Of a DNA stretch of 64,000 nucleotides, positions 1 through 64,000 are shown one piece after another. The first letter of the stretch is position 1. The number at the start of each line of letters is the position of its first letter. The DNA comes from Halorubrum vacuolatum. Lineage in GTDB: Archaea > Halobacteriota > Halobacteria > Halobacteriales > Haloferacaceae. The notes below the pieces were generated by a model. It had not been told where the DNA came from. It made no database searches and was given only the letters and a program-made list of their open reading frames with translations. The stretch spans positions 186,001-250,000 of the forward strand of contig NZ_FZNQ01000002.1 in the NCBI RefSeq assembly GCF_900188065.1. Reading direction: 5' to 3'. The position numbers and the translations under genes were made by a program.

Positions 1-803
1 AGGAACGAGGCGATCTCCGGGAGCGGCTCGACGGTCGCCGAACAGCCGATCCGCGTCGGCGACTCCTCGGTGAGGTCCTCCAACCGCTCCAGTGAGACCG
101 CGAGGTGGGTTCCCCGCTTTCCGGCCGCGAGCGCGTGTATCTCGTCGACGACGACGTAGCGGACCGTTCGGAGGTGTTCGCTGAACTTCGGGGCGTTCAA
201 CAGGATCGCGAGCGTTTCCGGCGTCGTGTTGAGGACGTGTGGGGGGATTTCGACCATCGCCTGACGCTCCGCGGAACTCGTGTCGCCGTGGCGGATCGCC
301 TGTCGTACCGTCGTCTCCTGGCCGTCCGCGGCCAACTCCTCGGCGATCCCTGAAAGCGGCGCGGCGAGGTTGCGCTCGATGTCGTTCGCGAGCGACTTGA
401 GCGGCGAGACGTACAGACAGTGGACCCCCTCGGCCAACCCCCCGTCGCGTTCGCGGAGGAAGAGGTCATCGAGCACCGCGGTGAACGCCGCGAGGGTCTT
501 TCCGCTGCCCGTAGGGGAGGCGACGAGGCAGTTTCGCCCAGCTTTCACGTGTGGGATCGCCTCGCGCTGTGGCGGCGTGAAGAAGCCGCCGTTTTCGGCG
601 ATGTGCGGCGCGAACCGCTCGACCCACCATCGCCGAACCGCGGGCGAGAGCCCCTGCAGCACGTCCGCGTCCGCGATCGGCACGGCCGCTGGATCGAACG
701 GGAGCTCGCGCTCCGCCGCGATTTCCTTCAACAGGGCACGGGCCGCGCGTTCGGCGGACGTACCGGCGGTCGATCCGCTCACGACCGGACCCACGGTCTC
801 CAC
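1..803 (-). CDS. Lhr-type ATP-dependent DNA/RNA helicase, N-terminal part
   Basis: Open reading frame entering from the left edge and read leftwards; only about the first 267 residues lie in the window. Superfamily 2 helicase motifs are plain: TPPQREAIP (Q-motif-like), the P-loop ASPTGSGKTLAAF (motif I), YVSPLKSL (Ia), TTPETLAILL (Ib), DEIHAL (motif II, the DEIH form typical of Lhr) and GCSATVEP (motif III). The order and the SPLKSLANDI phrase are those of Lhr (large helicase-related) proteins, which act in DNA repair. The start is taken as the GTG at 803, giving an N-terminal stretch of about 60 residues before the Q motif; no ATG precedes the domain. It diverges from the kinase-like gene at 880. 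The C-terminal half is outside the window, so the exact Lhr subtype cannot be stated. Confidence 0.9.
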   Translation of the reverse strand, partial: METVGPVVSGSTAGTSAERAARALLKEIAAERELPFDPAAVPIADADVLQGLSPAVRRWWVERFAPHIAENGGFFTPPQREAIPHVKAGRNCLVASPTGSGKTLAAFTAVLDDLFLRERDGGLAEGVHCLYVSPLKSLANDIERNLAAPLSGIAEELAADGQETTVRQAIRHGDTSSAERQAMVEIPPHVLNTTPETLAILLNAPKFSEHLRTVRYVVVDEIHALAAGKRGTHLAVSLERLEDLTEESPTRIGCSATVEPLPEIASF

Positions 804-849
804 GTGAAAAGCGGTTGTGCCGACGGACGCGGGCCGCCAAACCGCCCGC

Positions 850-855
850 TTTATC
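850..855 (+). promoter_or_regulatory. TATA box of the kinase-like gene
   Basis: TTTATC lies 25-30 bases ahead of the ATG at 880, the spacing expected for a leaderless haloarchaeal transcript. It supports 880 rather than the upstream in-frame ATG at 817 as the true start. Confidence 0.55.
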
Positions 856-879
856 AGGCCGCGTACGGATCCGCGAGCC

Positions 880-1503
880 ATGCGACCGCTGGAGACGACC
901 ACCCATATTCCGGACCGGGAGATCGACTGTAACCTCTTTATCACCGTCTCGGGACCGCCGGGGTGTGGCGCGACGACGCTCACCGAGGCGCTGGCGACGA
1001 TGCTCGATTGCGGCTACGTCTCCGGCGGCGAGATCTTTCGGGGGATCGCACAGGAGCGCGATATGAGTCTCTCCCAGCTCATCGCTCGGGCGGGTGAGAC
1101 CGACGAGATCGATCGGGCGCTGGATCGACGACTCCGGCGGATCGCCGAAGAGTGGGGGACCGCGAACAAGCCGTTCATCCTCGAATCCCGGCTTGCCGGG
1201 TGGATCGCGGGCAACCGTGCCGACCTGCGGATCCGCCTCGATGCGCCCGAGGACGCGCGGGCGGCGCGGACCAGCACGCGAACGGAGATGACCTCCGAGA
1301 TGCAGGTTCGGGAGGTGATAGAGGCACAGCGATACGAGTCATACTATGGGATCGATCTCGAGGACCGATCCATCTACGACCTCATCGTCAACACCGGCCG
1401 GTGGGGACCGGCGGGGACGGTCGACATCGTCGCCACCGCGATCGAACGCTACGACGTTGAGGCGGACGAGGGGGCGTTCGAGACGCCCGAGTTCGAGATC
1501 TGA
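880..1503 (+). CDS. cytidylate kinase-like protein with altered P-loop
   Basis: 207 residues. The whole archaeal CMP-kinase pattern is present: ITVSGPPG at the P-loop, YVSGGEIFRGIAQERDMSL (AMP/CMP-binding region), IDRALDRRLRRIAEE, FILESRLAGWI, the LID-region arginines and the late DRSIYDLIVNT block. The P-loop, however, reads GPPGCGATT (residues 25-33): Ala31 stands where the Walker A lysine that contacts the ATP phosphates should be. Established for the family: the lysine is needed for normal catalysis. Inference: either a paralogue with reduced or different activity or a nucleotide-binding regulator. I recall haloarchaea having a separate canonical Cmk, not seen in this window. The start at 880 is chosen by TATA spacing; an in-frame ATG at 817 would overlap the helicase promoter region. 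Confidence 0.85.
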   Translation: MRPLETTTHIPDREIDCNLFITVSGPPGCGATTLTEALATMLDCGYVSGGEIFRGIAQERDMSLSQLIARAGETDEIDRALDRRLRRIAEEWGTANKPFILESRLAGWIAGNRADLRIRLDAPEDARAARTSTRTEMTSEMQVREVIEAQRYESYYGIDLEDRSIYDLIVNTGRWGPAGTVDIVATAIERYDVEADEGAFETPEFEI

Positions 1504-1609
1504 GCGGCATGCCGTCATCCCTCCGCGCTCTCTCGGGCGCTGATCCGAGAACCGGCGGGCTTGGCGGGGGTTCATTCGGCTTATATCCGCGCCTCCGGTA
1601 GGAGCCATT

Positions 1610-2512
1610 GTGGAGTTCGTCTATCTCGCGGGGATCCTGCTCTCGCTGCTTGCGGCCGGATTCTGGGCCGTTCATAACCTCGCGGTTCGGATCGCGACCG
1701 CGGGGACCGGCGTCGCGGACGCCATCACGGTCGTGATGGTCACGAACGTCGCCATCGTCGCGCCCGCCGCGGTCGTGTTTCATTACCCCGATTACGGGCT
1801 CTCTGTGCCGTCGACGGGAGCCTTTATCGCCGCCGGCGTGACGGGTCTCCTCCTCGGACGGATCTGTCTGTTCAGGGGGATCCGCACCGTCGGCGCGAGC
1901 CGAACGACCCCGGTCGTCGCGGCCTCGACGCTCGTATCTGCCGTGCTCGCGGTCTGGTTCCTCGATGAGACGCTTCCGCCGGCCCGCATCGTCGGGATCA
2001 TCCTCATCGTCGGCGGTATCGCGATCATCTCGTGGCTGATGGCGACCGACGACGGCGCCGCACCGTCGTTTCGGGAGGTCGGGGCCGCGTTGAGCTTCCC
2101 GCTCGGCGCCGCGCTCTTCATCGGCGTCGAACCGATCTTCGTCCGCTTCGGCCTCGACGCCGGCACGCCGGTTCTCGTCGGCTTAACGGTCATGTCCATC
2201 ACCGCCCTCGTCGGCTACCTCCTCTACCGCCGGCTCCGTGGCGACGTCATTCGGATCCCGGCACCGGGACGGGTCCGCCGGTGGTACGTGGTTGCGGGCG
2301 TTGCGAGCACGCTCGGGTTGACGACCTACTTCGCCGCGCTGGAGGCGGCACCGGTCGTGATCGTGATCCCGATACTCCAACTCTCGCCGCTTCTCGTCAT
2401 CGTCGCCGCGGCGATCTTCCTTCCGGAGTCGCTCGAACGCGTGACGTGGAAGCTCGGGATGGCCGCCGTGCTCGTCATCATCGGGGCGACCCTTGTCTCG
2501 TTGACCGGGTGA
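1610..2512 (+). CDS. EamA/DMT-family membrane transporter
   Basis: 300 residues with about ten hydrophobic helices in two halves of five, the duplicated EamA layout of drug/metabolite transporters. The first half carries the family-like FRGIRTVGASRTTPVVAASTL region at the end of helix 3-4, and the second half has the matching LEAAPVVIVIPILQLSPLL. It starts with GTG at 1610; TTATAT about 28 bases upstream fits a leaderless promoter. Substrate cannot be told. It stands alone between the kinase-like gene (same strand, 106 bases upstream) and the convergent cyclase. A second, unrelated-in-sequence DMT protein lies at 21349. Confidence 0.85.
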   Translation: MEFVYLAGILLSLLAAGFWAVHNLAVRIATAGTGVADAITVVMVTNVAIVAPAAVVFHYPDYGLSVPSTGAFIAAGVTGLLLGRICLFRGIRTVGASRTTPVVAASTLVSAVLAVWFLDETLPPARIVGIILIVGGIAIISWLMATDDGAAPSFREVGAALSFPLGAALFIGVEPIFVRFGLDAGTPVLVGLTVMSITALVGYLLYRRLRGDVIRIPAPGRVRRWYVVAGVASTLGLTTYFAALEAAPVVIVIPILQLSPLLVIVAAAIFLPESLERVTWKLGMAAVLVIIGATLVSLTG

Positions 2513-2630
2513 GTACCGTCTCGTTGACGGGGCGATCACCGTCTCGGCGACGATGTGTTCCGACACCATGCCGCCGATCCGATCCGTGTGGCGGCCGTCG
2601 AACGGACGGCGCATCGTCGCACCGAGTGGG

Positions 2631-3326
2631 TTAACTCGTCGTCTCGGAAGGGACCGCTGCGACCGCGCGGATGGGTGCCCCGTCTCCGCCCACGATGGGC
2701 AGCGGAAAGGCATAGAACGTCCACCGCTCCGGGAGCGCATCGAGACCGGTCAGGTTCTCGATGATCGGCAGTTCGGCACCGAGGAGGGTGTGGTGGACCG
2801 GAAACCGGTCGGCTTCCGTTCCGTCCGTCGCCGATGGATCATCGCCTTGCGGCGTCGGGTCCGGATTCAACGTGTCGACGCCGAGTCCACAGCCGGCCGC
2901 ACGGAGCAACCGCGCGGCATCGGCCGTCAGGTAGGGGTGATCGACGTACTCAGGCGTGTCCCACCGCGTATCCCAGCCGGTTCGGCAGACGATGAGGTCA
3001 ACCGTATCGTCGATCCGGTCCGGCAGCTGCTCCGGACCGATCGCTTCCCGCGGGCTGCAGGGCGTCACGTCGACGAGCTGGGTTTCGAACACGTAATCGC
3101 TTACCGGCCGATCGGTGACATCCTGGCCAGCCGGCACCACATGACTTGGGGCATCGATGTGCGTTCCGGTGTGCGTCCCACAGCAGAGTGAATGGACGGC
3201 GAATCCGTCCGACTCGACCGTTGAAACGCGTGAAACGGTCACTTCGGGGTCGCCGGGAAACGTCGTCATCCCAGTCTCGATCGGCCACGAAAGGTCGATA
3301 TACGACCGCGGATCCTCGGGCGGCAT
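2631..3326 (-). CDS. cyclase/kynurenine-formamidase-like metal hydrolase
   Basis: 231 residues from the ATG at 3326. The signature of the cyclase family (PF04199-type) is present: IDLSWPIETGMTTFPGDP near the N-terminus and the metal-binding HxGTHxDAPxH motif seen as GTHTGTHIDAPSH, followed by DLIVCRTGWDTRW and a late conserved His/Glu region (VHHTLLGAELPIIENL). Members hydrolyse amides or lactones such as N-formylkynurenine or polyketide rings using Zn or Mn. A GTG at 3338 is also in frame, but TTTATCC at 3348-3356 sits about 26 bases ahead of the ATG, favouring 3326. No tryptophan-degradation gene is nearby, so the substrate is open. Confidence 0.87.
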   Translation of the reverse strand: MPPEDPRSYIDLSWPIETGMTTFPGDPEVTVSRVSTVESDGFAVHSLCCGTHTGTHIDAPSHVVPAGQDVTDRPVSDYVFETQLVDVTPCSPREAIGPEQLPDRIDDTVDLIVCRTGWDTRWDTPEYVDHPYLTADAARLLRAAGCGLGVDTLNPDPTPQGDDPSATDGTEADRFPVHHTLLGAELPIIENLTGLDALPERWTFYAFPLPIVGGDGAPIRAVAAVPSETTS

Positions 3327-3347
3327 GGTCAATGACACGACATGGCG

Positions 3348-3356
3348 GGATAAAGC
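3348..3356 (-). promoter_or_regulatory. TATA box of the cyclase gene
   Basis: Minus-strand GCTTTATCC, centred about 26 bases before the ATG at 3326; consistent with leaderless transcription and used to choose that start. Confidence 0.5.
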
Positions 3357-3570
3357 GTTCTCCGTCGTTCGAATCGACCCGACTCGGTCGGCTCCAGCGC
3401 TCTGGGCTGTTCTTGGGCGCCAACATCGAACAATCCGCCGTTGAGAGACGGAGCCGCGGCTTCAAGGAGCGAGGCCACGAGGCCGAGCGACGAAGGAAGG
3501 GGCCGGTTACGGTTGAAGCCACGATCCTTCCGCGAGTTATCCTCGTGATCCGAGGGGAAACGCGGCTCCC

Positions 3571-3625
3571 CCGCTCTGAGACCACCGTCGACGACGAGAT
3601 CGTGGCCAGTCACATATGAGGGATC
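3571..3625 (-). pseudogene. 3'-end fragment of a short-chain dehydrogenase gene
   Basis: The minus strand just behind the DUF35 gene encodes DPSYVTGHDLVVDGGLRAG in one frame. This is the canonical C-terminal signature of short-chain dehydrogenases/reductases (S-x-YVTG-x-x-xxVDGG), but the preceding 230 or so residues are missing: directly upstream in this frame lies the end of the DUF35 gene. What follows, down to about 3339, shows no further homology that I recognise. The rest of the 3339-3651 gap is otherwise without a gene. Reading: a remnant left when an SDR gene next to the thiolase/DUF35 pair was lost by deletion. SDR (3-ketoacyl-CoA/ACP reductase type) genes are common neighbours of thiolases. 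Confidence 0.6.
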
Positions 3626-3651
3626 CCGACTCGCATCCGTCCGCGTCTCGA

Positions 3652-4065
3652 TCACGCCGGTCGGAAGACGACCATCCGCTCGTCGTCCGTCTCGCGACGC
3701 TCAACACCCACGGTTACATCGAGCCCGAGGTCGATCACGTCGTCATCGGGCTCGACACCTCGGAGCACGCCGGTAAGCCGGATCGGGCCGAACGACGCGA
3801 TCGCGGTCACATACGGCGCGTCCTCGGCGAAGGTCGGCGTCGGGACGGACACGACGGTGAACGTCTCCACCGTTCCCGTCTCGGGAAGCGGTCGCTCGGT
3901 AAGGTCGGTTGAGCCGCACTCCGGACAGACACGCCGAGGTGGCAACGATCCGTGGCCGCACGGCGATTCGAGATAGTACCCCTCGCCGGCGTCGAGCGCG
4001 TCGATCCATGCGTCGAACCCCGTGCGGGTGGCCTCGTCCGCGCCCTCCGCATTCGAGCCGCTCAT
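3652..4065 (-). CDS. DUF35 zinc-ribbon/OB-fold acyl-CoA-associated protein
   Basis: 137 residues. An N-terminal helix (GFDAWIDALDAGEGYYLESP) leads into a rubredoxin-like zinc ribbon with CGHG and CPEC cysteines, then an OB-fold half starting at GTVETFTVVSVPTPTF and ending near the C-terminus. This is the standard layout of DUF35 proteins, which accompany archaeal thiolases and bring thiolase and HMG-CoA synthase together in known complexes. Its ATG overlaps the thiolase stop codon (ATGA at 4062-4065), so the two are surely co-transcribed and probably translationally coupled. The second cysteine pair is complete and the first has Cys-Gly-His, so one ligand may be His. Function inferred: partner subunit of the thiolase. 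Confidence 0.88.
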   Translation of the reverse strand: MSGSNAEGADEATRTGFDAWIDALDAGEGYYLESPCGHGSLPPRRVCPECGSTDLTERPLPETGTVETFTVVSVPTPTFAEDAPYVTAIASFGPIRLTGVLRGVEPDDDVIDLGLDVTVGVERRETDDERMVVFRPA

Positions 4066-5228
4066 TCGGCCACCTCCAGCACGTGGACGACCGCGCTCGC
4101 GACGGTGCCCCCCGCGTTGTGTGCGATGGCCGTCGTCGCGTCGTCGACGTGCTCGCTGTTCGGGTGGTCCCCCCGGAGCAGCCGAACCAGCTCCGCGATC
4201 TGTGCCGCGCCGGTCGCGCCGACCGGATGGCCCTTCGCTTTGAGGCCGCCCGAGAGGTTCACCGGGAGGTCGCCGTCGGCGGTCGTGAACCCCTCGCGGG
4301 CCGCACGGATTCCCTCGCCGGGCGCCGCGAAGCCGAGCGACTCGATCGCCAACACCTCCGCGATGGTGAAACAGTCGTGGACCTCCGCACAGTCCACGTC
4401 CTCCGGGCCGATACCGGCCTCCTCGTAGGCGGCGGTCGCCGCGTCGCGGGCGGCGGGCGTCTCCGTGAGCGATTCGCGATCGCCGAGCGCCATCCTATCG
4501 GTTCCCTGCCCGGTCCCGGTCACCGCCACAGGAGCATCGAGGCCGTGTTCCTCGGCGTACGCCTCCGAAACGATGACGACGGCGCTCGCCCCGTCGGTGA
4601 TGGGACAGGCGTCGAAGAGATGGAGCGGGGTCGCGACGGGCGGGGAGTCCAGCGCCTCCTCGACGGTTATCTCGCGTCGGTACTGCGCGTACTCGTTGTC
4701 GACCGCGTTCGCGTGGTTCTTCGAGGCGATGTGTGCGAGGTCGGTTCGGTCGCCCCCGAAGGCGTCGAAGTATGCGCGCGCCATCAGTGCGTACGCACCG
4801 GGAAACGTCACGCCCGAGCGGACCTCGAAGAGGTCGTCCGCGGCGGTCGCCAGCCCACGGGTCGTCGTCGGGGTGTCGACGTGCGTCATCCGTTCCATTC
4901 CACCGGCGAGTACGACGTCCGCCTCCCCACTACGAACGGTCCGAACGGCCTCACGGACGGCGACACCGGCCGAGGCACACGCCTCCTCGTAGCGGGTCGC
5001 CGGACAGCGGAGCCCGGCGGCCTCCGCCATCAGCGGCGCCTGGTGGCCCTGGCCCTCGGCGAGCGCGCCGATGAAGTTGCCGTAGTTGAGCCCCTCGACG
5101 TCCGCACGCGGTACTTCGGCGTCCTCGAACGCCCGAAGCGCCGCCTCGGCGAAGAGATCCCGTCCCGTTCGATCCGGGTGACGGCCGAAGCGGGTGAGTC
5201 CGACACCGGCGATCCGAACCTCGGTCAT
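4062..5228 (-). CDS. thiolase-family acetyl-CoA acyltransferase
   Basis: 388 residues from MTEVRIAGVG. Key catalytic elements: Cys84 in YEEACASAG (nucleophile), HDCFTIAEV (the NHDAF-type His), and GGLKAKGHPVGATGAAQ (second His and the C-terminal Cys/Gly region of the SCP-x/archaeal thiolase class). Members condense or cleave acyl-CoAs; with a DUF35 partner it is of the archaeal acetyl-CoA acetyltransferase type. Several further in-frame residues precede this start, but TATA-like TTAAATCGG (minus strand, about 5258) fits 5228. First gene of a two-gene operon with DUF35, and a decayed SDR lies behind them. Whether it serves the mevalonate pathway or fatty-acid-like degradation cannot be decided here; the acyl-CoA dehydrogenase at 9386 is a plausible pathway mate. 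Confidence 0.92.
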   Translation of the reverse strand: MTEVRIAGVGLTRFGRHPDRTGRDLFAEAALRAFEDAEVPRADVEGLNYGNFIGALAEGQGHQAPLMAEAAGLRCPATRYEEACASAGVAVREAVRTVRSGEADVVLAGGMERMTHVDTPTTTRGLATAADDLFEVRSGVTFPGAYALMARAYFDAFGGDRTDLAHIASKNHANAVDNEYAQYRREITVEEALDSPPVATPLHLFDACPITDGASAVVIVSEAYAEEHGLDAPVAVTGTGQGTDRMALGDRESLTETPAARDAATAAYEEAGIGPEDVDCAEVHDCFTIAEVLAIESLGFAAPGEGIRAAREGFTTADGDLPVNLSGGLKAKGHPVGATGAAQIAELVRLLRGDHPNSEHVDDATTAIAHNAGGTVASAVVHVLEVAE

Positions 5229-5230
5229 AC

Positions 5231-5245
5231 ACGATCGTTGATCGT
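5231..5245. repeat. short palindrome at the thiolase transcription start
   Basis: ACGATC-gtt-GATCGT, a perfect 6-base inverted repeat with a 3-base centre lying between the thiolase TATA-like box and its ATG. Position would suit a repressor operator. Short enough that chance is possible. Confidence 0.3.
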
Positions 5246-5334
5246 CGACCCGATTTAGCTGTACCGGAGCGGGTGGTTTCGGCGGTTCCAAAGCAATATG
5301 CACGCTACGCGTCCGACGCAGTTCAAAGACCGTC

Positions 5335-6087
5335 TCACCCGATATACCGAAGCTCGTCGTCGGGGACGCTCGGGCCCTCCTGCATCTCGCGGATCTTCCC
5401 GATCACCTCCTCCATCTCCTCGGCGCGGTCCTCCAAGCTGGCGTAATCGACCTCGAAATCGAGCAGCGATTCGAGCGTCTCAAGCACCGCCCGGGCGCTT
5501 TTGGGGTCGACGAGGTAGCCGCTGGTCTCGCCCATCAGACACGCCGCCTCGAAGCCGCGGCGACCGCCAAGCCCGAGGATCAGTCCGGAGACGCCGACGA
5601 TCCCCCCGGCCGGTTCGTCCGGACGGAACTCGACGTCCGCCTCCTCCAGTTCCTCGATAAGCGTCGCGTCCGTGACCGCGCCGAGGACGGTATACTCCTC
5701 GATGAGCTCACCGGTAGGGACGCCCCCAAGTGCGAACGCCCGGGTCGCCCCGAACTCCTCGGCGACATCGAGAAACGCCGAGGTGAGCCGATAGTGCCCC
5801 TCGTTCGTGCCCGCCTGATGATCGCCGGTCAACACGAGGAGATCCGTGCCGTCCGTCTCGACGGCGTGAAACTCCGCGCAGGTCAACTCGCCGACGCCAT
5901 CCCCGTCGACGTTCACCTGCGGCGGGAACGCCGTCGAGTGGACCCGTCGGACGAGCTCCCCGTCGAACTCCTCGAGGAGGTGTTCTGCGGCGAGTTTTCC
6001 CACGTGGCCGACACCCGGAAGCCCCTCGATGAGTACGGGTTCCGAGAGCGTCGGCGTTGCGACCTCGTCGATCTCGATGTCGTTCAT
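5335..6087 (-). CDS. PAC2 / proteasome-assembly-chaperone-family protein (paralogue 1)
   Basis: 250 residues. It opens with LSEPVLIEGLPGVGHVGKLAAEHLLE, the glycine-rich signature of the archaeal PAC2 (COG2047-type) family, and continues with LLVLTGDHQ, ALGGVPTG and the GGIVGVSGLILGLG and ACLMGETSGY segments; the last 40 residues are a charged helix (SLEDRAEEMEEVIGKIREM). PAC2 proteins are homologous to a eukaryotic 20S proteasome assembly chaperone subunit; in archaea the role is not settled. Single gene between the thiolase (same direction, downstream) and the divergent cysteine synthase. A second PAC2 gene with the same N-terminal signature lies at 24576-25313. Confidence 0.88.
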   Translation of the reverse strand: MNDIEIDEVATPTLSEPVLIEGLPGVGHVGKLAAEHLLEEFDGELVRRVHSTAFPPQVNVDGDGVGELTCAEFHAVETDGTDLLVLTGDHQAGTNEGHYRLTSAFLDVAEEFGATRAFALGGVPTGELIEEYTVLGAVTDATLIEELEEADVEFRPDEPAGGIVGVSGLILGLGGRRGFEAACLMGETSGYLVDPKSARAVLETLESLLDFEVDYASLEDRAEEMEEVIGKIREMQEGPSVPDDELRYIG

Positions 6088-6224
6088 ACCAATACCCTCC
6101 GTCCGGCGATCACAAGAGCGTGGCTATCCGTTCGCTGCCGGCAGGATGCCCAAGGCGTGTTCATGCCTGTCCCGTTTTGCCGTAGTCCGGGCCCCTTTTT
6201 TCGATGCACACGTGTCCCTATCAC

Positions 6225-7145
6225 ATGGACGATGACGTGTTGGAGACGCTCGGTTCGCCGCTCGTGCGGGTCGATTCGCCGCCGGGGACGACCGTCGCCG
6301 CGAAGATCGAGTCACGGAATCCGGGCGGCTCCGCGAAGGATCGCCCGGCGGTGTTCATGATCGACGCCGCCGAGGAGCGCGGCGAACTCACGCCGGGCGA
6401 CGGACTCGTCGAACCGACCTCGGGCAACACCGGGATCGGACTGGCGATGGCGGGCGCGGTCAAAGGCTACGACGTCACGCTCGTGATGCCGACCTCGAAG
6501 TCACCGGAGCGCCGACAGGTGATGGCCGCCTTCGGGGCGACGATCGAACTCGTCGACGGCGACATCTCGGCCGCGAAGGCGCGCGCGGACGAACTGGAGC
6601 GGGAGGAGGGGATGGTCCAACTGCGGCAGTTCGAGAACCCGGCCAACCCCGACGCACACTACGAGACGACCGGCCCGGAGATCCTTGAGCAGGTCGACGG
6701 TCGCCCCGTCGACGCCCTCGTCGCGGGCGTCGGCACCGGCGGGACGCTCACCGGGATCGGGAGGCGGCTTCGTGAGGCGTTTCCGGATGTTCGGATCGAT
6801 GCGGTCGAACCCGCCGATAGCGCCGTCCTCTCCGGGGAGGAGCCGACGGGCGACAGTTTTCAAGGGATGGGTCCAGGGTTCGTCTCGGACAACCTCGACG
6901 TCGACCTCATCGACGAGGTGCATGTCGCCGATATCACGGACGCCGAGGAGGAGTGTCGCCGTCTCGCCCGCGAGGAGGGCATCCTCACCGGGCAGTCCTC
7001 GGCCGCCTCGAACCTCGCCGCCAAGGACGTCGCCGCCGAGCTTCGTGACGCAGGTGAGTACGCCGGCGAGGAGCCGCTCGTGATCACCGTCTTCTGGGAC
7101 AGCGGGGAGCGTTACCTCTCGACCGGACTGTTCGACGCGGAGTGA
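6225..7145 (+). CDS. PLP-dependent cysteine synthase (CysK/CysM family)
   Basis: 306 residues from MDDDVLETLG. The Schiff-base lysine is in NPGGSAKDRPA, the substrate loop is EPTSGNTGIG, and the phosphate-binding glycine loop is GVGTGGTLTG; the C-terminal serine of GQSSAASNLAA contacts the PLP pyridine nitrogen in the family. Converts O-acetylserine (or O-phosphoserine) and sulfide to cysteine. A second in-frame ATG at 6204 would add MHTCPYH; the shorter form aligns better with the family's usual ETLGSPLVR start. Single gene divergent from the PAC2 gene. CysK versus O-phosphoserine use cannot be separated by eye. Confidence 0.9.
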   Translation: MDDDVLETLGSPLVRVDSPPGTTVAAKIESRNPGGSAKDRPAVFMIDAAEERGELTPGDGLVEPTSGNTGIGLAMAGAVKGYDVTLVMPTSKSPERRQVMAAFGATIELVDGDISAAKARADELEREEGMVQLRQFENPANPDAHYETTGPEILEQVDGRPVDALVAGVGTGGTLTGIGRRLREAFPDVRIDAVEPADSAVLSGEEPTGDSFQGMGPGFVSDNLDVDLIDEVHVADITDAEEECRRLAREEGILTGQSSAASNLAAKDVAAELRDAGEYAGEEPLVITVFWDSGERYLSTGLFDAE

Positions 7146-7241
7146 GATATCCGTAATTGAGGCCGGCAAAATCGGACCAGATCACTTCAGTACCACAACA
7201 ATAATTATCGTTCATGTTGAAATCGGGACGGGTTACGTTCC

Positions 7242-8048
7242 ATGGTCAACGCCGACATCCACGTCCTCGATCGGGGTGCACTGAAATGCGACTACAACTA
7301 CATGATGGAGGGGCACGTCCTCGCGACGTACGACGAGCAGAATCCCGATACCGACTATTCGGAGATCCCCGTCTGGAGCCTCGTCATTGACCATCCGGAG
7401 GGGACGATCCTCTGGGACACCGGTTCCCACCACGACGCCCTCGACGGGCACTGGCCGGAGGGACTCTCACAGGCGTTCTATCCCTACGACGCCCACGAGC
7501 ACCGTCTCGATGACGACCTCGAAGCGGCGGGATTCGGTATCGACGACATCGATTACGTCTTTCAGACGCACCTGCATCTCGACCACGCAGGCGGGCTGGA
7601 GTTCTTCGATGGAACCGACGTGCCCGTGTTCGTCCACGAACGGGAGATCAAGTTCGCGTATTACAGCGCGAACACGCCGAAAGGAAGCGGGGCGTACATC
7701 CTCGACGATTTCGATCACGACCTCAATTGGCAGATCCTGCACGCCGACCGTGAACAACACTTCACCGACGTTGAATTCATCCGTTTCCCGGGTCATACGC
7801 CAGGGCTCACCGGAACGATGATCCACCTCGACGATCACGGCACGGTGATCTTCACCGGCGACCAGGTCTATATGACCGACAACCTCGAACACGAGATCCC
7901 GCTCGGCGCGCCGTTGATCTGGGGAAAGACCGAATGGTTCGACAGCCTCCAGCGGATCAAAGAGCTTCAACGACGGTATGAGGCCGAGGTCGTCGTCGGA
8001 CACGACCCCGAACAGTTCGAGACGATACGCGAGGGGTGGGTCTCGTGA
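7242..8048 (+). CDS. AttM/AiiA-like metallo-beta-lactamase lactonase
   Basis: 268 residues, metallo-beta-lactamase fold. The di-zinc motif HxHxDH is His110-Leu-His112-Leu-Asp114-His115; further ligands are His in FPGHTPG, Asp in TGDQVY and His in VVGHDPE. Unlike generic MBL proteins it starts with HVLDRGALKCDYN and carries LNWQIL before the third ligand, which I recall as matching the N-acyl-homoserine lactonase AttM (BlcC) of Agrobacterium, an enzyme that opens both homoserine lactones and gamma-butyrolactone. Its stop overlaps the GTG of the Fe-ADH gene (GTGA), so the two form a coupled operon. That partner fits lactone catabolism better than quorum quenching. Confidence 0.88.
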   Translation: MVNADIHVLDRGALKCDYNYMMEGHVLATYDEQNPDTDYSEIPVWSLVIDHPEGTILWDTGSHHDALDGHWPEGLSQAFYPYDAHEHRLDDDLEAAGFGIDDIDYVFQTHLHLDHAGGLEFFDGTDVPVFVHEREIKFAYYSANTPKGSGAYILDDFDHDLNWQILHADREQHFTDVEFIRFPGHTPGLTGTMIHLDDHGTVIFTGDQVYMTDNLEHEIPLGAPLIWGKTEWFDSLQRIKELQRRYEAEVVVGHDPEQFETIREGWVS

Positions 8049-9358
8049 GCTACGACCGATCGGTTTCAGCCCCCGAGCGTGAGCTCTCCCCGGAGACGGT
8101 CTGGCACATCCAGATGCCCGAGATCCGCTTTGGGCGGGATTCGATCGAGGAACTGGGCTATCAACTCCGCGACAGCGGTGTCGATCGGGGCGCGGAGGGA
8201 CTGATCGTTACCGACGAGACGCTCGTCGAGATCGGCCACGTGTCACGGGTCTCCGACGAACTCGAAGCGGCCGGTCTCGCGGTCGACGTTTGGGACGGGA
8301 CCGAACGCGAACCCTCGATCGCGAACGTCGACGCCTGTATCGAATTCGTTCGCGACCGAGCCGGAGATGACGGCTATGAGTTCTATATCGGGCTCGGCGG
8401 CGGCAGTTGTATGGACGTCGCAAAGGGTACCCGAACCATCGTCGCCAACGGCGGGGAGGTGCTCGATTATGTCGCGGAGCCGACCGGTGAGGGGAAACCG
8501 CTCACCGAGCGGGGCGCGCCGTTGGTGTTGCTCCCGACGACGGCGGGCACGGGCTCGGAGATCTCCCCCGTTGGGATCTACTCCGTCGAGGAGAAGAACA
8601 TCAAGGAGGGGATCTCCAGCAACCACATCCGGGCCGATGCGGCGATCCTCGATCCGACCCTGACGACGACGCTGCCGCCCGAAATAACGGCGAAGACCGC
8701 CATGGACGCGCTTGGGCACGCGATCGAGGGCTACACGACCCATCCGCATACGAGCCTGCTTCGGGCGAGCAACCCCGCCTCTCGCCCTGTGTATGCGGGT
8801 CGCACCGCGCTCACCGAGATGTTCAGCGAGAAGGCGATAGAGCTGTTGTCCGGTAACGTTCGTCGGGCGGTACATAACGGCGACGACCTCGAAGCACGTG
8901 GAAACATGCTTCAAGGGGCGCTCTTCGGGGCGATCGCGGGGCTCACCGCCGGTGCGAGCCTCTGTCACGCGATGGCGTATCCCGTCGGAAATCGGTATCA
9001 TACCTACCACGGCGAGACGATCGCGGTGTTAACCCCCGCCAGCACGCTCGGATACAACGTCGCCAGCGAACCCGAGCGTTTCGTCCGTGTCGCCGAGATG
9101 CTCGGAGCCGACACGTCGGGACACAGCACCCGTGAGGCGGCTGATCTGGCGCGTGAGGAGTATGTCCGACTCCAGCGGGATCTCAACGTCCTACCGAGCG
9201 GACTCGCGGAACTCGTCGATATCGACGAGGAGGCGATCGACTGGCTCGCCCAACAGACGGTCGACACCCAACAGCGTCTCCTTCGGTGCAACCCGAGACC
9301 GGTGACGAAAGCGGACGTCGTCGGCATCTTCGAGGACGCGCTCTTCAACTGGGAGTGA
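8045..9358 (+). CDS. iron-containing alcohol dehydrogenase (4-hydroxybutyrate dehydrogenase/HOT-like)
   Basis: 437 residues from the GTG at 8045, which overlaps the lactonase stop. Group III (iron) ADH motifs: IGLGGGSCMDVAKG (NAD-binding), PTTAGTGSE, MDALGHAIEGY and LCHAMAYPVGNRYHTYHG, which together give the Asp/His metal ligands. The large size and the PTTAGTGSEISPVGIYS and SCMD phrases resemble hydroxyacid-oxoacid transhydrogenase and 4-hydroxybutyrate dehydrogenases such as AttL/BlcB. Predicted reaction: oxidation of the 4-hydroxybutyrate released by the upstream lactonase to succinate semialdehyde. No semialdehyde dehydrogenase (AttK-like) follows; the next gene is convergent. Confidence 0.9.
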   Translation: MSYDRSVSAPERELSPETVWHIQMPEIRFGRDSIEELGYQLRDSGVDRGAEGLIVTDETLVEIGHVSRVSDELEAAGLAVDVWDGTEREPSIANVDACIEFVRDRAGDDGYEFYIGLGGGSCMDVAKGTRTIVANGGEVLDYVAEPTGEGKPLTERGAPLVLLPTTAGTGSEISPVGIYSVEEKNIKEGISSNHIRADAAILDPTLTTTLPPEITAKTAMDALGHAIEGYTTHPHTSLLRASNPASRPVYAGRTALTEMFSEKAIELLSGNVRRAVHNGDDLEARGNMLQGALFGAIAGLTAGASLCHAMAYPVGNRYHTYHGETIAVLTPASTLGYNVASEPERFVRVAEMLGADTSGHSTREAADLAREEYVRLQRDLNVLPSGLAELVDIDEEAIDWLAQQTVDTQQRLLRCNPRPVTKADVVGIFEDALFNWE

Positions 9359-9385
9359 AATCACCCTACTGCGACTGGCCACACC

Positions 9386-10534
9386 CTACCGCGACTGCCG
9401 ATAGATGAGGTTCCGCTGGATCTCGTTTGCTCCCTCATAGATCACCGGGATCCGGCAGTCGCGATAGACGCGAGCGATCCGTCGGTCGGTCAGGATCGAC
9501 CGACCGCCGTGAAGTTGCATCCCCCGCTGGGCGCAGTCGACGGCGACCTCCGTCGATTTGGTCTTCGCGAGCGCCGCCCAGTAGCCGGGGTTCTCCCCAT
9601 TGGCCACCTTCTCGCACGCACGCCAGTTGAGCGCGCGGGCGGATTCGAATCCGAGCCGCATGTCCGCGATCGAGTGTTGCACCGCTTGGAACTCGTTGAC
9701 CGTCCGGCCGAAGGCGTTGCGGTCGTGAACGAACGCCTCGGCCTCCTCGATAGCCGCGGCAGCGAGCCCGAGCCCGTGGCCGCCGACGACGATCCGGCCG
9801 TGGTTGAAGAAGTCCGCGAGCGCATAGAAGCCGCCGCCCTCCGCGCCGACGACGTTCTCCGCCGGCACGAAACAGTCCTCGAAGACGATATGACCCTGTT
9901 TCGAGGCACGCATCCCCATCTTCTCCGGGATGTGTTCGGCCTCGTAGCCATCGGTGTCGGTCTCGACGATAAAGAGCGTGTAGTTCGAGTAGCGGTCGCT
10001 CCCGTCGCCCGTCTTCGCATAGACGGTGAGCCAGTCGGCCTCGACGGCGTTGCCGACCCAGTACTTCTCACCGGAGAGCTCGTAGCCGCCCTCGACGGCC
10101 GTCGCCGTCGTCGACATGCCCGCGAGATCGGAGCCGGTCTCCGGTTCCGAGACGGCAAGCCCGGATATCTGGTCGTTCTCGGCGACGGGTCGGAGATAGG
10201 TCTCCTTCTGCTCTTCGGTGCCGTACGCCTCGACCATCTCACAGCCGAAACTCGCGAGCTGGAGGGTGAGCGCGATCCCGGCGTCCGCACGGTAGAACTC
10301 CTCGGCTATCGCGAGGATCTGTGCGAGGTCGTATCCCTTTCCGCCGTACGCTTCAGCGATATCGCCGGCGACGAGGCCAGCGTCCATACCCGCCTCCAGG
10401 ACTGGCCAGGGGTATTCGCCGGACTCGTAGTAGTCCGCCGCGTTCGGCGCGATGTGTTCCTCCGCGAACTCCCTTGCCTCGGATTTCACTTCCCGGGCAT
10501 GTTTCGGAACGACGCTGTCATCAAGCAGATCCAT
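9386..10534 (-). CDS. acyl-CoA dehydrogenase
   Basis: 382 residues from MDLLDDSVVP. Full-length flavoprotein of the acyl-CoA dehydrogenase family: N-terminal helical domain (EFAEEHIAPNA), middle beta domain with GLAVSEPETGSDLAG and YWVGNA, and C-terminal domain with FGRTVNEFQAVQHSIADM, the MQLHGGRSILTD FAD/CoA segment and the IYEGANEIQRNLI catalytic-region motif (Glu of YEG). Oxidises an acyl-CoA to the enoyl-CoA. In-frame ATGs at 10543 and further up exist; 10534 matches the usual family start and lies about 24 bases from a TTATGCA box. A 10-bp perfect inverted repeat is just upstream (10571-10597). It follows the CoA-ligase gene on the same strand. Confidence 0.93.
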   Translation of the reverse strand: MDLLDDSVVPKHAREVKSEAREFAEEHIAPNAADYYESGEYPWPVLEAGMDAGLVAGDIAEAYGGKGYDLAQILAIAEEFYRADAGIALTLQLASFGCEMVEAYGTEEQKETYLRPVAENDQISGLAVSEPETGSDLAGMSTTATAVEGGYELSGEKYWVGNAVEADWLTVYAKTGDGSDRYSNYTLFIVETDTDGYEAEHIPEKMGMRASKQGHIVFEDCFVPAENVVGAEGGGFYALADFFNHGRIVVGGHGLGLAAAAIEEAEAFVHDRNAFGRTVNEFQAVQHSIADMRLGFESARALNWRACEKVANGENPGYWAALAKTKSTEVAVDCAQRGMQLHGGRSILTDRRIARVYRDCRIPVIYEGANEIQRNLIYRQSR

Positions 10535-10570
10535 GCCTCCCATGTGGACCACGGCTGCATAACGTTCGTG

Positions 10571-10597
10571 AAACAACAACGAACTGAGTTGTTGTTT
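10571..10597. repeat. 10-bp perfect inverted repeat ahead of the acyl-CoA dehydrogenase gene
   Basis: AAACAACAAC, a 7-base centre (GAACTGA), then GTTGTTGTTT. It lies in the 80-base gap between the CoA-ligase stop and the dehydrogenase start, just upstream of that gene's promoter region. Position suits an operator for an acyl-CoA-responsive regulator; a terminator for the ligase gene is the alternative, though there is no T-run. Confidence 0.5.
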
Positions 10598-10614
10598 ATG
10601 CCGACGTCAGCAGC

Positions 10615-12615
10615 TCAGGTCGATTCGCCCCCGGATGGATCGGGCTCCGCGTCGTCCGCTCCCGTTGCGTCCTCCACCGCCGCATCTCCGGCTGCTTCTT
10701 CCGCCGCGACGGCGTCCGCATCGGACATCTCGCTGTCATCGTCGACCGGTTTCGGATCGACTGGCTCGAATCCAGCATCGCTGAAGCGATCTTCCGGATC
10801 ATCCGGGGGGGATCCGCGAGAAGTGAGGATCTCACGAACCGCCTCCCTATCGACCGTGCCGGAGACGGTTCGTGGAAGCTCGTCGATGTATGCGATCGTG
10901 CGGGGGATCTTGAATCCCGCGAGGTGTTCGCGAGCGAGTTCGAACAGCGCACGTTCATCGATCGCTTTCCCGGCGACGGCGTCCGGATCCCCGAACACGC
11001 CCTCTCCGATCGCCTCGTCCTCGCCGTCAGTATCGTCCTCTCGTCCCATCGTGTCCGCGCCTCCAGCGTCGTCCGCGCCGTCAGCGTCGTCCGCGCCGTC
11101 AGCGTCGTTCAGATCCTCTCCGGCGCGGCCCGTCTCATCGTCGTCGGGTTCACTTCGATCCGTTCGCGGTGTCGCGTCGGCGTCACCGCTTCGAGCGCGC
11201 TCATCGGGATCGATGGGACCGTCGACGGTATCCGCCCCATCCTCACCAACGAGATCAGTTCCGGTGTGCCCAGTAGTGCCCGGCCAGCGATCGCCGATCT
11301 CGATCAGGGCCGCCACCTGCTCGCCCCAGACATCGTCGGAAAGGCCAACCACGGCGACGTCGAGCACCTCCTCGTGGCGGCGAATGATCTCCGCAACCTC
11401 ACCAGGCTCGACGTTCTCGCCTCCCGTGATGATCCGGTCGTCGACCCGGTTGAGCACGTAGAGCTGTCCGTGTTCATCTATCCGCCCGCAGTCGCCGGTG
11501 TGGAGGCCGAACGGTCCGAAGGCCGCGTCGTTCGCTTCCGGGTCGTTATAATAGCCGGGCGTAATGGTCGGGCCGGAGACGACGAACTCACCCGACTCGC
11601 CGGGTTCGACCGGTGATCCGTCTTCATTGACCACGGTGACGTCGGTCCCGAATAACGGACGACCAACCGTTCCGAGGTGGTCGCGCGCCTGATCGGGGGT
11701 TGCCGTCGCGATCTGTGACGCCGACTCCGTCATGCCGTAGGTCGGATAGACCGGCACGGAGTAGTCGCGACAGCGCTCGATCAACTCGTCGGGTGCGGGA
11801 GCGCCCCCGAGCAACACGACGCGAAGCGAATCCGAAAGCGTCCCTCGGCTGTCGAGGGTTTGTTGGAGCATCGTCGGAACCATCGAGACGCCGGTCGCCT
11901 CGTATCGGGCGATGTCGTCGGCCACGCCGCCGGGATCGAACCCCTCACGCATGATGACGGTCGTACCGTACAGTACCGACCGATAGACGGGTGCGAGCCC
12001 GCCCATGTGATTGAGCGAGAGGGCGACGAGCCACCGATCCGTCGGATCCACCCCGAGCCTGAACCCGGAGGCGACCGCGGAGGCGTAGACGTTGCTGAGG
12101 GTAAGTTCGACTGCCTTCGGCTCGCCGCTCGTTCCGGAGGTGAAAAGCAGACAGAGTCGATCCGATCCGCTCCACGTCGGGGGGTCGATCTGAATCGGAT
12201 CGACACCGTGTACCGATCCCACTCCATCCTCGGCGGGCTCATCCACGGAAAGCACGGGAACGTCCCCGGCAGCGGCGACGGCTGCCGATTCCGTCTCTTC
12301 GGAACAGACGAGCACGGTGATGTCTGCGGCCTCGATCCGGTCGCGCAGCTCGTTTGGGGTGAGCCGTTCGCCGAACGGGACGAACGTCGCACCGAGTCGC
12401 ATCGACGCATGGACGAGGCCGACGGTGCCGACACAGGCTGGCATCAGCACGCCGAGATGATCCCCCGGTTCGATCCCGTGTGCGGCGAGCCGTCCGGTCG
12501 TCTCCGAGACGAGTCTGTCGAGGCCGTCGTACGTCCACGTCTCGCCGTCCTCCGCGCGGACGAGGGCTGGGTCACTCGGCGAGGAGACGACCCGGTGGGA
12601 GAGCCAGTCGCGCAT
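10615..12615 (-). CDS. menE: o-succinylbenzoate-CoA ligase-like acyl-CoA synthetase
   Basis: 666 residues, AMP-binding adenylate-forming enzyme. Motifs: LLFTSGTSGEPKAVELT (P-loop A3), PTYGMTESAS (A5), LHTGDCGRID (A7), VDDRIITGGENVEPGEV (A8) and the C-terminal lysine of LPRTVSGTVDREAV (A10 region). The N-terminus MRDWLSHR resembles haloarchaeal MenE proteins, which activate o-succinylbenzoate for menaquinone. The family is normally about 480-530 residues: the excess is an Asp/Gly/Ala-rich insertion of about 110 residues in the C-terminal domain (DGADDADGADDAGGAD repeats, encoded by 18-bp DNA repeats near 11063-11110) and a 65-residue acidic tail. Being followed by an acyl-CoA dehydrogenase, a fatty- or aromatic-acid CoA ligase is an alternative reading; menF lies 11 kb away. 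Confidence 0.85.
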   Translation of the reverse strand: MRDWLSHRVVSSPSDPALVRAEDGETWTYDGLDRLVSETTGRLAAHGIEPGDHLGVLMPACVGTVGLVHASMRLGATFVPFGERLTPNELRDRIEAADITVLVCSEETESAAVAAAGDVPVLSVDEPAEDGVGSVHGVDPIQIDPPTWSGSDRLCLLFTSGTSGEPKAVELTLSNVYASAVASGFRLGVDPTDRWLVALSLNHMGGLAPVYRSVLYGTTVIMREGFDPGGVADDIARYEATGVSMVPTMLQQTLDSRGTLSDSLRVVLLGGAPAPDELIERCRDYSVPVYPTYGMTESASQIATATPDQARDHLGTVGRPLFGTDVTVVNEDGSPVEPGESGEFVVSGPTITPGYYNDPEANDAAFGPFGLHTGDCGRIDEHGQLYVLNRVDDRIITGGENVEPGEVAEIIRRHEEVLDVAVVGLSDDVWGEQVAALIEIGDRWPGTTGHTGTDLVGEDGADTVDGPIDPDERARSGDADATPRTDRSEPDDDETGRAGEDLNDADGADDADGADDAGGADTMGREDDTDGEDEAIGEGVFGDPDAVAGKAIDERALFELAREHLAGFKIPRTIAYIDELPRTVSGTVDREAVREILTSRGSPPDDPEDRFSDAGFEPVDPKPVDDDSEMSDADAVAAEEAAGDAAVEDATGADDAEPDPSGGEST

Positions 12616-12754
12616 TGCCGGGCTATTTGTGGGCGGCTACAATTGCCTTGTGGTCGCTGGCCCCCGACCCATTCTTTCCGATCTCACCATCCCCGTTATC
12701 TCCGGTGGACGCCACGAGGAAGCATCCATCGGCCGTTCCAACCGCTCCACCGGA

Positions 12755-13189
12755 CTACTCCTCCGGCGGCTGTCGCACGGTCAACACCGGAACCGGTGAC
12801 GTCCTGACTACACGCTCCGTGACGCTGCCGAGCAGATATCGGTCGAGTCCGGTGCGTCCATGCGTTCCCATGATGACGAGATCGATCTCGTTCTCGGCGA
12901 CGTACTCCGTGATCGATCGATAGGCGGTACCGGTCGTAACCGTGGACTCACAGTCAACGCCGGCCTCCTCGGCCATCGCCCTGACGCGATCGGTCGCACC
13001 TTCGCCTTCCGATTGGAGGGCTTCGATGACGATCTCGGAGCCGGCCTCGAGCGTCGAGTAGGCCGCGCCATCGACCACATACAGCGCATGGATTCGGGCG
13101 TCGTATCGGCTCGCCAGATCGACCGCGTGCTCGATGGCCGCATCGGAGGCCGGGCTGCCGTCTGTCGGGACGAGGATCTCGTTGTACAT
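12755..13189 (-). CDS. UspA-family universal stress protein
   Basis: 144 residues from MYNEILVPTDGS. Single Usp domain: the N-terminal ILVPTDGSPASDAAIEHA strand-helix, LVIMGTHGRTGLDRYLLGSVTERV with the G-2x-G-9x-G(S/T) ATP-binding pattern, and a terminal VPVLTV strand. ATP-binding type. Cytosolic stress-associated protein of undefined partner. An upstream extension to 13273 is open but lacks family similarity. A second Usp gene is at 62542. Confidence 0.92.
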   Translation of the reverse strand: MYNEILVPTDGSPASDAAIEHAVDLASRYDARIHALYVVDGAAYSTLEAGSEIVIEALQSEGEGATDRVRAMAEEAGVDCESTVTTGTAYRSITEYVAENEIDLVIMGTHGRTGLDRYLLGSVTERVVRTSPVPVLTVRQPPEE

Positions 13190-13273
13190 ATCGACTGAAG
13201 CTTCACCGGTTGGGGACAAAAGCGTTGCCCGCGAGGAACTCAGCGGCCGTTTCCGGTCAATCGGCCGGATCAC

Positions 13274-13546
13274 CTATTCCGCGCGGAGTGTCTCGACGAC
13301 CGCACGCTCACAGCGTCTGAGGGCGTCCGGACGGGGGGTCCCGTCCAGCCGCTCGGAGGCGACGACGTTCCATTCCGAATCCGCGAACGCGAGTCCCTTC
13401 ACCCACTCATCGGTCGCGATGATGATCCCCCCGGTCGGACCGGCCCGTTCGGTCGCCACCGCATACTGCAGGCCGTCGGAACGGTTCAGCGCCGCGACCT
13501 CCGACTCACGGAGCGGACGGGCGGGCAACGAATCGAGCGTTCCCAT
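13274..13546 (-). CDS. uncharacterised haloarchaeal protein downstream of TFB
   Basis: 90 residues, no family recognised. One compact alpha/beta domain: an N-terminal leucine-rich helix (LRESEVAALN), a beta segment with GGIIIATDEWVKGLAFAD and a terminal helix (RPDALRRCERAVVETL). Neither cysteines nor membrane segments. It starts 14 bases after the TFB stop on the same strand, so probably shares the TFB transcript. Confidence 0.7.
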   Translation of the reverse strand: MGTLDSLPARPLRESEVAALNRSDGLQYAVATERAGPTGGIIIATDEWVKGLAFADSEWNVVASERLDGTPRPDALRRCERAVVETLRAE

Positions 13547-13560
13547 CGATTTGGGTTCAG

Positions 13561-14514
13561 TTAGCGGAACCCCATCGCCTCGATCTGCTCCTGATAACGG
13601 TTCCGAATGGTAACCTCGGTCACCTGTGCGACGTCGGCGACCTCGCGTTGGGTCTTCTTTTCGTTACAGAGCAGGGAGGCGGCGTAGATGGCGGCCGCGG
13701 CGAATCCCGTGGGTGATTTTCCGGAGAGGAGCCCTTGTTCGGCCGAGACGTCGATGATCTCCGTCGCCTTCGACTGTACCTCCTCGCTGAGCTCAAGCGA
13801 GGAGGCGAAGCGGGGAACGAACTGTTTTGGATCGACCGGTTTGAGTTCGAGCCCGAGCTCCTGGGAGATGTACCGATACGTCCGTCCGATCTCCTTCTGT
13901 GGCACCCGCGAAACCTCCGCGACCTCATCGAGGCTACGGGGGATCCCTTCCTGCCTGCAGGCGGCATAGAGGGCGGCGGTCGCGACCCCCTCGATCGAAC
14001 GGCCACGGATGAGGTCCTCCGAGAGCGCGCGTCGGTAGATGACGGAGGCGACCTCACGAACCGACCGTGGGACACCCAGCGCGCTCGCCATGCGGTCGAT
14101 CTCCGAGAGCGCGAACTGGAGGTTTCGCTCGCCCGCGTCCTTGGTTCGGATCCGTTCCTGCCACTTTCGGAGGCGGTGCATCTGCGAGCGTTTCTCGGAG
14201 GAAAGCGAGCGACCATAGGCGTCCTTGTCCTTCCAGTCGATGGTCGTCGTCAACCCCTTGTCATGCATGGTCTCCGTGATCGGTGCGCCGACACGGGATT
14301 TCGACTGTCGCTCGGAGTGGTTGAACGCCCGCCACTCCGGGCCCCTGTCGATCGTCCGTTCATCGAGAACCAGCCCGCAGTCCTCACAGACCAGCTCTTG
14401 GTCCGCGTCGGTGACGATATCGGTCGAATCACACTCCGGACATGTGACCGAATCCTCGTCCGATACCTGTTCGACGTCCCGCTCCTGCTGGCGCTGCCTG
14501 CTCGGACGTTCCAT
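13561..14514 (-). CDS. tfb: transcription initiation factor IIB (TFB)
   Basis: 317 residues from [10 protein letters not shown]. Zinc ribbon with CPECDSTD and CEDCGLVL (residues about 22-47), the B-finger/B-reader linker ([20 protein letters not shown] and [13 protein letters not shown]), then two cyclin-like repeats (first from about [18 protein letters not shown], second from [15 protein letters not shown]) ending in the helix-turn-helix [24 protein letters not shown] recruits RNA polymerase to TBP-bound promoters and reads the BRE. Haloarchaea carry several TFBs; which one this is cannot be told. TATTTAAA in its own promoter fits leaderless transcription from 14514; the longer open frame to 14568 overlaps that promoter and is rejected. 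Confidence 0.97.
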
Positions 14515-14537
14515 TATAAGCCTTCTGGCAATCGTCC

Positions 14538-14545
14538 TATTTAAA
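14538..14545 (-). promoter_or_regulatory. TATA box of the tfb gene
   Basis: Minus strand TTTAAATA, 24-31 bases ahead of the ATG at 14514. Confidence 0.65.
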
Positions 14546-14822
14546 CCTTGTCCACGCATAAAACTCATCTGAGGAGAATGGCTGGTTCCATGTCCATCGG
14601 CACTTTCCCACGTGGTGCCGGTCGAGTCGTGCGTTTTTGTTGAATATCACCCCTCGATCTGGCCCCAATAAGTCCCATAGAAACCGACAAGATACGAGAA
14701 GTGAACGGAACCGCGGAAATGATATATAAGAACTCTGGAACGGCTTCGTCGTCTTTACGGCACGTGATATTACTACTAGGCATTCAAAAAGACTTTTGTA
14801 TAACTTGAGACAATGATGAGTC
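14546..14822. other. AT-rich divergent intergenic region between tfb and the 14823 gene
   Basis: About 300 bases between start codons, markedly richer in A+T than the surroundings. It holds the tfb promoter at one end, a TTTGTATAA box at 14795-14802 about 25 bases before the ATG at 14823, and an extra ATATATAAG at about 14718-14726 that could be a second promoter. No convincing small gene: the open frames through it have no family-like sequence. Confidence 0.5.
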
Positions 14823-15224
14823 ATGAGCACGACCGAACGGACGGGGGTTGAGGCAACGATCCGACGGTGTCGACCGGCCGATATTCAGCCGATCGTGATC
14901 GACGGCGACGACCTCGAAAGCACCGCACCGGGCCATCTCTCCGATCTTAAATCCGCACTCACGGAGCGGGGCTACCAGCCCGCGACCATCACGGTCGAGG
15001 CGTGTTTCGCCGCGGACTGTACCCTCGCGACCCAGGAGGAAGCCGATCGGCTCCGGGGCTTCGTCCGCGCCGCGGCGTTCCTCGGTGCCGGGAGAGTCGA
15101 ACTCCGGATCGACGAGATAGCCGATCCCGAGCGCACCGAACCCGCGCTCGCGGCGCTCGCGGAACGAGCGTCACGTGAGGGCGTCGACCTCGTTCGGACC
15201 GGTGACCCGTCGCGAGCCGGGTAA
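14823..15224 (+). CDS. uncharacterised haloarchaeal protein ahead of the METTL5-like gene
   Basis: 133 residues, no family recognised. Ferredoxin-like alpha/beta pattern: ADIQPIVIDGDDL, a helix, GYQPATITVEACFAADCTLATQEEADRLRGFVRAAAFLGAGRVELRIDEI, and a C-terminal helix with GVDLVRTGD. Two cysteines (in ACFAADC) spaced five apart. Only 4 bases separate its stop from the methylase ATG at 15229, so it is very likely co-transcribed and may act with it. Confidence 0.75.
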   Translation: MSTTERTGVEATIRRCRPADIQPIVIDGDDLESTAPGHLSDLKSALTERGYQPATITVEACFAADCTLATQEEADRLRGFVRAAAFLGAGRVELRIDEIADPERTEPALAALAERASREGVDLVRTGDPSRAG

Positions 15225-15228
15225 GCGA

Positions 15229-15876
15229 ATGGCATCCAGACGGTCCCTGGCAACGAAGCTCGGTGTCGTCGCCGGTTTCGAGGATCCCCACGCCGCGCTC
15301 GAGCAGTATCCGACACCGCCGGAACTCGCGGCCCACGTGATCCATCTGGCTGACCTCCACGACGACATCGACGGCCGGACGGTCGTCGACCTCGGTGCCG
15401 GAACCGGGATGTTCGCGCTCGCCGCGGCGTTACGAGGACCCGCCCGAGTGATCGGCTTGGAGATCGATCGTACCGCCCTCTCGACGGCCCTCCGGAACGA
15501 GCGTCGTGTCGCAGCAAGCGCCCCCGTCCACTGGATACAGGGCGACGTGGCGCACGGATCGCTTGCCATTCCGGATCCCGTCACCGTCGTGATGAACCCG
15601 CCATTCGGCGCACAGCAGGGAAGCCGCCACGCCGATCGCGACTTCCTCGAAGCGGCGAGCGAGCTGGCTGCTGTCTCATATTCCGTTCACAACGGCGGGA
15701 GCCGCGAGTTCATCGAGTCGTTCACCGCCGACAACGACGGTGAGGTAACACACGCGTTCGCGGCCGACTTCGCCGTCGAAGCCCAGTTCGACCATCACGA
15801 GGACCCGGTCCGGGAGATAGACACCGAAGTCTATCGGATCCGGTGGGATCGACGCTCCCCGCTTGAACGGACGTGA
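15229..15876 (+). CDS. METTL5-type rRNA/tRNA N6-adenine methyltransferase
   Basis: 215 residues from MASRRSLATKLG. Begins with LEQYPTPPELAAHVIHLA, the N-terminal hallmark of archaeal and eukaryotic METTL5 proteins, followed by the SAM-binding VVDLGAGTGMFALAAALRG, an acidic ribose-binding residue in GLEIDRTAL, and the catalytic NPPF tetrapeptide (VVMNPPFGAQQ) of N6-adenine methylases. Eukaryotic METTL5 modifies 18S rRNA; the archaeal target is probably the equivalent 16S adenosine. The longer open frame to 15175 overlaps the previous gene and is not preferred. Confidence 0.9.
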   Translation: MASRRSLATKLGVVAGFEDPHAALEQYPTPPELAAHVIHLADLHDDIDGRTVVDLGAGTGMFALAAALRGPARVIGLEIDRTALSTALRNERRVAASAPVHWIQGDVAHGSLAIPDPVTVVMNPPFGAQQGSRHADRDFLEAASELAAVSYSVHNGGSREFIESFTADNDGEVTHAFAADFAVEAQFDHHEDPVREIDTEVYRIRWDRRSPLERT

Positions 15877-15890
15877 ATGACGCCCGACGA

Positions 15891-17696
15891 TCAGCTCCGT
15901 TCACGACCCTCATACCGTTCCTGTTCCGCGACCCTGACCTCCGTATCGCCCCGCTCGGCGAACACCGTCCCGTCCTCACGTGTGAACGTGACCTCTTGTA
16001 GCGTGACGCTCTCGTTCCGTTCGGGGATAGCGGCGGTTTCGTTCGTGCCCTCGTGTTCGACCCGTAGCTCGAATCCCTCCTCGATCGCTGCCACCGTAAC
16101 CGTCCGTCCGTCTATCCGCGGCTCGGCCCGCTCGGGCTCGCTCACGAACGCCGTCGAACGGTCCCCATCGTAGATGAGGTCGACACGGTATGTCGCGCCC
16201 CCGTCGGCGGCGACCCACCCGCTTCGTTCCGCCCAGACGGTCTCACGCCAGCCGGTCCCACCGAGCTCAACCGCCCGATAGCCCCAGTGTTCGAGGGACC
16301 CCCGTGAGACCGCGGTGGTCCAAATCTGTCGCTCGGCGTTCTGGACGATCACTCCCGAGGTCGTCACCGACGTCGACCGGCCGAACGCCTCGATATCGAT
16401 CACGTTCACCATCTGATCCTCGACGCCCTCCGCGTACGTGACCTGATACCCCTCGATCTCGATCGGATCGCCGGGGAGGTCGCCGTCGTCGACGGTGACG
16501 AGGTTCGGCAGGATGCCCGGCCCAGCGACGGCGGCCAACGCCAAGATGACGAGCAGCAAGCCGATCGCCGCGGGTGTGGCGGATCCGATCGCCGACCTGA
16601 CGGTGTCCGGGTTCGGGTCCGCGTCGCTTCCGGCCGACGCAGTCGAGAGCCACGGGATCGACTCCCGAAGGGGTCGTTCCCTGCCGGCGACCGCGACCGC
16701 GACGATGAGCGCGAGCAACACCATGAGCGCCAGCCCAAGCGCGCGGTAAAGCTCGTAACGCTCGTTCCCGAGATACCAATAGACCGCCCAGAAGCGGCGC
16801 GAGGCACCGAAGAGGAGGACCGCAACGAACACGGTAAGCGCGGCGACATGTGCGTGCCCGGTTTCCGATCGCCGCCGGCGAAGCAACCAGGTCGCGACGA
16901 GTACGCCGGAGAGAAACCCGAGCGCGTGTCCCTGAATGGCGATGTTCGCCCAGCTCGGCGGGCCGTATGAGGAAGTCGCTGCGGCCAATTCGATAGGGTC
17001 CAAGATCGTCGAATAGATGACGCTCACGAGCGTCGATCCGGACAATGCCGCGATGGTGCCGATCGGATAATGGACCAACGCGAAGCCCCACAGCGCGAAC
17101 ACGACCCCCGAAAAGCCGATCACCGGTCCGAGCGCGAACAGCGAGGAGACACCGCCGAAAAGCAGGATCGCACCGGGGACGATACCGAACGCACGGACGT
17201 ACGGGGTTGCCGTGAGCGGGGTTCGGGCTCGGTCACCGCCGTCGGTTCGTACCGATGGATCGGCGGCATCGGCGGATCGATCCGATCCGTCCGCCGAGGT
17301 TTCGCGCTCACGTGGGAAGTGGCCGTACGCGTACTCGGCGAGCGCTCCGGCGACGAGCGTTGAGAGGAGGTTGCCGGTAATATGGCTCCGACTGGAGTGG
17401 GCGTAGCCGGACCAGAGCATCCCCTCGGGATAAAAATACGACCAACCGCGGAAGGGAATCACGACCGGCCGGTTGGGGTTTTCGAGCCCGCCTTGAACGA
17501 ACAGGTAGACGCCGATGACGAACGCCACGACGATCAAGGTGCCCCACGGCACGCCGTAAAGCAGCCGTGACTGTAGTTGTTGCTTCCACGATCCGGCCGG
17601 TGCATCGACCCGATGGACGATGACGGCGGCCAGGAGCACCGTCACCGCCGCGAGGATCAGGTGGGCGGTGTTGGACGCCAGCGCCTCCAGTACCAT
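15891..17696 (-). CDS. rhomboid-family intramembrane serine protease with C-terminal ectodomain
   Basis: 601 residues from MVLEALASNT. The rhomboid core has SHITGNLLS (oxyanion His/Asn), the catalytic Ser196 in VIGFSGVVFA and His257 in IQGHALGFLSG, within six or more membrane helices. A charged 40-residue loop (Asp/Ser/Arg rich) interrupts the core. After the core come three more hydrophobic helices and, from about residue 405, a soluble beta-rich region of about 190 residues (EGYQVTYAEGVEDQMVNV onward) probably outside the cell. Cleaves membrane proteins within the bilayer; known haloarchaeal rhomboids affect S-layer and motility proteins. Twice the size of a minimal rhomboid. The neighbouring TnpB remnant ends 99 bases upstream of its start. 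Confidence 0.88.
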   Translation of the reverse strand: MVLEALASNTAHLILAAVTVLLAAVIVHRVDAPAGSWKQQLQSRLLYGVPWGTLIVVAFVIGVYLFVQGGLENPNRPVVIPFRGWSYFYPEGMLWSGYAHSSRSHITGNLLSTLVAGALAEYAYGHFPRERETSADGSDRSADAADPSVRTDGGDRARTPLTATPYVRAFGIVPGAILLFGGVSSLFALGPVIGFSGVVFALWGFALVHYPIGTIAALSGSTLVSVIYSTILDPIELAAATSSYGPPSWANIAIQGHALGFLSGVLVATWLLRRRRSETGHAHVAALTVFVAVLLFGASRRFWAVYWYLGNERYELYRALGLALMVLLALIVAVAVAGRERPLRESIPWLSTASAGSDADPNPDTVRSAIGSATPAAIGLLLVILALAAVAGPGILPNLVTVDDGDLPGDPIEIEGYQVTYAEGVEDQMVNVIDIEAFGRSTSVTTSGVIVQNAERQIWTTAVSRGSLEHWGYRAVELGGTGWRETVWAERSGWVAADGGATYRVDLIYDGDRSTAFVSEPERAEPRIDGRTVTVAAIEEGFELRVEHEGTNETAAIPERNESVTLQEVTFTREDGTVFAERGDTEVRVAEQERYEGRERS

Positions 17697-17748
17697 AGCC
17701 TGTGGAAAGCGCTCGGTCACATATCAATCCGCGGGTGGATGACACCCT

Positions 17749-17768
17749 CCCCGGCGTGAACGCCGGGG
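17749..17768. repeat. right-end hairpin of the decayed IS200/IS605-type element
   Basis: CCCCGGCG-TGAA-CGCCGGGG, a perfect 8-bp stem with a 4-base loop, 27 bases beyond the TnpB stop codon. Sub-terminal hairpins of this kind mark the ends of IS200/IS605/IS1341 elements, and the omega-RNA (reRNA) of TnpB systems comes from this end. It may also now act as a terminator. Confidence 0.7.
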
Positions 17769-17794
17769 TTTCCTCCGTGGGGGTCTCAACTGGT

Positions 17795-18100
17795 CTAAGA
17801 TTCCCCGGAGGCAACATTCCCGTCATGGTGGACGGTACTCGGGTCTGTTCGCTGTTCTTTGGAACGGTGAGAGCGTGGTGACTCCAGCCATTCGTGGCTG
17901 TCCCACTCGAACCGCACGGGCCGTGCCATCGGCCTGACTGGCTGTTCTGTCTGCCGGCTCAGGAACGTTTCCGACGCCGTAAGGTCGGCGTGGCCCTCGA
18001 ATCCACACGGACAGATGAACGTGTCCTGATGCCGTGTCGTTCGGTCTGTCGAACCACACTGCGGGCACTCCTGACTGACCGACCGAGAAATTCCAGTCGC
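17795..18100 (-). pseudogene. C-terminal remnant of TnpB (IS200/IS605/IS1341 family)
   Basis: An open stretch of 101 residues without a start codon. Translated from 18100 it reads [20 protein letters not shown], then [20 protein letters not shown], then a charged tail ending VASGES. The CxxC...CxxC zinc ribbon and the following HADxxAS segment are the zinc finger and third RuvC motif of TnpB; the first two RuvC motifs and the whole N-terminal domain are absent. The frame is opened directly after the TAA stop of the UPF0058 gene, with which it shares reading frame. So only the last quarter of tnpB and the right end persist. Nuclease activity is not possible, but the part that encodes the guide RNA scaffold in intact elements is preserved. 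Confidence 0.85.
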
Positions 18101-18379
18101 TTAGATCTTGCTCTCGGCGTCCTCAGCGAGCTCCTCCATCCGTTTGCCGACCCGCCCAGCGGGGGAGAACTCGTCCTCGCTCATCGCGCTCGCCAGTGCG
18201 TTGCCGAGCACGAACACCGCGTGTTTGTGCTCGCTTTTCGATTTATGAACGTGTGAGGGGTCCACGTCCAGTTCGTCGTACGGTTCAAAAAGCGTCGAGT
18301 CGACGCTCTCTTGGGACCGGAAGTACTCCATGATGGACACCATCTGTTCGTGAAGTTCCAGCAGTTCGTCCTTGTGCAT
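18101..18379 (-). CDS. UPF0058 family protein
   Basis: 92 residues from MHKDELLELHEQM. Helical, acidic protein matching the UPF0058 archaeal family: LHEQMVSIMEYF, SHVHKSKSEHKHAVFVLGNALASAM with clustered histidines. Function unknown; the His-rich helix suggests metal binding but this is inference. A minus-strand TTAAATGG about 25 bases upstream of 18379 fits leaderless transcription, so the longer open frame to 18466 is rejected. Its stop codon is the last base triplet before the TnpB remnant. Confidence 0.88.
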   Translation of the reverse strand: MHKDELLELHEQMVSIMEYFRSQESVDSTLFEPYDELDVDPSHVHKSKSEHKHAVFVLGNALASAMSEDEFSPAGRVGKRMEELAEDAESKI

Positions 18380-18618
18380 ACGAACGCTACGGTCGGACGA
18401 CCATTTAACGGTTGTTGCGAACTGGCCCCTTCGAGGAGCACAGAACGCGAACCGGCGGACGATCACCCCTGCCGAATCAGGGAAGCCGACCGAATCAGCT
18501 GAATCGACCTATGTCGCACGCTCGATCACGGAAGTGCAAGAGGAAACCCACGAGTTCCGTCGTAGGTTATCGATAAGCGGTCCCACGGCCGATCGTAGCC
18601 ATGTGCGCTCCCGATAGC

Positions 18619-18834
18619 TCAGAAGACGTACTCGTCCTCGTGGCCCATCATCCCCTCGTCCTCAAAGCCCGGTGTCTCACTGTCGTCGATCGGGCCGCTC
18701 GTTTTATACGCTTTGATGCCGGTGGACAGGAGCTCCTCGACCGCCTCCTCGCGGTTGAGGAACTCGCCCTCTTCGACCATCTGCGCGATCTGCATTTCGA
18801 GGTGTTCCGGCACCGTAATCTGGACTTTCGGCAT
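18619..18834 (-). CDS. ribbon-helix-helix (CopG/Arc-like) protein
   Basis: 71 residues. MPKVQITVPEHLEMQIAQMV is the beta strand and first helix of an RHH fold, with the second helix in FLNREEAVEELLSTGIKAY; a 25-residue acidic tail follows. RHH dimers bind DNA through the N-terminal strand. A minus-strand TTTATATAG lies about 34 bases upstream, giving a short leader. It diverges from cetZ (start at 19097), so it is a candidate regulator of that gene or of itself. Confidence 0.85.
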   Translation of the reverse strand: MPKVQITVPEHLEMQIAQMVEEGEFLNREEAVEELLSTGIKAYKTSGPIDDSETPGFEDEGMMGHEDEYVF

Positions 18835-19096
18835 TCTCTGCTCGGCAGTAATGCCATCGGCTATATAAACTTGGCGTCGGCCATCCCACACGACTCGTCG
18901 CAGCCGAGGGTGATCGTTCCTGCACTGTACAACGCTGGCACGGTTACGATCCCGCTTGGGGAGCGGCCGTACGACAGATAACATAGCTACTTTCGATGAG
19001 AAAGCTCGTCCGACGCACTTGACGATCACGGTCGAGAAGCGTTCGATTTCCAACCTTTATACCCCCAGCCTGCGTAAGCGCATGTGGTGTGTTTAT

Positions 19097-20266
19097 ATGA
19101 AACTCGTCCTGATCGGGATCGGCCAGGCCGGTGGAAAGATCGTCGACGAGTTCATCGCATACGACGCGGCGACGGGGGCGAACGTCGTACGCGGGGCGAT
19201 CGCGGTGAACACGGCGAAAGCCGACCTCGAGGGGATCGACCACCTCCCGCGTGACCGGCGGATCCTGATCGGTCAGGGACGCGTGAAGGGTCACGGCGTC
19301 GGCGCCGACAATGAACTGGGTGCGGAGATCGCCGAGGAAGATATCGACGAGATCCAAGGCGCACTCGACGGCGTCCCCGTTCACGAAGTGGACGCCTTCC
19401 TCGTCGTGGCCGGGCTCGGCGGCGGGACGGGCTCCGGCGGCGCACCCGTGATCGCCCGCCATCTCAAACGGATCCACACGGAGCCAGTCTACGGACTTGG
19501 GATCCTTCCCGGGAACGACGAGGGCGGAATCTACACGCTCAACGCCGCACGGTCGTTGAAGACGTTCGTCGACGAGGTTGACAACCTGCTCGTCTTCGAC
19601 AACGACGCGTGGCGACAGACCGGCGAATCGCTCAAAGGGGGATACGACGCGCTCAATGCCGAGTTGGTGAAGCGGTTCGGCGTGCTCTTCAGCGCCGGCG
19701 AAATCCGTGCGGGTGGCGATGTCGCCGAGAGCGTCGTCGATTCCTCGGAGATCATCAACACGCTCGCCGGCGGCGGCATCTCGTCGCTTGGATACGCCGA
19801 GGTCGACGTGGAGGAACCGGAACGGCAGGGGCTCCTCTCACGGTTTCGTGGCGAGGAGATTTCGCTTGACGCGACACAGACGACCAACCGGATCACAAGC
19901 CTCGTCCGGAAGGCGACGCTCGGCCGACTGACGCTCCCCTGTGATGTGAGCGGAACCGAACGGGCGCTGCTCGTCGCCGCCGGGCCGCCGGAGTACCTCA
20001 ACCGGAAGGGAATAGAGCGCGGCCGGAAGTGGTTGGAGGAACAGACGGGTTCGATGGAGGTTCGCGGCGGGGACTTCCCACGACGCGGCGAGGGAACCGT
20101 CGCAGCGCTGGTCCTGCTCGGTGGCGTCACGAACGTCCCCCGGGTGAAGGAGCTTCAACAGGTCGCCGTCGAGGCACAACGAAACATCGGCGAGATCACC
20201 GAAGAGAGCGAGGACCGGTTCGCGGACCTCATGGACAGCGACGACGAACTGGAGTCGCTGTTCTGA
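19097..20266 (+). CDS. CetZ-family tubulin-like GTPase
   Basis: 389 residues from MKLVLIGIGQAGGK. FtsZ/tubulin-fold protein of the archaeal CetZ group: N-terminal GIGQAGGK nucleotide loop, AVNTAKADL, the tubulin G-box GLGGGTGSGG (about residues 106-115), LPGNDEGGIYTLNAARSL and the C-terminal GTPase-activating-domain strands. CetZ proteins control cell shape and motility in Haloferax. A TTTATAC box at about 19055 lies 25 bases from an earlier in-frame ATG at 19082 (adding MWCVY) and 40 from 19097; the family N-terminus favours 19097. Which CetZ paralogue it is cannot be settled by eye. Tail-to-tail with the HTH gene, 15 bases apart. Confidence 0.92.
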   Translation: MKLVLIGIGQAGGKIVDEFIAYDAATGANVVRGAIAVNTAKADLEGIDHLPRDRRILIGQGRVKGHGVGADNELGAEIAEEDIDEIQGALDGVPVHEVDAFLVVAGLGGGTGSGGAPVIARHLKRIHTEPVYGLGILPGNDEGGIYTLNAARSLKTFVDEVDNLLVFDNDAWRQTGESLKGGYDALNAELVKRFGVLFSAGEIRAGGDVAESVVDSSEIINTLAGGGISSLGYAEVDVEEPERQGLLSRFRGEEISLDATQTTNRITSLVRKATLGRLTLPCDVSGTERALLVAAGPPEYLNRKGIERGRKWLEEQTGSMEVRGGDFPRRGEGTVAALVLLGGVTNVPRVKELQQVAVEAQRNIGEITEESEDRFADLMDSDDELESLF

Positions 20267-20281
20267 TCCGTGGGGTCGGAC

Positions 20282-21076
20282 TCACCGTTCAAACGTCGTC
20301 GGATCGAACGATTCGGCGGACTCCCAGTAGCTCGTGAACGTCCCTTCCGCCCACTCGTGAACCGCCCGATCGGCGGTGTGTATGGATGCACGGAGGATCC
20401 CATCGTCGTCACGTACGAGCACCGTCACGGCGTCATCCGTGATCGTGACGGCGAGCGGGATATCCTCCCGACGGACCCGGATCGACGCGTCCTCGCTTTC
20501 AGCGAGCGACCGAAGCCGGTCCCACAGACGGTCATCCACCGCAAGCGCCTCGATCGCGCTCGCCGAGAGAACCGCCTCGAACGTTCCGTCGCCCGACTGT
20601 ACACGATCGTGGGCCACCGACAGGCTCTGTTCGTTGAGCGTGTGTGAAAAGGCCCGAAGGCTGTCGGCGTCGGCCATCGCCTCAAGTACGTGCTGGAGCG
20701 GGGCGCTCGGGCGAGTTCGGGTCGGAACGACGACGTTCGCGTCCGCGAGTCGGCGCAGATCGAAGGACAACTGCGCCGTCGGGAGGTACGCGATCACGTC
20801 ACGCAGTTTGGCCTCGGTCTCGAAGACGGTCACGAGGTCACCGATCCCGTCGGCGACCAGCACGCCGGTGGCGGTCGCGACGTAGCCGGCCCCCTCTCGG
20901 CGGACCCACGAACGCTCGGTGAAATCCTCCAGGATCCGCCCGAGGGTCGCCTGCGACGCCCCGGTGGCGGTTGCGAGATCCCTTCGCGTTTGCATTCCCT
21001 CCGCGACCAGCCGTAAGACCGCAACGCGGTTCTTCGAGCGAACGAGAAACTCGATCTCCTCAAGCGGGGCCACCAT
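20282..21076 (-). CDS. winged-helix regulator (FilR1-like middle domain)
   Basis: 264 residues from MVAPLEEIEFLVRSKNR. N-terminal winged helix: IEFLVRSKNRVAVLRLVAEG, TRRDLATATGASQATLGRILEDF as the helix-turn-helix, then a wing. The remaining 170 residues resemble the sensory middle domain of haloarchaeal regulators of this layout, with LLSFDLRRLADANV-like helix, and a beta-rich end including RVRREDIPLAVTITDDAV and an HTADRAVHEWAEGTF helix. No cofactor motif visible. Starts at the ATG whose upstream frame extends only into an unlike sequence. Divergent from the DMT gene at 21349, which it might control. Confidence 0.85.
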   Translation of the reverse strand: MVAPLEEIEFLVRSKNRVAVLRLVAEGMQTRRDLATATGASQATLGRILEDFTERSWVRREGAGYVATATGVLVADGIGDLVTVFETEAKLRDVIAYLPTAQLSFDLRRLADANVVVPTRTRPSAPLQHVLEAMADADSLRAFSHTLNEQSLSVAHDRVQSGDGTFEAVLSASAIEALAVDDRLWDRLRSLAESEDASIRVRREDIPLAVTITDDAVTVLVRDDDGILRASIHTADRAVHEWAEGTFTSYWESAESFDPTTFER

Positions 21077-21348
21077 ATCCGGTCCAATGCCCGATGAGAT
21101 AAACCGGCTTCGGGTCGCTCCGTGGGAAATACCGTTCGCGGAAAACGGCCAATACTTCGTTATCAGCGGGTGTCGCGTGTATCGGTGAGATTTCATCCCG
21201 CGCCGACCTTTCACCTCGTGCAGATCCATCGTGACTTGCTAAAGGATCTTCGGCGTGCAATAATTCCTGAGATCCATTATACGTCTCCGAATTCTTCTTC
21301 ACGATGTGACCATCGTACCGAAGATGAACGATCGTTCGTCCGCGAGCT

Positions 21349-22311
21349 ATGTGGGGGTGTGGCGCTAACGTGTTCACCCGACGAACCGGGGCGCTGTTCG
21401 TCGTCTCCGCCCTGCTTTTCGGCGGAACGTTCGTCGCCGCGCGGATCGGGCTTGAGTACCTCCCGCCGCTGTTCTTCGTGGCCCTGCGGTTCGACCTCGG
21501 TGCGATCGTTCTCCTCACGTTCGCGGCAGCGACGCTCTCCCGGGAGGAGCTTCAGCCCCGAACCCTCGGCGACGTCGTCGGCATCCTCGCGACCGGCGTG
21601 ATCGTCATCGGGCTGACGAACGCCCTGTTGTTCGTCGGCCAGCAGTACGTGACGAGCGGGGTCGCCGCGGTCGTCTTCAGCCTCAATCCGATCCTCACGC
21701 CGGTCTTTGCGGCGCTTTTGCTTTCGGAGGGACGTCTCCCGGTTCGTGGAGCTGTCGGTATGGGACTCGGACTGCTCGGTGTCGTGCTCGTCGCCGATCC
21801 CGGCTCCGTCGCGCTGCTCGGCGGCGGCCTCGGCGTGCCGTTGGTGTTCGGTGCGGCCGTCGTGAGCGCGCTCGGCGCCGTGGTGATCCGCCGTGCGGAC
21901 GCAACGTTGTCGAGCACCGCCCGGACCGTGTGGGGCGTCCCACTTGCGGCCGTTCTCTCCCATGGACTGAGCTACGCCGCCGGTGAGTCGGTTATCGGGC
22001 TCTCGCTTCCGCCGGTCGCGCTCGCGGCGCTTTTATATGTCGGCGTGGGTTCCGGCGCGGTCGCGTACCTCACCTACTTCGCGCTCATCGACGAGGCGGG
22101 CGCGACGGAGGCCAATCTGATGTTCTACTTCGTGCCAGTCGTGTCCGCGATCGGCGGCTTCGTGCTCCTCGGCGAGACCCTCTCTATCGGATCGATCGTC
22201 GGTTTCGTGATCATCTTCGCCGGCTTCCTGCTCGTGAGCGGGCTTCCGGCGGCGTTCACGACGCCGTTCAAACGGAGCGTCCGTGACCGGCTCGCCCACC
22301 TAGGGATCTGA
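21349..22311 (+). CDS. EamA/DMT-family membrane transporter
   Basis: 320 residues with ten predicted helices in two EamA halves; typical phrases are SALLFGGTFVAARIGLEYLPPLFFVALRF in helix 1-2 and, in the second half, YFVPVVSAIGGFVLLGETLS, the conserved end-of-domain glutamate of DMT exporters. An alternative GTG start at 21370 (VFTRRTGALF) would begin nearer helix 1 and is equally possible. Probably exports small metabolites; substrate unknown. Separated from the divergent HTH gene by 272 bases that hold no gene. Confidence 0.87.
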   Translation: MWGCGANVFTRRTGALFVVSALLFGGTFVAARIGLEYLPPLFFVALRFDLGAIVLLTFAAATLSREELQPRTLGDVVGILATGVIVIGLTNALLFVGQQYVTSGVAAVVFSLNPILTPVFAALLLSEGRLPVRGAVGMGLGLLGVVLVADPGSVALLGGGLGVPLVFGAAVVSALGAVVIRRADATLSSTARTVWGVPLAAVLSHGLSYAAGESVIGLSLPPVALAALLYVGVGSGAVAYLTYFALIDEAGATEANLMFYFVPVVSAIGGFVLLGETLSIGSIVGFVIIFAGFLLVSGLPAAFTTPFKRSVRDRLAHLGI

Positions 22312-22507
22312 TCCAGAAACGCCGACGTTCCGTCCGCGGCGAATCGGTTCCGGAACGGTCGGGCCGGCGAGGCCGGTTTCGAGACGACCGTTCAAGCGAG
22401 GTCCGACGGATCCTTGCGTGCCAGGGCCATATCACACGTCAGCGTTCCACGACTCCACGCGCGTCCGGAGCGGTACAGATAGGTGTGACGAACGGCTAGG
22501 TGGGCAC

Positions 22508-23122
22508 ATGACGGAGCATGAAACCGACGCCGTCACAGACCTCACCGACCTCTATGCAGCCTACGGGGAGGAGCGGCTGCCTCCGGGTCAACGGCAAACC
22601 GACCGCTTTCCGGTCCTCTCGAAGTCGGGGACGCCGTCGATCGATCCCGAGACGTATCGGTTCGAGGTGTGGGGGGCGGTCACCGAGGAACTCACCTACT
22701 CGCTGGCTGCGTTCCGCGACCTTCCGTCGGTGACACAACGGCAGGACTTCCACTGTGTAACCGGGTGGAGCAAGTTCGACTGTCGCTTCACGGGCGTCCC
22801 GTTTTCGGAGATCATCGACCGTGCCGGCGTCAGCGACGATGCCGCACACGTCCTCTTTCACGCCGCCGACGGCTACACGACGAACCTCCCGCTTGAGGCG
22901 TGCGATCGTGAGGGGGTACTGTTCACCTACGGGTACGACGGCGACGACCTTCCTCCCGATCACGGCGGGCCGATCCGCGTCGTCACTCCACACAAGTACG
23001 CGTATAAGGGGGCGAAATGGGTGACCGGCGTCGAGTTCCTCACCGAACCGACACTCGGCTACTGGGAACGACGTGGATACAGCGACACCGCGAACCCGTG
23101 GAACGAGGAACGATACGGCTGA
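22508..23122 (+). CDS. molybdopterin-dependent sulfite-oxidase-like oxidoreductase
   Basis: 204 residues from MTEHETDAVT. Sulfite oxidase catalytic-fold protein of the short, cofactor-only type: PPGQRQTDRFPVLSKSG, the Mo-ligating cysteine in FHCVTGWSKFDCRFTGVPF, and RVVTPHKYAYKGAKWV, ending YWERRGYSDTANPWNEERYG. The YuiH/YedY-like group lacks heme. No TAT signal is present, so it should be cytoplasmic, unlike YedY. Substrate unknown; related enzymes reduce methionine sulfoxide or oxidise sulfite. The frame is open to 22418, but family alignment starts near 22508. Confidence 0.9.
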   Translation: MTEHETDAVTDLTDLYAAYGEERLPPGQRQTDRFPVLSKSGTPSIDPETYRFEVWGAVTEELTYSLAAFRDLPSVTQRQDFHCVTGWSKFDCRFTGVPFSEIIDRAGVSDDAAHVLFHAADGYTTNLPLEACDREGVLFTYGYDGDDLPPDHGGPIRVVTPHKYAYKGAKWVTGVEFLTEPTLGYWERRGYSDTANPWNEERYG

Positions 23123-23233
23123 GAGGTGATCCGTCGAATGCCACATGGTTATGTAAATGAGAACGACTCAGCTTGGTGCCGGGGACGACCGCGATAGGTA
23201 GCGTAAAGGCCACGCGGACCCGATCGATTTTCG

Positions 23234-24571
23234 ATGGACCTGCCGCGCCCGACATCGTCGCCGGGGCTGATCAGCCGGAGCATCAGGATCGACCCGCCGA
23301 CGTTTGGCGCGGCGTTCGAGGCCCTTCCGACGCCCCGCACGGGATGGAGCGCCCCCGACGATGCGCTGGTGCTCGGTGGCGACGCGGCCGCGACGATCAC
23401 GGCGACGGGAACGGATCGATTCGCCGAGATCCGCATGGGTGCCGACGAACTCTTCGAGAGCGGCGATGTCCATGCGGGCACGGAGGCCGCGAGGCCGCGG
23501 TTATTCGGTGGGTTTGCCTTCCATGAGGGCGGATGCTCGGGCAGTCCGTGGGAACCGTTCCCGGAGGCACGGTTCGTCCTTCCGCGCGTCCAGGTCACGT
23601 TCGCCGACAACGGCACGTGGCTGACGGTGAACGACGCGTCCACCGACGCAACCGCCGCAACGGTCGAGGAGCGTCTCGATCGTGAGCGAACCGCGATCGA
23701 GGGTTCGACCGTGGTCGACGACCGGCCACCTCGGCCAGGGATACGTGAACGGCGACGAACGACGGATCGTCGCGCGTGGAAACGAAGCGTCGAAGCGGCG
23801 ATCGAACGGATCCGGAACGGCGACCTCCGCAAGGTCGTATTGGCACAGGCCTTGGAGGCGGAACTCGCGGCCACGTTCCCGCGTGCGGCAACGCTCGAAC
23901 GGCTCACAGCGAAGTATCCGGACTGTCACCGCTACTGGTTCGAGCCCGATGATGGCGAGGCGATGTTTTTCGGTGCGACGCCTGAACGGCTCGTCTCCCT
24001 CCGTGGACGGACCGTAGAGACCGACGCGCTGGCGGGTACGACGGGTCGAGGGGAGACCCCGGCGGAGGACGAATGGTTGGCCGAGGAGCTGTTGGCCGAC
24101 TCAAAAAACGTTCACGAACACGATCTGGTCGCGGAGACGATCCGTGCGCAGTTGGAGCCGTATGCCGCCTCCATCGCCGCGGGAAGTCGGCGGGTCCGGC
24201 GGCTCGCGACGGTCCAGCATCTGCACACACCGATCACCGCCGAGCTGGACGCCGACAGACACGTGCTCGAACTCGTCGAGGCGCTTCATCCGACACCGGC
24301 CGTCGGTGGACTACCACCGGCGCAGGCGCTCGAAACCATCCACGAGACGGAGCCGTTCGATCGGGGATGGTATGCGGCACCGGTAGGCTGGATCGATGCG
24401 GCCGGAAACGGGGCGTTCGCCGTGGCGATCCGATCGGCCGTGGCGGAACCAACGCGGGCGACGCTCTTTGCCGGCGTCGGTCTCGTCGCCGACTCGGACC
24501 CGGATCAAGAATGGGACGAGATCCAACTCAAATATCGGCCGATCCTCGACGAACTGGAGGCTGACCGGTGA
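23234..24571 (+). CDS. menF: isochorismate synthase
   Basis: 445 residues. Chorismate-binding enzyme: the C-terminal two-thirds carries SVEAAIERIRNGDLRKVVLAQ, FFGATPERLVSLRGRTVETDALAGTTGRG, LHTPITAEL, EALHPTPAVGG and the late FAVAIRSAV and LFAGVGLVADSDPDQEWDE, the Mg-binding glutamates among them. The conserved lysine in RKVVLAQ and the LHPTPAVGG tail mark the isochorismate synthase (MenF/EntC) class rather than anthranilate synthase. First step from chorismate to menaquinone. Usual haloarchaeal partners menD, menB and menC are not adjacent; a MenE-like ligase is 11 kb upstream. Convergent with the PAC2 gene, four bases away. Confidence 0.92.
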   Translation: MDLPRPTSSPGLISRSIRIDPPTFGAAFEALPTPRTGWSAPDDALVLGGDAAATITATGTDRFAEIRMGADELFESGDVHAGTEAARPRLFGGFAFHEGGCSGSPWEPFPEARFVLPRVQVTFADNGTWLTVNDASTDATAATVEERLDRERTAIEGSTVVDDRPPRPGIRERRRTTDRRAWKRSVEAAIERIRNGDLRKVVLAQALEAELAATFPRAATLERLTAKYPDCHRYWFEPDDGEAMFFGATPERLVSLRGRTVETDALAGTTGRGETPAEDEWLAEELLADSKNVHEHDLVAETIRAQLEPYAASIAAGSRRVRRLATVQHLHTPITAELDADRHVLELVEALHPTPAVGGLPPAQALETIHETEPFDRGWYAAPVGWIDAAGNGAFAVAIRSAVAEPTRATLFAGVGLVADSDPDQEWDEIQLKYRPILDELEADR

Positions 24572-24575
24572 GCCG

Positions 24576-25313
24576 TCACTGATACATCTTTAACGGTTCG
24601 GCCTGTGAACTCTCCTCGTTCGCCTGTTGCATCCGCCTCGCAAATGCCTCCTTCGCCTCCTTGATCTCCTCCGCTTGGTCGGTGAGCCCCTCAATCGGCG
24701 TCTCAATGTCGGCGATCGGATCGATCCCGTCAACGATCAACGTCCGTGCCGCCTCCGGATCCGGAAACTGTGGGTCCGACTCGACGATGAGGCCCACGGC
24801 GGAAAGGTCCCGTCGCAACGCGTCCGCCAACATCGCGCCCGTCGGGCCGGAGATCAGTCCCGATTCCGGCGGTGCCTCGAGGTCGACGTCGGCAGCGCGG
24901 GGATCGGCGGGTCCCGCCGTCAGTCCGTAGAGATCGGGAGGGGAGACGTCCTTCTCTCGGGGGAGCCCCGAGAGAAAAAGCGGCAGTACCTCGGTCTCCT
25001 CATACCATCCCGCAAAACACTCGGCGAACTCCACCGCGGCTGCGGGGGTCACCGGCACGTCGCTCTGTAAGGCCATCAGTTCGGTTTCCGGATCCGCATA
25101 GAGCCGAACGGGCGTTCGGAGGGCACGGTTGTCAGCCGCATATGTCACGACAGGTGGCAGCCCCTCACAGTGGACGTTCGCGTGATGGACCATTCCATGG
25201 ACGTCTACCAGGTGATCGGCCGCGATCTTTCCGACCAGACCGATCCCTGGGAACCCCTCGACGAGCACCGGTTCGTTCAACGGTACCTCCTCAACGACGG
25301 TGATTTGTGACAT
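24576..25313 (-). CDS. PAC2 / proteasome-assembly-chaperone-family protein (paralogue 2)
   Basis: 245 residues from MSQITVVEEV. Opens with NEPVLVEGFPGIGLVGKIAADHL, the same glycine-rich signature as the gene at 5335-6087, then the PVTPAAAVEFAECFAGWYEE and FLSGLPREK segments, GLISGPTGAMLADALRRDL, and a C-terminal charged helix rich in Glu/Lys/Arg (IKEAKEAFARRMQQAN). Both copies lie alone, so the pair is dispersed, not tandem. Function in archaea unproven; the family is homologous to a proteasome assembly chaperone. The open frame to 25403 is rejected because the family signature begins soon after 25313. Confidence 0.87.
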   Translation of the reverse strand: MSQITVVEEVPLNEPVLVEGFPGIGLVGKIAADHLVDVHGMVHHANVHCEGLPPVVTYAADNRALRTPVRLYADPETELMALQSDVPVTPAAAVEFAECFAGWYEETEVLPLFLSGLPREKDVSPPDLYGLTAGPADPRAADVDLEAPPESGLISGPTGAMLADALRRDLSAVGLIVESDPQFPDPEAARTLIVDGIDPIADIETPIEGLTDQAEEIKEAKEAFARRMQQANEESSQAEPLKMYQ

Positions 25314-25429
25314 AAGTTGACATACCCGGGCATGGTACTTACCTCTGATCACACCTGGATCGACGGTGAGCGCTTGAACCACCGACGACCGTTCGAAACC
25401 CACTAAACGCGGCCACGGGTACGGGTGGT

Positions 25430-26353
25430 ATGAATCCGCTTGAGCGGTATGCGCCGCTCGTCGACGACCCCGAGGCCTTTTTTACGGCCTGTGACAGATC
25501 GCTTCCGTCGGTCGTCCGTGTCAATACGGCGGTGACCACCGCGGAACGCGTGGCCGCGGCGTTCGATGAGGAGGGAGTCAGATACGAGCCCGTGGGATGG
25601 CATGACGGCCTCTTTCGGCTCCCCGACGGACACCCGGGGCGAAACTGGCCGCACTTTCACGGCTGGACGCATGGTCAGGAGGAGGTGTCCATCCTGCCCG
25701 GGCTCGCGCTCGATCCGCAGCCGGGCGACCGCGTTTGGGACGCCTGTGCGGCACCGGGAAGCAAGACGACACAGATCGCGGCCGCGATGGACGATGAGGG
25801 GACGATCGTCGCCAACGACGCCAACCTCGGCCGCCTTTCGGCACTTAGACACAACACCGAACGGCTCGGGATCACGAACGTCGTCGTCACGAACCAGGAC
25901 GCGCGAAACTACTCGACGAAGCCGTTGGCGTTCGACGAGTTCGATCGGGCACTCGTCGACGCGCCGTGTTCGTGTGAGGGCACCTGTCGGAAGAACCCCG
26001 ACGTGCTCGACGAGTGGACCCTCGAACACGTCGAGGCGGTCGCCGGGATCCAAAAGGGCATCCTCACGCGGGCGGTCCGGATGACGAAACCTGGTGGGAC
26101 GGTCGTCTACTCGACGTGTACGTTTGCACCGGAGGAGAACGAGGCCGTTCTCGATCACGTCCTGGACCAAGTGGACTGTGAGATCGTTCCATGCGACCTC
26201 CCGGTGAAGGCGGTACCCGGCGTCACCGAGTGGGATGGGGAGACGTACGACCCGAGCGTCGAACTCGCGCGGCGGATCTATCCGCACCACAACGACACGG
26301 GTGGGTTTTTCTGTGCGAAGTTGCGGGTCGACGATGGGGAGGTGGGCACATGA
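25430..26353 (+). CDS. RsmB/NSUN-type RNA cytosine-C5 methyltransferase
   Basis: 307 residues. SAM domain with VWDACAAPGSKTTQIAAAM, and two catalytic cysteines: Cys180 in VDAPCSCEG and Cys230 in YSTCTFAPEENE, the m5C RNA methylase signature. N-terminal FERF-like region before FRLPDGHPGRNWPHFHG. It ends within the MTase domain with no PUA-like extension, and the following gene, overlapping by ATGA, carries an RsmF-like C-terminal RNA-binding domain. Target tRNA or rRNA position unknown. Confidence 0.92.
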   Translation: MNPLERYAPLVDDPEAFFTACDRSLPSVVRVNTAVTTAERVAAAFDEEGVRYEPVGWHDGLFRLPDGHPGRNWPHFHGWTHGQEEVSILPGLALDPQPGDRVWDACAAPGSKTTQIAAAMDDEGTIVANDANLGRLSALRHNTERLGITNVVVTNQDARNYSTKPLAFDEFDRALVDAPCSCEGTCRKNPDVLDEWTLEHVEAVAGIQKGILTRAVRMTKPGGTVVYSTCTFAPEENEAVLDHVLDQVDCEIVPCDLPVKAVPGVTEWDGETYDPSVELARRIYPHHNDTGGFFCAKLRVDDGEVGT

Positions 26354-26880
26354 GCGAGCGGACGAACCGCGGCCAGCGCTTCGATCGGCTGCCGGCAACC
26401 CCGGCGGAGCGCACGGTGGCAGGACGCGCGAGCCGGCGGGAGGTACTCGACTGGTGGGACGAACGATTCGGGATCCCACCTGTGACGTTCGAGGGGTACA
26501 CGTTCTGGGAGAAGGGAGCGGGGAAGGTCTGGATCTTCAACGGCGAGGCAGCCGATCCGACCTCGGTTGAGGCCATCGGAATGACCTTCCTTCGAACTCG
26601 CCAGGAGCACTGGAAACCGACCATGCGTGCAGCACAGCGTTTTGGGCGTACCGCAACGCGGAACGTCATCGAACTCGATCCCGAGCAGGCGGCTCGATTC
26701 GCCGCTGGGGAGGATCAATCGATGCCGGGCTGGGATGGCGACTGGGGCTACCTGATCGTCACGCACAAACTCGCCGGCGAGCAGGCATCGCTCGGCGTCG
26801 GACTGTACCTCCACGGCGAGCTTCGCTCGGTCGTCCCGAAGGGGAGCCGGGAGGACCTCGCGGTCATCGATCGCGACTGA
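26350..26880 (+). CDS. PUA-like/RsmF C-terminal-type RNA-binding protein
   Basis: 176 residues. Starts within the stop of the m5C methylase gene (ATGA overlap), so the products are coupled. The region from SLGVGLYLHGELRSVVPKGS resembles the LGxGKxxxGxLKNxxPKG element at the C-terminal RNA-binding domain of RsmF-type methylases; upstream are FEGYTFWEKGAGKVWIFNG and EAIGMTFLRTRQEHWKPTM. No catalytic motif. Inference: it supplies the RNA-binding part missing from its partner, a two-gene version of a normally single chain. Confidence in gene is high, in role moderate. Confidence 0.8.
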   Translation: MSERTNRGQRFDRLPATPAERTVAGRASRREVLDWWDERFGIPPVTFEGYTFWEKGAGKVWIFNGEAADPTSVEAIGMTFLRTRQEHWKPTMRAAQRFGRTATRNVIELDPEQAARFAAGEDQSMPGWDGDWGYLIVTHKLAGEQASLGVGLYLHGELRSVVPKGSREDLAVIDRD

Positions 26881-27134
26881 GACCAGCGGGTTTCTTCATA
26901 CCCCACGATACGGGTGAGTGGCGAACAGGTGACGCCGCTTGACGCATCGATACACGACGGAGCGCCACACACCCGCGAGCCGTCGTGCCGTCGGCGGATC
27001 AGGTCATCACGGCGGAGTGGCCTCGTCATCGGGTATAAATGATCGCTCCTATCACGTGCGTTCCCCTTGTATTGCTGAGGAAACCACATAGTCGATCGAT
27101 CGCTTATTACGTGTCCGGAGGCACAGCCTTGGAT

Positions 27135-28268
27135 ATGAGCGAGAACGATCGAATTCCCGTCACCGTACTGAGCGGCTATTTGGGCGCAGGGAAGACGACC
27201 ATGGTAAATCATCTACTGGCCAACCCCGGCGATCGACGGATCGCCGTCATCCTCAACGATATGGGTGAGGTAAATATCGACGCCGAACTCATCGCGCGCG
27301 AGAACGACGAGGAAGGCGTCATCGACCTCTCGAACGGGTGTATCTGCTGCCGGTTACAGGACGATCTGTTGACCGAGGCGAGCGCGCTCGCGGAGGAGCG
27401 CGAGTTCGATTATCTGCTCGTGGAATCCTCGGGGATCTCGGAACCGATCCCGATCGCCCGCGCCTTTACTGAGGGAACGGAAGATTCGGAGATCGATCCC
27501 ACCGAACGGTTCCGTCTCGACACGATGGTGACCGTCCTCGACTGTTTCGGGTTCTGGAAGGAGTTCGACGCGGGCGAGAGCCTGCCGGGTGGGGCGAACC
27601 CCGATCCGGAGCGACCGCTTTCCGACGTGCTCGTCGAAGGGATCGAGTTCTGTGACGTGTTGGTGTTGAATAAAACGGACATGGTTCCGGACGACGTGCT
27701 GGAGCGAATCGAGTCGGTCGCGGAACGTCTCGGACCACGGGCACGGCGGATCCGAACGAGTTTCTCCGAAGTCGATCCGGACGACGTTCTCGACACCGGC
27801 TCCTTCGATTTCGAGGCGGCGAAGCGGTCGGCCGGCTGGAAGCGCGAACTCGCCGCGAGCGAGCATGGCGATGGCGCTGGGGCGGAACATGACCACGCCC
27901 ACGATCACGACCATTCGGAGGGGGCGGCTGCGGCCCACGGGATCGATTCGTTCGTCTACCGATCGGCCGATCCGCTCGACCCGGAGGCGTTTGCGGACTG
28001 GCTCGGCGAGTGGGACGGCGAGATCATCCGAGCGAAGGGCGTGGCCTACGTCGCCGGCACCGACGACGTGATCGGGATGAGCCAAGCCGGCCCGTCGGTT
28101 CGTGCCGGACCGATCGGCGAGTGGGGTCCCGATGACGACCGGAGAACCCGTCTCGTATTTATCGGACAGGGGATGGACGAGCGCCGTATCCGTGATGAGC
28201 TCGACGCGCTGACGGCGACGGGAGAGGACGTATCCGAGTCCGCGGTGGAGGGGGCGTTTCCCCTATAA
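27135..28268 (+). CDS. CobW/ZNG1-family zinc-metallochaperone GTPase
   Basis: 377 residues from MSENDRIPVT. Walker A GYLGAGKTT (residues 14-22), the metal-binding GCICC (Cys69-x-Cys71-Cys72), NKTD for guanine recognition, and a histidine-rich loop (HDHAHDHDHS) ahead of the C-terminal CobW domain (FADWLGEWDGEIIRAKG ... TRLVFIGQGMD). Members insert zinc into client enzymes using GTP hydrolysis. It stands alone with a TTATTACG box about 30 bases upstream; 254 bases before it hold no gene. An in-frame extension to 27039 lacks similarity. Confidence 0.92.
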   Translation: MSENDRIPVTVLSGYLGAGKTTMVNHLLANPGDRRIAVILNDMGEVNIDAELIARENDEEGVIDLSNGCICCRLQDDLLTEASALAEEREFDYLLVESSGISEPIPIARAFTEGTEDSEIDPTERFRLDTMVTVLDCFGFWKEFDAGESLPGGANPDPERPLSDVLVEGIEFCDVLVLNKTDMVPDDVLERIESVAERLGPRARRIRTSFSEVDPDDVLDTGSFDFEAAKRSAGWKRELAASEHGDGAGAEHDHAHDHDHSEGAAAAHGIDSFVYRSADPLDPEAFADWLGEWDGEIIRAKGVAYVAGTDDVIGMSQAGPSVRAGPIGEWGPDDDRRTRLVFIGQGMDERRIRDELDALTATGEDVSESAVEGAFPL

Positions 28269-28279
28269 ACCGTCGCCGA

Positions 28280-28612
28280 TCAGAGGCCGAGTTCGGCGCG
28301 TAGGTCATCCCAGTCCTCATGGAATCCATGTGTCGATTCGGTCTCTTGCCCGAACGCGGACTGATACACCTCATCGTATTTGAGAAGTTCCCCCCAGCCG
28401 TCGTGGAAGGCCCAATTACAGTATTGACACATGTGCAGTGAGAAGACGCCTGTCGGTGATAAGTGTTGAGACGACGGATCGAGGGGACGGTCGTCGATCC
28501 GACCGTTGAGCGATACGATAAAATATGGGTTGTAGTCTTCGGCAGGATTATTCTTATACGTCCGGTAGGATCGGCCACCGACAACGACGCTGTCGACACG
28601 TCCCGCCCCCAT
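28280..28612 (-). CDS. small uncharacterised protein with a CxxC motif
   Basis: 110 residues, no family recognised. Central HMCQYCNWAFHDGWGE contains a Cys-x-x-Cys with flanking His, suggestive of metal binding; the C-terminus is acidic (DWDDLRAELGL). The start ATG sits in the first of two 28-bp tandem repeats (28599-28654), and no TATA box is visible at the right distance, so the start is uncertain. Composition is less acidic than its neighbours. Real gene likely but not certain. Confidence 0.55.
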   Translation of the reverse strand: MGAGRVDSVVVGGRSYRTYKNNPAEDYNPYFIVSLNGRIDDRPLDPSSQHLSPTGVFSLHMCQYCNWAFHDGWGELLKYDEVYQSAFGQETESTHGFHEDWDDLRAELGL

Positions 28613-28654
28613 TGCCCGCCACGAGACGTCCCGCCCTCATTGCCCGCTTCGAGA
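28599..28654. repeat. two tandem 28-bp repeats at the start of the 28280 gene
   Basis: Unit beginning CGTCCCGCCC and ending CGAGA at 28599-28626 and 28627-28654, with three differences between copies and a partial third copy (CGTCC) at 28655. On the minus strand each copy holds an ATG, one of which is the start codon of the 28280-28612 gene. Confidence 0.75.
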
Positions 28655-28968
28655 CGTCCTCCGTGGATCAGTAACGGCAGGTCGTTGTCGGGTCCCCACT
28701 GACGCACTCGTCCCACCAGGCCATCTCCATCGCTGGCCTCGGTGAACGAAGAACCGAACCAACAAACGTTCGGAACCGCTCGGATCCGTCTTCCGGCGAT
28801 GCAGCGTGACTGCCCTCCGTGAGTATTGCGTGCTGTCTGGAGTGAGCGTTTGGTGATAGCTGTCGTGGCGACTGAACACGGTCGAACGCAACTGGACTGA
28901 TCACGGTCGAGCGCAACTGAACAGATGGCGGCGTGCGATTCAAGTGTACACGCATCACTATTTCGAAA
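28613..28968. other. gene-free region with two sets of short tandem repeats
   Basis: About 355 bases between the divergent 28280 and 28969 genes. It holds the second 28-bp repeat copy and a separate pair of 25-bp tandem repeats at 28872-28921. No RNA gene or convincing small coding gene was seen. Confidence 0.5.
28872..28921. repeat. two tandem 25-bp repeats upstream of the LolA-like gene
   Basis: Units 28872-28896 and 28897-28921, sharing CTGA-x-CACGGTCGA-x-CGCAACTG-x-A with three mismatches. Lies 48 bases before the start codon of the 28969 gene, so it could be a regulator-binding direct repeat. Confidence 0.65.
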
Positions 28969-30222
28969 ATGGTCCTCCAGAACACTCTGCGTTCGCTCCT
29001 CGTAGCGGTAGTCCTCGCTCTCGGCGCCGTTACTGGCGCCGTCGTGCTTGACGGTGTTCCCGGAGTTGGGTCCGAGGATCCCGATCCCGACTCGCTCGTG
29101 GAGCCCACGCTGGAGTCCGACGGCGCACCGTATGACACCCTGAACGCGTCTCGCGAGACGGCCGTGGAGACACGGGAGACACCCGGCGAGGAGTCCGAGC
29201 GCGCCGCGACCGTGGCCGAAGTCGAGAAGGATCCTCCGGACCGGCTTCGCACCGAGATACGGGCGGCCTCCGGCGTTGACGCCGCACCGGGCGACGTGAC
29301 GGTCGTGGACGGCGACGTTCGGAAGCACTACTTCGCCGCCGACGAGCGGATGCTGGTCGATGACGAGAGCGACTGGACGGTGCCCTCGGGCTGGAGCGCG
29401 GAGCGAGTCGAGGAGTACGAGACGACCTACGTCGGGCCCGATGAGGTGGATGGTCGCGAGACCCACGTCGTCGAACTCGTTCCGGGTTCAGACGCGACGG
29501 GGGCGGTGTCGCTGCACGTCGGCAACCGGCAACTCGAGGCAACCGTCGGCGAGGACGCCGAGGAACTCGCCGATGCGCCCGGTCGGACGACATGGTGGGT
29601 CGACGAGGAGACTGGCGTCGTGGTCCGAGAGGTCGTGGAGCTAGCGGTCGCAGCGGACGACACGGCTGATGGCGCAGCACCCGAGGATGTCGACGGCGAC
29701 TGGACCCGGCGGATCGTCACCGAGTACCGGAACCTGACGGTTGATGAACCGATCGCCGACGACCGCTTCGAGTTCGACCCGCCACCTGACACGGAGACGT
29801 ATGAACCGGTCGAGTCGGTCGCCGTGGAGACGGTCGCGGAGGCGGACGCAGTCGTTCCGTTTGCCGTGCCCGAGCCTGACGTCCCGGACCGGTTCGAGTA
29901 TCGGGATGCGAACGCCAACGAGTTCGAGGACGCGTACACGGCGGAGTTCTACTACCGTACCGACTCGGAGCCGGCTGAGGACGTGTGGGTCCGGATCACG
30001 GAGCGTCCGGCACTGTACGACGAGGACGACGTGCTGGAGCGGGAGGTCGGACCACACGACGGCGACCTCGCCGAAACGCACCTCGGGACGACGTACGCTT
30101 GGAGTTGCGACGGCGTCCGGCACGAGGTGAGTGTCGACCTCGCGGTGGAAGAGACGAACGTCGAAGCAGAGGACGAAAAGACGCTGGCGATCGAACTGGC
30201 GGCGACGATGCCCTGCGGGTGA
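28969..30222 (+). CDS. LolA-like secreted or membrane-anchored protein
   Basis: 417 residues from MVLQNTLRSLLVAVVL. One N-terminal hydrophobic segment (signal peptide or anchor), then an acidic linker and a beta-rich region matching the LolA/LolB-type fold seen in haloarchaeal secreted proteins: RKHYFAADERMLVDD, WSAERVEEYETTYVGPDEVDGRETHVVEL, TTWWVDEETGVVVREVVEL and FEFDPPPDTETYEP. The end carries two Cys (WSCDG and MPCG) that may form a disulfide. Function unknown; this fold binds lipids elsewhere. A GTG at 28933 would add 12 residues. Confidence 0.75.
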   Translation: MVLQNTLRSLLVAVVLALGAVTGAVVLDGVPGVGSEDPDPDSLVEPTLESDGAPYDTLNASRETAVETRETPGEESERAATVAEVEKDPPDRLRTEIRAASGVDAAPGDVTVVDGDVRKHYFAADERMLVDDESDWTVPSGWSAERVEEYETTYVGPDEVDGRETHVVELVPGSDATGAVSLHVGNRQLEATVGEDAEELADAPGRTTWWVDEETGVVVREVVELAVAADDTADGAAPEDVDGDWTRRIVTEYRNLTVDEPIADDRFEFDPPPDTETYEPVESVAVETVAEADAVVPFAVPEPDVPDRFEYRDANANEFEDAYTAEFYYRTDSEPAEDVWVRITERPALYDEDDVLEREVGPHDGDLAETHLGTTYAWSCDGVRHEVSVDLAVEETNVEAEDEKTLAIELAATMPCG

Positions 30223-30276
30223 GCGCGGCATGGGAGTCCATCGGAGGTCGTCAAGGGATTCGAAAACAGTGGACGA

Positions 30277-31227
30277 TCACGGTGAGTCCTCAAGCGCGCC
30301 GCTCAGATATCCGTGTGTGAACACCGCGGCGTAGCCCGCCGAGACGACGGCGTCGAGCGCGAGTCGAACGGGGCTCGCCGTCGAGAGCCCGACTGACCGG
30401 AGCGTGACCGTCGTCTCCCACAGCGTGAGCTCGAGGACGGCGGGACGGGCCGTGGCCCCGGCCCCGGCGTCGAGCAACTGTCCGGCGAGAAACAACACGA
30501 GGAGTCCGGCAGTGAGTCCAATGGCTTTCCGGGTATGAACGGTCGTGATCCGCCACGTCGCGACGACCGCCGCGATCGGCCCGTAGCCGCCGACGAAACA
30601 CGCTTCCGGCAGAAAACAGCACTTCACCAGCGTTGCGATGAGGACCGCGACGGTGGCGACGAGCAGCGCGGAGTCGACGTACGGAACCGCCCACGCTGCG
30701 CCGACGGCGGGGAGCGCGGTGTTGACCGCTTGGGACAGTCCCCTCGTGACGGCGATGACCACTGCGAAGAGCGCGGTGCCGACCACGGTCGCAGCGACCA
30801 GAAACGACGGAAGCCGGCGGAGCGTGACGGCGAGACTCGTGCGCGCACTCGAAAGCGTCGACGTGTTCTGATCACCGTCACCCTCGTTCGATGTCGACGC
30901 CCGAATCGCGGCCGTGGCGTGAACTCCTACGTACCCCCGGCCGATCACGACGCCGAGCAGCCCGACGCCCGCAGCCGCGAGTGCGGCGTCCGGGAGCACC
31001 CTGTCGGCGATCCCGACCCGCGACAGTGCGAGCTGTACGACGCCGAATCCGAGGAGTACGAGGACGGTTGAAGGATGGCGACGGAGGAAGTCGGTGCTCC
31101 AGGCGACGGCGGCGGGGCTTGACCGACGAATCACGTCGAGAGTGACGTTCTGACACCGAAGACAGCCGCAGCCGTCGACGTCGGTCCGACGCCGGACGGG
31201 TGAGTGCGTCCCCCCGTTTCCGCCCAT
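30277..31227 (-). CDS. uncharacterised multi-helix membrane protein with an N-terminal Cys cluster
   Basis: 316 residues. N-terminal CGCLRCQNVTL (three cysteines, possible metal site) then about seven hydrophobic helices, including FLVAATVVGTALFAVVIAV and GLTAGLLVLFLAGQLLDAG. No family recognised. Its start (GGNGGTHSPV region) is not certain; several in-frame starts exist. Follows the HTH gene at 31314 on the same strand, with a 20-base hairpin between them. Confidence 0.7.
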   Translation of the reverse strand: MGGNGGTHSPVRRRTDVDGCGCLRCQNVTLDVIRRSSPAAVAWSTDFLRRHPSTVLVLLGFGVVQLALSRVGIADRVLPDAALAAAGVGLLGVVIGRGYVGVHATAAIRASTSNEGDGDQNTSTLSSARTSLAVTLRRLPSFLVAATVVGTALFAVVIAVTRGLSQAVNTALPAVGAAWAVPYVDSALLVATVAVLIATLVKCCFLPEACFVGGYGPIAAVVATWRITTVHTRKAIGLTAGLLVLFLAGQLLDAGAGATARPAVLELTLWETTVTLRSVGLSTASPVRLALDAVVSAGYAAVFTHGYLSGALEDSP

Positions 31228-31280
31228 GTGTGTGAACCCGTACGTCTACTGACTATTCGACCTTTCGACGCTGTCAGTAA

Positions 31281-31300
31281 CCCACGACTTCAGTCGTGGG
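31281..31300. repeat. hairpin between the HTH and membrane-protein genes
   Basis: CCCACGACT-TC-AGTCGTGGG, a perfect 9-bp stem. The sequence is like the sub-terminal hairpins at the right end of haloarchaeal IS200/IS605-type elements (compare the one at 17749) but no TnpB-like coding sequence is attached. A terminator of the HTH gene is the alternative. Confidence 0.6.
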
Positions 31301-31313
31301 CTATTGAGACGGA

Positions 31314-31775
31314 TCAGTGTTCCTGGACGCGCGTCGCGACGTTTGCGACGGATTCCCACGCGGCGATCAGGATCGCAGGCACGCCGATGACGCCGGCCAT
31401 CCGCGCGAACGCCTTTCGCAGGGTTTGTTGATCGGCTTCGGTCCCGAGAACGACGACCTTCGGATCGCGCGTGACGGCATACACCGCCATCTCACGGCCC
31501 TTCTCGGAGTAGCAGGTGTCGACCACGGAGATCAACTCCGCCGCTTCGAGCTTTTTGAGATGGTAGCTGGTGTTCTGAATCGAGAGGTCCATCTCGGCGG
31601 CGATCTCCGAGGCGGTCGCCGTCCGCCGGTTCAGGAGCTGAAAGATATCGTAGCCGGTGTCCACCGCCAGCACCGAGATCATCTCCCGGGTTCGTCGATC
31701 ATCGACGTACAGGACCGCGGGGTCATCGGTCCGTTCGACGGTCGTGTCGCTTCCCGTTGGCAGTAGCCGAGCCAT
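31314..31775 (-). CDS. ArsR-like winged-helix regulator with C-terminal hydrophobic helix
   Basis: 153 residues. Winged helix: REMISVLAVDTGYDIFQLL, the recognition unit TASEIAAEMDLSIQNTSYHLKKLE, and a wing with AVYAVTRDPKVVVLG. The last 30 residues (FARMAGVIGVPAILIAAWESVANV) form a long hydrophobic helix that could insert in the membrane, which would make it a membrane-tethered regulator. A minus-strand TTATAACC lies about 37 bases upstream. Confidence 0.82.
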   Translation of the reverse strand: MARLLPTGSDTTVERTDDPAVLYVDDRRTREMISVLAVDTGYDIFQLLNRRTATASEIAAEMDLSIQNTSYHLKKLEAAELISVVDTCYSEKGREMAVYAVTRDPKVVVLGTEADQQTLRKAFARMAGVIGVPAILIAAWESVANVATRVQEH

Positions 31776-32030
31776 GATCGAAGTATCCGTTCGCGTGGAC
31801 GCCCCTCAGGGTTATAACTGCCGTGGAGGGTCAAACCGTCGTTTGAACCATTCGGGTCCGCCGAACCCGCTCTCCGATCCGCGACGGTGTACCGTACCGC
31901 GCCTCGACGGTCATCTGCGGCTTGCTTGCGTCTTCGTTCCACAGGGGAACCCCTCCGGGATCGAACCATTCACTTAAATCGATGTTTGAGCGTTCAACAC
32001 CTACAATTCGGGCGGGAAGGATGGGTCGTT

Positions 32031-32759
32031 ATGCATCGGCGACGGTTCCTCAGGTCGGTTGTCCTTTCGATGGGAGCCGCCGGCCTCGTCGGGTGCGTCG
32101 ACAGGGGCGGTCGGAGCAGTGGCGAGCTTGATCGAGGGCAACACCTGGAGCCGTGTCCAGTCGACACGCTCGATGATCATGACCCGCCGAGTAACCTGGA
32201 CCGCGAAACGGCGGAGCGATTCGTGCGGTCCTATGAGCCGAGCTACATCGAACACGTGCGGATCGACGTCGACCGATACGGTCGCGTCGAGGGACCCACG
32301 ACCACGGTTGAAGAGACCAGAGCCGTCGATGACGGCTACGTGATCGTCGTGGACTCCCGCTGGAGGACGTCGGACCCCTCCCCGGTACGGTCGCTCGAGT
32401 TCGAGCGTGTCGATGAGACGGACGTCAAACCGGTTCCGATCGATCACGAGCGGTTAACCGAAAACGGGACACTCCGGCAGTTGGTAGAAGATAGCGTCGA
32501 TGAGGGCCGGGGCGGAACCCTTTATCAAGAACACCCCGACTATCGACGGACTCGGGAGGGGATCGAGGATGCGGCCGGACGGGTTGACGGCGCGATCATC
32601 GAACACAGGGACAACCTGGTTCGCGTGTCCGAAATCGAACGGCCGGGCGTCCATGGCGACCGTGCCGAAACGGCTGCCTACTACGTCGCCCCCGGCGTCG
32701 TCTCCCGGTCGACCGAGCCGGATCCCGACCCCGAGACGGGTGATATCGTCGAGTGTTGA
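32031..32759 (+). CDS. TAT-exported lipoprotein of unknown function
   Basis: 242 residues from MHRRRFLRSVVLS. RRRFLRS is a twin-arginine motif, followed by a hydrophobic stretch and the lipobox LVGC, so the product is a TAT-exported lipoprotein anchored outside the cell. The mature part is acidic with RFVRSYEPSYIEHVRIDVD and a final CxxE-like DIVEC end; no known domain. An ACCTACAATT box ahead of the start is TATA-like. Confidence 0.8.
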   Translation: MHRRRFLRSVVLSMGAAGLVGCVDRGGRSSGELDRGQHLEPCPVDTLDDHDPPSNLDRETAERFVRSYEPSYIEHVRIDVDRYGRVEGPTTTVEETRAVDDGYVIVVDSRWRTSDPSPVRSLEFERVDETDVKPVPIDHERLTENGTLRQLVEDSVDEGRGGTLYQEHPDYRRTREGIEDAAGRVDGAIIEHRDNLVRVSEIERPGVHGDRAETAAYYVAPGVVSRSTEPDPDPETGDIVEC

Positions 32760-32821
32760 GCTGGGAATGGATCGGACGCCGGTCGACCCGGTCCGGAGAC
32801 CGATCGGCGCTTCCGGCGAGA

Positions 32822-33820
32822 TTAAAAGAGCGCGTCGCTCTCCCCAAGCAGCTGAGCCGGCCCGCCGACCCGCCAGACATCGGTATCGATACCGATCTCG
32901 TCGATCCGTGACCGAACGGCGTCGACGTGCGCTGGCTTGGTGTTTATATACACCGACGCGCCCGTGTCGGTCGAAAAGTAGACCGGGACGCCGCCCTCAC
33001 GGAGTTCGCGAACGGCGTTGAAAACGGCGATCGTTTCGGGTTGCCAGTAGACCCAGCCCGCCGGTCCGGTCATCGTCGTCGCGGTCAACGACAGGGAGTC
33101 GTGTTCGGCGAGTTTGAAGATTCGGTCGAACGAACCCGCCCGCAGCGCGTCCGTCATCTCGACGAGTTGGTCCTGTACGTGGGCCATCCGCGCGTCCATC
33201 ATGTGGCTCGCGGCGGCCTCCGCGTGGGCCTCCTCCGTCTCCTTATATGCAGGGACGTGTGCGGCGACGATCCGGAGGTCCTCCTCCGGATCGAACCCGT
33301 CCTCCCCGACCCCGACCTCCAGACGTCGTGAGCGGCAATCCGCGTCGTTGAGGCCGGCTTCGAGGAGTGAGTACGCGCCGGTGACCGCCCGGGCCGCCGA
33401 GGAAGAGCCGCGTCGAGCGATGGTCGAGACGTCGGGGAGGGAGGCGTCGAGTCCGGCCGCCTCCGCCAGCGCGAGTGCGGCCGCGGCGAACCCCGAAGAG
33501 GAGGATCCAAACCCGATGTTCGAGGGGAACGAGTTCTCGCTTTCCAGCCGCACGGCGTGATCGAACCCGGCGAGGTCGCGAACGTGGTCGACGACCGCCG
33601 CGATCCGTTCGGCGGCCCGTCCGTCCACCCGTTCATCGCCGATGACGTAGACGTCCTCGCGGGCGTCGGGCTGCCACTCGACCGTGGTCGTCGTCGCGGT
33701 CGGCGCGGTACAGACGCTGATGCTGTCGTGGTACGGGAATCGAAGCTCCGGATCACGCATCCCGTGGTACTTTACGAGCCCCTGGATCGGGTGGGCCTTT
33801 GCGGTCGCCTTGTCGGTCAT
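32822..33820 (-). CDS. mvaD: phosphomevalonate (diphosphomevalonate) decarboxylase
   Basis: 332 residues from MTDKATAKAHPIQGLVKYHG. GHMP-kinase fold: SENSFPSNIGFGSSSSGFAA (family GSSSSG P-loop-like loop), ARRGSSSAARAVTGAYSLLE and the C-terminal YFSTDTGASVYINT. Archaeal members such as HVO_1412 of Haloferax volcanii act on mevalonate 5-phosphate to give isopentenyl phosphate in the alternate mevalonate pathway (established for that protein), so this is likely the same reaction. The longer open frame to 34144 has no similarity and overlaps the ferredoxin gene. Confidence 0.93.
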   Translation of the reverse strand: MTDKATAKAHPIQGLVKYHGMRDPELRFPYHDSISVCTAPTATTTTVEWQPDAREDVYVIGDERVDGRAAERIAAVVDHVRDLAGFDHAVRLESENSFPSNIGFGSSSSGFAAAALALAEAAGLDASLPDVSTIARRGSSSAARAVTGAYSLLEAGLNDADCRSRRLEVGVGEDGFDPEEDLRIVAAHVPAYKETEEAHAEAAASHMMDARMAHVQDQLVEMTDALRAGSFDRIFKLAEHDSLSLTATTMTGPAGWVYWQPETIAVFNAVRELREGGVPVYFSTDTGASVYINTKPAHVDAVRSRIDEIGIDTDVWRVGGPAQLLGESDALF

Positions 33821-33973
33821 TACTCCCGAAAGCGGCCGGCGGGGGATTAGTCGTTGCGATGGCGCGCGCCGGACCGGAAGTCGTCGTTTCCACTTTGGGT
33901 ACCAACCGGAGGCGACCAATCCGACCGCACTGATGGGGCAACGCTTTTGCGCCGGCGACGGGAATCCCGGACA

Positions 33974-34300
33974 ATGACCGAATATACCGTCGAGTTCGTC
34001 AGGACGGGAGAGACCATCGAGGTGTCGGACACCGAGACGATCCTCGGCCCGTGCATCGAGGAGGGGATCGCCCAGGAGTACTCCTGTCGCGTCGGCATGT
34101 GTCTCGCCTGCTCCGCGGAGATCGTCGAGGGTGAGGTGACGCAACCGGCCGCACGGGGCCTGACCGAGGAGGAGGCCGAACGCTTCGCGCTCACCTGTAT
34201 GGCCCGACCGCAGTCGGATCTCAGGCTCGACCGCGGGGTCTATCCGCCGAGCATCGAGGACGACACCGCATCCGAGGACGCCGCGGCTGCGGACGATTAG
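33974..34300 (+). CDS. plant-type 2Fe-2S ferredoxin
   Basis: 108 residues. Cluster ligands Cys38, Cys43, Cys46 (YSCRVGMCLACSAE) and Cys75 (ALTCMARP), the CxxxxCxxC...C pattern of plant-type ferredoxins. It lacks the long acidic insertion of the main halobacterial ferredoxin, so it is a second-type one. Electron carrier to an unknown reductase partner; acidic C-terminal tail. Divergent from mvaD. Confidence 0.93.
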   Translation: MTEYTVEFVRTGETIEVSDTETILGPCIEEGIAQEYSCRVGMCLACSAEIVEGEVTQPAARGLTEEEAERFALTCMARPQSDLRLDRGVYPPSIEDDTASEDAAAADD

Positions 34301-34322
34301 GTTGCTTTTTTATGACCCGGTA

Positions 34323-34646
34323 TCAGCCGTCCGGAGCGTCATCCCAGTCGGACCACTCGAGTTCGAGCGCCAGTTCCTCGAACCGTGGCCCCTTCTCGAT
34401 TTCACCGCTCTCCGGGTCCCACTCGATGTAACCGGCCGCATCGAGCTTGGGTAGATGTATCTCCCGGAGCTCGGCTTCGACCTCGGCCGGGCTCGTTCCA
34501 CGGGTCGAGAGGTCGCTCTCCTCCGCCACGGTTCCCTCGTATATCCCCGCGAGGATCCGGATCGTCCGTTCGTCCACCGGCACCTCGTCCGTGGGCGGAC
34601 CGGACCCGTTCGCCGCGAGGCGATCCCGATCATGCGTGTGCGACAT
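34323..34646 (-). CDS. winged-helix transcription-regulator-like protein
   Basis: 107 residues. DERTIRILAGIYEG, SPAEVEAELREIHLPKLDAAGYIEWDPESG is the helix-turn-helix and wing of the haloarchaeal PadR/DUF7344-like winged-helix group, in which the last helix of the wing domain is followed by a short acidic tail. N-terminal 25 residues are disordered. Convergent with the ferredoxin gene. Confidence 0.75.
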   Translation of the reverse strand: MSHTHDRDRLAANGSGPPTDEVPVDERTIRILAGIYEGTVAEESDLSTRGTSPAEVEAELREIHLPKLDAAGYIEWDPESGEIEKGPRFEELALELEWSDWDDAPDG

Positions 34647-34812
34647 TATATCACAGCATCCGTGCTCAAGGATACTAAACGTATCCCCGCATCGTTACAG
34701 AGCGACGCAAACGCACGCCCATATCGCGACGAAACCGATATCCCTCCGGCTCGCCGACGGGCTACTGACGTGGTCTCGACCCGAACGGTATCGACTGCGA
34801 GGAGCGTGTGAC

Positions 34813-35337
34813 GTGGAGCCGCTTGAGCCGACCGACGATCTGCTCGAATCGTTGTACGTCGTGAACAAGGTCGCAAAACAGCTCGCCGACGAGGCGACCG
34901 TCGCCTACGAGCGAGACGATGTGACCCGGAGCAACCGCTGTTCGGCCCGGAAGGAGGCCCTTTATCGGACGAAGACGACCGTCTTGACTCGCGTGGTCGC
35001 ATACGACCCGACACGCGTGACCGGGGAGTACCACGCGATAAACGGCGATCCGTGGCTCCACCTCACCGTCGATGGGTGGCACTTCCACCAGCCGCCGCGG
35101 GCGATCGGCGAGGCGCTCACGGATCGGATCGAGGTGAAAAACACCGAGTCGACGCCCCGGGAAGCCCCGTACGTCCGCGATGCGACCGTGAAGCGTTCCG
35201 ACCGTTCGCTCGAACGGGCGCTCATCCATTTGGCCGCCCACGGCGTCAACGCGAACGATCATCTCCCAGCGCCGACGATCAGCGGGACCGACGACCGACT
35301 CGTCGACGTCCGCTGGGCGTGTCTTCGGGGCCGCTGA
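34813..35337 (+). CDS. uncharacterised haloarchaeal protein
   Basis: 174 residues from the GTG at 34813; the frame is open far upstream but has no other good start. Helical N-terminal part (DDLLESLYVVNKVAKQLADEATVAYER ... SARKEALYRTKTTVLTRVV) then a beta region with HLTVDGWHFHQPP and a C-terminal helix with HLAAHGVNANDHLP. No catalytic motif recognised. An acggtatcg box 22-26 bases upstream supports this start weakly. Confidence 0.65.
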   Translation: MEPLEPTDDLLESLYVVNKVAKQLADEATVAYERDDVTRSNRCSARKEALYRTKTTVLTRVVAYDPTRVTGEYHAINGDPWLHLTVDGWHFHQPPRAIGEALTDRIEVKNTESTPREAPYVRDATVKRSDRSLERALIHLAAHGVNANDHLPAPTISGTDDRLVDVRWACLRGR

Positions 35338-35383
35338 CCGACCGCCGACGATCCGAACGGTCGGAACAAACGCGGGCCGGTCT

Positions 35384-35393
35384 GATATATAAG
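35384..35393 (+). promoter_or_regulatory. TATA box of the ASCH-domain gene
   Basis: GATATATAAG, about 30 bases before the ATG at 35418. Confidence 0.6.
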
Positions 35394-35417
35394 TGGTTCC
35401 GACCCCAAAGGACGCAT

Positions 35418-35732
35418 ATGTCCACGCTCGATCCCGATACGTTGTTGCCAAACGAGCACGTCAAGGAGGCCGCCGTCCGCGGGGAGATCACCCAGTTGCA
35501 TCGCGGGAACCGCTATGCCGATCCGGGCGACACCTTCGAGGTCGACGGCATCACCTTCGAGATCACCGACGTCGCGGAACGAACGCTGGGCGAGATGACC
35601 GACGCCGACGCCCGCCGCGAGGGATCACCCTCGCTGGAGGCGTATAAAGAACGGATGGTCCGCGTCCACGGTGGGAACTTCGAGTGGGACGACGATGCCA
35701 CGGTCGTTCGCCATCAGTTCGAACAACGATAA
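35418..35732 (+). CDS. ASCH-domain protein
   Basis: 104 residues. Small beta-barrel with the ASCH core: EITQLHRGNRYADPGDTFEVDGITFEITDVAERTLG, EMTDADARREGSPSLEAYKE and VRVHGGNFEWDDDATVVRHQF. Related to PUA domains, so an RNA-binding role is likely in the family, but the ligand is unknown. Start chosen by TATA spacing and by the family length. Confidence 0.85.
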   Translation: MSTLDPDTLLPNEHVKEAAVRGEITQLHRGNRYADPGDTFEVDGITFEITDVAERTLGEMTDADARREGSPSLEAYKERMVRVHGGNFEWDDDATVVRHQFEQR

Positions 35733-35937
35733 GCCGAACGAGAACCACGGAATCCCCCTCCAGCGACCGCGGGAGTGTCGCTACCGACCACGGGAGTCTC
35801 GCCGCCGATCGCAGGAGCCGTCAACGCCTGCAGCAGCGCCACCGATCGCACGGAGAAGGTCACCGATGGTCGCGGGACCCGGCTTTGGAGTTCCGCCACC
35901 CCGATCGTTTTTATCATTCGCTGGTCAACCATCGACC

Positions 35938-36090
35938 ATGCCACAGATACATCTCGACGAGGAGACGGTCGCACGTCTCGATGCGCTCCGGATCGACGAT
36001 GAGGAGTACGACGAACTGATCAACGAGCTCATCAACATCTATGAGGCGGGCGAGCTGGCGTTGTTTCGCAGCGGCGACGCCGCCGAATGA
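35938..36090 (+). CDS. small antitoxin-like (VapB/RHH-type) protein
   Basis: 50 residues, MPQIHLDEETVARLDALRID with EEYDELINELINIYEAGEL. It begins like the ribbon-helix-helix N-terminus of short haloarchaeal antitoxin-like proteins. No toxin gene lies beside it (the neighbours are DUF5799 convergent and ASCH upstream), so a solo regulator is also possible. A TTTTTATCA box about 28 bases upstream supports the start. Confidence 0.65.
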   Translation: MPQIHLDEETVARLDALRIDDEEYDELINELINIYEAGELALFRSGDAAE

Positions 36091-36141
36091 GGGCGGAGGG
36101 AGCGGCCAACTGACGTGACCGGAAAATACTCCACCGGTCGG

Positions 36142-36597
36142 TTACTCCTGGTAGGCGATCCTGACCTGCTCCCACCGACCGGTATCCTCCAGATGCGCCT
36201 GTAGCCGATCGGCGTACTCCTGAACGAGCGCCTCGGCGGCTTCGAGTTCCTCGTCGTCCGAACCACCGGCGTCGCCGCCGATCCCGAGCGCCCCTTTGAT
36301 CGCTCCGAGAATCCCGCCGCCAGATCCGTTATTCGAACCACCCGCCGATCCTGCGCCGCCCATCGCGGCCATGCCGGATCGGACGTTTTCGAGCTCGGGC
36401 ATGATCGCCGGGAGATTCGAGGTGTCGGCCACGATACGGGCCCGCTCCGGATCGTCGGCGTGCTCGATCTCGAACTCCGCGGCGGTCATGATCAGGCCCC
36501 ACTCCTGCGTCGAGAAGCGTGAGGACATCACGCGGTCGGTGAACTCCTGGTCCACCGTCATACGGTCCCCCACGATCGCGTCGGTCCAATCGCTCAT
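36142..36597 (-). CDS. DUF5799-family haloarchaeal protein
   Basis: 151 residues from MSDWTDAIVGDRMTVDQEF, matching the recalled start of DUF5799. Contains RVMSSRFSTQEWGLIMTAAEFEIEH, a glycine-rich middle (GGAGSAGGSNNGSGGGILGAIKG) and a C-terminal helix (EALVQEYADRLQAHLEDTGRW). Haloarchaea-specific, function unknown. A promoter upstream is not clear. Confidence 0.8.
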   Translation of the reverse strand: MSDWTDAIVGDRMTVDQEFTDRVMSSRFSTQEWGLIMTAAEFEIEHADDPERARIVADTSNLPAIMPELENVRSGMAAMGGAGSAGGSNNGSGGGILGAIKGALGIGGDAGGSDDEELEAAEALVQEYADRLQAHLEDTGRWEQVRIAYQE

Positions 36598-36680
36598 GGA
36601 CGGTGTTCGTGAACGACTCTTAAAAGCTCCATCCAATCCGTTCGCGGTCGACCCGGACGGAGGTCCCGTGAGATTCCCGT

Positions 36681-37169
36681 TCAGAGCTCGACGCCGGAGG
36701 GAATGAGGCTGTGTTCACGCAACAGGTTTCCCTCGTGGTCGTACACGAGGAACGTTTCCTTCTCGTAGTTCAGGAGTCGCTCGCCATCGATGTCGACCTC
36801 GATGTGATAGCGTGCCTCGCCGTCGCCGGCGTTTCCGTGTCGTCGCGCCGCCTGAATGAACGCGAAGACGTCGGTGGCGTTCTCGTTGAGTTCGAGGATG
36901 AAATCCCCCGTGTACCGGTTGGTTACCCCGACGACGCCCCCGACCGTGTCTCGGTCGGCGGCGATTGGCCGGTCCTCGGCGTCCGAAAGCGGCTCGCGTA
37001 GCCGGAAGGCGACGTCGAGCTCACCGGCCGAAAGAAGCTCCCCATCGGCGGTCGAGAGTCGATCACGGAGAAGTCCCTCCGGACCGTGGAAGTCGATCCG
37101 GACGAGCGGGACCGGCGGGTCGGCGTCCCCGACGCCCTCGACGCTCAACTCGAAATAGTCGCGGCGCAT
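36681..37169 (-). CDS. DUF5793-family haloarchaeal protein
   Basis: 162 residues from MRRDYFELSVEG. All-beta N-terminal region with a repeated strand pattern (VPLVRIDFHGPEG, ELLSAGELDVAFRLREPL, GVTNRYTGDFILELNENATDVFAFIQAARRHG) and a final VDIDGERLLNYEKETFLVYDHEG. Family identification is from memory. Function unknown. Follows the DUF5799 gene upstream in the genome on the same strand, 83 bases apart, possibly co-transcribed. Confidence 0.8.
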   Translation of the reverse strand: MRRDYFELSVEGVGDADPPVPLVRIDFHGPEGLLRDRLSTADGELLSAGELDVAFRLREPLSDAEDRPIAADRDTVGGVVGVTNRYTGDFILELNENATDVFAFIQAARRHGNAGDGEARYHIEVDIDGERLLNYEKETFLVYDHEGNLLREHSLIPSGVEL

Positions 37170-37346
37170 CTCGTAGACGGGTATTGCCGGTGTGGACCTA
37201 TCAACCTGACGTTGAGCCGGTATAAAAGCCAGCCCGGTGCTGGACCACCTGCATGCCAGCCCGATCATGAACCCGCACGGACACCGCGTCTCACCCGGCA
37301 CGGGGTCCTCGGGGCTTTTTATCGGTTGCGGCCATCGGAACCCGGT

Positions 37347-37877
37347 ATGGTCTGGGTCCGATCGGAGTACGCCGGTGAACTCGCCGTCGTTTCGGCGTGG
37401 CTGGCGGCGCTTATCCCGTGGAACGTCACGTATTCGACGGCCGAGGGCATCGGCGGTGTCCTTTACATTCGCTTCGTCTTCGCGGAGTTCGTCTACTTCA
37501 GCGACCTCGAGATCGACGGGCGAAGCTTCGAGTTCCTCTCGATCAGACGGGCGGTCGTCCAGCAGACGGGCGAGTTCGTCTTTCTCGCCTACCTGATGTG
37601 GGTACTCGGCGCGGTGCTCATCGCCGCGGCGGTCGTCTTATCGATCGTCTATTATTTCCGTGAAACGCGGGTCGAGGCCGGTCCGATAGATCCCGTTCGG
37701 GCGATGGGGGCGCTCCTTTGCGGGTCCGGACTCGTCCTCGTCGTCGCGAACTATCTCATCGTGACACGGGGGATCCCGGGCGTACCGATCCCGATCGGCA
37801 CCCTGTTGATACTCGTCCTCGGTGGCATGCTGTTGACGGCCGACCGCGTCACGGAGCCGGAAACCGAGCCGTCGTGA
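37347..37877 (+). CDS. uncharacterised haloarchaeal membrane protein
   Basis: 176 residues from MVWVRSEYAGELAV. Four hydrophobic stretches: an N-terminal VVSAWLAALIPWNV, AYLMWVLGAVLIAAAVVLSIVYYF, AMGALLCGSGLVLVVANYLIV and IPIGTLLILVLGGMLLTA, with a soluble loop between the first and second. No catalytic motif. CTTTTTATCGG, about 30 bases upstream, gives the promoter. Confidence 0.8.
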   Translation: MVWVRSEYAGELAVVSAWLAALIPWNVTYSTAEGIGGVLYIRFVFAEFVYFSDLEIDGRSFEFLSIRRAVVQQTGEFVFLAYLMWVLGAVLIAAAVVLSIVYYFRETRVEAGPIDPVRAMGALLCGSGLVLVVANYLIVTRGIPGVPIPIGTLLILVLGGMLLTADRVTEPETEPS

Positions 37878-37958
37878 GTCGAGCGGACCGGATGAGACAC
37901 GTTCGACGGGCCGTCGCCCGTCCGTTCCGATTTCCAACGGTGATAGCTGCGGAAGCGC

Positions 37959-37965
37959 ATTTAAG
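37959..37965 (+). promoter_or_regulatory. TATA box of the pilB-like gene
   Basis: ATTTAAG about 25 bases before the GTG at 37984 and 34 before the ATG at 37993; it favours the GTG start. Confidence 0.55.
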
Positions 37966-37983
37966 TCATGGTGGTGTTATACT

Positions 37984-39705
37984 GTGAATACGATGGCGGG
38001 CGACGCTTCAAGAAACGGGATGGACGGGTCCGTCGATGGGTTCCGAGACCGTCTCGTCAATACGTGGGATATGCTGGTCGGATCCAACATCGACGTCCGC
38101 CCGTTCCGGCCCGGCGAGGACGGACCACTGGCGTCGTTCACCGTTCCGGCTGGGGAACGGGAGGTCGAACGATACTGGGTAAACGCCCCGTACGCGTACG
38201 TCGTGATCACCTACGACGATGAACGAAGTGAACACCGGTATTACGCGGTCGAACCGGCGCTCGATACCTTCGAGCGGTCGCTTCTGGATCGGGTGAGCGA
38301 CGACATTCGGGACCCACTGTTGTACCGCGAAGGGGCCGGACAAACCGACGAGGAAACGCTTCGAACGGAGGTAGAGACGCTTCTCGAGGAGTATGGTGTG
38401 GAGGTCGGGATGGACACGTTCCACACGCTGGTCTATTACTTGTATCGCGACTTCCGGGGCTTCGGAAAGATCGACCCACTGCTTCACGACCCGCGGATCG
38501 AGGACATCTCCTGTGACGGGTATGACCTCCCGATCTTCGTCTATCACGACACCTACTCCGACGTCGAGACGAGCGTCTCCTTCAGCGAGCGCGAGCTCGA
38601 CAGCTACGTCATTCGGCTCGCTCAGCAGTCTGGCCGGCACGTCTCGGTCGGCGATCCGATCGTCGAGACGACGTTATCGGACGGCTCACGGGCCGAACTC
38701 GCGCTCGGAAGGGAGGTGACCCCGCGCGGTTCCGCGTTCACCATCCGACAGTACGCCGACGACCCGTTTACGCCGATCGACCTCATCGACTACGGGACGT
38801 TTTCGGTCGAACAGATGGCGTACTTCTGGCTCTGTATCGAACACAACAAGAGCCTCATCTTCGCCGGCGGGACCGCCTCCGGAAAGACGACCTCGATGAA
38901 CGCGGTTTCGATGTTTATCCCGCCGCGCGCGAAGGTGCTCACCATCGAGGACACCCGCGAGCTGTCGTTGTATCACGACAACTGGCTCTCCTCGATCACC
39001 CGCGAGCGGCTTCACGAGAGCGCCGACATCGACATGTACGACCTCCTGCGATCCGCGCTGCGACATCGCCCGGAGTACATCATCGTCGGTGAGGTTCGCG
39101 GTGAGGAGGCCGTCACCCTCTTTCAGGCCATGAACACCGGCCACACGACGTTCTCGACGATGCACGCGGACTCGATCGAGACCGTGATCAACCGGCTGGA
39201 GAACGACCCGATCAACGTCCCCCGAGCGATGGTTCAGTCGCTGGATATGCTCTCGATTCAGACGCTCGCTCGGATCGGCGGGGATCGGGCCAGGCGGGCG
39301 AAGGTGATAGGCGAGATCGGGAGCATCGATCAGCGGACTGGCGAGCTCGATTACTCCTCGGCGTTCAAATGGGAGGCGGACGCGGATCGATTCCGACGCA
39401 ACGACTCACGGCTCATGGAGGAGATCAAGACCGAGCGGGGATGGACGCGCGCGGAGCTGTTGCGTGAGATCCGCCGTCGGGAACGCTTCCTCGATCTCTT
39501 AGGCCGACTCGGCGTGAACGACTATCGGCAGTTCACCGCGCTGGTGAACGAGTACTACGCGGATCCCGAACGGGCAATGGATCGGATCGAAACACGGGCC
39601 AACGAGGCGGACGTCGATACGGCCTCGGCACCATCCGTCGACGTCGATGTCGAGACTGCCGCCGCTGGTGTCGCCAATACCGCGGCCGTCGACGAGACGG
39701 AATGA
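37984..39705 (+). CDS. type IV pilus assembly ATPase (PilB/ArlI family)
   Basis: 573 residues from GTG (ATG at 37993 is the alternative). Type II/IV secretion ATPase: N-terminal YYLYRDFRGFGKIDPLLHDP, Walker A GGTASGKTT (about residues 294-302), the Asp box LTIEDTRELSL, Walker B IIVGEVRGEEA and the His box GHTTFSTMHADS. ATPases of this family drive pilin assembly. It overlaps the PilC gene by ATGA, so a two-gene PilB-PilC module, comparable to the Haloferax PilB3-PilC3 pair. No pilin gene or prepilin peptidase is next to it. Confidence 0.93.
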   Translation: MNTMAGDASRNGMDGSVDGFRDRLVNTWDMLVGSNIDVRPFRPGEDGPLASFTVPAGEREVERYWVNAPYAYVVITYDDERSEHRYYAVEPALDTFERSLLDRVSDDIRDPLLYREGAGQTDEETLRTEVETLLEEYGVEVGMDTFHTLVYYLYRDFRGFGKIDPLLHDPRIEDISCDGYDLPIFVYHDTYSDVETSVSFSERELDSYVIRLAQQSGRHVSVGDPIVETTLSDGSRAELALGREVTPRGSAFTIRQYADDPFTPIDLIDYGTFSVEQMAYFWLCIEHNKSLIFAGGTASGKTTSMNAVSMFIPPRAKVLTIEDTRELSLYHDNWLSSITRERLHESADIDMYDLLRSALRHRPEYIIVGEVRGEEAVTLFQAMNTGHTTFSTMHADSIETVINRLENDPINVPRAMVQSLDMLSIQTLARIGGDRARRAKVIGEIGSIDQRTGELDYSSAFKWEADADRFRRNDSRLMEEIKTERGWTRAELLREIRRRERFLDLLGRLGVNDYRQFTALVNEYYADPERAMDRIETRANEADVDTASAPSVDVDVETAAAGVANTAAVDETE

Positions 39706-41792
39706 TCCGGCACCTTCCGCTCGCCGTCGCCGTGCTGTGCTGTATTCTCTTAGCAGCGGGGCTCGTGAGCAGACGCGTCGACCTGTTTATCACTCGCATT
39801 TCGCTCCGGTTATTCGGCGAGTACGTCGCGGGGGATGAAACGCGGCGGGAACGCCAGCGCCAGCTGCTTCGAGCCGCCCATGTTAGCGGCACACATCGCG
39901 TCTATGCCTCGAAGACCTTGCTGTATGCGGGTATCTTCCTGTTCGTGGGCTCCGTCGTCGGCGTGTATCTCGGTGGACCGCTGGTGCTTCTGATCGAGGC
40001 CGTCGGCGAGGAGGTCACGCTGACGCTTCCCCCGTCGCTCGCGTTTCTCACGGTCTTGAACGACCTCCCTGATGCGAGCTTCGCCGAGTTGCTTGTGGTA
40101 TATCTGCTGTCGTCAGTAACGCTTGGGGCCGCCGTCGCAGTCGGTACCTATTACGCACGCTGGGAGCTGCTCTCCCAGCGGGCCGCCGCCCGAGCGTCAC
40201 AGATCGACGCCACCCTCCCGCGGACCGTCGCGTTCATCTACGCACTCTCGCGGTCGGGAATGGCGTTTCCCGCGGTGATGAACACCCTCGCCAAACACGA
40301 GGAGGTCTACGGCGAGGCGGCCTCGGAGCTGGCGGTTGCGGTTCGTGACATGAATGCGTTCGGGACGGATGCGCTCACCGCGCTCCAACGGACCGCCAAG
40401 CGGACGCCGAGCGAGGACCTCTCTGAGTTCTCGGAGAACCTCGCTGCCGTCCTCGGGTCGGGACAGTCGCTTTCGCGGTTTCTCCGTGCCCAGTACGAGC
40501 GGTATCAGGCGGAAGCCGAGTCGAAACAGGAGCAGTATCTCGAGTTGCTCTCCACGTTCGCGGAGGCGTACGTCACCGTGTTCGTCGCGGGACCGCTTTT
40601 TTTCATCACCATTCTCGTCGTGATCGGGCTCGTTCTGGAGGACACCCTCGCGCTGTTGCGCGTCATGGTGTATCTCGCGATCCCGCTCGCGACGTTCGGC
40701 TTCGTCGTGTACGTCGACAGCGTTACCGGCGGCCCCGGCAGCTCGAAGACGGTCACCCTCGAGGAGCAAGCGACGGACGAACGCACGGTCGGCGTCACCG
40801 ACGGTGGCTCAGTACGTGAGGGCGCCGTCGATGGACAGTGGGAGACGAACAAAGAACGGCTTGCGGCCCACGACCGGCTCCGGTCGGCGCTTGATTGGGT
40901 GGCCGCTCCCGTCGACCACGTGCTCAGAAACCCCGCCTCGACGGCGGTGATCACCGTGCCCATCGCGGTGATCTGGATCGGGCTCACGGCGTTTCCGGTG
41001 ACGATCGGTTCGCCGACACGAATGATCGCGCAAGTCGACGGGGCGATCATAGGGGGCGTGGCCTTCGTGCTGCTCGGCTATGCGGTCGTGTACGAGATCG
41101 ACAAGCGCCGCACGAGGAAGCTTGAGGTCGAAATCCCGGACTTCCTCGACCGCTTCGCGCGCATCAACGAGGCGGGGACGTCGATCGTCGGGAGCCTTCG
41201 TCGTGTCGCTGGCTCCGATCTCGGCGCGCTTACCCCGGAGCTTCGCCGGACCGAGCGCGACGTGAACTGGGGCGCCGACGTCACGACCGCGTTCCACCGA
41301 ACCGCCCGACGCGTGCGGTCCTCGACGCTCACGCGGGCGGTGGCGCTGATCACCAACTCGATGCAGGCCAGCGGGGATATCGGCCCAGTGCTTCGGATCG
41401 CGGCCGATGAGACCCGGGCGACGGAGCGGCTCCGGCGCGAGCGAAAGCAGGTCATGTTGACCTACCTCATCGTCATCTACCTCTCGTTTCTCGTCTTTTT
41501 GGGGATCATCGCGGCGCTTACCGTGTCGTTCATCCCGGCCATCGAGGGGGCGAACATCGGCGCAACGGGCGACGTGAGCCCGGACGGGATCGCCGGCATC
41601 GGCGGCGACGGCTTCGAGGACATCGACGTCTTCGAGTACGAGCTGATATTCTTCCATGCCTCCGTGATCCAGGCGATCTGTTCGGGACTCGTCGCCGGTC
41701 AGCTGGGGGAGGGATCCGTTCGTGACGGCGTCAAACACGCGGTGATCCTCCTCGCGATAACGGGGATCGCGTTCGTCCTGATGGGACTGTGA
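39702..41792 (+). CDS. type IV pilus membrane platform protein (PilC/TadC family)
   Basis: 696 residues with two T2SSF-type domains: the first around SQIDATLPRTVAFIYALSRSGM and the second around EIPDFLDRFARINEAGTSIV, each followed by a membrane helix pair. In all about nine helices. It anchors the PilB ATPase at the cytoplasmic membrane. A soluble, acidic 60-residue linker divides the halves. Overlaps pilB by four bases and is followed by a methyltransferase whose own promoter lies in between. Confidence 0.93.
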   Translation: MIRHLPLAVAVLCCILLAAGLVSRRVDLFITRISLRLFGEYVAGDETRRERQRQLLRAAHVSGTHRVYASKTLLYAGIFLFVGSVVGVYLGGPLVLLIEAVGEEVTLTLPPSLAFLTVLNDLPDASFAELLVVYLLSSVTLGAAVAVGTYYARWELLSQRAAARASQIDATLPRTVAFIYALSRSGMAFPAVMNTLAKHEEVYGEAASELAVAVRDMNAFGTDALTALQRTAKRTPSEDLSEFSENLAAVLGSGQSLSRFLRAQYERYQAEAESKQEQYLELLSTFAEAYVTVFVAGPLFFITILVVIGLVLEDTLALLRVMVYLAIPLATFGFVVYVDSVTGGPGSSKTVTLEEQATDERTVGVTDGGSVREGAVDGQWETNKERLAAHDRLRSALDWVAAPVDHVLRNPASTAVITVPIAVIWIGLTAFPVTIGSPTRMIAQVDGAIIGGVAFVLLGYAVVYEIDKRRTRKLEVEIPDFLDRFARINEAGTSIVGSLRRVAGSDLGALTPELRRTERDVNWGADVTTAFHRTARRVRSSTLTRAVALITNSMQASGDIGPVLRIAADETRATERLRRERKQVMLTYLIVIYLSFLVFLGIIAALTVSFIPAIEGANIGATGDVSPDGIAGIGGDGFEDIDVFEYELIFFHASVIQAICSGLVAGQLGEGSVRDGVKHAVILLAITGIAFVLMGL

Positions 41793-41842
41793 CCGGCGAG
41801 ACCGAGGAACGGGATTATCAACGGCCCCGACGAGACGGGAAC

Positions 41843-42493
41843 ATGGACCCGCAGTCGACGTACGACCGGATCGCCGAACATTTCTCGCAGACGCGTGAGT
41901 ATGCGTGGCCGGAGGTGGAGACGTTCCTCGCCGGTCGCTCGGTGGATTTGGCGCTCGACCTCGGCTGTGGCAACGGGCGCCACATGGAGGCGCTCATCCC
42001 TCATTCGGGGACGGTCCTTGGGTTGGACGTCAGCCGAGGGCTCCTCCGGGAGGCGAGCGCCCGGGCACGCGAGCGTGGATATGCCGATCAGGTGCGCATG
42101 CTGCACGGTGACGCGTCGAGGCTGCCGATCCGGACGAACGCCGTCGACCTGGCGGTGTACGTCGCGACCATCCACCACCTCGACACGCGAGCGTTGCGAA
42201 TCGGGAGCCTCGACGAGTTGGCCCGTGTCCTTCGGCCGGACGGTGTCGCCCTCGTCAGTGCATGGAGCACCGAACACGATCGGTTCGATCGCGAAACGAG
42301 CTTCGATACCACGATCGATTGGACGCTCCCGGGTGGCGAGACGGTCCCCCGCTTCTATCACATATACTCGCCGAGGGAGTTCGAGGCGGACCTCGAGGAG
42401 AGCGCGCTTGACCCAGTCGAGGCCCGGGTTTCGAGCGGGAACTGTTATGCCGTCGTCCGCCCACCGGCCGAAAATATCGGAACTGATACGTAG
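41843..42493 (+). CDS. SAM-dependent methyltransferase (Trm9/ALKBH8-like)
   Basis: 216 residues from MDPQSTYDRIAEHF. Class I fold with LALDLGCGNGRHMEAL, GLDVSRGLLREASAR, and VDLAVYVATIHHLDT; the N-terminal YDRIAEHFSQTREYAWPEVETFL and the short post-motif end resemble the tRNA wobble-uridine methylases Trm9/ALKBH8. GGATTATC about 25 bases upstream gives a leaderless start at 41843; the longer form starting with GTG at 41789 overlaps the pilC stop. Role in pilus biology is not implied. Confidence 0.87.
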   Translation: MDPQSTYDRIAEHFSQTREYAWPEVETFLAGRSVDLALDLGCGNGRHMEALIPHSGTVLGLDVSRGLLREASARARERGYADQVRMLHGDASRLPIRTNAVDLAVYVATIHHLDTRALRIGSLDELARVLRPDGVALVSAWSTEHDRFDRETSFDTTIDWTLPGGETVPRFYHIYSPREFEADLEESALDPVEARVSSGNCYAVVRPPAENIGTDT

Positions 42494-42524
42494 GGCCACA
42501 GGTTGAATAGGCCAACCGTAGCCG

Positions 42525-44198
42525 ATGGGGTCAATGGCAGATCGTGCCCTCCGTCGTCGTCTCGGCCGATTGGTACCGGACGTCATCGCACGTAGTTATC
42601 TCGTAAAGTTCCTCGCCGTGTTGGTGCTGATACTCGTCCTGATCGGCGGGGTTGGGGCGGTCACGTACGCGGATACGACCGCGGAGCTCGAGAGCGACGC
42701 CGAGGCCGAGTACGTCGCACTCGCACAGCTGATCAGCGCCGAGACGACCGCTTGGGAGGCCGAACGGGCCGATATCGCACAGGAGGCAGCGAGCGACATG
42801 GTCGACATCGACGACCCCGCCGACGCCATGAGGGAGCTGCGCTGGGTCCAGCAGGAAGCGCCTCCGGACATCCTCGGTATCTACCTCGTCGAACGCGAGA
42901 GCGACACCGTCCTCGCGAGCAGCACCGACGACCCCCCGGAGGTGTTCGACCCGCCGCGGTTCGATCACCGTACCGTCGCGGATGGAAGCGTCGCCGTCAC
43001 AGAGCAGTATCAGCCGGGACACCTCACCGGCGGGTCGGTACGGAGCGAAAATCGCCTCGCGTTCGTCGCCGGCGTCGACGAGGATCACGTCGTCGTCGTC
43101 GAGACGAACATCGACCGGGCGATAGGCGATCTGAACGCCAACGACGCCGCCGTCGCGCTCGTGGACGAGGACGGGTCGATCCTCGGGGCCGACGGGAGCC
43201 TCCGGGGGAGCTACGATGCAGACTCCTGGGAGGTCATGGAGGGGGCCACCGAGCCAGCCTTCCTCGGCACGATACAGTCGAGCGTCACCGGTGGGGATGA
43301 GCAGGTCACGGCGTACGCCCCGGTCGATGGAACCGACTGGACAGCCGTCGTCCACGTCTCACCCGACGTCGCCTTCGCGATCGCCGACAGCGTCGCACAG
43401 AGTATCCTGCTTATCCTCGGGGTGGCGGTGGTCGGGCTCGGCCTCCTCGGAGTTACCCTCGGCCGCGGCACGGTCGCGGAGCTGAACCGGCTTGGAGCCC
43501 GCGCAGGGGACCTCGAAGCCGGCGAGCTGGACGTCGACCTCTCCACGAGCCGACGGGACGAGTTGGGGCGGCTCTACGGCTCGTTCGACTCGATGCGTGA
43601 GTCACTCCGGGAACAGATCGAAACCGCTAGCACACAGCGTGAACGGGCGGAGCAGGCGAAAGCCGAAAGCGAGGCGTTCGCCGAACGGCTGGCTCAACGC
43701 GCGGCGGAGTTCGGCGAAACGATGCGGGCGTGTGCCGATGGCGACCTCACGGCACGGATCGACTCGCGGCCGGACGACCCTGAGGCGTTGCGCGCGGTGG
43801 CGACCGCCTTCAACGAGACGATGGCCGACCTGGAGGGAACGGTCGCGGAGGTCGACGCCTTCGCCGAGGAGGTCGCCGACGCGAGCGAGGCGCTCGCCGC
43901 CGGCGCTGACGAGGTCGTCGAGGCCGGGCGTGAGACGAGCGACGCCGTCGATGAGATATCCGCCGGGGCGGAGCGGCAGAGCACGGATCTGGGGCTGGTC
44001 GCCGACGAGATGGAGGACATGTCGGCGACGATCGAGGAGGTCGCCGCCTCGGCCGAGGAGGTGGCTCGGACCTCGAAGCTAGCCGACGAGCGGACCGTCG
44101 AGGGACGCGACGCGGCCGCCACAGCCGTCGACGAACTCCACACGATCGATCGTCGGTCCCAGTCGGCCGCGGAGACGATCGCCGCGTTGGAAGCGTAG
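42525..44198 (+). pseudogene. methyl-accepting transducer, N-terminal part ended by an in-frame TAG
   Basis: 557 codons. One membrane helix (YLVKFLAVLVLILVLIGGVGA), an extracellular dCACHE-like sensor (about residues 45-285), a second helix (ILLILGVAVVGLGLLGVT), a HAMP segment (AELNRLGARAGDLEAGELDVDL, DELGRLYGSFDSM) and the first half of the coiled-coil methyl-accepting domain. It stops at TAG (44196-44198), twelve or so residues before the conserved signalling tip. The following ATG opens the rest in the same frame (next feature); joined they would make about 802 residues, the usual size of a Htr transducer. Most likely one base change (for example GAG to TAG), a sequencing error or a true pseudogene. 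Two ATGs (42525, 42534) are both possible starts. Confidence 0.8.
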
Positions 44199-44933
44199 AT
44201 GTCCGAGGTGGATGCGATCGTCGAGGCGATCGCGGAGATCGCGGATCGAACGAACCTGCTCGCGCTCAACGCCTCCATCGAGGCCGCCCGTGCCGGCGGG
44301 GCGGGATCCGGGTTCGCGGTCGTCGCCGAGGAGGTCAAACGGCTCGCCGAGGAGACCCAGTCCTCCGCGGCGGAGGTGGAGTCACGTCTCGCGGACCTCG
44401 GCGAGCGCACGGACGCGAGCGTCGAGGAAATGGCGGCCATTCGCGCGAGCGTCGAGGACGGCGTTGCAGTCATCGAGGAGGCCGAAACTGCCCTCAACGA
44501 CGTTTCAGAGCGGGTCGCGGCGGCCGACGACGGCGTTCAGGAGATCACCGGCGCGATGGACGCGCAGGCGACCGCCGTGAGCGAGGTGACCGGCGCGGTC
44601 GACGAGCTCGCGGGCATCAGCGAACAAACGACTGCGGAGGCGACGACGGTCGCCTCGACGGCCGAAGAGCAGGTCGCCACCCTCGGCACCGTCTCCGAGA
44701 GCGCACACGATCTCGAACGGCGGGCGAGCGCGCTCCGGGAACGCGTCGGTCGTTTCGAGACCGCGTCGGCGGGCAGCGTCTCGGAGATCGACTCCTCCGA
44801 ACCCCCAACGATTACCGATCCGGCGCATGAAGACGACCGCGAAACATCGGGCCCCGAACACCTACACGGGGATGACTTGGGCGTCGAGCCCGCAAGGAGC
44901 GACGGCGGCGCCGACCCACATTCCGAACGGTAG
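44199..44933 (+). pseudogene. methyl-accepting transducer, C-terminal part after the TAG
   Basis: 244 residues from the ATG that directly follows the in-frame TAG. Contains the highly conserved tip [24 protein letters not shown] and [16 protein letters not shown], plus the second coiled-coil arm ([20 protein letters not shown] ...) and an acidic C-terminal tail. The tip binds CheA and CheW in chemoreceptors. If translated on its own from the ATG, a soluble signalling fragment would be made; more simply, it is the 3' part of a broken gene. Confidence 0.8.
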
Positions 44934-45100
44934 AACCGTCCGGCGTAACGTTCTCCATGTATGCCTCCGTCTACTGGACCGATGCATACCAGAAGACCGA
45001 AGGTGGAACGAAGCCCTCCCGACTTTCCCGCCACATGCGGACCGGATCGACGATACCGACGAACCCACCGGGGAGCCCCCGGCGACGATGAGGGGAACGG

Positions 45101-46318
45101 ATGAGGGACTACGCCACAGGCGGGACCAATAGACCTCCGGACCGGGACGTCGAGATAACCGACATCCGAACCTGCGTCCTCGAAGGGAACTTCGAGTGGA
45201 ACCTGATCGAAGTCGAGACCGACGCCGGAGTGATCGGGATCGGCGAGGCGTATCGGGGTGGCGGGGTTCCGGAACTGGTCGAATACACGAAGCGATTCCT
45301 CCTCGGGGAGAACCCGCTCGATGTCGAGCGGCTCGGCCGGTTGATCGTTCAGGAGATGTCGGGGCACGGCGGAACGACCGGGAAGGTCGTGACGGCGGCC
45401 TCGGGGATCGAGATCGCGCTCTGGGACGCTGCGGGCAAGATTTTGGGGCTGCCGGTCTACCAGCTGCTCGGCAGTAAGTACCGTGATGAGGTCCGGCTCT
45501 ACTGTGACTGTCACGCCGGCGAGGCCTACGCGGTGGAGGACGGCGCGACGGCGTACGCCGATGTCGGGGCGTATACGCCGGAGGCGTACGCCCGTGAGGC
45601 CGAGCGAGTCGCGGAGATGGGGTTTTCGGCGCTGAAGTTCGACCTCGACACCCCAGCCGATAACGATCCGGATCCGTTCAACGGACGGCTGACCCGCGAG
45701 GATGTCGCCCGAAAGCGGGCGATCGTCGAGCGGGTCATGGACACGGTCGACAGTCACGTCGAGGTCGCCTTCGATTGCCACTGGGATTACACGGTCGAGA
45801 GCGCGAAACGGCTCGCCCACGCACTCGAACCGTTCGATCTCCTCTGGCTCGAGGACGTCATTCCGCCGGAGAACATGGACGCACAGATCGAGGTGACGAA
45901 GGCGACACGGACTCCGATCGCCACCGGTGAGAACCGGTTTCGAGTGCACGAACTCACCAAACTGGTTTCCGAACACGGCGTCGACGTGATCACTCCGGAT
46001 CCGACGACCGTCGGCGGGCTGATCGAGACCCGTCGGGTCGCCGATCGAGCGCTGGAACAGTACGTCCCGATCTCCCCACACAACGTCTGCAGCCCCGTCG
46101 GGACCGTCGCGTGTGTCCACCTCTGTGCGACGCTCCCGAACTTCGATCTCCTTGAGTTCCACGCGCTGGAGGTCGACTGGTGGGAGGACTTGTTGGTTCG
46201 GGAGACGCCGCTGATCGAGGACGGCCGGATCGCGGTCCCTGAAGCGCCGGGACTGGGGATCGAACTCGATCGGACGGTTCTCGCGGAGCACAGTTTGGAC
46301 GGTCGCGGGTTCCAGTAG
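45101..46318 (+). CDS. enolase-superfamily (mandelate racemase/muconate lactonizing) dehydratase
   Basis: 405 residues. N-terminal capping domain starting DVEITDIRTCVLEGNFEWNLIEVETDAG, then the (beta/alpha)7 barrel with the metal ligands at AFDCHWDY (Asp), LWLEDVIPPEN (Glu) and ATGENRF (Glu); catalytic Lys in LKFDLD and the late SPHNVCSPVG. The sequence resembles haloarchaeal sugar-acid dehydratases such as the gluconate dehydratase GnaD, which has the same VEGNF, EMSGHGG-like and CDCH segments. Likely dehydrates an aldonic acid, substrate not provable. Followed by a small membrane protein and the TAXI-TRAP importer genes on the same strand. Confidence 0.88.
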   Translation: MRDYATGGTNRPPDRDVEITDIRTCVLEGNFEWNLIEVETDAGVIGIGEAYRGGGVPELVEYTKRFLLGENPLDVERLGRLIVQEMSGHGGTTGKVVTAASGIEIALWDAAGKILGLPVYQLLGSKYRDEVRLYCDCHAGEAYAVEDGATAYADVGAYTPEAYAREAERVAEMGFSALKFDLDTPADNDPDPFNGRLTREDVARKRAIVERVMDTVDSHVEVAFDCHWDYTVESAKRLAHALEPFDLLWLEDVIPPENMDAQIEVTKATRTPIATGENRFRVHELTKLVSEHGVDVITPDPTTVGGLIETRRVADRALEQYVPISPHNVCSPVGTVACVHLCATLPNFDLLEFHALEVDWWEDLLVRETPLIEDGRIAVPEAPGLGIELDRTVLAEHSLDGRGFQ

Positions 46319-46378
46319 CGGTCGATCGACAGCGGAGTGGGCCATACGTTTATTCTACCGTCGGTCGAAGGGGGTGAC

Positions 46379-46579
46379 ATGTCATCGGAGGAATCAGCCG
46401 AGGGATCGACGGCCGAGCGCGTCATTGAGGGGCTCACACGGCTGGGGGATCGATTCAACGAACTACAGTCCCGCGTTCGAAGCTACACGCCGCCCATCGT
46501 TCGGGCGATCGAGGTCGTCTTGGCCGTCGCGTTGTTGGCGGGAGTCACGTACTGGGCCTACCTGTTCCTCAACGCGTAA
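46379..46579 (+). CDS. small single-helix membrane protein
   Basis: 66 residues from MSSEESAEGS, with an acidic N-terminus and one membrane helix near the end (RAIEVVLAVALLAGVTYWAYLFL). It is too short to be the DctQ subunit of a TRAP transporter. Location between the dehydratase and the TAXI gene suggests a small accessory subunit, which is inference. The ATG at 46337 would add 14 residues. Confidence 0.55.
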   Translation: MSSEESAEGSTAERVIEGLTRLGDRFNELQSRVRSYTPPIVRAIEVVLAVALLAGVTYWAYLFLNA

Positions 46580-46852
46580 GCGAGGCAAGCCCATCCTGAG
46601 CGCCTGGACATGGATACGCCGGTCTTCGTGGACCATCTCGCCGTCCTCCGTCCGTACGCCGCTCGTCACCGGCCGCTCGTTCTTTTTAATTCGCGAGGAG
46701 GGGCCATCACGGATACGACGCACGGGTTGTGGAATACGGCGCCGCCGATCGCGAGGATCCACCCGTCAACGGGATTGACACATGTCTACACATCATGTAA
46801 TTAACTGCCAAATGACAAAAACACCCCCGAGGACGAATAACATGCTCGAAGG
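46580..46852. other. gene-free region upstream of the TAXI gene
   Basis: About 270 bases without a coding gene that I recognise (a 64-codon open frame at 46610 lacks similarity). The last part is A+T-rich and carries the promoter of the TAXI gene and a run of ACACATGTCTACACATCATGT with imperfect dyad symmetry. Confidence 0.4.
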
Positions 46853-46862
46853 TTATATATAG
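46853..46862 (+). promoter_or_regulatory. TATA box of the TAXI-TRAP operon
   Basis: TTATATATAG, about 30 bases before the ATG at 46890; the strongest TATA box in the window by match to the archaeal consensus. Confidence 0.7.
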
Positions 46863-46889
46863 AAGGTTGCACAAAGGATCGCCTATAGC

Positions 46890-48032
46890 ATGACGATCGA
46901 TCGTTCCAAACGTCGTCGCTTCCTGCAGGCGGCGGCAGCAGCAGGTGTACTGGGAGTAGCTGGCTGTCTCGGCGACGAGGATGTCGATCCGGAGGATGAC
47001 GATCCGCTCGACGATGACGACGACGACATGGACATCGGCGATGACGACGACGATGTCGACGAGGACGTCGACTACGAGATCCGATGGGGGACCTCGACCG
47101 GCGGAACCATGGACGTCGGGCTCGCGGTCGAAGCCGCGGTATCGGAGGTAAGCGATACGCTCGCGTACTCCACGATCGAAAGCCCGGGATATATCGGAAC
47201 GACGTATCGGGTCGCGGACAACGAGTTCGATGGCGGCATCATCGACACCAACTCGCTTAACAACGCTCGAACCGGTCAGAGTGACTTCGCGGATGATCCC
47301 GTCGACATCCTCCCCTGGCAGGGATTCCTGGCGTTCCCCTACGGGATCTACGTGATGGCCCGCGAGGACACGGACATCGAGACCTTCGACGATCTCGCTG
47401 GCGCGAACGTCTATCCGGCCGAGCCCGGCTTTTCCACCCGGGATACGACCCTCGACGTCTGGCAGCAGGACCCGATCGCCGACATTTACGAGGAGATGAA
47501 CATCGTCGATATGGACGTCGCCGACGCGCCGGGAGCGATGGAGGAGGGTTCCATCGACGCCGCGATCGCCTACGGTACCCCGGGTGTCGGAAACACCGGC
47601 TGGGTCGTGGAGTACGACGCCCGTGTCGACGTCCGGTACGTCGAACACACCGACGATCTGATCGAAGCGATCGAGACCTTCCCGGGTGCGAGCCTCAACG
47701 AGTTCGATAACGCACAGGAGGAGTTCGCCTGGGACCAGGACATCGGAACCGACGAGATCGTCACCTGGGACCTCAACATCACCTACGCGTTCCACCCCGA
47801 ATGTCCGGAGGGGGCGGCCTACGAACTCACGCGGATAGCCGCCGAGGAGAACGACGTCATCCGGCAGTCCGAACAGCGGTTCACTCCAGAGAACGCCGAG
47901 GACTTGGTGACCGGCGCGCTCGATGACTACCCGTTCCACCCGGGTGCGGCGGAGTATTACCAAGACGCCGGCGTCTGGGACGATGATTGGGTGATCGGTG
48001 ACGTCGATCAGATGGGCGAGTACTTCGAGTAA
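46890..48032 (+). CDS. TAXI-family TRAP transporter solute-binding lipoprotein
   Basis: 380 residues. TAT signal RRRFLQAAAAAGVLGVAGC with lipobox Cys, then a run of Asp-rich spacer (LDDDDDDMDIGDDDDD), then the TAXI domain: IRWGTSTGGTMDVGLAVE, the substrate-binding GIYVMAREDTDIETFDDLAGANV and LNITYAFHPECPEGAAYELTR. Captures the substrate outside the cell and delivers it to the fused permease. Follows a sharp TATA box and precedes the permease gene by 61 bases. Confidence 0.93.
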   Translation: MTIDRSKRRRFLQAAAAAGVLGVAGCLGDEDVDPEDDDPLDDDDDDMDIGDDDDDVDEDVDYEIRWGTSTGGTMDVGLAVEAAVSEVSDTLAYSTIESPGYIGTTYRVADNEFDGGIIDTNSLNNARTGQSDFADDPVDILPWQGFLAFPYGIYVMAREDTDIETFDDLAGANVYPAEPGFSTRDTTLDVWQQDPIADIYEEMNIVDMDVADAPGAMEEGSIDAAIAYGTPGVGNTGWVVEYDARVDVRYVEHTDDLIEAIETFPGASLNEFDNAQEEFAWDQDIGTDEIVTWDLNITYAFHPECPEGAAYELTRIAAEENDVIRQSEQRFTPENAEDLVTGALDDYPFHPGAAEYYQDAGVWDDDWVIGDVDQMGEYFE

Positions 48033-48093
48033 GGTTCCGCTCTCCCCGGCTCTCCGGGTGAACCGCGGACCATCACCACCAACGCAATAGACG

Positions 48094-50136
48094 ATGGAAA
48101 CCGAAAGCGAGTCCGTTACCGCGTCCGGTCCCGGAGAGGACAGCGAAAGCCTCCCGCCGCTCGATTACGCGATCACCGCGGCGGCGGTGATCTTCTGGCT
48201 GTACATGATGTGGGAGATCTCCGACGTCGCGACGATCCAGCGACCCTTCTTCGCCGTCGCGTTCCTGTGTGGGATCCTCCTTATATATCTCTTGACGGAA
48301 GCGAAGGAGTCGATCCTGGATCGGGACTATCTCGATTTGGTGTTGCTCGGGGCGATCGCCGTCGTGTTGATCGTCGCGACGGTGTACATCCTGCAGGATT
48401 ACGACGCGTTTTATCGCCGACAGGGGCGGGCCTTCGATCACGAATACTGGCTGGCGTGGCTCGTGATCGCCGTGATCTTGTACCTCACATGGCGGTCCTA
48501 TGGCAACGTGTTCCTGCTTTTGATCGGCGGGACGATGATCTACGCGCTGTATGGGAACTACGTCCCCGGCCTGTTCGGTCACGGCGGGATCTCGACGACC
48601 TTCATGCTTCAGATGCTGATCACGGACCTCGCCGGCTTTTATGGCTCGCTGACACAGCTGACGGCGGTCTGGATCGCTCCATTCTTATTGTACGCGGGGT
48701 TGCTGTTCGCGTTTGGCGCGTTCGAGCTTATCCTGCGGGTCGCGATCTACAGCGGCAAGTTCATCTCCTCGGGTGTCGCCCAGACCGCGGTCATCGCCAG
48801 CGCGATCATCGGCTCGGTCAACGGGTCCAAGGCGGCGAACGCCGGCATGACCGGCTCATTTACCATTCCCACGATGATGAACGCCGGCCTGCGTGGTCGG
48901 ACGGCCGCCGGCATCGAGGGGTCGGCCTCGATGCTCGGGCAGGTCCTGCCGCCGGTGATGGGTGCAGCCGTGTTCGTGATGGCCTCGACGCTCGGTATCG
49001 CGTACGTCGACGCCGTTATCGCGGGGTTGATCCCGGCGTTTATCCTCATTGGGTGTATCCTCTTGGCGGTCCATTACACCTCCGTCACCGAGATCGGGGC
49101 CCAGCGGATGCGGTTCGAGGACTACTTCGATGAACCGCTCACCCGCTCGGAGAAGATCGTCGAGGGAACCAGGTTCGGTGTCCCGTTTTTCATCCTCATA
49201 TTCACCCTCGGTTATCTCCAGTGGACGGTGCCGACGGCGGCCTTCTGGACCGTCGTGACGATGATCGTCCTCGGCATCACCACGCCGGTGTTACAGTCGA
49301 GCTATGGAGTGCTGACCCGAAGCGATCCCGAGGAGACGTCGCTATCGGCTCCGGCATACACCCTGCTCGATGAGATTCGACACGTCATCGACGGCTGCCG
49401 ACGCGGGGCGATCATCCTCGCGCCGATCGCGATCATCCTCGCGGCGGTCAACGGCATGATCGACCTGCTCATGACGACCGGCATGCCCTCGCGGATCGCG
49501 ATCATGTTGATGCAGATCTCCGGCGGCGTGTTGATCGTCGCCGTCCTCTTCGGGATGGGCGTCTGTATCGTCATGGGGATCGGCATGCCGACGGTCGCCG
49601 CCTACGTGATAGTCTCGACGCTCGTCGCGCCGACGTTCATCCAGGTGTTCGAACTCCCGCATTTGGCCGCCCACTACATGGTGTTTTATGCGTCCGTGCT
49701 TGCGGGGATCACGCCGCCGGTCGCCGTCTCCGTCGTCATCGCCTCCGGGATCGCCGGCTCGAACTTCTGGCGATCCTGTGGAAAGGCGCTCGTTATCTCC
49801 GCGCCGTTCTTCGTGCTCCCCATCAGTTTCGTCTACCACCCGGAGCTGGTCTCGACGGTGATCGACGGTGAGACGATGATCACCGCGGCGCTCGTGATGA
49901 CCGGGGCGGCCAGCATCATCTACGGATTGAACTACCCGTTCAACATGAGCCGATGGTGGCGAGCACCGATCCGCGTGGGGATGTTCGTGCTCGGCGTCGT
50001 CGTCATGGTCTATCCCAGCTGGGTCGTTCAGGGTGCCGGTGCCGCTGTGCTCGTCGGTATTCTCATCACCCAGCGGACCCTCGGAAGCGGCCACGCCGCC
50101 CCGATCGTCTCGGGTCTCCGTGAGTCGGACGACTGA
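48094..50136 (+). CDS. TRAP transporter fused permease (TAXI type)
   Basis: 680 residues with about 16 hydrophobic helices. The large DctM half is fused to the small DctQ-like N-terminal half, as usual for TAXI systems. Family landmarks: SVNGSKAANAGMTGSFTIPTMMNAGL, a STLGIAYVDAVIAGLIPAF helix and the late MPTVAAYVIVSTLVAP. Na- or H-driven uptake of an organic acid, perhaps the substrate of the dehydratase upstream. End of the operon; the next element is the tRNA gene. Confidence 0.93.
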   Translation: METESESVTASGPGEDSESLPPLDYAITAAAVIFWLYMMWEISDVATIQRPFFAVAFLCGILLIYLLTEAKESILDRDYLDLVLLGAIAVVLIVATVYILQDYDAFYRRQGRAFDHEYWLAWLVIAVILYLTWRSYGNVFLLLIGGTMIYALYGNYVPGLFGHGGISTTFMLQMLITDLAGFYGSLTQLTAVWIAPFLLYAGLLFAFGAFELILRVAIYSGKFISSGVAQTAVIASAIIGSVNGSKAANAGMTGSFTIPTMMNAGLRGRTAAGIEGSASMLGQVLPPVMGAAVFVMASTLGIAYVDAVIAGLIPAFILIGCILLAVHYTSVTEIGAQRMRFEDYFDEPLTRSEKIVEGTRFGVPFFILIFTLGYLQWTVPTAAFWTVVTMIVLGITTPVLQSSYGVLTRSDPEETSLSAPAYTLLDEIRHVIDGCRRGAIILAPIAIILAAVNGMIDLLMTTGMPSRIAIMLMQISGGVLIVAVLFGMGVCIVMGIGMPTVAAYVIVSTLVAPTFIQVFELPHLAAHYMVFYASVLAGITPPVAVSVVIASGIAGSNFWRSCGKALVISAPFFVLPISFVYHPELVSTVIDGETMITAALVMTGAASIIYGLNYPFNMSRWWRAPIRVGMFVLGVVVMVYPSWVVQGAGAAVLVGILITQRTLGSGHAAPIVSGLRESDD

Positions 50137-50199
50137 TCGCGTCCGTTGATCCGGTAGCCAGTCGATATCGACATCCGGTGACCTCGGTTTTATCCTCGG

Positions 50200-50213
50200 A
50201 TCCCAATTGGGAT
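50200..50213. repeat. 14-bp perfect palindrome upstream of tRNA-Gly
   Basis: ATCCCAATTGGGAT, ten bases before the tRNA promoter. Could be an operator or part of an attachment core; no partner copy seen. Confidence 0.35.
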
Positions 50214-50222
50214 AGGAAGAGT

Positions 50223-50230
50223 CTTAAAAT
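50223..50230 (+). promoter_or_regulatory. promoter of tRNA-Gly
   Basis: CTTAAAAT, about 26 bases before the tRNA 5' end; the ordinary haloarchaeal stable-RNA promoter spacing. Confidence 0.65.
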
Positions 50231-50252
50231 CGAACCGGCAACGATCGAGTGC

Positions 50253-50323
50253 GCGCGAGTGGTCTAGTGGCAGGACCTGAGCCTTCCAAGCTCATGGCCC
50301 GGGTTCAAATCCCGGCTCGCGCA
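50253..50323 (+). tRNA. tRNA-Gly (anticodon TCC)
   Basis: 71-base cloverleaf: acceptor stem GCGCGAG pairs with CTCGCGC, D arm GTC...GAC, anticodon stem TGAGC/GCTCA around loop CTTCCAA (anticodon TCC at 50285-50287, reads GGA), T arm CCGGG/CCCGG with loop TTCAAAT, discriminator A at 50323; the CCA end is not encoded. No intron. Its last 15 bases are repeated 66 bases downstream. Confidence 0.92.
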
Positions 50324-50374
50324 CTCACTCTCGTTCGTTTGCGAGCCGTACCTTCAGTCCCTCCGCTCGCGACG

Positions 50375-50389
50375 ATCCCGGCTCGCGCA
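50375..50389 (+). repeat. duplicated 3' end of tRNA-Gly (candidate attachment site)
   Basis: ATCCCGGCTCGCGCA, identical to the tRNA 3' end at 50309-50323. Integrases of mobile elements use tRNA 3' ends, and integration copies that end. Only 66 bases separate the copies, too few for an element, so this would be a scar or a vestigial site; no integrase gene is in the window. A T-run follows at 50391. Confidence 0.6.
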
Positions 50390-50390
50390 T

Positions 50391-50396
50391 TTTTTA
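50391..50396 (+). terminator. T-run terminator downstream of tRNA-Gly
   Basis: Six T bases beyond the repeated tRNA end; typical of archaeal U-rich terminators. Confidence 0.4.
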
Positions 50397-50423
50397 TTCC
50401 CCGCCGCAAATCACGAATCACCC

Positions 50424-50735
50424 GTGACCTCCCGACTCGCCGCGGCGATCGTCGTCTTCATCGTCGGTATCCTCGCGGATATGCTCTCGACGTACGTCGC
50501 CATCACGACCGCGGGGTTCATCGAGGGGTCGCCGGTCGGTTCCATGTTTATGACCAGATTCGGACCCGTGGCCGGGATGATCCTCACGAAAGCCGTCGGA
50601 ATGGTCGTCATCGGCGTCCCGATCGCGATCGCGGGTGGGAGCCGTCGCCTCGTCGCCATCGCGATGTTCGGGGGCGTCGGGATCCTTTCGCTGCTCGCGG
50701 CGGTGAGAAACACGCTCCTCGTGGTCGGGGTCTAG
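50424..50735 (+). CDS. small membrane protein (DUF5658-like)
   Basis: 103 residues from GTG. Three hydrophobic helices; ADMLSTYVAITTAGFIEGSPVG at the end of helix 1 resembles the DUF5658 type of short haloarchaeal membrane protein, from memory. Function unknown. Convergent with the DUF7522-like gene. Confidence 0.7.
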   Translation: MTSRLAAAIVVFIVGILADMLSTYVAITTAGFIEGSPVGSMFMTRFGPVAGMILTKAVGMVVIGVPIAIAGGSRRLVAIAMFGGVGILSLLAAVRNTLLVVGV

Positions 50736-50744
50736 CCGTGGCGG

Positions 50745-51125
50745 TTACGCCGGATCGAACGTCCGCAGGACGCCCGCGAGCGCGGCACCTAACTCCTCAA
50801 AACGGTCGATGTCCATCGCGTCCGCCGTCACCCAGACCCCGTGGTTGTTCGCGATGACCCGCGTCAGGTAGCCGTTTTCGAAGACACGCACGGTGAACCG
50901 ATACTTTCCGAGCTGGGTGCCCGTATACAGCGACTGTGATTGGAACCCCTGCCGCTCGTTCTCGGCGAACCCTACGAGGTCGGCCGTCCGATCCAAGTCG
51001 CTTCGGAGATAGAGCTGTTCGACCGCGTCCTCGGTGAAGTAGGTGATGCTTCGGATCTCATCGCCGGCAGTCGTGCGTGCCGCGCTGCACAGTTCCTCCC
51101 GGTGCGTCTCCGCCAACTGTGTCAT
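50745..51125 (-). CDS. DUF7522-like haloarchaeal protein
   Basis: 126 residues from MTQLAETHREELC. Pattern AARTTAGDEIRSITYFTEDAVEQLYLRSDLD and ENERQGFQSQSLYTG, FTVRVFENGYLTRVIANNHGVWVTAD, in keeping with DUF7522, recalled and not checked. Two in-frame ATGs upstream (51152 and beyond) are less likely. Divergent from aglJ. Confidence 0.75.
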   Translation of the reverse strand: MTQLAETHREELCSAARTTAGDEIRSITYFTEDAVEQLYLRSDLDRTADLVGFAENERQGFQSQSLYTGTQLGKYRFTVRVFENGYLTRVIANNHGVWVTADAMDIDRFEELGAALAGVLRTFDPA

Positions 51126-51226
51126 GGGATCACATTCGGCGTTCAGGCACATGATTGTACTGGTGGGGGCACCGCGTGCCGGACAGGAGGGACAGAGTTT
51201 AGCAAGACGCGCGAGTTCCTCCGGAC

Positions 51227-52201
51227 ATGGTCGATCTCGATGACGTCTGTGTCCTCCTCCCGACGCTCGATGAGGCGGCAACCGTCGAGGAGGTCATCAC
51301 CGGCTTCCGTGAGGTCGGACTGTCGAACGTCCTCGTCGTGGACGGTGGGTCGACCGACGATACCCGTGAGATCGCCCGTGCTGCCGGTGCGCGGGTTCTC
51401 AGACAGTCCGGACAGGGGAAGGGACAAGCGGTTCGTGAGGCGGTCCGGGATCACATCGACACCCCGTACGTGCTGATGGCCGACGCCGATGCGACCTACG
51501 AGGCGACCGACGCGGAGGCGATGTTGGAACCCCTTCGTGCGGGCACCGCCGATCACGTGATCGGAAACCGGTTCGCGGACATGCGTTCCGGGGCGATGAC
51601 GCGCCTGAACCGGTTCGGCAATCGGATCATCAACCTCACCTTCAGACTGGTCCACGGCGAGAGATACGAAGACATCCTCTCGGGTTACCGTGCGTTCACC
51701 CGCGAGTCGTTCCTCCGGATGAACCTCACCGCCGACGGCTTCGGCATCGAGACGGAGATGGCCGTCGAGTGCGTCAAAAACCGGGTCCGCGTCGCGGTCG
51801 TGCCGATCACCTATCGTGCCCGTCCCGACGGCTCCGCGACGAACTTACACCCGATCCGTGACGGCGGGGTGATCTTTCTCGAACTCTACCGAAAGGCGAA
51901 GACCAACAACCCGCTTTTTTATTTCGGAAGCATCGGCACCGTCTCGACGCTGGCCGGCGTGCTCATGACCGCCTACGTGCTGTATCGATGGATCGTCCGG
52001 GGGGTCGGCCACGAGATCATCGCGGTCGGCGCCGCCGGGGCGACGATCCTCGGCATTCAACTGTTGATCTTCGGCGTCCTCGCGGATATGATCCTCACGC
52101 TCCACCGCGAACAGCTCGCCCACCGGGAGCGTGTCGCTGAAGGTGAACGGGTCGCCGAAGGTGAACGGGTCGCCGCCGACGACCGGAGTTCGGACGACTG
52201 A
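51227..52201 (+). CDS. aglJ: AglJ-like dolichyl-phosphate glycosyltransferase
   Basis: 324 residues. GT-A family 2 glycosyltransferase: VCVLLPTLDEAATVEEVITGF, LVVDGGSTDDTRE (nucleotide-sugar Asp), ADADATYE (DxD metal site) and ILSGYRAFTRESFLRM, followed by two C-terminal membrane helices and an acidic tail with three 18-bp repeats (52127-52180) encoding RVAEGE. In Haloferax volcanii AglJ adds the first hexose to dolichol phosphate for S-layer N-glycosylation (established there). Start ATG 51227. Confidence 0.87.
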   Translation: MVDLDDVCVLLPTLDEAATVEEVITGFREVGLSNVLVVDGGSTDDTREIARAAGARVLRQSGQGKGQAVREAVRDHIDTPYVLMADADATYEATDAEAMLEPLRAGTADHVIGNRFADMRSGAMTRLNRFGNRIINLTFRLVHGERYEDILSGYRAFTRESFLRMNLTADGFGIETEMAVECVKNRVRVAVVPITYRARPDGSATNLHPIRDGGVIFLELYRKAKTNNPLFYFGSIGTVSTLAGVLMTAYVLYRWIVRGVGHEIIAVGAAGATILGIQLLIFGVLADMILTLHREQLAHRERVAEGERVAEGERVAADDRSSDD

Positions 52202-52254
52202 GTGGATCGGTGGACGGCAGAGCGGAGCGGTCGACCGCTTCGGCTCCCCGATGC

Positions 52255-52261
52255 TTTATAT
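52255..52261 (+). promoter_or_regulatory. TATA box of the AI-2E-type transporter gene
   Basis: TTTATAT, about 25 bases before the ATG at 52284; supports that start over the longer frame from 52131. Confidence 0.6.
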
Positions 52262-52283
52262 CTGCCGCCGGATACGGTGGCGC

Positions 52284-53390
52284 ATGGACGAGAAACGGTT
52301 CGTGATCACCCTCTTCGGCATCGTCGTCGCCCTCATCGTCGGTTTCATCGCCTATCGATTCGTCGCCGCGCTCACCGTGGCGGTCTTTCTGTACTACTGC
52401 ACGCGTCGGTTTTATTATGGGCTGGCGCGGCTGCGGCTTCCCGCACGGATCCGCGCAGCGGCGGCCATCTCGGTCATCGGGCTGCCGCTGATCCTGCTTT
52501 TAAGCTACACGCTCGTGCTGCTGGTGATCGAGGCGCGACGGTTCATCGAACAGTATCCCGTGACCGAGTCCGTCGGCGGGGAGGTCGCGTGGGTTGACGG
52601 GCTCGCCGACCTCTCGGATCCGACTGTCGACGGGTTGATCACGACGTACCAGGAGGGCGGCTTCGATCCGCTCATCGACCTCCTCTCGGAGCACGCCGGG
52701 CTGCTCACCTCGACGGTCACCGGCTTCCTGTTGAACGTCCTCATCGCCGTGATCGTCACCTACTACCTGCTGCTCGATGGGTCGAAGTTCCACGAGTGGC
52801 TGTTGAGTTTCGACGACGAAGCGATCGTGCGTGAGTACCTCGAGGCGGCCGATGCGGAGCTTGAAGCGGTCCTATACGGGAACCTCCTCAACGTCATCGC
52901 CATCTCGCTCATCGCCGTCGCGACGTACACGGGATACAACCTCCTCGCTCCCGCCGGGGCGACCGTCCCGTATCCGGCGCTTGCGGGGGCGCTCACCGGC
53001 ATCGCCAGCCTGATCCCCGTGATCGGGATGAAGATCGTCTATATCCCGCTCGCGGCCGCAGCGGCGACCCCCGCCGTGTTAGCGAACGACATCACGGCGC
53101 TCCTATATGTCGGTCTGTTCGTCGCCGTCGTGGTCGTCGTCGTCGATACGATCCCCGACATCCTGCTTCGCCCGTATTTCAGCGGCAAGACCACCCACGT
53201 CGGCTTATTAATGTTGGCGTACGTCTTCGGGCCGGTCGTTTTCGGGTTCTACGGACTCTTCCTCGCACCAATCATTCTCGTGTTGGCGCTGACATTCGCG
53301 TACACTGCACTCCCACGGCTGCTGGGGGCCGACCTCGAAGACCCAGAAAAGCGTGTCGGTCCGAATCAGTATCGTTTGGACGAATTCTGA
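52284..53390 (+). CDS. AI-2E/PerM-family membrane permease
   Basis: 368 residues from MDEKRFVITL. PerM-type layout: five or six hydrophobic helices with a long soluble middle helix region (RRFIEQYPVTESV ...), LLNVIAISLIAVATY and the end block GLFLAPIILVLALTF. Members export small signals or ions; substrate unknown here. Confidence 0.88.
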   Translation: MDEKRFVITLFGIVVALIVGFIAYRFVAALTVAVFLYYCTRRFYYGLARLRLPARIRAAAAISVIGLPLILLLSYTLVLLVIEARRFIEQYPVTESVGGEVAWVDGLADLSDPTVDGLITTYQEGGFDPLIDLLSEHAGLLTSTVTGFLLNVLIAVIVTYYLLLDGSKFHEWLLSFDDEAIVREYLEAADAELEAVLYGNLLNVIAISLIAVATYTGYNLLAPAGATVPYPALAGALTGIASLIPVIGMKIVYIPLAAAAATPAVLANDITALLYVGLFVAVVVVVVDTIPDILLRPYFSGKTTHVGLLMLAYVFGPVVFGFYGLFLAPIILVLALTFAYTALPRLLGADLEDPEKRVGPNQYRLDEF

Positions 53391-53434
53391 CCGGGCCGGC
53401 GCGATGACGGTTTATAAACCACCGCTCGAATCGA

Positions 53435-53824
53435 TCACGTCGAGTTGCACTCGGCGAGCCACTCGGTGGCCCACTCGCCGATCTCCTCGAAGATCGGCGC
53501 GAGCGACTCCCCTTTCGCGGTGAGGCTGTAGTAGGTCGCGACCGGGGCGTCCTCCTCCAACCGCCGATCGACGAACCCGGTCTCCTGTAGGTCGTCGAGC
53601 ACGCGCGAGAGCGTCCTGGCGTTCGCGTCGGTTTCGCGTTTGAGCTCGTTGAACCGCCGTTCCCCGTTCTGTAGTTCGTGAAGCACGACAAGTCGCCATC
53701 GCGAGCCTATCTGGTCGATCGATTCGACGATCGGACACGGTGTGTCGCTGATTTGGGAGTGTGACCCGTCGTCATCCGCCGTTCCGACTTCAGCACCGCT
53801 CTCTGTAAGTTCCTGCGAGGACAT
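53435..53824 (-). CDS. HxlR-family winged-helix regulator
   Basis: 129 residues. HxlR signature CPIVESIDQIGSRWRLVVLHEL begins at Cys30; RRFNELKRETDANARTLSRVL is the recognition helix and LTAKGESLAPIFEEIGEWATEW the dimer helix. In Bacillus YodB and CatR the equivalent N-terminal cysteine senses quinones and thiol stress by reaction with them (established). It diverges from the DoxX gene through a 69-base region, so it probably represses that operon and itself. Confidence 0.93.
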   Translation of the reverse strand: MSSQELTESGAEVGTADDDGSHSQISDTPCPIVESIDQIGSRWRLVVLHELQNGERRFNELKRETDANARTLSRVLDDLQETGFVDRRLEEDAPVATYYSLTAKGESLAPIFEEIGEWATEWLAECNST

Positions 53825-53893
53825 TGATGTTACCTGCTAACCCTTTTGTCCGGGAACCGATATATAGGTTACGCTCGTATATGTGGTTGCACA
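53825..53893. promoter_or_regulatory. shared HxlR/DoxX promoter with a TATA-centred dyad
   Basis: The 69-base divergent region holds GATATATAGG (53859-53868), about 30 bases before the DoxX ATG. AACC-N8-GGTT (53855-53858 and 53867-53870) forms a symmetric box around that TATA. A regulator bound here would block the DoxX operon. Two TATA-like boxes on the minus strand could serve HxlR. Confidence 0.45.
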
Positions 53894-54343
53894 ATGATAG
53901 CTGAATTCGCAACGATACCACTACAGTTCGATACCCCGCTCTCCGGGGAGTTGTTCCTCATCGGCCGTCTGCTGTTTGGCGGCGTACTCGCGTTCATGGG
54001 ACTCAATCACTTCCTCGACGTCGACACGATGGCCGGCTACGCGGAATTTAAAGGGTTGCCGGCACCCCGCTTTTCCGTCATCGCCTCGGGCGTCCTCCTC
54101 GTCTCCGGGGGGTTGGGAGTCGCGCTCGGGCTCTTTCCGGTGCTCGCCGCCGGCGGCTTGGCGGTCTTCCTTCTCGTCTCCGCGGTGACGATGCACGACT
54201 TCTGGTCGGTCGAGGATCCCGAAGGGCGCCAGTCGGAGCTCACGAGCTTCCTCAAGAACATCTACGGCGCGGGTGCTGCCCTCGCGCTTCTCGCGATCGG
54301 CGGCACGAGCTGGCCGTACGCGGTCGGGATCGGTCTCTTTTAA
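53894..54343 (+). CDS. DoxX-family membrane protein
   Basis: 149 residues with four hydrophobic helices. DoxX pattern: LIGRLLFGGVLAFMGLNHFLDV, MAGYAEFKGLPAP and ASGVLLVSGGLGVALGLFPVL, and FWSVEDPEGRQSELTSFLKN. DoxX proteins in Bacillus (CatD/MhqP) belong to quinone-detoxification operons. Start chosen so that a family-like N-terminus follows; the frame to 53846 lacks similarity. Followed by VOC and flavin-reductase genes on the same strand. Confidence 0.9.
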   Translation: MIAEFATIPLQFDTPLSGELFLIGRLLFGGVLAFMGLNHFLDVDTMAGYAEFKGLPAPRFSVIASGVLLVSGGLGVALGLFPVLAAGGLAVFLLVSAVTMHDFWSVEDPEGRQSELTSFLKNIYGAGAALALLAIGGTSWPYAVGIGLF

Positions 54344-54361
54344 GATAACGTTCCCATCGCG

Positions 54362-54895
54362 ATGGACCCGCCCACAGAACTAACCGATTCCTCCACGAAC
54401 CGACCCGTATCGATGACCGATGCCCCACCGACCACCGGCTTACATCACGTGACCAATATCTGTACCGATATGGATGCCACCGTCGCCTTCTATGAGGACG
54501 TCCTCGGCTGGCACACGGTCAAACGGACGCAGAACTACGACGACCCGGGAACGTTACACTACTACTTTTCGCCGACGCCGGCCGGCGAGCCGGGAACGAC
54601 CGTCACCTACTTCGAGTACCCCGGGTCGCGGGGCGCGCCCGGTCCCGGCGCGAGCCATCACTTCGCGTTTGGGGTTGAGGACGAGACCACGCTCGCGGAG
54701 TGGCGCGAGCACCTCCTCGCTCACGACGTCAACGTCTCGACCGTGAAGGATCGTACGTACTTTAAAAGCATCTACTTCACCGATCCCGACGGGCTCGTCT
54801 TCGAGTTAGCGACGCAGGGGCCCGGCTTCACCGTCGACGAGGAGGTGCCCGGTGCCGAGCGGATCGACCCGTTCGCCCGCGAGGAGGAACGGTGA
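54362..54895 (+). CDS. VOC-family ring-cleaving dioxygenase/glyoxalase-like protein
   Basis: 177 residues. Vicinal-oxygen-chelate fold with metal ligands at LHHVTN (His), SHHFAFG (His) and VFELATQGPG (Glu); the phrase THVKRTQNYDDPGTLHYYF-like segment WHTVKRTQNYDDPGTLHYYF resembles MhqO/CatE-type ring-cleaving dioxygenases. Substrate probably a quinol or catechol. A TTTTAAG box 20-25 bases upstream supports 54362; an in-frame ATG at 54413 would also fit the family. Overlaps the flavin reductase by GTGA. Confidence 0.87.
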   Translation: MDPPTELTDSSTNRPVSMTDAPPTTGLHHVTNICTDMDATVAFYEDVLGWHTVKRTQNYDDPGTLHYYFSPTPAGEPGTTVTYFEYPGSRGAPGPGASHHFAFGVEDETTLAEWREHLLAHDVNVSTVKDRTYFKSIYFTDPDGLVFELATQGPGFTVDEEVPGAERIDPFAREEER

Positions 54896-55476
54896 GATCC
54901 GGCGATCCCGACGCCTTCGGATCACCGTATCGACTCCTCTCGACGGCGGTTACACCCCGACCGATCGCGTGGGTCTCCTCACGCGGCCCGGCCGGCGAGA
55001 ACCTCGCGCCGTATAGTTTTTATACGGTCGCCGCGGTCGACCCGCCAACGCTGCTGTTCGCCCCCGTGGCCACCGCCGCGGCACCGAAGGACACCCTCGC
55101 GAACGCCGTGGCGACGGAGGCGTTCGTCGTCAACGTCGTCACACGAGATCTCGTCGAGGAAATGAACGCCTCAAGTGCGACGCTGGAGCCGGAGGAAAGC
55201 GAGTTCGATCACGCCGGCGTGACCCCGGTCGAGGCGGTTCACGTCGATGCTCCCCGCGTCGCCGAGGCGTCGGTCAGTATGGAGTGCCACCTCACGGAGG
55301 CGATCGAGATCGGTGGATCGACCGTGGTGGTGGGTGAGGTCGTGTACGCCCACGTCGACGACGACGTCCTCGCCGACGGGAAGATCGATATCGACCGGCT
55401 GGAGACCGTCGGCCGGCTCGCCGGAAACCGGTATGCAAGCACCGAGGATCGGTTCACGATAGAGCGGCCGCCGTAG
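54892..55476 (+). CDS. flavin reductase-like (FMN-binding split-barrel) protein
   Basis: 194 residues from GTG, overlapping the VOC stop. Flavin reductase domain: LLSTAVTPRPIAWVSSRG at the start, APYSFYTVAAVDPPTLLFAP and NVVTRDLVEEMNASS, GGSTVVVGEVVYAHVD and a final GNRYASTED. Binds FMN; in this context a quinone or nitro-compound reductase is possible. Ends the cluster. Confidence 0.9.
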   Translation: MRSGDPDAFGSPYRLLSTAVTPRPIAWVSSRGPAGENLAPYSFYTVAAVDPPTLLFAPVATAAAPKDTLANAVATEAFVVNVVTRDLVEEMNASSATLEPEESEFDHAGVTPVEAVHVDAPRVAEASVSMECHLTEAIEIGGSTVVVGEVVYAHVDDDVLADGKIDIDRLETVGRLAGNRYASTEDRFTIERPP

Positions 55477-55513
55477 CCGGGACGTGCGTGGGGTCGACGT
55501 GTCCTCACCAAGT

Positions 55514-55939
55514 TTAAAACGCGTCGCGTTCGAGGCCGTCGGCGAAGCGCCGGAGCGCACGCTCACAGGTCGGCACGTAGGCGATCGCCGGCAGCGGGAC
55601 CTCGATGATGACCCGACAGCGGTTCGGCTCTCCGACGTACGCCTCGATCGAATGCCCGGTCGCCGGCAATCCGGCGACGATCCAGTCCCAACGCCTGCCG
55701 TTGAAACCCGTGACGCGGAATGGAACCCAGCCACAGCCGATCCGCACGCGGCCGCGGGTCCCCTGACGCACGTATCGATCGTCGCTCTCGACGCCCTCGA
55801 TGACCGGGCTCCAGAGAGGCCACGTCCGAGTATCCCGTAGCGTCTCGGCGGCAACGCTCGGGGACACGTCGACATCGCAGGCGACCTCAATGATCGCCGC
55901 TCGCCTCCTCCGAACCACGTCGCGCGCGGCGGTGTTCAC
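55514..55939 (-). CDS. SRPBCC (START-like) family protein
   Basis: 141 residues from the GTG at 55939. Polyketide-cyclase/coenzyme Q-binding-like fold: ACDVDVSPSVAAETLRDTRTWPLWSPVIEGVE, RIGCGWVPFRVTGFNGRRWDWIVAG and a last helix ERALRRFADGLERD. The cavity would hold a hydrophobic ligand. An ATG start exists only further upstream inside the repeats; GTG with family alignment is preferred. Convergent with the flavin reductase. Confidence 0.8.
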   Translation of the reverse strand: MNTAARDVVRRRRAAIIEVACDVDVSPSVAAETLRDTRTWPLWSPVIEGVESDDRYVRQGTRGRVRIGCGWVPFRVTGFNGRRWDWIVAGLPATGHSIEAYVGEPNRCRVIIEVPLPAIAYVPTCERALRRFADGLERDAF

Positions 55940-55972
55940 ATCGTCACTAGACTCGCCACGGTGAAAAGCTGA

Positions 55973-56048
55973 TTGTCCACCACGCGAATGGCTGTCCACC
56001 ACGTGAATGGCTGTCCACCACGCGAATGGCTGTCCACCACGTGAATGG
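55973..56048. repeat. four tandem 19-bp repeats
   Basis: Copies at 55973, 55992, 56011 and 56030, each TGTCCACCACG-C/T-GAATGG after one variable 5' base pair, alternating C and T at the variable place. No spacer. They sit upstream of the SRPBCC gene. May be iteron-like regulator sites or simple duplication; no replication gene is near. Confidence 0.85.
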
Positions 56049-56183
56049 CGCATCCGTATCGCGTGGACGTGCGCGCCGTTCGTTCACCTGCCGACTCTCT
56101 CGGCGGATCATTATACAATATTATGACATCGGCGTATCCCTGCCGAAGAGTTAATATGTCGGTCCGTGGTAGCAGGGGACAAT

Positions 56184-56297
56184 ATGGCAACCGATGACCG
56201 CGGCACGATGAAAGACGTCTCACACACCGCGCCGGACGGAACCTCCGCGAAGGCCGTCTGGGAGCGGGGGAAGCGACCGGAAATAGCTGAAGAATAG
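56184..56297 (+). CDS. 37-residue small acidic protein
   Basis: MATDDRGTMKDVSHTAPDGT, then SAKAVWERGKRPEIAEE and TAG. TTAATAT about 28 bases upstream gives a normal leaderless promoter. The DVSHTAPDG and VWERG phrases recall small haloarchaeal proteins of unknown role, from memory. The frame continues after the TAG for six codons (LVERGE, then TAG), so a one-base change may have shortened it. Confidence 0.55.
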   Translation: MATDDRGTMKDVSHTAPDGTSAKAVWERGKRPEIAEE

Positions 56298-56443
56298 CTC
56301 GTCGAGCGCGGCGAGTAGTTTGCCCTTCTCCACAGTTCTACCACCCCCACTCCGACATGGGATGACAGGGCTGTCTCGGAACCATTCTCCGGACTGATAG
56401 CCACAGCCGTGAGTTTAACCCTGATGCCGGCGCAGGGACGGAT

Positions 56444-57511
56444 ATGATCGAGGTGAGGGGGTTGAAAAAGACCTATGGCGGGTTCGCCGCGGTCGCGGAC
56501 AGCACCTTCTCGGTGGCGGAAGGGGAGGTGTTCGGCATCGTCGGTCCCAACGGGGCGGGAAAGACGACGACCCTCAAGATGCTTGCGGGACTCATCGAGC
56601 CGACGAACGGTGAGGCGAGGGTCGCCGGATTCGACTCGACAGACCCAGAAATGCGCCAGCAGCTCGGCTTCCTGCCGGAGGAGTCCCCACTTTATGAGGA
56701 GATGACGCCGCGTTCGTACCTCCGATTTTTCGCCGACCTCTATGCTGTCCCCCGCGACGTCGCCACCGAACGCGTCGAGACGACGCTTGACCGCCTGTCG
56801 CTCGATCACCGCGAGCGGCGACTCGGGGATATGTCGAAGGGAATGAAACGAAAGGTCGCGATCGCCCGGTCGCTCGTCAACGACCCGGACGTGGTGATCT
56901 ACGACGAGCCCGCCTCGGGACTCGACCCGGTGACGACGAACACGGTCCTCGAGTTCACCCGCGAGCTTCGTGCCGAGGGAAAGACCGTCGTCTTCTCCGC
57001 GCACAACCTCCACCAGGTCGAATCGGTCTGTGACCGAGTCATCATTATGAACGAGGGACGGATCGTCGCACGCGGTAGCGTCGAGGAGATCCGGGATCGT
57101 CACGGCGAAACCACCTATCACGTCTACACGGACGTGTCGGTTACGGTGCCTACGGACGGAACCGAATGGGATCCGAACGAGGGTATCACCGAAGGCACAC
57201 CGAATGAGGATGTCGCCGGCGCGGACGGCCGAAGGGCCCCTCTTCGCTCGGAGCCGGTCGGGGACCGGTATCGTGTGGCGGTGCCGAGCATGGCCACCGT
57301 CGAGGACGTGCGGGAGGCGGCCGACGCCGTGGGTGGTGAGGTCGTCGACATTCGGAGCCGTGAACCCAGCCTTGAGGATATCTTCCTCGACGTGGTTGGA
57401 CGAACGCCCGACCGGCCACGAACCGTCGATGATGACTTTGTGCGAGGAGACGGACAGGATGCTTCCGCGGAACCGCAGCGTGGAGCCACGGCCGAGGAGG
57501 AACGACGGTGA
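56444..57511 (+). CDS. ABC transporter ATP-binding protein
   Basis: 355 residues. Walker A GPNGAGKTT, Q-loop before FLPEESPLYEEMTP, signature DMSKGMKRKVAIARSL, Walker B VVIYDEPASGLDP and the switch His in VFSAHNLHQVES. The C-terminal 120 residues are a DUF4162-like regulatory extension and an acidic tail. NatA/CcmA-type ATPase for the two permeases that follow with 4- and 8-base overlaps. TTTAACC box about 28 bases upstream. Confidence 0.93.
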   Translation: MIEVRGLKKTYGGFAAVADSTFSVAEGEVFGIVGPNGAGKTTTLKMLAGLIEPTNGEARVAGFDSTDPEMRQQLGFLPEESPLYEEMTPRSYLRFFADLYAVPRDVATERVETTLDRLSLDHRERRLGDMSKGMKRKVAIARSLVNDPDVVIYDEPASGLDPVTTNTVLEFTRELRAEGKTVVFSAHNLHQVESVCDRVIIMNEGRIVARGSVEEIRDRHGETTYHVYTDVSVTVPTDGTEWDPNEGITEGTPNEDVAGADGRRAPLRSEPVGDRYRVAVPSMATVEDVREAADAVGGEVVDIRSREPSLEDIFLDVVGRTPDRPRTVDDDFVRGDGQDASAEPQRGATAEEERR

Positions 57512-59481
57512 GGGATCGTCTGCGGACGATCCTCCGGATCGCACGCTGGGAAGCCGGTGGTGTGAGCCACGGGCTCGACCGGCGAACCCTGCTCGGAGCG
57601 CTCGCGCTCGTGTTGATCATCGGGGCGGTCGTCGGCGGTGGCGTCGCCGTCGGCGTGGCCGGGTTCGAGGTCGACCGCGATATCTACCACGTCGGCGTCG
57701 AGCCGAACTCGCCGTACGCCGACGCCATCGAGGCCGATCCTGCGCTCATCTCGGTCGGACTGGAGCGCGCGGAGGTTGGTGAGACGGTGGACGTAGCCGT
57801 CTATGAGACCGGCGAGGGGGTGGCCGTCACCACTGCGGAGACCACGAAGGGCGAGGCGGCCGCCGAGGCGGTCCGGGCAGCGATCGAAGCCCACAACGAA
57901 CGGCGGATGGCCGCGGAGGAAAACCAAACTGCCGCCTTTCCGGTGACCGTCGAGCTGCGATATGAAAGCCGGACGGTCGCCGGCACGGACGGGCCGACGC
58001 TCGGTGAGGACCCGATCGACGAACCCGATGGGGCGGACGCTGACAACACGGTCGACAGCGGCCCGACCGATGACGAGAGTACGGTCGATAGCAACGACGC
58101 GACCGATGATGATAGCACGGCCGACAGCAACGACGCGACCGACGGCGAAGACGCGACTGCGCATACCGATCCGGCTGACGGGGAAGACGGCTTTGCCGTA
58201 CCGTCCATCGGCGACGGTGGGGGCGAGGCGTTCGGCGCTGACGCCGTCGGCTCCCCGGGATCGATCACGCCGCCGTTCCCGTTCCTCTCGCTCCTGTTGG
58301 CGTTCGTCTTTCTGGTTCCGATGAACTTCCTCATTCAGGCGTACGGTTCCTCGATACTCAACGAACGGATCAACCGTCGCGGCGAGTTGCTCCTCGTCGC
58401 GCCCATTCATGCGGTCGACGTGGTCGCCGGAAAGACGCTTCCGTACGTCGGTGCCGCCGTGGCAGTGACGGCGATCATCGCGGTCGGGGTCGGCGGGGGC
58501 CTGCTCTCGGTGCTCGCGATGGTACCCATCGCGCTCACGTTCCTCGCGGCGACGTTCGTTGGCGCGATGTTCGCCCGCTCGTTCAAGGAACTCACCTTCG
58601 TCACGGTCGCGGTGAGCGTCCTGCTCACCACCTACGCGTTCATTCCGGCAGTGTTCACGAACGTCACCCCCGTCGCGCTTATCTCGCCGCTGACGATCGT
58701 CGTTCTCGACCTACAGGGCGAGGCGGTCTCGATCGTCGAGTTCCTCTTTTCGACGGGACCCGTCACGATCGCGGCTGGGCTCCTCTTCCTGTTAGGCGTC
58801 GGCGTCTATCGCGAGGAGGACATGTTTACCCAGAAGCCCGTTCCTCGAAAGCTCCTTGACGCGCTCGCGGTGCGACTGGCATCGGTCGGACGGGTAGACG
58901 CTTCCGCGGAGGCCGACGTCGAGTCGACACACCGATGGGGCATACGGCGTCGAGTTCGCGGCCTCGCGACGGTCGCGTTCATCACGGCCTGTACCGTTCC
59001 CTTCGTCTTCGTCGCCGAGTTGCTGGCCGTCGCGGTGCTCTTTGCGCTGCCGGTGACCGTCTCGATCCCCGTGTTGCTCGTGACCCTCGCGTTCATCGAG
59101 GAGGTCGCAAAGAGCATCCATCTCTATGCGGGTTTTGAACGCGACATCTTCGCGCGGACCGATCGGGTCGCGGTGGCGGTCGGACTCGCGTCGGGGCTCG
59201 GATTCTTCCTGGCGGAGAAGGCGACCGCGGTCGTTCAGGCCGTCGGACTCACGGATCTGTTCATCGGCCGTGCGGCGTTCGGAGAGGTAGCAGGGCTTGA
59301 TGCTTTACCGCTCCCCCTCGCGATCGGGCTCTTCTTTGCGCCGCTCGCACTCCACGGGTTCGCGACCGTCGTCGCGGCCGTCGGCGCCAGCCGTAACCGG
59401 GCCTATTACACGATGACGCTCGTGATCGCGACCCTGCTGCATGCGGCGTACAACTTCGGGGTGGTGAGCCTCTATGGATAG
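57508..59481 (+). CDS. ABC permease fused to a PrsW-like intramembrane protease
   Basis: 657 residues. The first 450 residues are an ABC-2/NatB-type permease: an N-terminal helix, a large extracytoplasmic domain with an acidic Thr/Asp/Ser repeat linker (about residues 175-240), then five or six helices from PFPFLSLLLAFVFLVPMNFL. From residue about 480 the chain continues with seven more helices bearing the PrsW/CAAX protease motifs: IEEVAKS (Glu530-Glu531), FFLAEKA, LHGFATV (His about 615) and LLHAAYNF (His about 646). Such residues are the catalytic ones of PrsW and Rce1-type glutamate/zinc proteases (established). The fusion is rare as far as I recall. Confidence 0.87.
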   Translation: MRDRLRTILRIARWEAGGVSHGLDRRTLLGALALVLIIGAVVGGGVAVGVAGFEVDRDIYHVGVEPNSPYADAIEADPALISVGLERAEVGETVDVAVYETGEGVAVTTAETTKGEAAAEAVRAAIEAHNERRMAAEENQTAAFPVTVELRYESRTVAGTDGPTLGEDPIDEPDGADADNTVDSGPTDDESTVDSNDATDDDSTADSNDATDGEDATAHTDPADGEDGFAVPSIGDGGGEAFGADAVGSPGSITPPFPFLSLLLAFVFLVPMNFLIQAYGSSILNERINRRGELLLVAPIHAVDVVAGKTLPYVGAAVAVTAIIAVGVGGGLLSVLAMVPIALTFLAATFVGAMFARSFKELTFVTVAVSVLLTTYAFIPAVFTNVTPVALISPLTIVVLDLQGEAVSIVEFLFSTGPVTIAAGLLFLLGVGVYREEDMFTQKPVPRKLLDALAVRLASVGRVDASAEADVESTHRWGIRRRVRGLATVAFITACTVPFVFVAELLAVAVLFALPVTVSIPVLLVTLAFIEEVAKSIHLYAGFERDIFARTDRVAVAVGLASGLGFFLAEKATAVVQAVGLTDLFIGRAAFGEVAGLDALPLPLAIGLFFAPLALHGFATVVAAVGASRNRAYYTMTLVIATLLHAAYNFGVVSLYG

Positions 59482-60526
59482 TCGATTCACGATCGCGGGC
59501 CGGGAGCTCGCCGGACTCCGTGCGGAGAAGACGATCCTGCTCGCGATAGGAATCCAGCTGTTCATCGCGGCGTTCTCCTCGTTTCTCGTCGTCGGACTCG
59601 TCTCGATGTACGATCCGAGCGGCCTCGATGGCGCCGAGATCGAGATCGCGGGCGCCGGCGACGCCGTCGCGGACCTCGAACGGGCGGCCGATTCGGTGCC
59701 CGGGGCGCGGGTAACACGGTACGAGGATACGGCCGCAGCTCGCGAGGCCTTCCAAAACCACGCGGCCGACGCGGTGGTGATCGCCACCGCAACCGATGAC
59801 GGCGGGGTGTCCACGGTCGTCACCGTCCCGGATTCGAACGTCGAGACGACGGTGATCGTCGTCCAACTGCAGGAGGTGTTACAGGTCTATGAGTCGAACG
59901 AACGGGACGCCAGAAGCGGGTCCTTGGCGGAACCGCCGTTGCCGCTTCCCGAACGGACGGGCTCAAGCCCGTATTTCACGTTCACGTACACCGTGTTGAT
60001 CCCGCTTTTAGTCTTCTTACCGGTGTTCATCTCCGGCTCCATCACGGTCGATTCGATCACCGAGGAGATCGACCGGGGAACGCTCGAGCTCCTCCGGGTA
60101 GCGCCCGTCACGTTGACGGACATCGTCGACGGCAAGGCGCTCGCGGCGGTGGCGATCGCGCCGATACAGGCGCTCTGTTGGCTGCTGTTGCTCGAGGTGA
60201 ACGGAACCCCCGTCTCCAATATCGGCCCGATCCTCGCGTTGATGACTGCACTCACCGTCGTCGTCGTGGGTGTCGCCGTCGCCATCGCGCTCGTCGCACC
60301 CGATAGACGGGCGGCACAGCTCCTGTATTCGATCGCCGTCCTCGCGCTGTTCGGCGGGGCGACGGCGATGGCCGGCGGGCCGACGAACGCCGTCGCACGG
60401 CTCGCGATCGACAGCGCCGACCTCACGACGTATCTGACGGTCGCGGTGTACGCCGTGCTCGCGCTCGTCACCTCTCTCGGGGTGCGTGGATTCCTGTCCC
60501 GGATCGATATCGACGCGATCCGATAG
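59474..60526 (+). CDS. ABC-2-type permease
   Basis: 350 residues; starts inside the end of the previous gene (8-base overlap). One N-terminal helix, an extracytoplasmic domain (VSMYDPSGLDGAEIEIAGAG to RSGSLAEPP), then six helices from YFTFTYTVLIPLLVFLPVFISGS. The cytoplasmic helix SITEEIDRGTLELLRVAPVT resembles the coupling element of NatB/ABC-2 permeases. Completes a heterodimer with the 57508 product. Confidence 0.9.
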   Translation: MDSRFTIAGRELAGLRAEKTILLAIGIQLFIAAFSSFLVVGLVSMYDPSGLDGAEIEIAGAGDAVADLERAADSVPGARVTRYEDTAAAREAFQNHAADAVVIATATDDGGVSTVVTVPDSNVETTVIVVQLQEVLQVYESNERDARSGSLAEPPLPLPERTGSSPYFTFTYTVLIPLLVFLPVFISGSITVDSITEEIDRGTLELLRVAPVTLTDIVDGKALAAVAIAPIQALCWLLLLEVNGTPVSNIGPILALMTALTVVVVGVAVAIALVAPDRRAAQLLYSIAVLALFGGATAMAGGPTNAVARLAIDSADLTTYLTVAVYAVLALVTSLGVRGFLSRIDIDAIR

Positions 60527-60562
60527 CGCCGTGGGCGTCCCTCGAAACGGGCTACAGCGTCC

Positions 60563-61843
60563 CTACCGTGTGGGCCCCGTTTGGGAGACGATGGTGTACA
60601 CGGCGGGCAACAACGCGATGGCGATCAGGAGTTCGAGCCCGCCGACGACCAGAAAGGCGGGACGGTAGCCGAACGCGCCGGTCGCGGCGCCGCCGACGAG
60701 AAACCCGGTCAGAAAGCCGAGCGAGCCGAACACGTTGAAAAGCGCCATGGCGGCCCCGCGCGCCTCCGGGTCGATGATATCGGTGACAAGTGCCATCGTC
60801 GCGGGGGCCAACAGCGCGCCACAGACGCCGACGAGAATCATCAAGCCGGCAGCAACCGGATAGACCGGTGCCAGCCCGACCCCGATGATCGCGACTCCGT
60901 ACGCCAACGACCCACCGATGATGGGGTAGAACCGACCGATCCGATCCGAAAACGTCCCGAACGGCGCTTGCAGGAGCGCGAATGGAATGAAAAAGAGCGC
61001 GAGGGTCGCGCCCGCCCCCGTCGCGGAGAGCCCGAACGTCGCCGGGTCCTGAAAGTAGAACACGCCGACGAGCGAGAAGAACCCGGCCGTGAGGCGGTCG
61101 ATGAAGCCGAACGCACAGGGAACGAGCAACGCGGGGGCGGCCCGTGTTCGGGCGAGCACGTCACGGATACCGGGGCTCTGAGGCTCCCCCGGGGACGGTT
61201 CCGGAGGGTGTGACCCCGCGGCGGCACCGTATTCGTCGCCGACGAGGGGATCGGGGACCGTCGCCGCGACGAGCCCGGCGCTGAAGAGGACGATCGCCCC
61301 GGCATAGACCGGGTAGAACACGGCAAGGTCGGCAAGGATGCCACCTCCGACGGATCCGACGGCCGCTCCGAGACCGATCGCGAGGCCGGCAATGCCCATG
61401 TTTCGACCGTGGCCGCCGCGCAGATCCATGAGCGTCGTGATCGCGAGCGAGAACGCGCCGACGGTGAACGTCCCGCCGACTGCACGGACGACGAGCGCGG
61501 CCTCGAAGCCGGCATCGGTCAGGGGGACCAATGCGAGCGCAACGTAGGCGACCGCTCCGCCGAACGCGCCGAGAACGATCAACGGGATCCGGCGACCGAG
61601 CGCGTCGCTCACGGTCCCCCAGACGATCGCGAAGGCGACGAAGGCGGCGAACTCCGCCACCAGAAACCACATTCCCGCGTCGATGCCGGCGGGCGCACCG
61701 AGCGCGACCGTGAGCGACGGGACGCCCGGATAGATGAGCACCTGAGAGATCAGTACCGCCAGCACGACGACCCCGAGTCGGCGGCGGTTCCGTTGTGCGC
61801 GATACGCAGGTTGCTGTACGTGCTCCGCTCCGCCGTCGCTCAC
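60563..61843 (-). CDS. MFS transporter
   Basis: 426 residues, 12 hydrophobic helices. Motif A is seen as VWGTVSDALGRRIPL between helices 2 and 3 and again as FGTFSDRIGRFYP in the second half. Exporter of drug or metabolite type; substrate not known. Starts with GTG at 61843, one base after the DsbA-like gene's stop codon, so probably co-transcribed with it. Confidence 0.92.
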   Translation of the reverse strand: MSDGGAEHVQQPAYRAQRNRRRLGVVVLAVLISQVLIYPGVPSLTVALGAPAGIDAGMWFLVAEFAAFVAFAIVWGTVSDALGRRIPLIVLGAFGGAVAYVALALVPLTDAGFEAALVVRAVGGTFTVGAFSLAITTLMDLRGGHGRNMGIAGLAIGLGAAVGSVGGGILADLAVFYPVYAGAIVLFSAGLVAATVPDPLVGDEYGAAAGSHPPEPSPGEPQSPGIRDVLARTRAAPALLVPCAFGFIDRLTAGFFSLVGVFYFQDPATFGLSATGAGATLALFFIPFALLQAPFGTFSDRIGRFYPIIGGSLAYGVAIIGVGLAPVYPVAAGLMILVGVCGALLAPATMALVTDIIDPEARGAAMALFNVFGSLGFLTGFLVGGAATGAFGYRPAFLVVGGLELLIAIALLPAVYTIVSQTGPTR

Positions 61844-61844
61844 G

Positions 61845-62489
61845 CTATGACAGAACCTCGTCTACGGCAGTCGAAATGGCCTCGGCGGTCGGATCGACCT
61901 CGTCGCCGTTTACGTAAACGGTCGGCGTCGCGGAGAGCCCGCGTGCTTCCCCCTCCGCGCGATCATCGCCGATCGGGGTCGCGTAGGTTCGGTTTTCGGC
62001 GTCGGCGATCGCCGCACAGGGATCGGCACCCGCCTCCTCGGCGGCAAACCCGATCGCGTCCTCGCTATAGTTCCCGATGAACTCATAAATCGTCTCGGCA
62101 AAACTAAAGAAGGCTGCATCCCCCTCCCGGGCACCGACACCGCGCGCCGCGCTCGCCACGGGAACCGCCCACTCCTCGTTGACGGGGATCGGGAAATCCC
62201 AGTGTTCATACCGGATCTCCTCGGTCTCGATGTAGGTCTCCGCTATCGTCGGAAAGACGTCCGCTTTGAACGTCGCGCACCCGTCACAAGTGAAGTCCTC
62301 GAACACCTCAACGAGGACGTCGGACTCGGGGTCGCCGATCATCGGTCGGTAGTCCGTATCGGGCTCCGCCGGCTCCGTGCCCTCACAGTCGTACTCCGGG
62401 GTGTCCGGGGCGTCATCACCGAGGCAACCCGCGACGCCGACGACGCCCGCGACACCCGCGGCGAGCACCGTCCGTCGTGAGTGTTCCAT
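61845..62489 (-). CDS. DsbA-like thioredoxin-fold lipoprotein
   Basis: 214 residues. TAT signal SRRTVLAAGVAGVVGVAGC with lipobox Cys22, then the thioredoxin fold with active-site Cys68-Asp-Gly-Cys71 (EDFTCDGCATF) and the cis-Pro loop ATPTVYVNGDEV. An extracellular disulfide oxidoreductase of the DsbA/ScsC-like type. Divergent from the Usp gene and followed by MFS on the same strand. Confidence 0.92.
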   Translation of the reverse strand: MEHSRRTVLAAGVAGVVGVAGCLGDDAPDTPEYDCEGTEPAEPDTDYRPMIGDPESDVLVEVFEDFTCDGCATFKADVFPTIAETYIETEEIRYEHWDFPIPVNEEWAVPVASAARGVGAREGDAAFFSFAETIYEFIGNYSEDAIGFAAEEAGADPCAAIADAENRTYATPIGDDRAEGEARGLSATPTVYVNGDEVDPTAEAISTAVDEVLS

Positions 62490-62541
62490 AGTCGGCGATC
62501 GGTCCGGCGGCTATTTAACGACACCGAGGGTAGATACGGAC

Positions 62542-62973
62542 ATGACCTATCTCGTCGCGACCGACGGATCGGCGGTGAGCGACCTCGCGATCGAACACGC
62601 GGCCGTGGACGCGGCCAAACGCGAACTCGGGCTGGAGATCATTCACGTCCTGCAGCCACACGCGGAGATCGTCGACGGCGAACTCGTCCTCCCCGGCGGT
62701 GCCAAGGCGGCCGAACGGGGCGAACGGGTGCTTTCCGAGGCGGCACGAGTCGCCGAAGAACACGCCGAACAGTACGGATCCCTGCCGTCGGTCGCGACGG
62801 AGCTCCGCGGCGGCTCGCCCGCGGAGACGATCGCGAAATACGCCGTCGAAGCGGATGTCGAACGCATCTACGTCGGTCACCGTGGCAAAGCCGCCGACCG
62901 TGATCCACGCGTGGGTAGCGTCGCCAAGACGGTCGTTGATAAATCGTCCGTGCCGGTAGTCATCGTCAAGTGA
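62542..62973 (+). CDS. UspA-family universal stress protein
   Basis: 143 residues from MTYLVATDGSAVSDLAIEHA. Single Usp domain with IYVGHRGKAADRDPRVGSVAKTVVD in place of the usual G-2x-G-9x-G(S/T) pattern; the ATP-binding motif is weaker, so nucleotide binding is uncertain. Start chosen by the family N-terminus; the frame to 62377 runs through the DsbA promoter. Confidence 0.87.
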   Translation: MTYLVATDGSAVSDLAIEHAAVDAAKRELGLEIIHVLQPHAEIVDGELVLPGGAKAAERGERVLSEAARVAEEHAEQYGSLPSVATELRGGSPAETIAKYAVEADVERIYVGHRGKAADRDPRVGSVAKTVVDKSSVPVVIVK

Positions 62974-63068
62974 TCCGCAGACTGGACGTCAGCCTCGGGT
63001 CGCTTCGACGCTGACGGTGGAACGGGACGGACCGAACGCTTTTGCTGGCGTGTGATGTGGGTTCGCAT

Positions 63069-63365
63069 ATGAGCGACTGGGACCTCGACCTCCGTGACGC
63101 CGAAGAGCAGATGGAGGAAGCCTTTTCGGCGGGCGGCGACGTCGTCCTCGGCGTGTTGGATGGAACGACCGACCCGGAAGAGTGGGTGCGGAACGTCGAT
63201 TACGGAAACACGCTCGTGCTCTCCATCGACGGGGACCTCAACGAACTCGCCGCCGGCTTCGCGAGGGAGGTGAAGGACATGGGCGGCGAGCTAATGCACT
63301 TCCGTGGGTTCCTCATCGTCACGCCGCCGGGAACGTCGATCAATACCGATAAACTCGGCCGGTGA
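63069..63365 (+). CDS. DUF5779-family haloarchaeal protein
   Basis: 98 residues from MSDWDLDLRDAEEQM. GGDVVLGVLDGTTDPEEWVRNVDYGNTLVL, ELAAGFAREVKDMGGELMHFRGFLIVTPPG: the family sequence recalled for DUF5779. Compact alpha/beta, cytoplasmic, function unknown. The following gene begins 48 bases later. Confidence 0.85.
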   Translation: MSDWDLDLRDAEEQMEEAFSAGGDVVLGVLDGTTDPEEWVRNVDYGNTLVLSIDGDLNELAAGFAREVKDMGGELMHFRGFLIVTPPGTSINTDKLGR

Positions 63366-63413
63366 GCCGACCGCCGGTGAGGGATTCAAAAGGATCCAGC
63401 ACCGAGTATCCGT

Positions 63414-64000
63414 ATGGGAATGAAGGAGGTCGGCGACCCGATCGTCCACGAGATCGACCGGTACGATCGTGGTGTCGGTTGGATGGCCTACCCGGAGGAG
63501 ACGATGGAGCGGGCGAGCCACGCGTTTGCGGTGCCGAACGACGAGCAGGAGCATGACGACGTCTGGGTGGTCGACCCCGTCGATGCCCCCGGCGTGGACG
63601 ACCTGCTCGCGGAGTTCGGCGAGGTCGCCGGCGTCGTCTGTGCGCTCGATAGACATAAACGCGACTGCGCGACGGTGGCTCGCCGGCACGATGTCGCCGT
63701 CCACATCCCCGAGTGGATGACCGGAGTGGCCTCGGAACTCGATGCGCCGGTCGAACGATTCGGTCGCCGGCTCGCCGACACCGGCTTCGAGACGATCCGG
63801 ATCCGGAACTCCTCGGTGCCGCCGTGGCAGGAGGTCGGTCTCTTCGACGGCGAGACGCTCATCGTGCCCGAGTCGCTCGGCGCGGCGACGTATTTCCGGG
63901 GCGACAGGGAGCGCCTCGGCGTTCACCCGATGTTGCGGCTGTCGCCGCCGCGGGCCGCGCTCTCCGGGATTCGACCCGAGCGCATCCTCGTCGGGCACGG
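63414..64000 (+). CDS. MBL-fold-like haloarchaeal protein, cut by the window end
   Basis: At least 195 residues from MGMKEVGDPIVHEID (ATG at 63414; MKEVG at 63420 also in frame) and open at the right edge. The order VDDLLAEFGEVAGVVCALDRHKRDCATVARRHDVAVHIPEW, VPPWQEVGLFDGETLIVPESLGA and ILVGHG resembles the core of metallo-beta-lactamase-like proteins, but the HxHxDH metal motif is reduced to DRHKRDC. Probably without enzyme activity of that type; role unknown. Confidence 0.75.
   Translation, partial: MGMKEVGDPIVHEIDRYDRGVGWMAYPEETMERASHAFAVPNDEQEHDDVWVVDPVDAPGVDDLLAEFGEVAGVVCALDRHKRDCATVARRHDVAVHIPEWMTGVASELDAPVERFGRRLADTGFETIRIRNSSVPPWQEVGLFDGETLIVPESLGAATYFRGDRERLGVHPMLRLSPPRAALSGIRPERILVGH

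Follow-up and report, generated by a model that had tools for sequence, protein, structure and literature searches.

Gamma-butyrolactone is broken down in Agrobacterium fabrum by the products of the blcABC (attKLM) operon of plasmid pAtC58, in which a metallo-beta-lactamase-fold lactonase (BlcC, or AttM) and an iron alcohol dehydrogenase (ADH; BlcB) are encoded together, in the full set with an NAD-dependent succinate semialdehyde dehydrogenase (SSADH). The known route runs from the lactone via 4-hydroxybutyrate to succinate semialdehyde. The latter conversion is also carried out by animal hydroxyacid-oxoacid transhydrogenase (HOT), with 2-oxoglutarate (PMC5125639), and another member of that family, HPHD-1 of C. 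elegans, uses 2-oxoglutarate to oxidise 3-hydroxypropionate (PMC10096224). According to a 2016 survey, the activity of HOT proteins outside animals was unknown (PMC5125639).

We have analysed a lactonase gene and an iron-type ADH gene of the haloarchaeon Halorubrum vacuolatum, located in a stretch of 64,000 nucleotides (the window). A sequence-only reading had taken the pair as an archaeal analogue of attKLM/blc. The functional analogy finds support, and the same route is proposed here, but the AttM and BlcB family labels do not hold, and we regard the pair as a convergent variant of a known operon kind. The gene order is lactonase-ADH(-SSADH) instead of SSADH-ADH-lactonase, the enzyme subfamilies differ (28.5% identity for the lactonase and 31% for the ADH), and the window pair has neither an adjacent BlcR-type IclR regulator nor an SSADH. 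No description of this haloarchaeal lactonase-ADH pair was found in the literature searched (open-licence papers).

Gene layout and enzyme families

The features of the locus are as follows.

7200..7208, + strand: AT-rich TATA-like stretch, 34-42 bases 5' of the lactonase start (tentative)
7242..8048, + strand: metallo-beta-lactamase-fold lactonase, 268 aa, GcL/AaL/AhlS-like branch (open reading frame, Pfam, NCBIfam, PDB, Foldseek)
7569..7586, + strand: HLHLDH core of the lactonase active site, residues 110-115 (metal ligands invariant among relatives)
8045..8048, + strand: GTGA stop/start overlap of lactonase and ADH, 4 bases (recurs among relatives)
8045..9358, + strand: iron-type (type III) ADH, HOT-like, 437 aa from GTG 8045
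8741..8794, + strand: 18-residue insertion, ADH residues 233-250, between alpha5 and alpha6 at the first HOT insertion site (alignment, predicted helices)

Both genes encode real protein families, with Pfam E-values of 8e-18 for Lactamase_B in the lactonase, and of 6e-39 (Fe-ADH) and 8e-35 (ADH_Fe_C) in the ADH. The lactonase frame runs from ATG 7242 to TGA 8048, and residues 108-118 of the protein read QTHLHLDHAGG. The ADH frame is open already from GTG 8036; however, since a start at GTG 8045 gives the N-terminus MSYxRSVSA common to orthologues together with the stop overlap, the protein is taken as 437 residues ending at 9358. The 4-base overlap reported earlier was thereby confirmed, and the two genes would be co-transcribed. 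Many relatives have a GTGA or ATGA junction, while in others TGA directly abuts ATG or a gap of a few bases is found. The AT-rich stretch 5' of the lactonase could tentatively be its own promoter, and similar stretches were seen at a similar distance in many relatives (by inspection, without a statistical test).

Two other parts of the window may be mentioned. A MenE-like AMP-forming ligase of 666 aa (10615-12615, - strand) contains a long acidic low-complexity insertion that appears to split its C-terminal domain and is partly encoded by an 18-base tandem repeat (11015-11108, residues DADGADDADGADDAGGAD). Past the PAC2 and cysteine synthase genes, the - strand (2631-5303) encodes three consecutive proteins that together look like a cluster for acyl-CoA metabolism, namely a cyclase/arylformamidase-like one, a thiolase and, between them, a ChsH2-type OB-fold protein.

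The lactonase falls far below the cut-offs of all NCBIfam models that it matches. AhlS scored best (NF047976, 169 bits against a cut-off of 475), followed by AttM (NF045700, 116.4 bits against 390, a model on which BlcC itself reaches 486), AiiA (108 bits) and 4-pyridoxolactonase (100 bits). A sequence search of the PDB returned 6cgy (AaL) and GcL first, with AiiB and AiiA later, and the first ten Foldseek matches of the AlphaFold model (mean pLDDT 75, weak at 134-155) were all GcL and AaL, at about 31% identity. From this ranking, these matches and the low identity to BlcC, the enzyme is placed, by sequence and predicted fold, as a haloarchaeal lactonase nearest the GcL/AaL branch and not in AttM. 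It shares with GcL, AaL and AhlS full-length best matches in both searches, the HxHxDH motif and a catalytic tyrosine after the bridging aspartate, but differs by its low identity, its low AhlS score and its nearly constant pairing with an ADH in haloarchaea. The HxHxDH core noted earlier is present as HLHLDH, and the further His/Asp/His ligands and the tyrosine expected of a metallo-beta-lactamase-fold lactonase are in place: H110, H112, D114, H115, H185, D207, H254 and Y210 are invariant in 27 sequences (the window protein and 26 haloarchaeal relatives).

The ADH likewise exceeded no NCBIfam cut-off. Its best models were GbsB (244 bits), ErcA (209) and FucO (205), the 4-hydroxybutyrate dehydrogenase model coming sixth with 172 bits (NF058672, cut-off 500, on which BlcB itself reaches only 228). 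Its orthologues are named HOT in RefSeq. Members of HOT (ADHFE1, cd08190) are recognised by a 19-residue insertion between alpha5 and alpha6 and a 13-residue insertion between alpha8 and alpha9 (PMC5125639). In the structure model of the ADH (mean pLDDT 88) an 18-residue insertion (233-250) lies at the first site, between helices 212-231 and 255-277, whereas the second is absent, helices 306-318 and 322-329 being only 3 residues apart and the alignment, made without a eukaryotic HOT since the PDB matches included none, showing no gap. The iron ligands D221, H225, H308 and H322 and the GGGS motif at 118-121 agree with HOT and are invariant in 32 sequences.

In a small tree the haloarchaeal ADH clade of the pair (100/100) was joined by a second haloarchaeal group of HOT-named proteins (94/88) and then by a HOT-named Peribacillus protein, with BlcB and FucO on the other side of a deep split (84/89, below the starred level, with several long branches). 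Because the first insertion is present and the second absent, and the deep split is unstarred, we call the enzyme HOT-like, as judged from alignment and model, and not a proven HOT. D57, which follows the first nucleotide-binding strand and is invariant among the ADH sequences, fits NAD(H) by the rule of PMC5125639, the position having been matched by eye with human ADHFE1 outside the alignment. The earlier placement of the ADH in the BlcB/hydroxybutyrate-dehydrogenase group is thus contradicted by the profile scores, the orthologue names and the tree, the last with its unstarred split. The best homologues of both proteins lie outside the groups first assigned to them.

Conservation of the pair and of a third gene

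The linkage was surveyed in 392 genomes of the order, with identity thresholds of at least 65% for the lactonase and at least 66% for the ADH. The lactonase occurred in 63 genomes, the ADH in 72 and both in 59, compared with about 12 expected if the genes were independent (63 x 72 / 392). In all 59 the two genes are adjacent, in tandem and on one strand, and chance pairing is therefore excluded; the conserved pairing in other haloarchaea that the earlier reading had called for was found. Pairwise distances of lactonases and ADHs correlate with r = 0.84 (39 lactonases, one of them a distant paralogue), and the flanking genes differ between lineages. The window pair is closer to some Natrialbaceae (82% for the lactonase, 79% for the ADH) than to other Halorubrum (about 75%), which suggests transfer of the pair. 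With regard to viral spread, the lactonase had no match in viral contigs.

Conserved flanking genes were considered and rejected: the candidate clusters c2-c4 turned out to be ribosomal-protein genes (L1 and L10 identified) in a single family (f7, Natrialbaceae), and a TctA-type transporter (c5) beside them is limited to the same family.

Four genomes have the lactonase alone, and 13 have the ADH without it, so the ADH must have uses of its own. In one of the four (L091 of G175, 4280-5314) the lactonase is followed by a 77-residue N-terminal ADH remnant, a decayed pair. In another locus (L108 of G156), among CoA ligase genes, the ADH match is split into two parts that overlap and the lactonase match is shortened; this copy of the pair seems to be broken or duplicated. 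Halospeciosus flavus (L144) and Halorientalis marina (L165) have the ADH without the usual lactonase in front, and 3' of it an opposite-strand CoA ligase and, a few kb on, a lactonase that is a distant paralogue (55%) and looks like a replacement for the partner. A plasmid of Halocatena salina (L181) carries a 56% paralogous lactonase amid beta-oxidation genes (acyl-CoA dehydrogenase, enoyl-CoA hydratase and fatty acid-CoA ligase). On plasmid 2 of Natronococcus occultus (L122), the pair is preceded on its own strand, at a distance of 385 bases, by a TIGR00366-family gene (4146-5615); this family is associated with short-chain fatty acid transport, and the gene is a possible uptake partner.

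The sequence-only reading had stated that an AttK-type dehydrogenase is missing. This is correct for the window, where no SSADH adjoins the pair and convergent acyl-CoA dehydrogenase and AMP-ligase genes lie downstream, but not for three relatives (Halobacterium hubeiense pSTJ001; Halolamina salifodinae, G376; and G183), in which an SSADH follows the ADH by about 20-25 bp, completing a lactonase, Fe-ADH and SSADH cluster (L119/L096, L110/L149 and L089). The order on pSTJ001 is AMP-binding ligase, hypothetical protein, lactonase, ADH and NAD-dependent SSADH (the SSADH of L096 from RefSeq annotation). Since the ADHs of Halobacterium and Halolamina group as sisters (100/99) with short branches, the SSADH-bearing operons of the three genomes probably share one origin and have moved between families. 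Elsewhere in the window genome, three SSADH-like aldehyde dehydrogenases are encoded, all under the SSADH cut-off. Co-occurrence of SSADH was uninformative as a wider test, because the H. hubeiense type is present in 247 of the 392 genomes; at that threshold it is absent from the window genome.

Proposed function and alternatives

We consider it somewhat probable that the pair is a two-gene catabolic cassette that converts gamma-butyrolactone to 4-hydroxybutyrate and succinate semialdehyde, and from there to succinate. The substrate of the lactonase would be a small lactone, with gamma-butyrolactone as the most likely candidate, and hydrolysis would give the corresponding gamma-hydroxy acid, here 4-hydroxybutyrate, whose terminal alcohol the HOT-like ADH would oxidise to succinate semialdehyde. 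The hydride would pass to 2-oxoglutarate, yielding D-2-hydroxyglutarate in a transhydrogenase reaction, or free NAD+ would be used instead. An aldehyde dehydrogenase, next to the pair in some relatives and elsewhere in this genome, would then form succinate.

Lactone opening followed by hydroxy-acid oxidation, as read earlier from the sequence, is supported by the conserved linkage and by the SSADH 3' of the pair in three relatives. AaL, the top PDB sequence match of the lactonase, hydrolyses gamma-butyrolactone with a kcat/KM of 1.4e5 per M per s (PMC6062542), and Haloferax mediterranei fed gamma-butyrolactone makes a 4HB-containing polymer (PMC7137286), so haloarchaea can open this lactone. 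Taken together with animal HOT and HPHD-1, these analogies support a sequence from lactone to hydroxy acid to semialdehyde, C4 being the most likely. Against it stand the SSADH linkage in only three genomes, with operons probably of one origin, the sub-threshold aldehyde dehydrogenases of the window genome, the 13 genomes that have the ADH but not this lactonase, the missing second HOT insertion, and the preference of AaL for delta-valerolactone. The stricter form, in which the ADH of this C4 module is a true transhydrogenase that gives its hydride to 2-oxoglutarate and consumes no free NAD+, is tentative and rather doubtful. Three FAD-oxidase_C proteins are encoded in the window genome and could act as 2-hydroxyglutarate recyclers. 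Supply of polyhydroxyalkanoate (PHA) monomers was considered as a role and rejected: a PHA synthase model matches 228 of the 392 genomes and 35 of the 59 pair-bearing ones (hand count), which is an equal proportion, and nothing in the window genome.

Among the alternatives, a C5 version, with delta-valerolactone opened to 5-hydroxyvalerate and oxidised to glutarate semialdehyde as in cyclopentanone-type degradation, is unlikely. SSADH-like enzymes could oxidise the C5 semialdehyde. The kcat/KM of AaL is 4.5e5 on delta-valerolactone (PMC6062542), higher than on gamma-butyrolactone, and the Fe-ADHs include a 5-hydroxyvalerate dehydrogenase subfamily (PMC5125639); however, no Baeyer-Villiger monooxygenase or cyclopentanol genes were recognised among the neighbours examined, and a match to a C5-specific model was not obtained.

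Quite unlikely, too, is that the pair acts on longer gamma- or delta-lactones, with additional activation of the resulting hydroxy acids to CoA esters, as by the lactonase QsdA and the CoA ligase QsdC of the Rhodococcus qsd gamma-lactone pathway. QsdA belongs to a different lactonase family from the enzyme of the haloarchaeal pair. The likeness consists in CoA ligases near the lactonase in several haloarchaeal loci: in about ten genera AMP-forming ligases lie close to the pair or to the ADH, as they do in the window, although the window genome has only 5 strong PF00501 matches, and the related lactonase of Halocatena salina adjoins an acyl-CoA dehydrogenase and a fatty acid-CoA ligase, as in the window. 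The precedent is described in PMC6476934, where an ADH lies outside the qsd core. The haloarchaeal ligases, on the other hand, are of several subfamilies and mostly on the opposite strand, their recurrence is a count without a formal enrichment test, and such lactones open to secondary alcohols, which are less typical for Fe-ADHs.

That the lactonase serves quorum quenching by degrading acyl-homoserine lactones (AHLs), with the opened acyl-homoserine or some unrelated alcohol as the substrate of the ADH, appears very unlikely. The characterised enzymes nearest to the lactonase (GcL, AaL and AiiA) are AHL lactonases, and RefSeq places its orthologues in the N-acyl homoserine lactonase family, but these names are similarity-based, all NCBIfam AHL lactonase cut-offs were missed, and the near-obligate pairing with an ADH of hydroxy-acid type, with an SSADH in relatives, points to carbon catabolism. 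AHL hydrolysis is, judging from sequence, possible as a side activity, and naming these haloarchaeal genes N-acyl homoserine lactonases may be misleading. Metabolite repair, in which the pair would clear side-product lactones or hydroxy acids, e.g. from 4-hydroxybutyrate or from 2-hydroxyglutarate (the HOT-made D-form of which is treated as a repair case in animals, PMC7041631), is highly improbable, the patchy distribution and the occurrence on plasmids fitting accessory catabolism better than housekeeping.

Implications for archaeal HOT-like enzymes

In the proposed C4 cassette, the functional kind is known from blcABC; the pair differs from that operon in its subfamilies and gene order, in belonging to another domain of life and in being widely conserved. 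It suggests that lactone catabolism has been put together in archaea from other subfamilies than in Agrobacterium. For the archaeal HOT members, a lactonase partner that is conserved and in some genomes linked to an SSADH points to a definite class of substrates that can be tested. Should the ADH be a true transhydrogenase, this would be the first physiological role of a HOT-type iron ADH in a non-animal, and the module would have arisen independently of blcABC.
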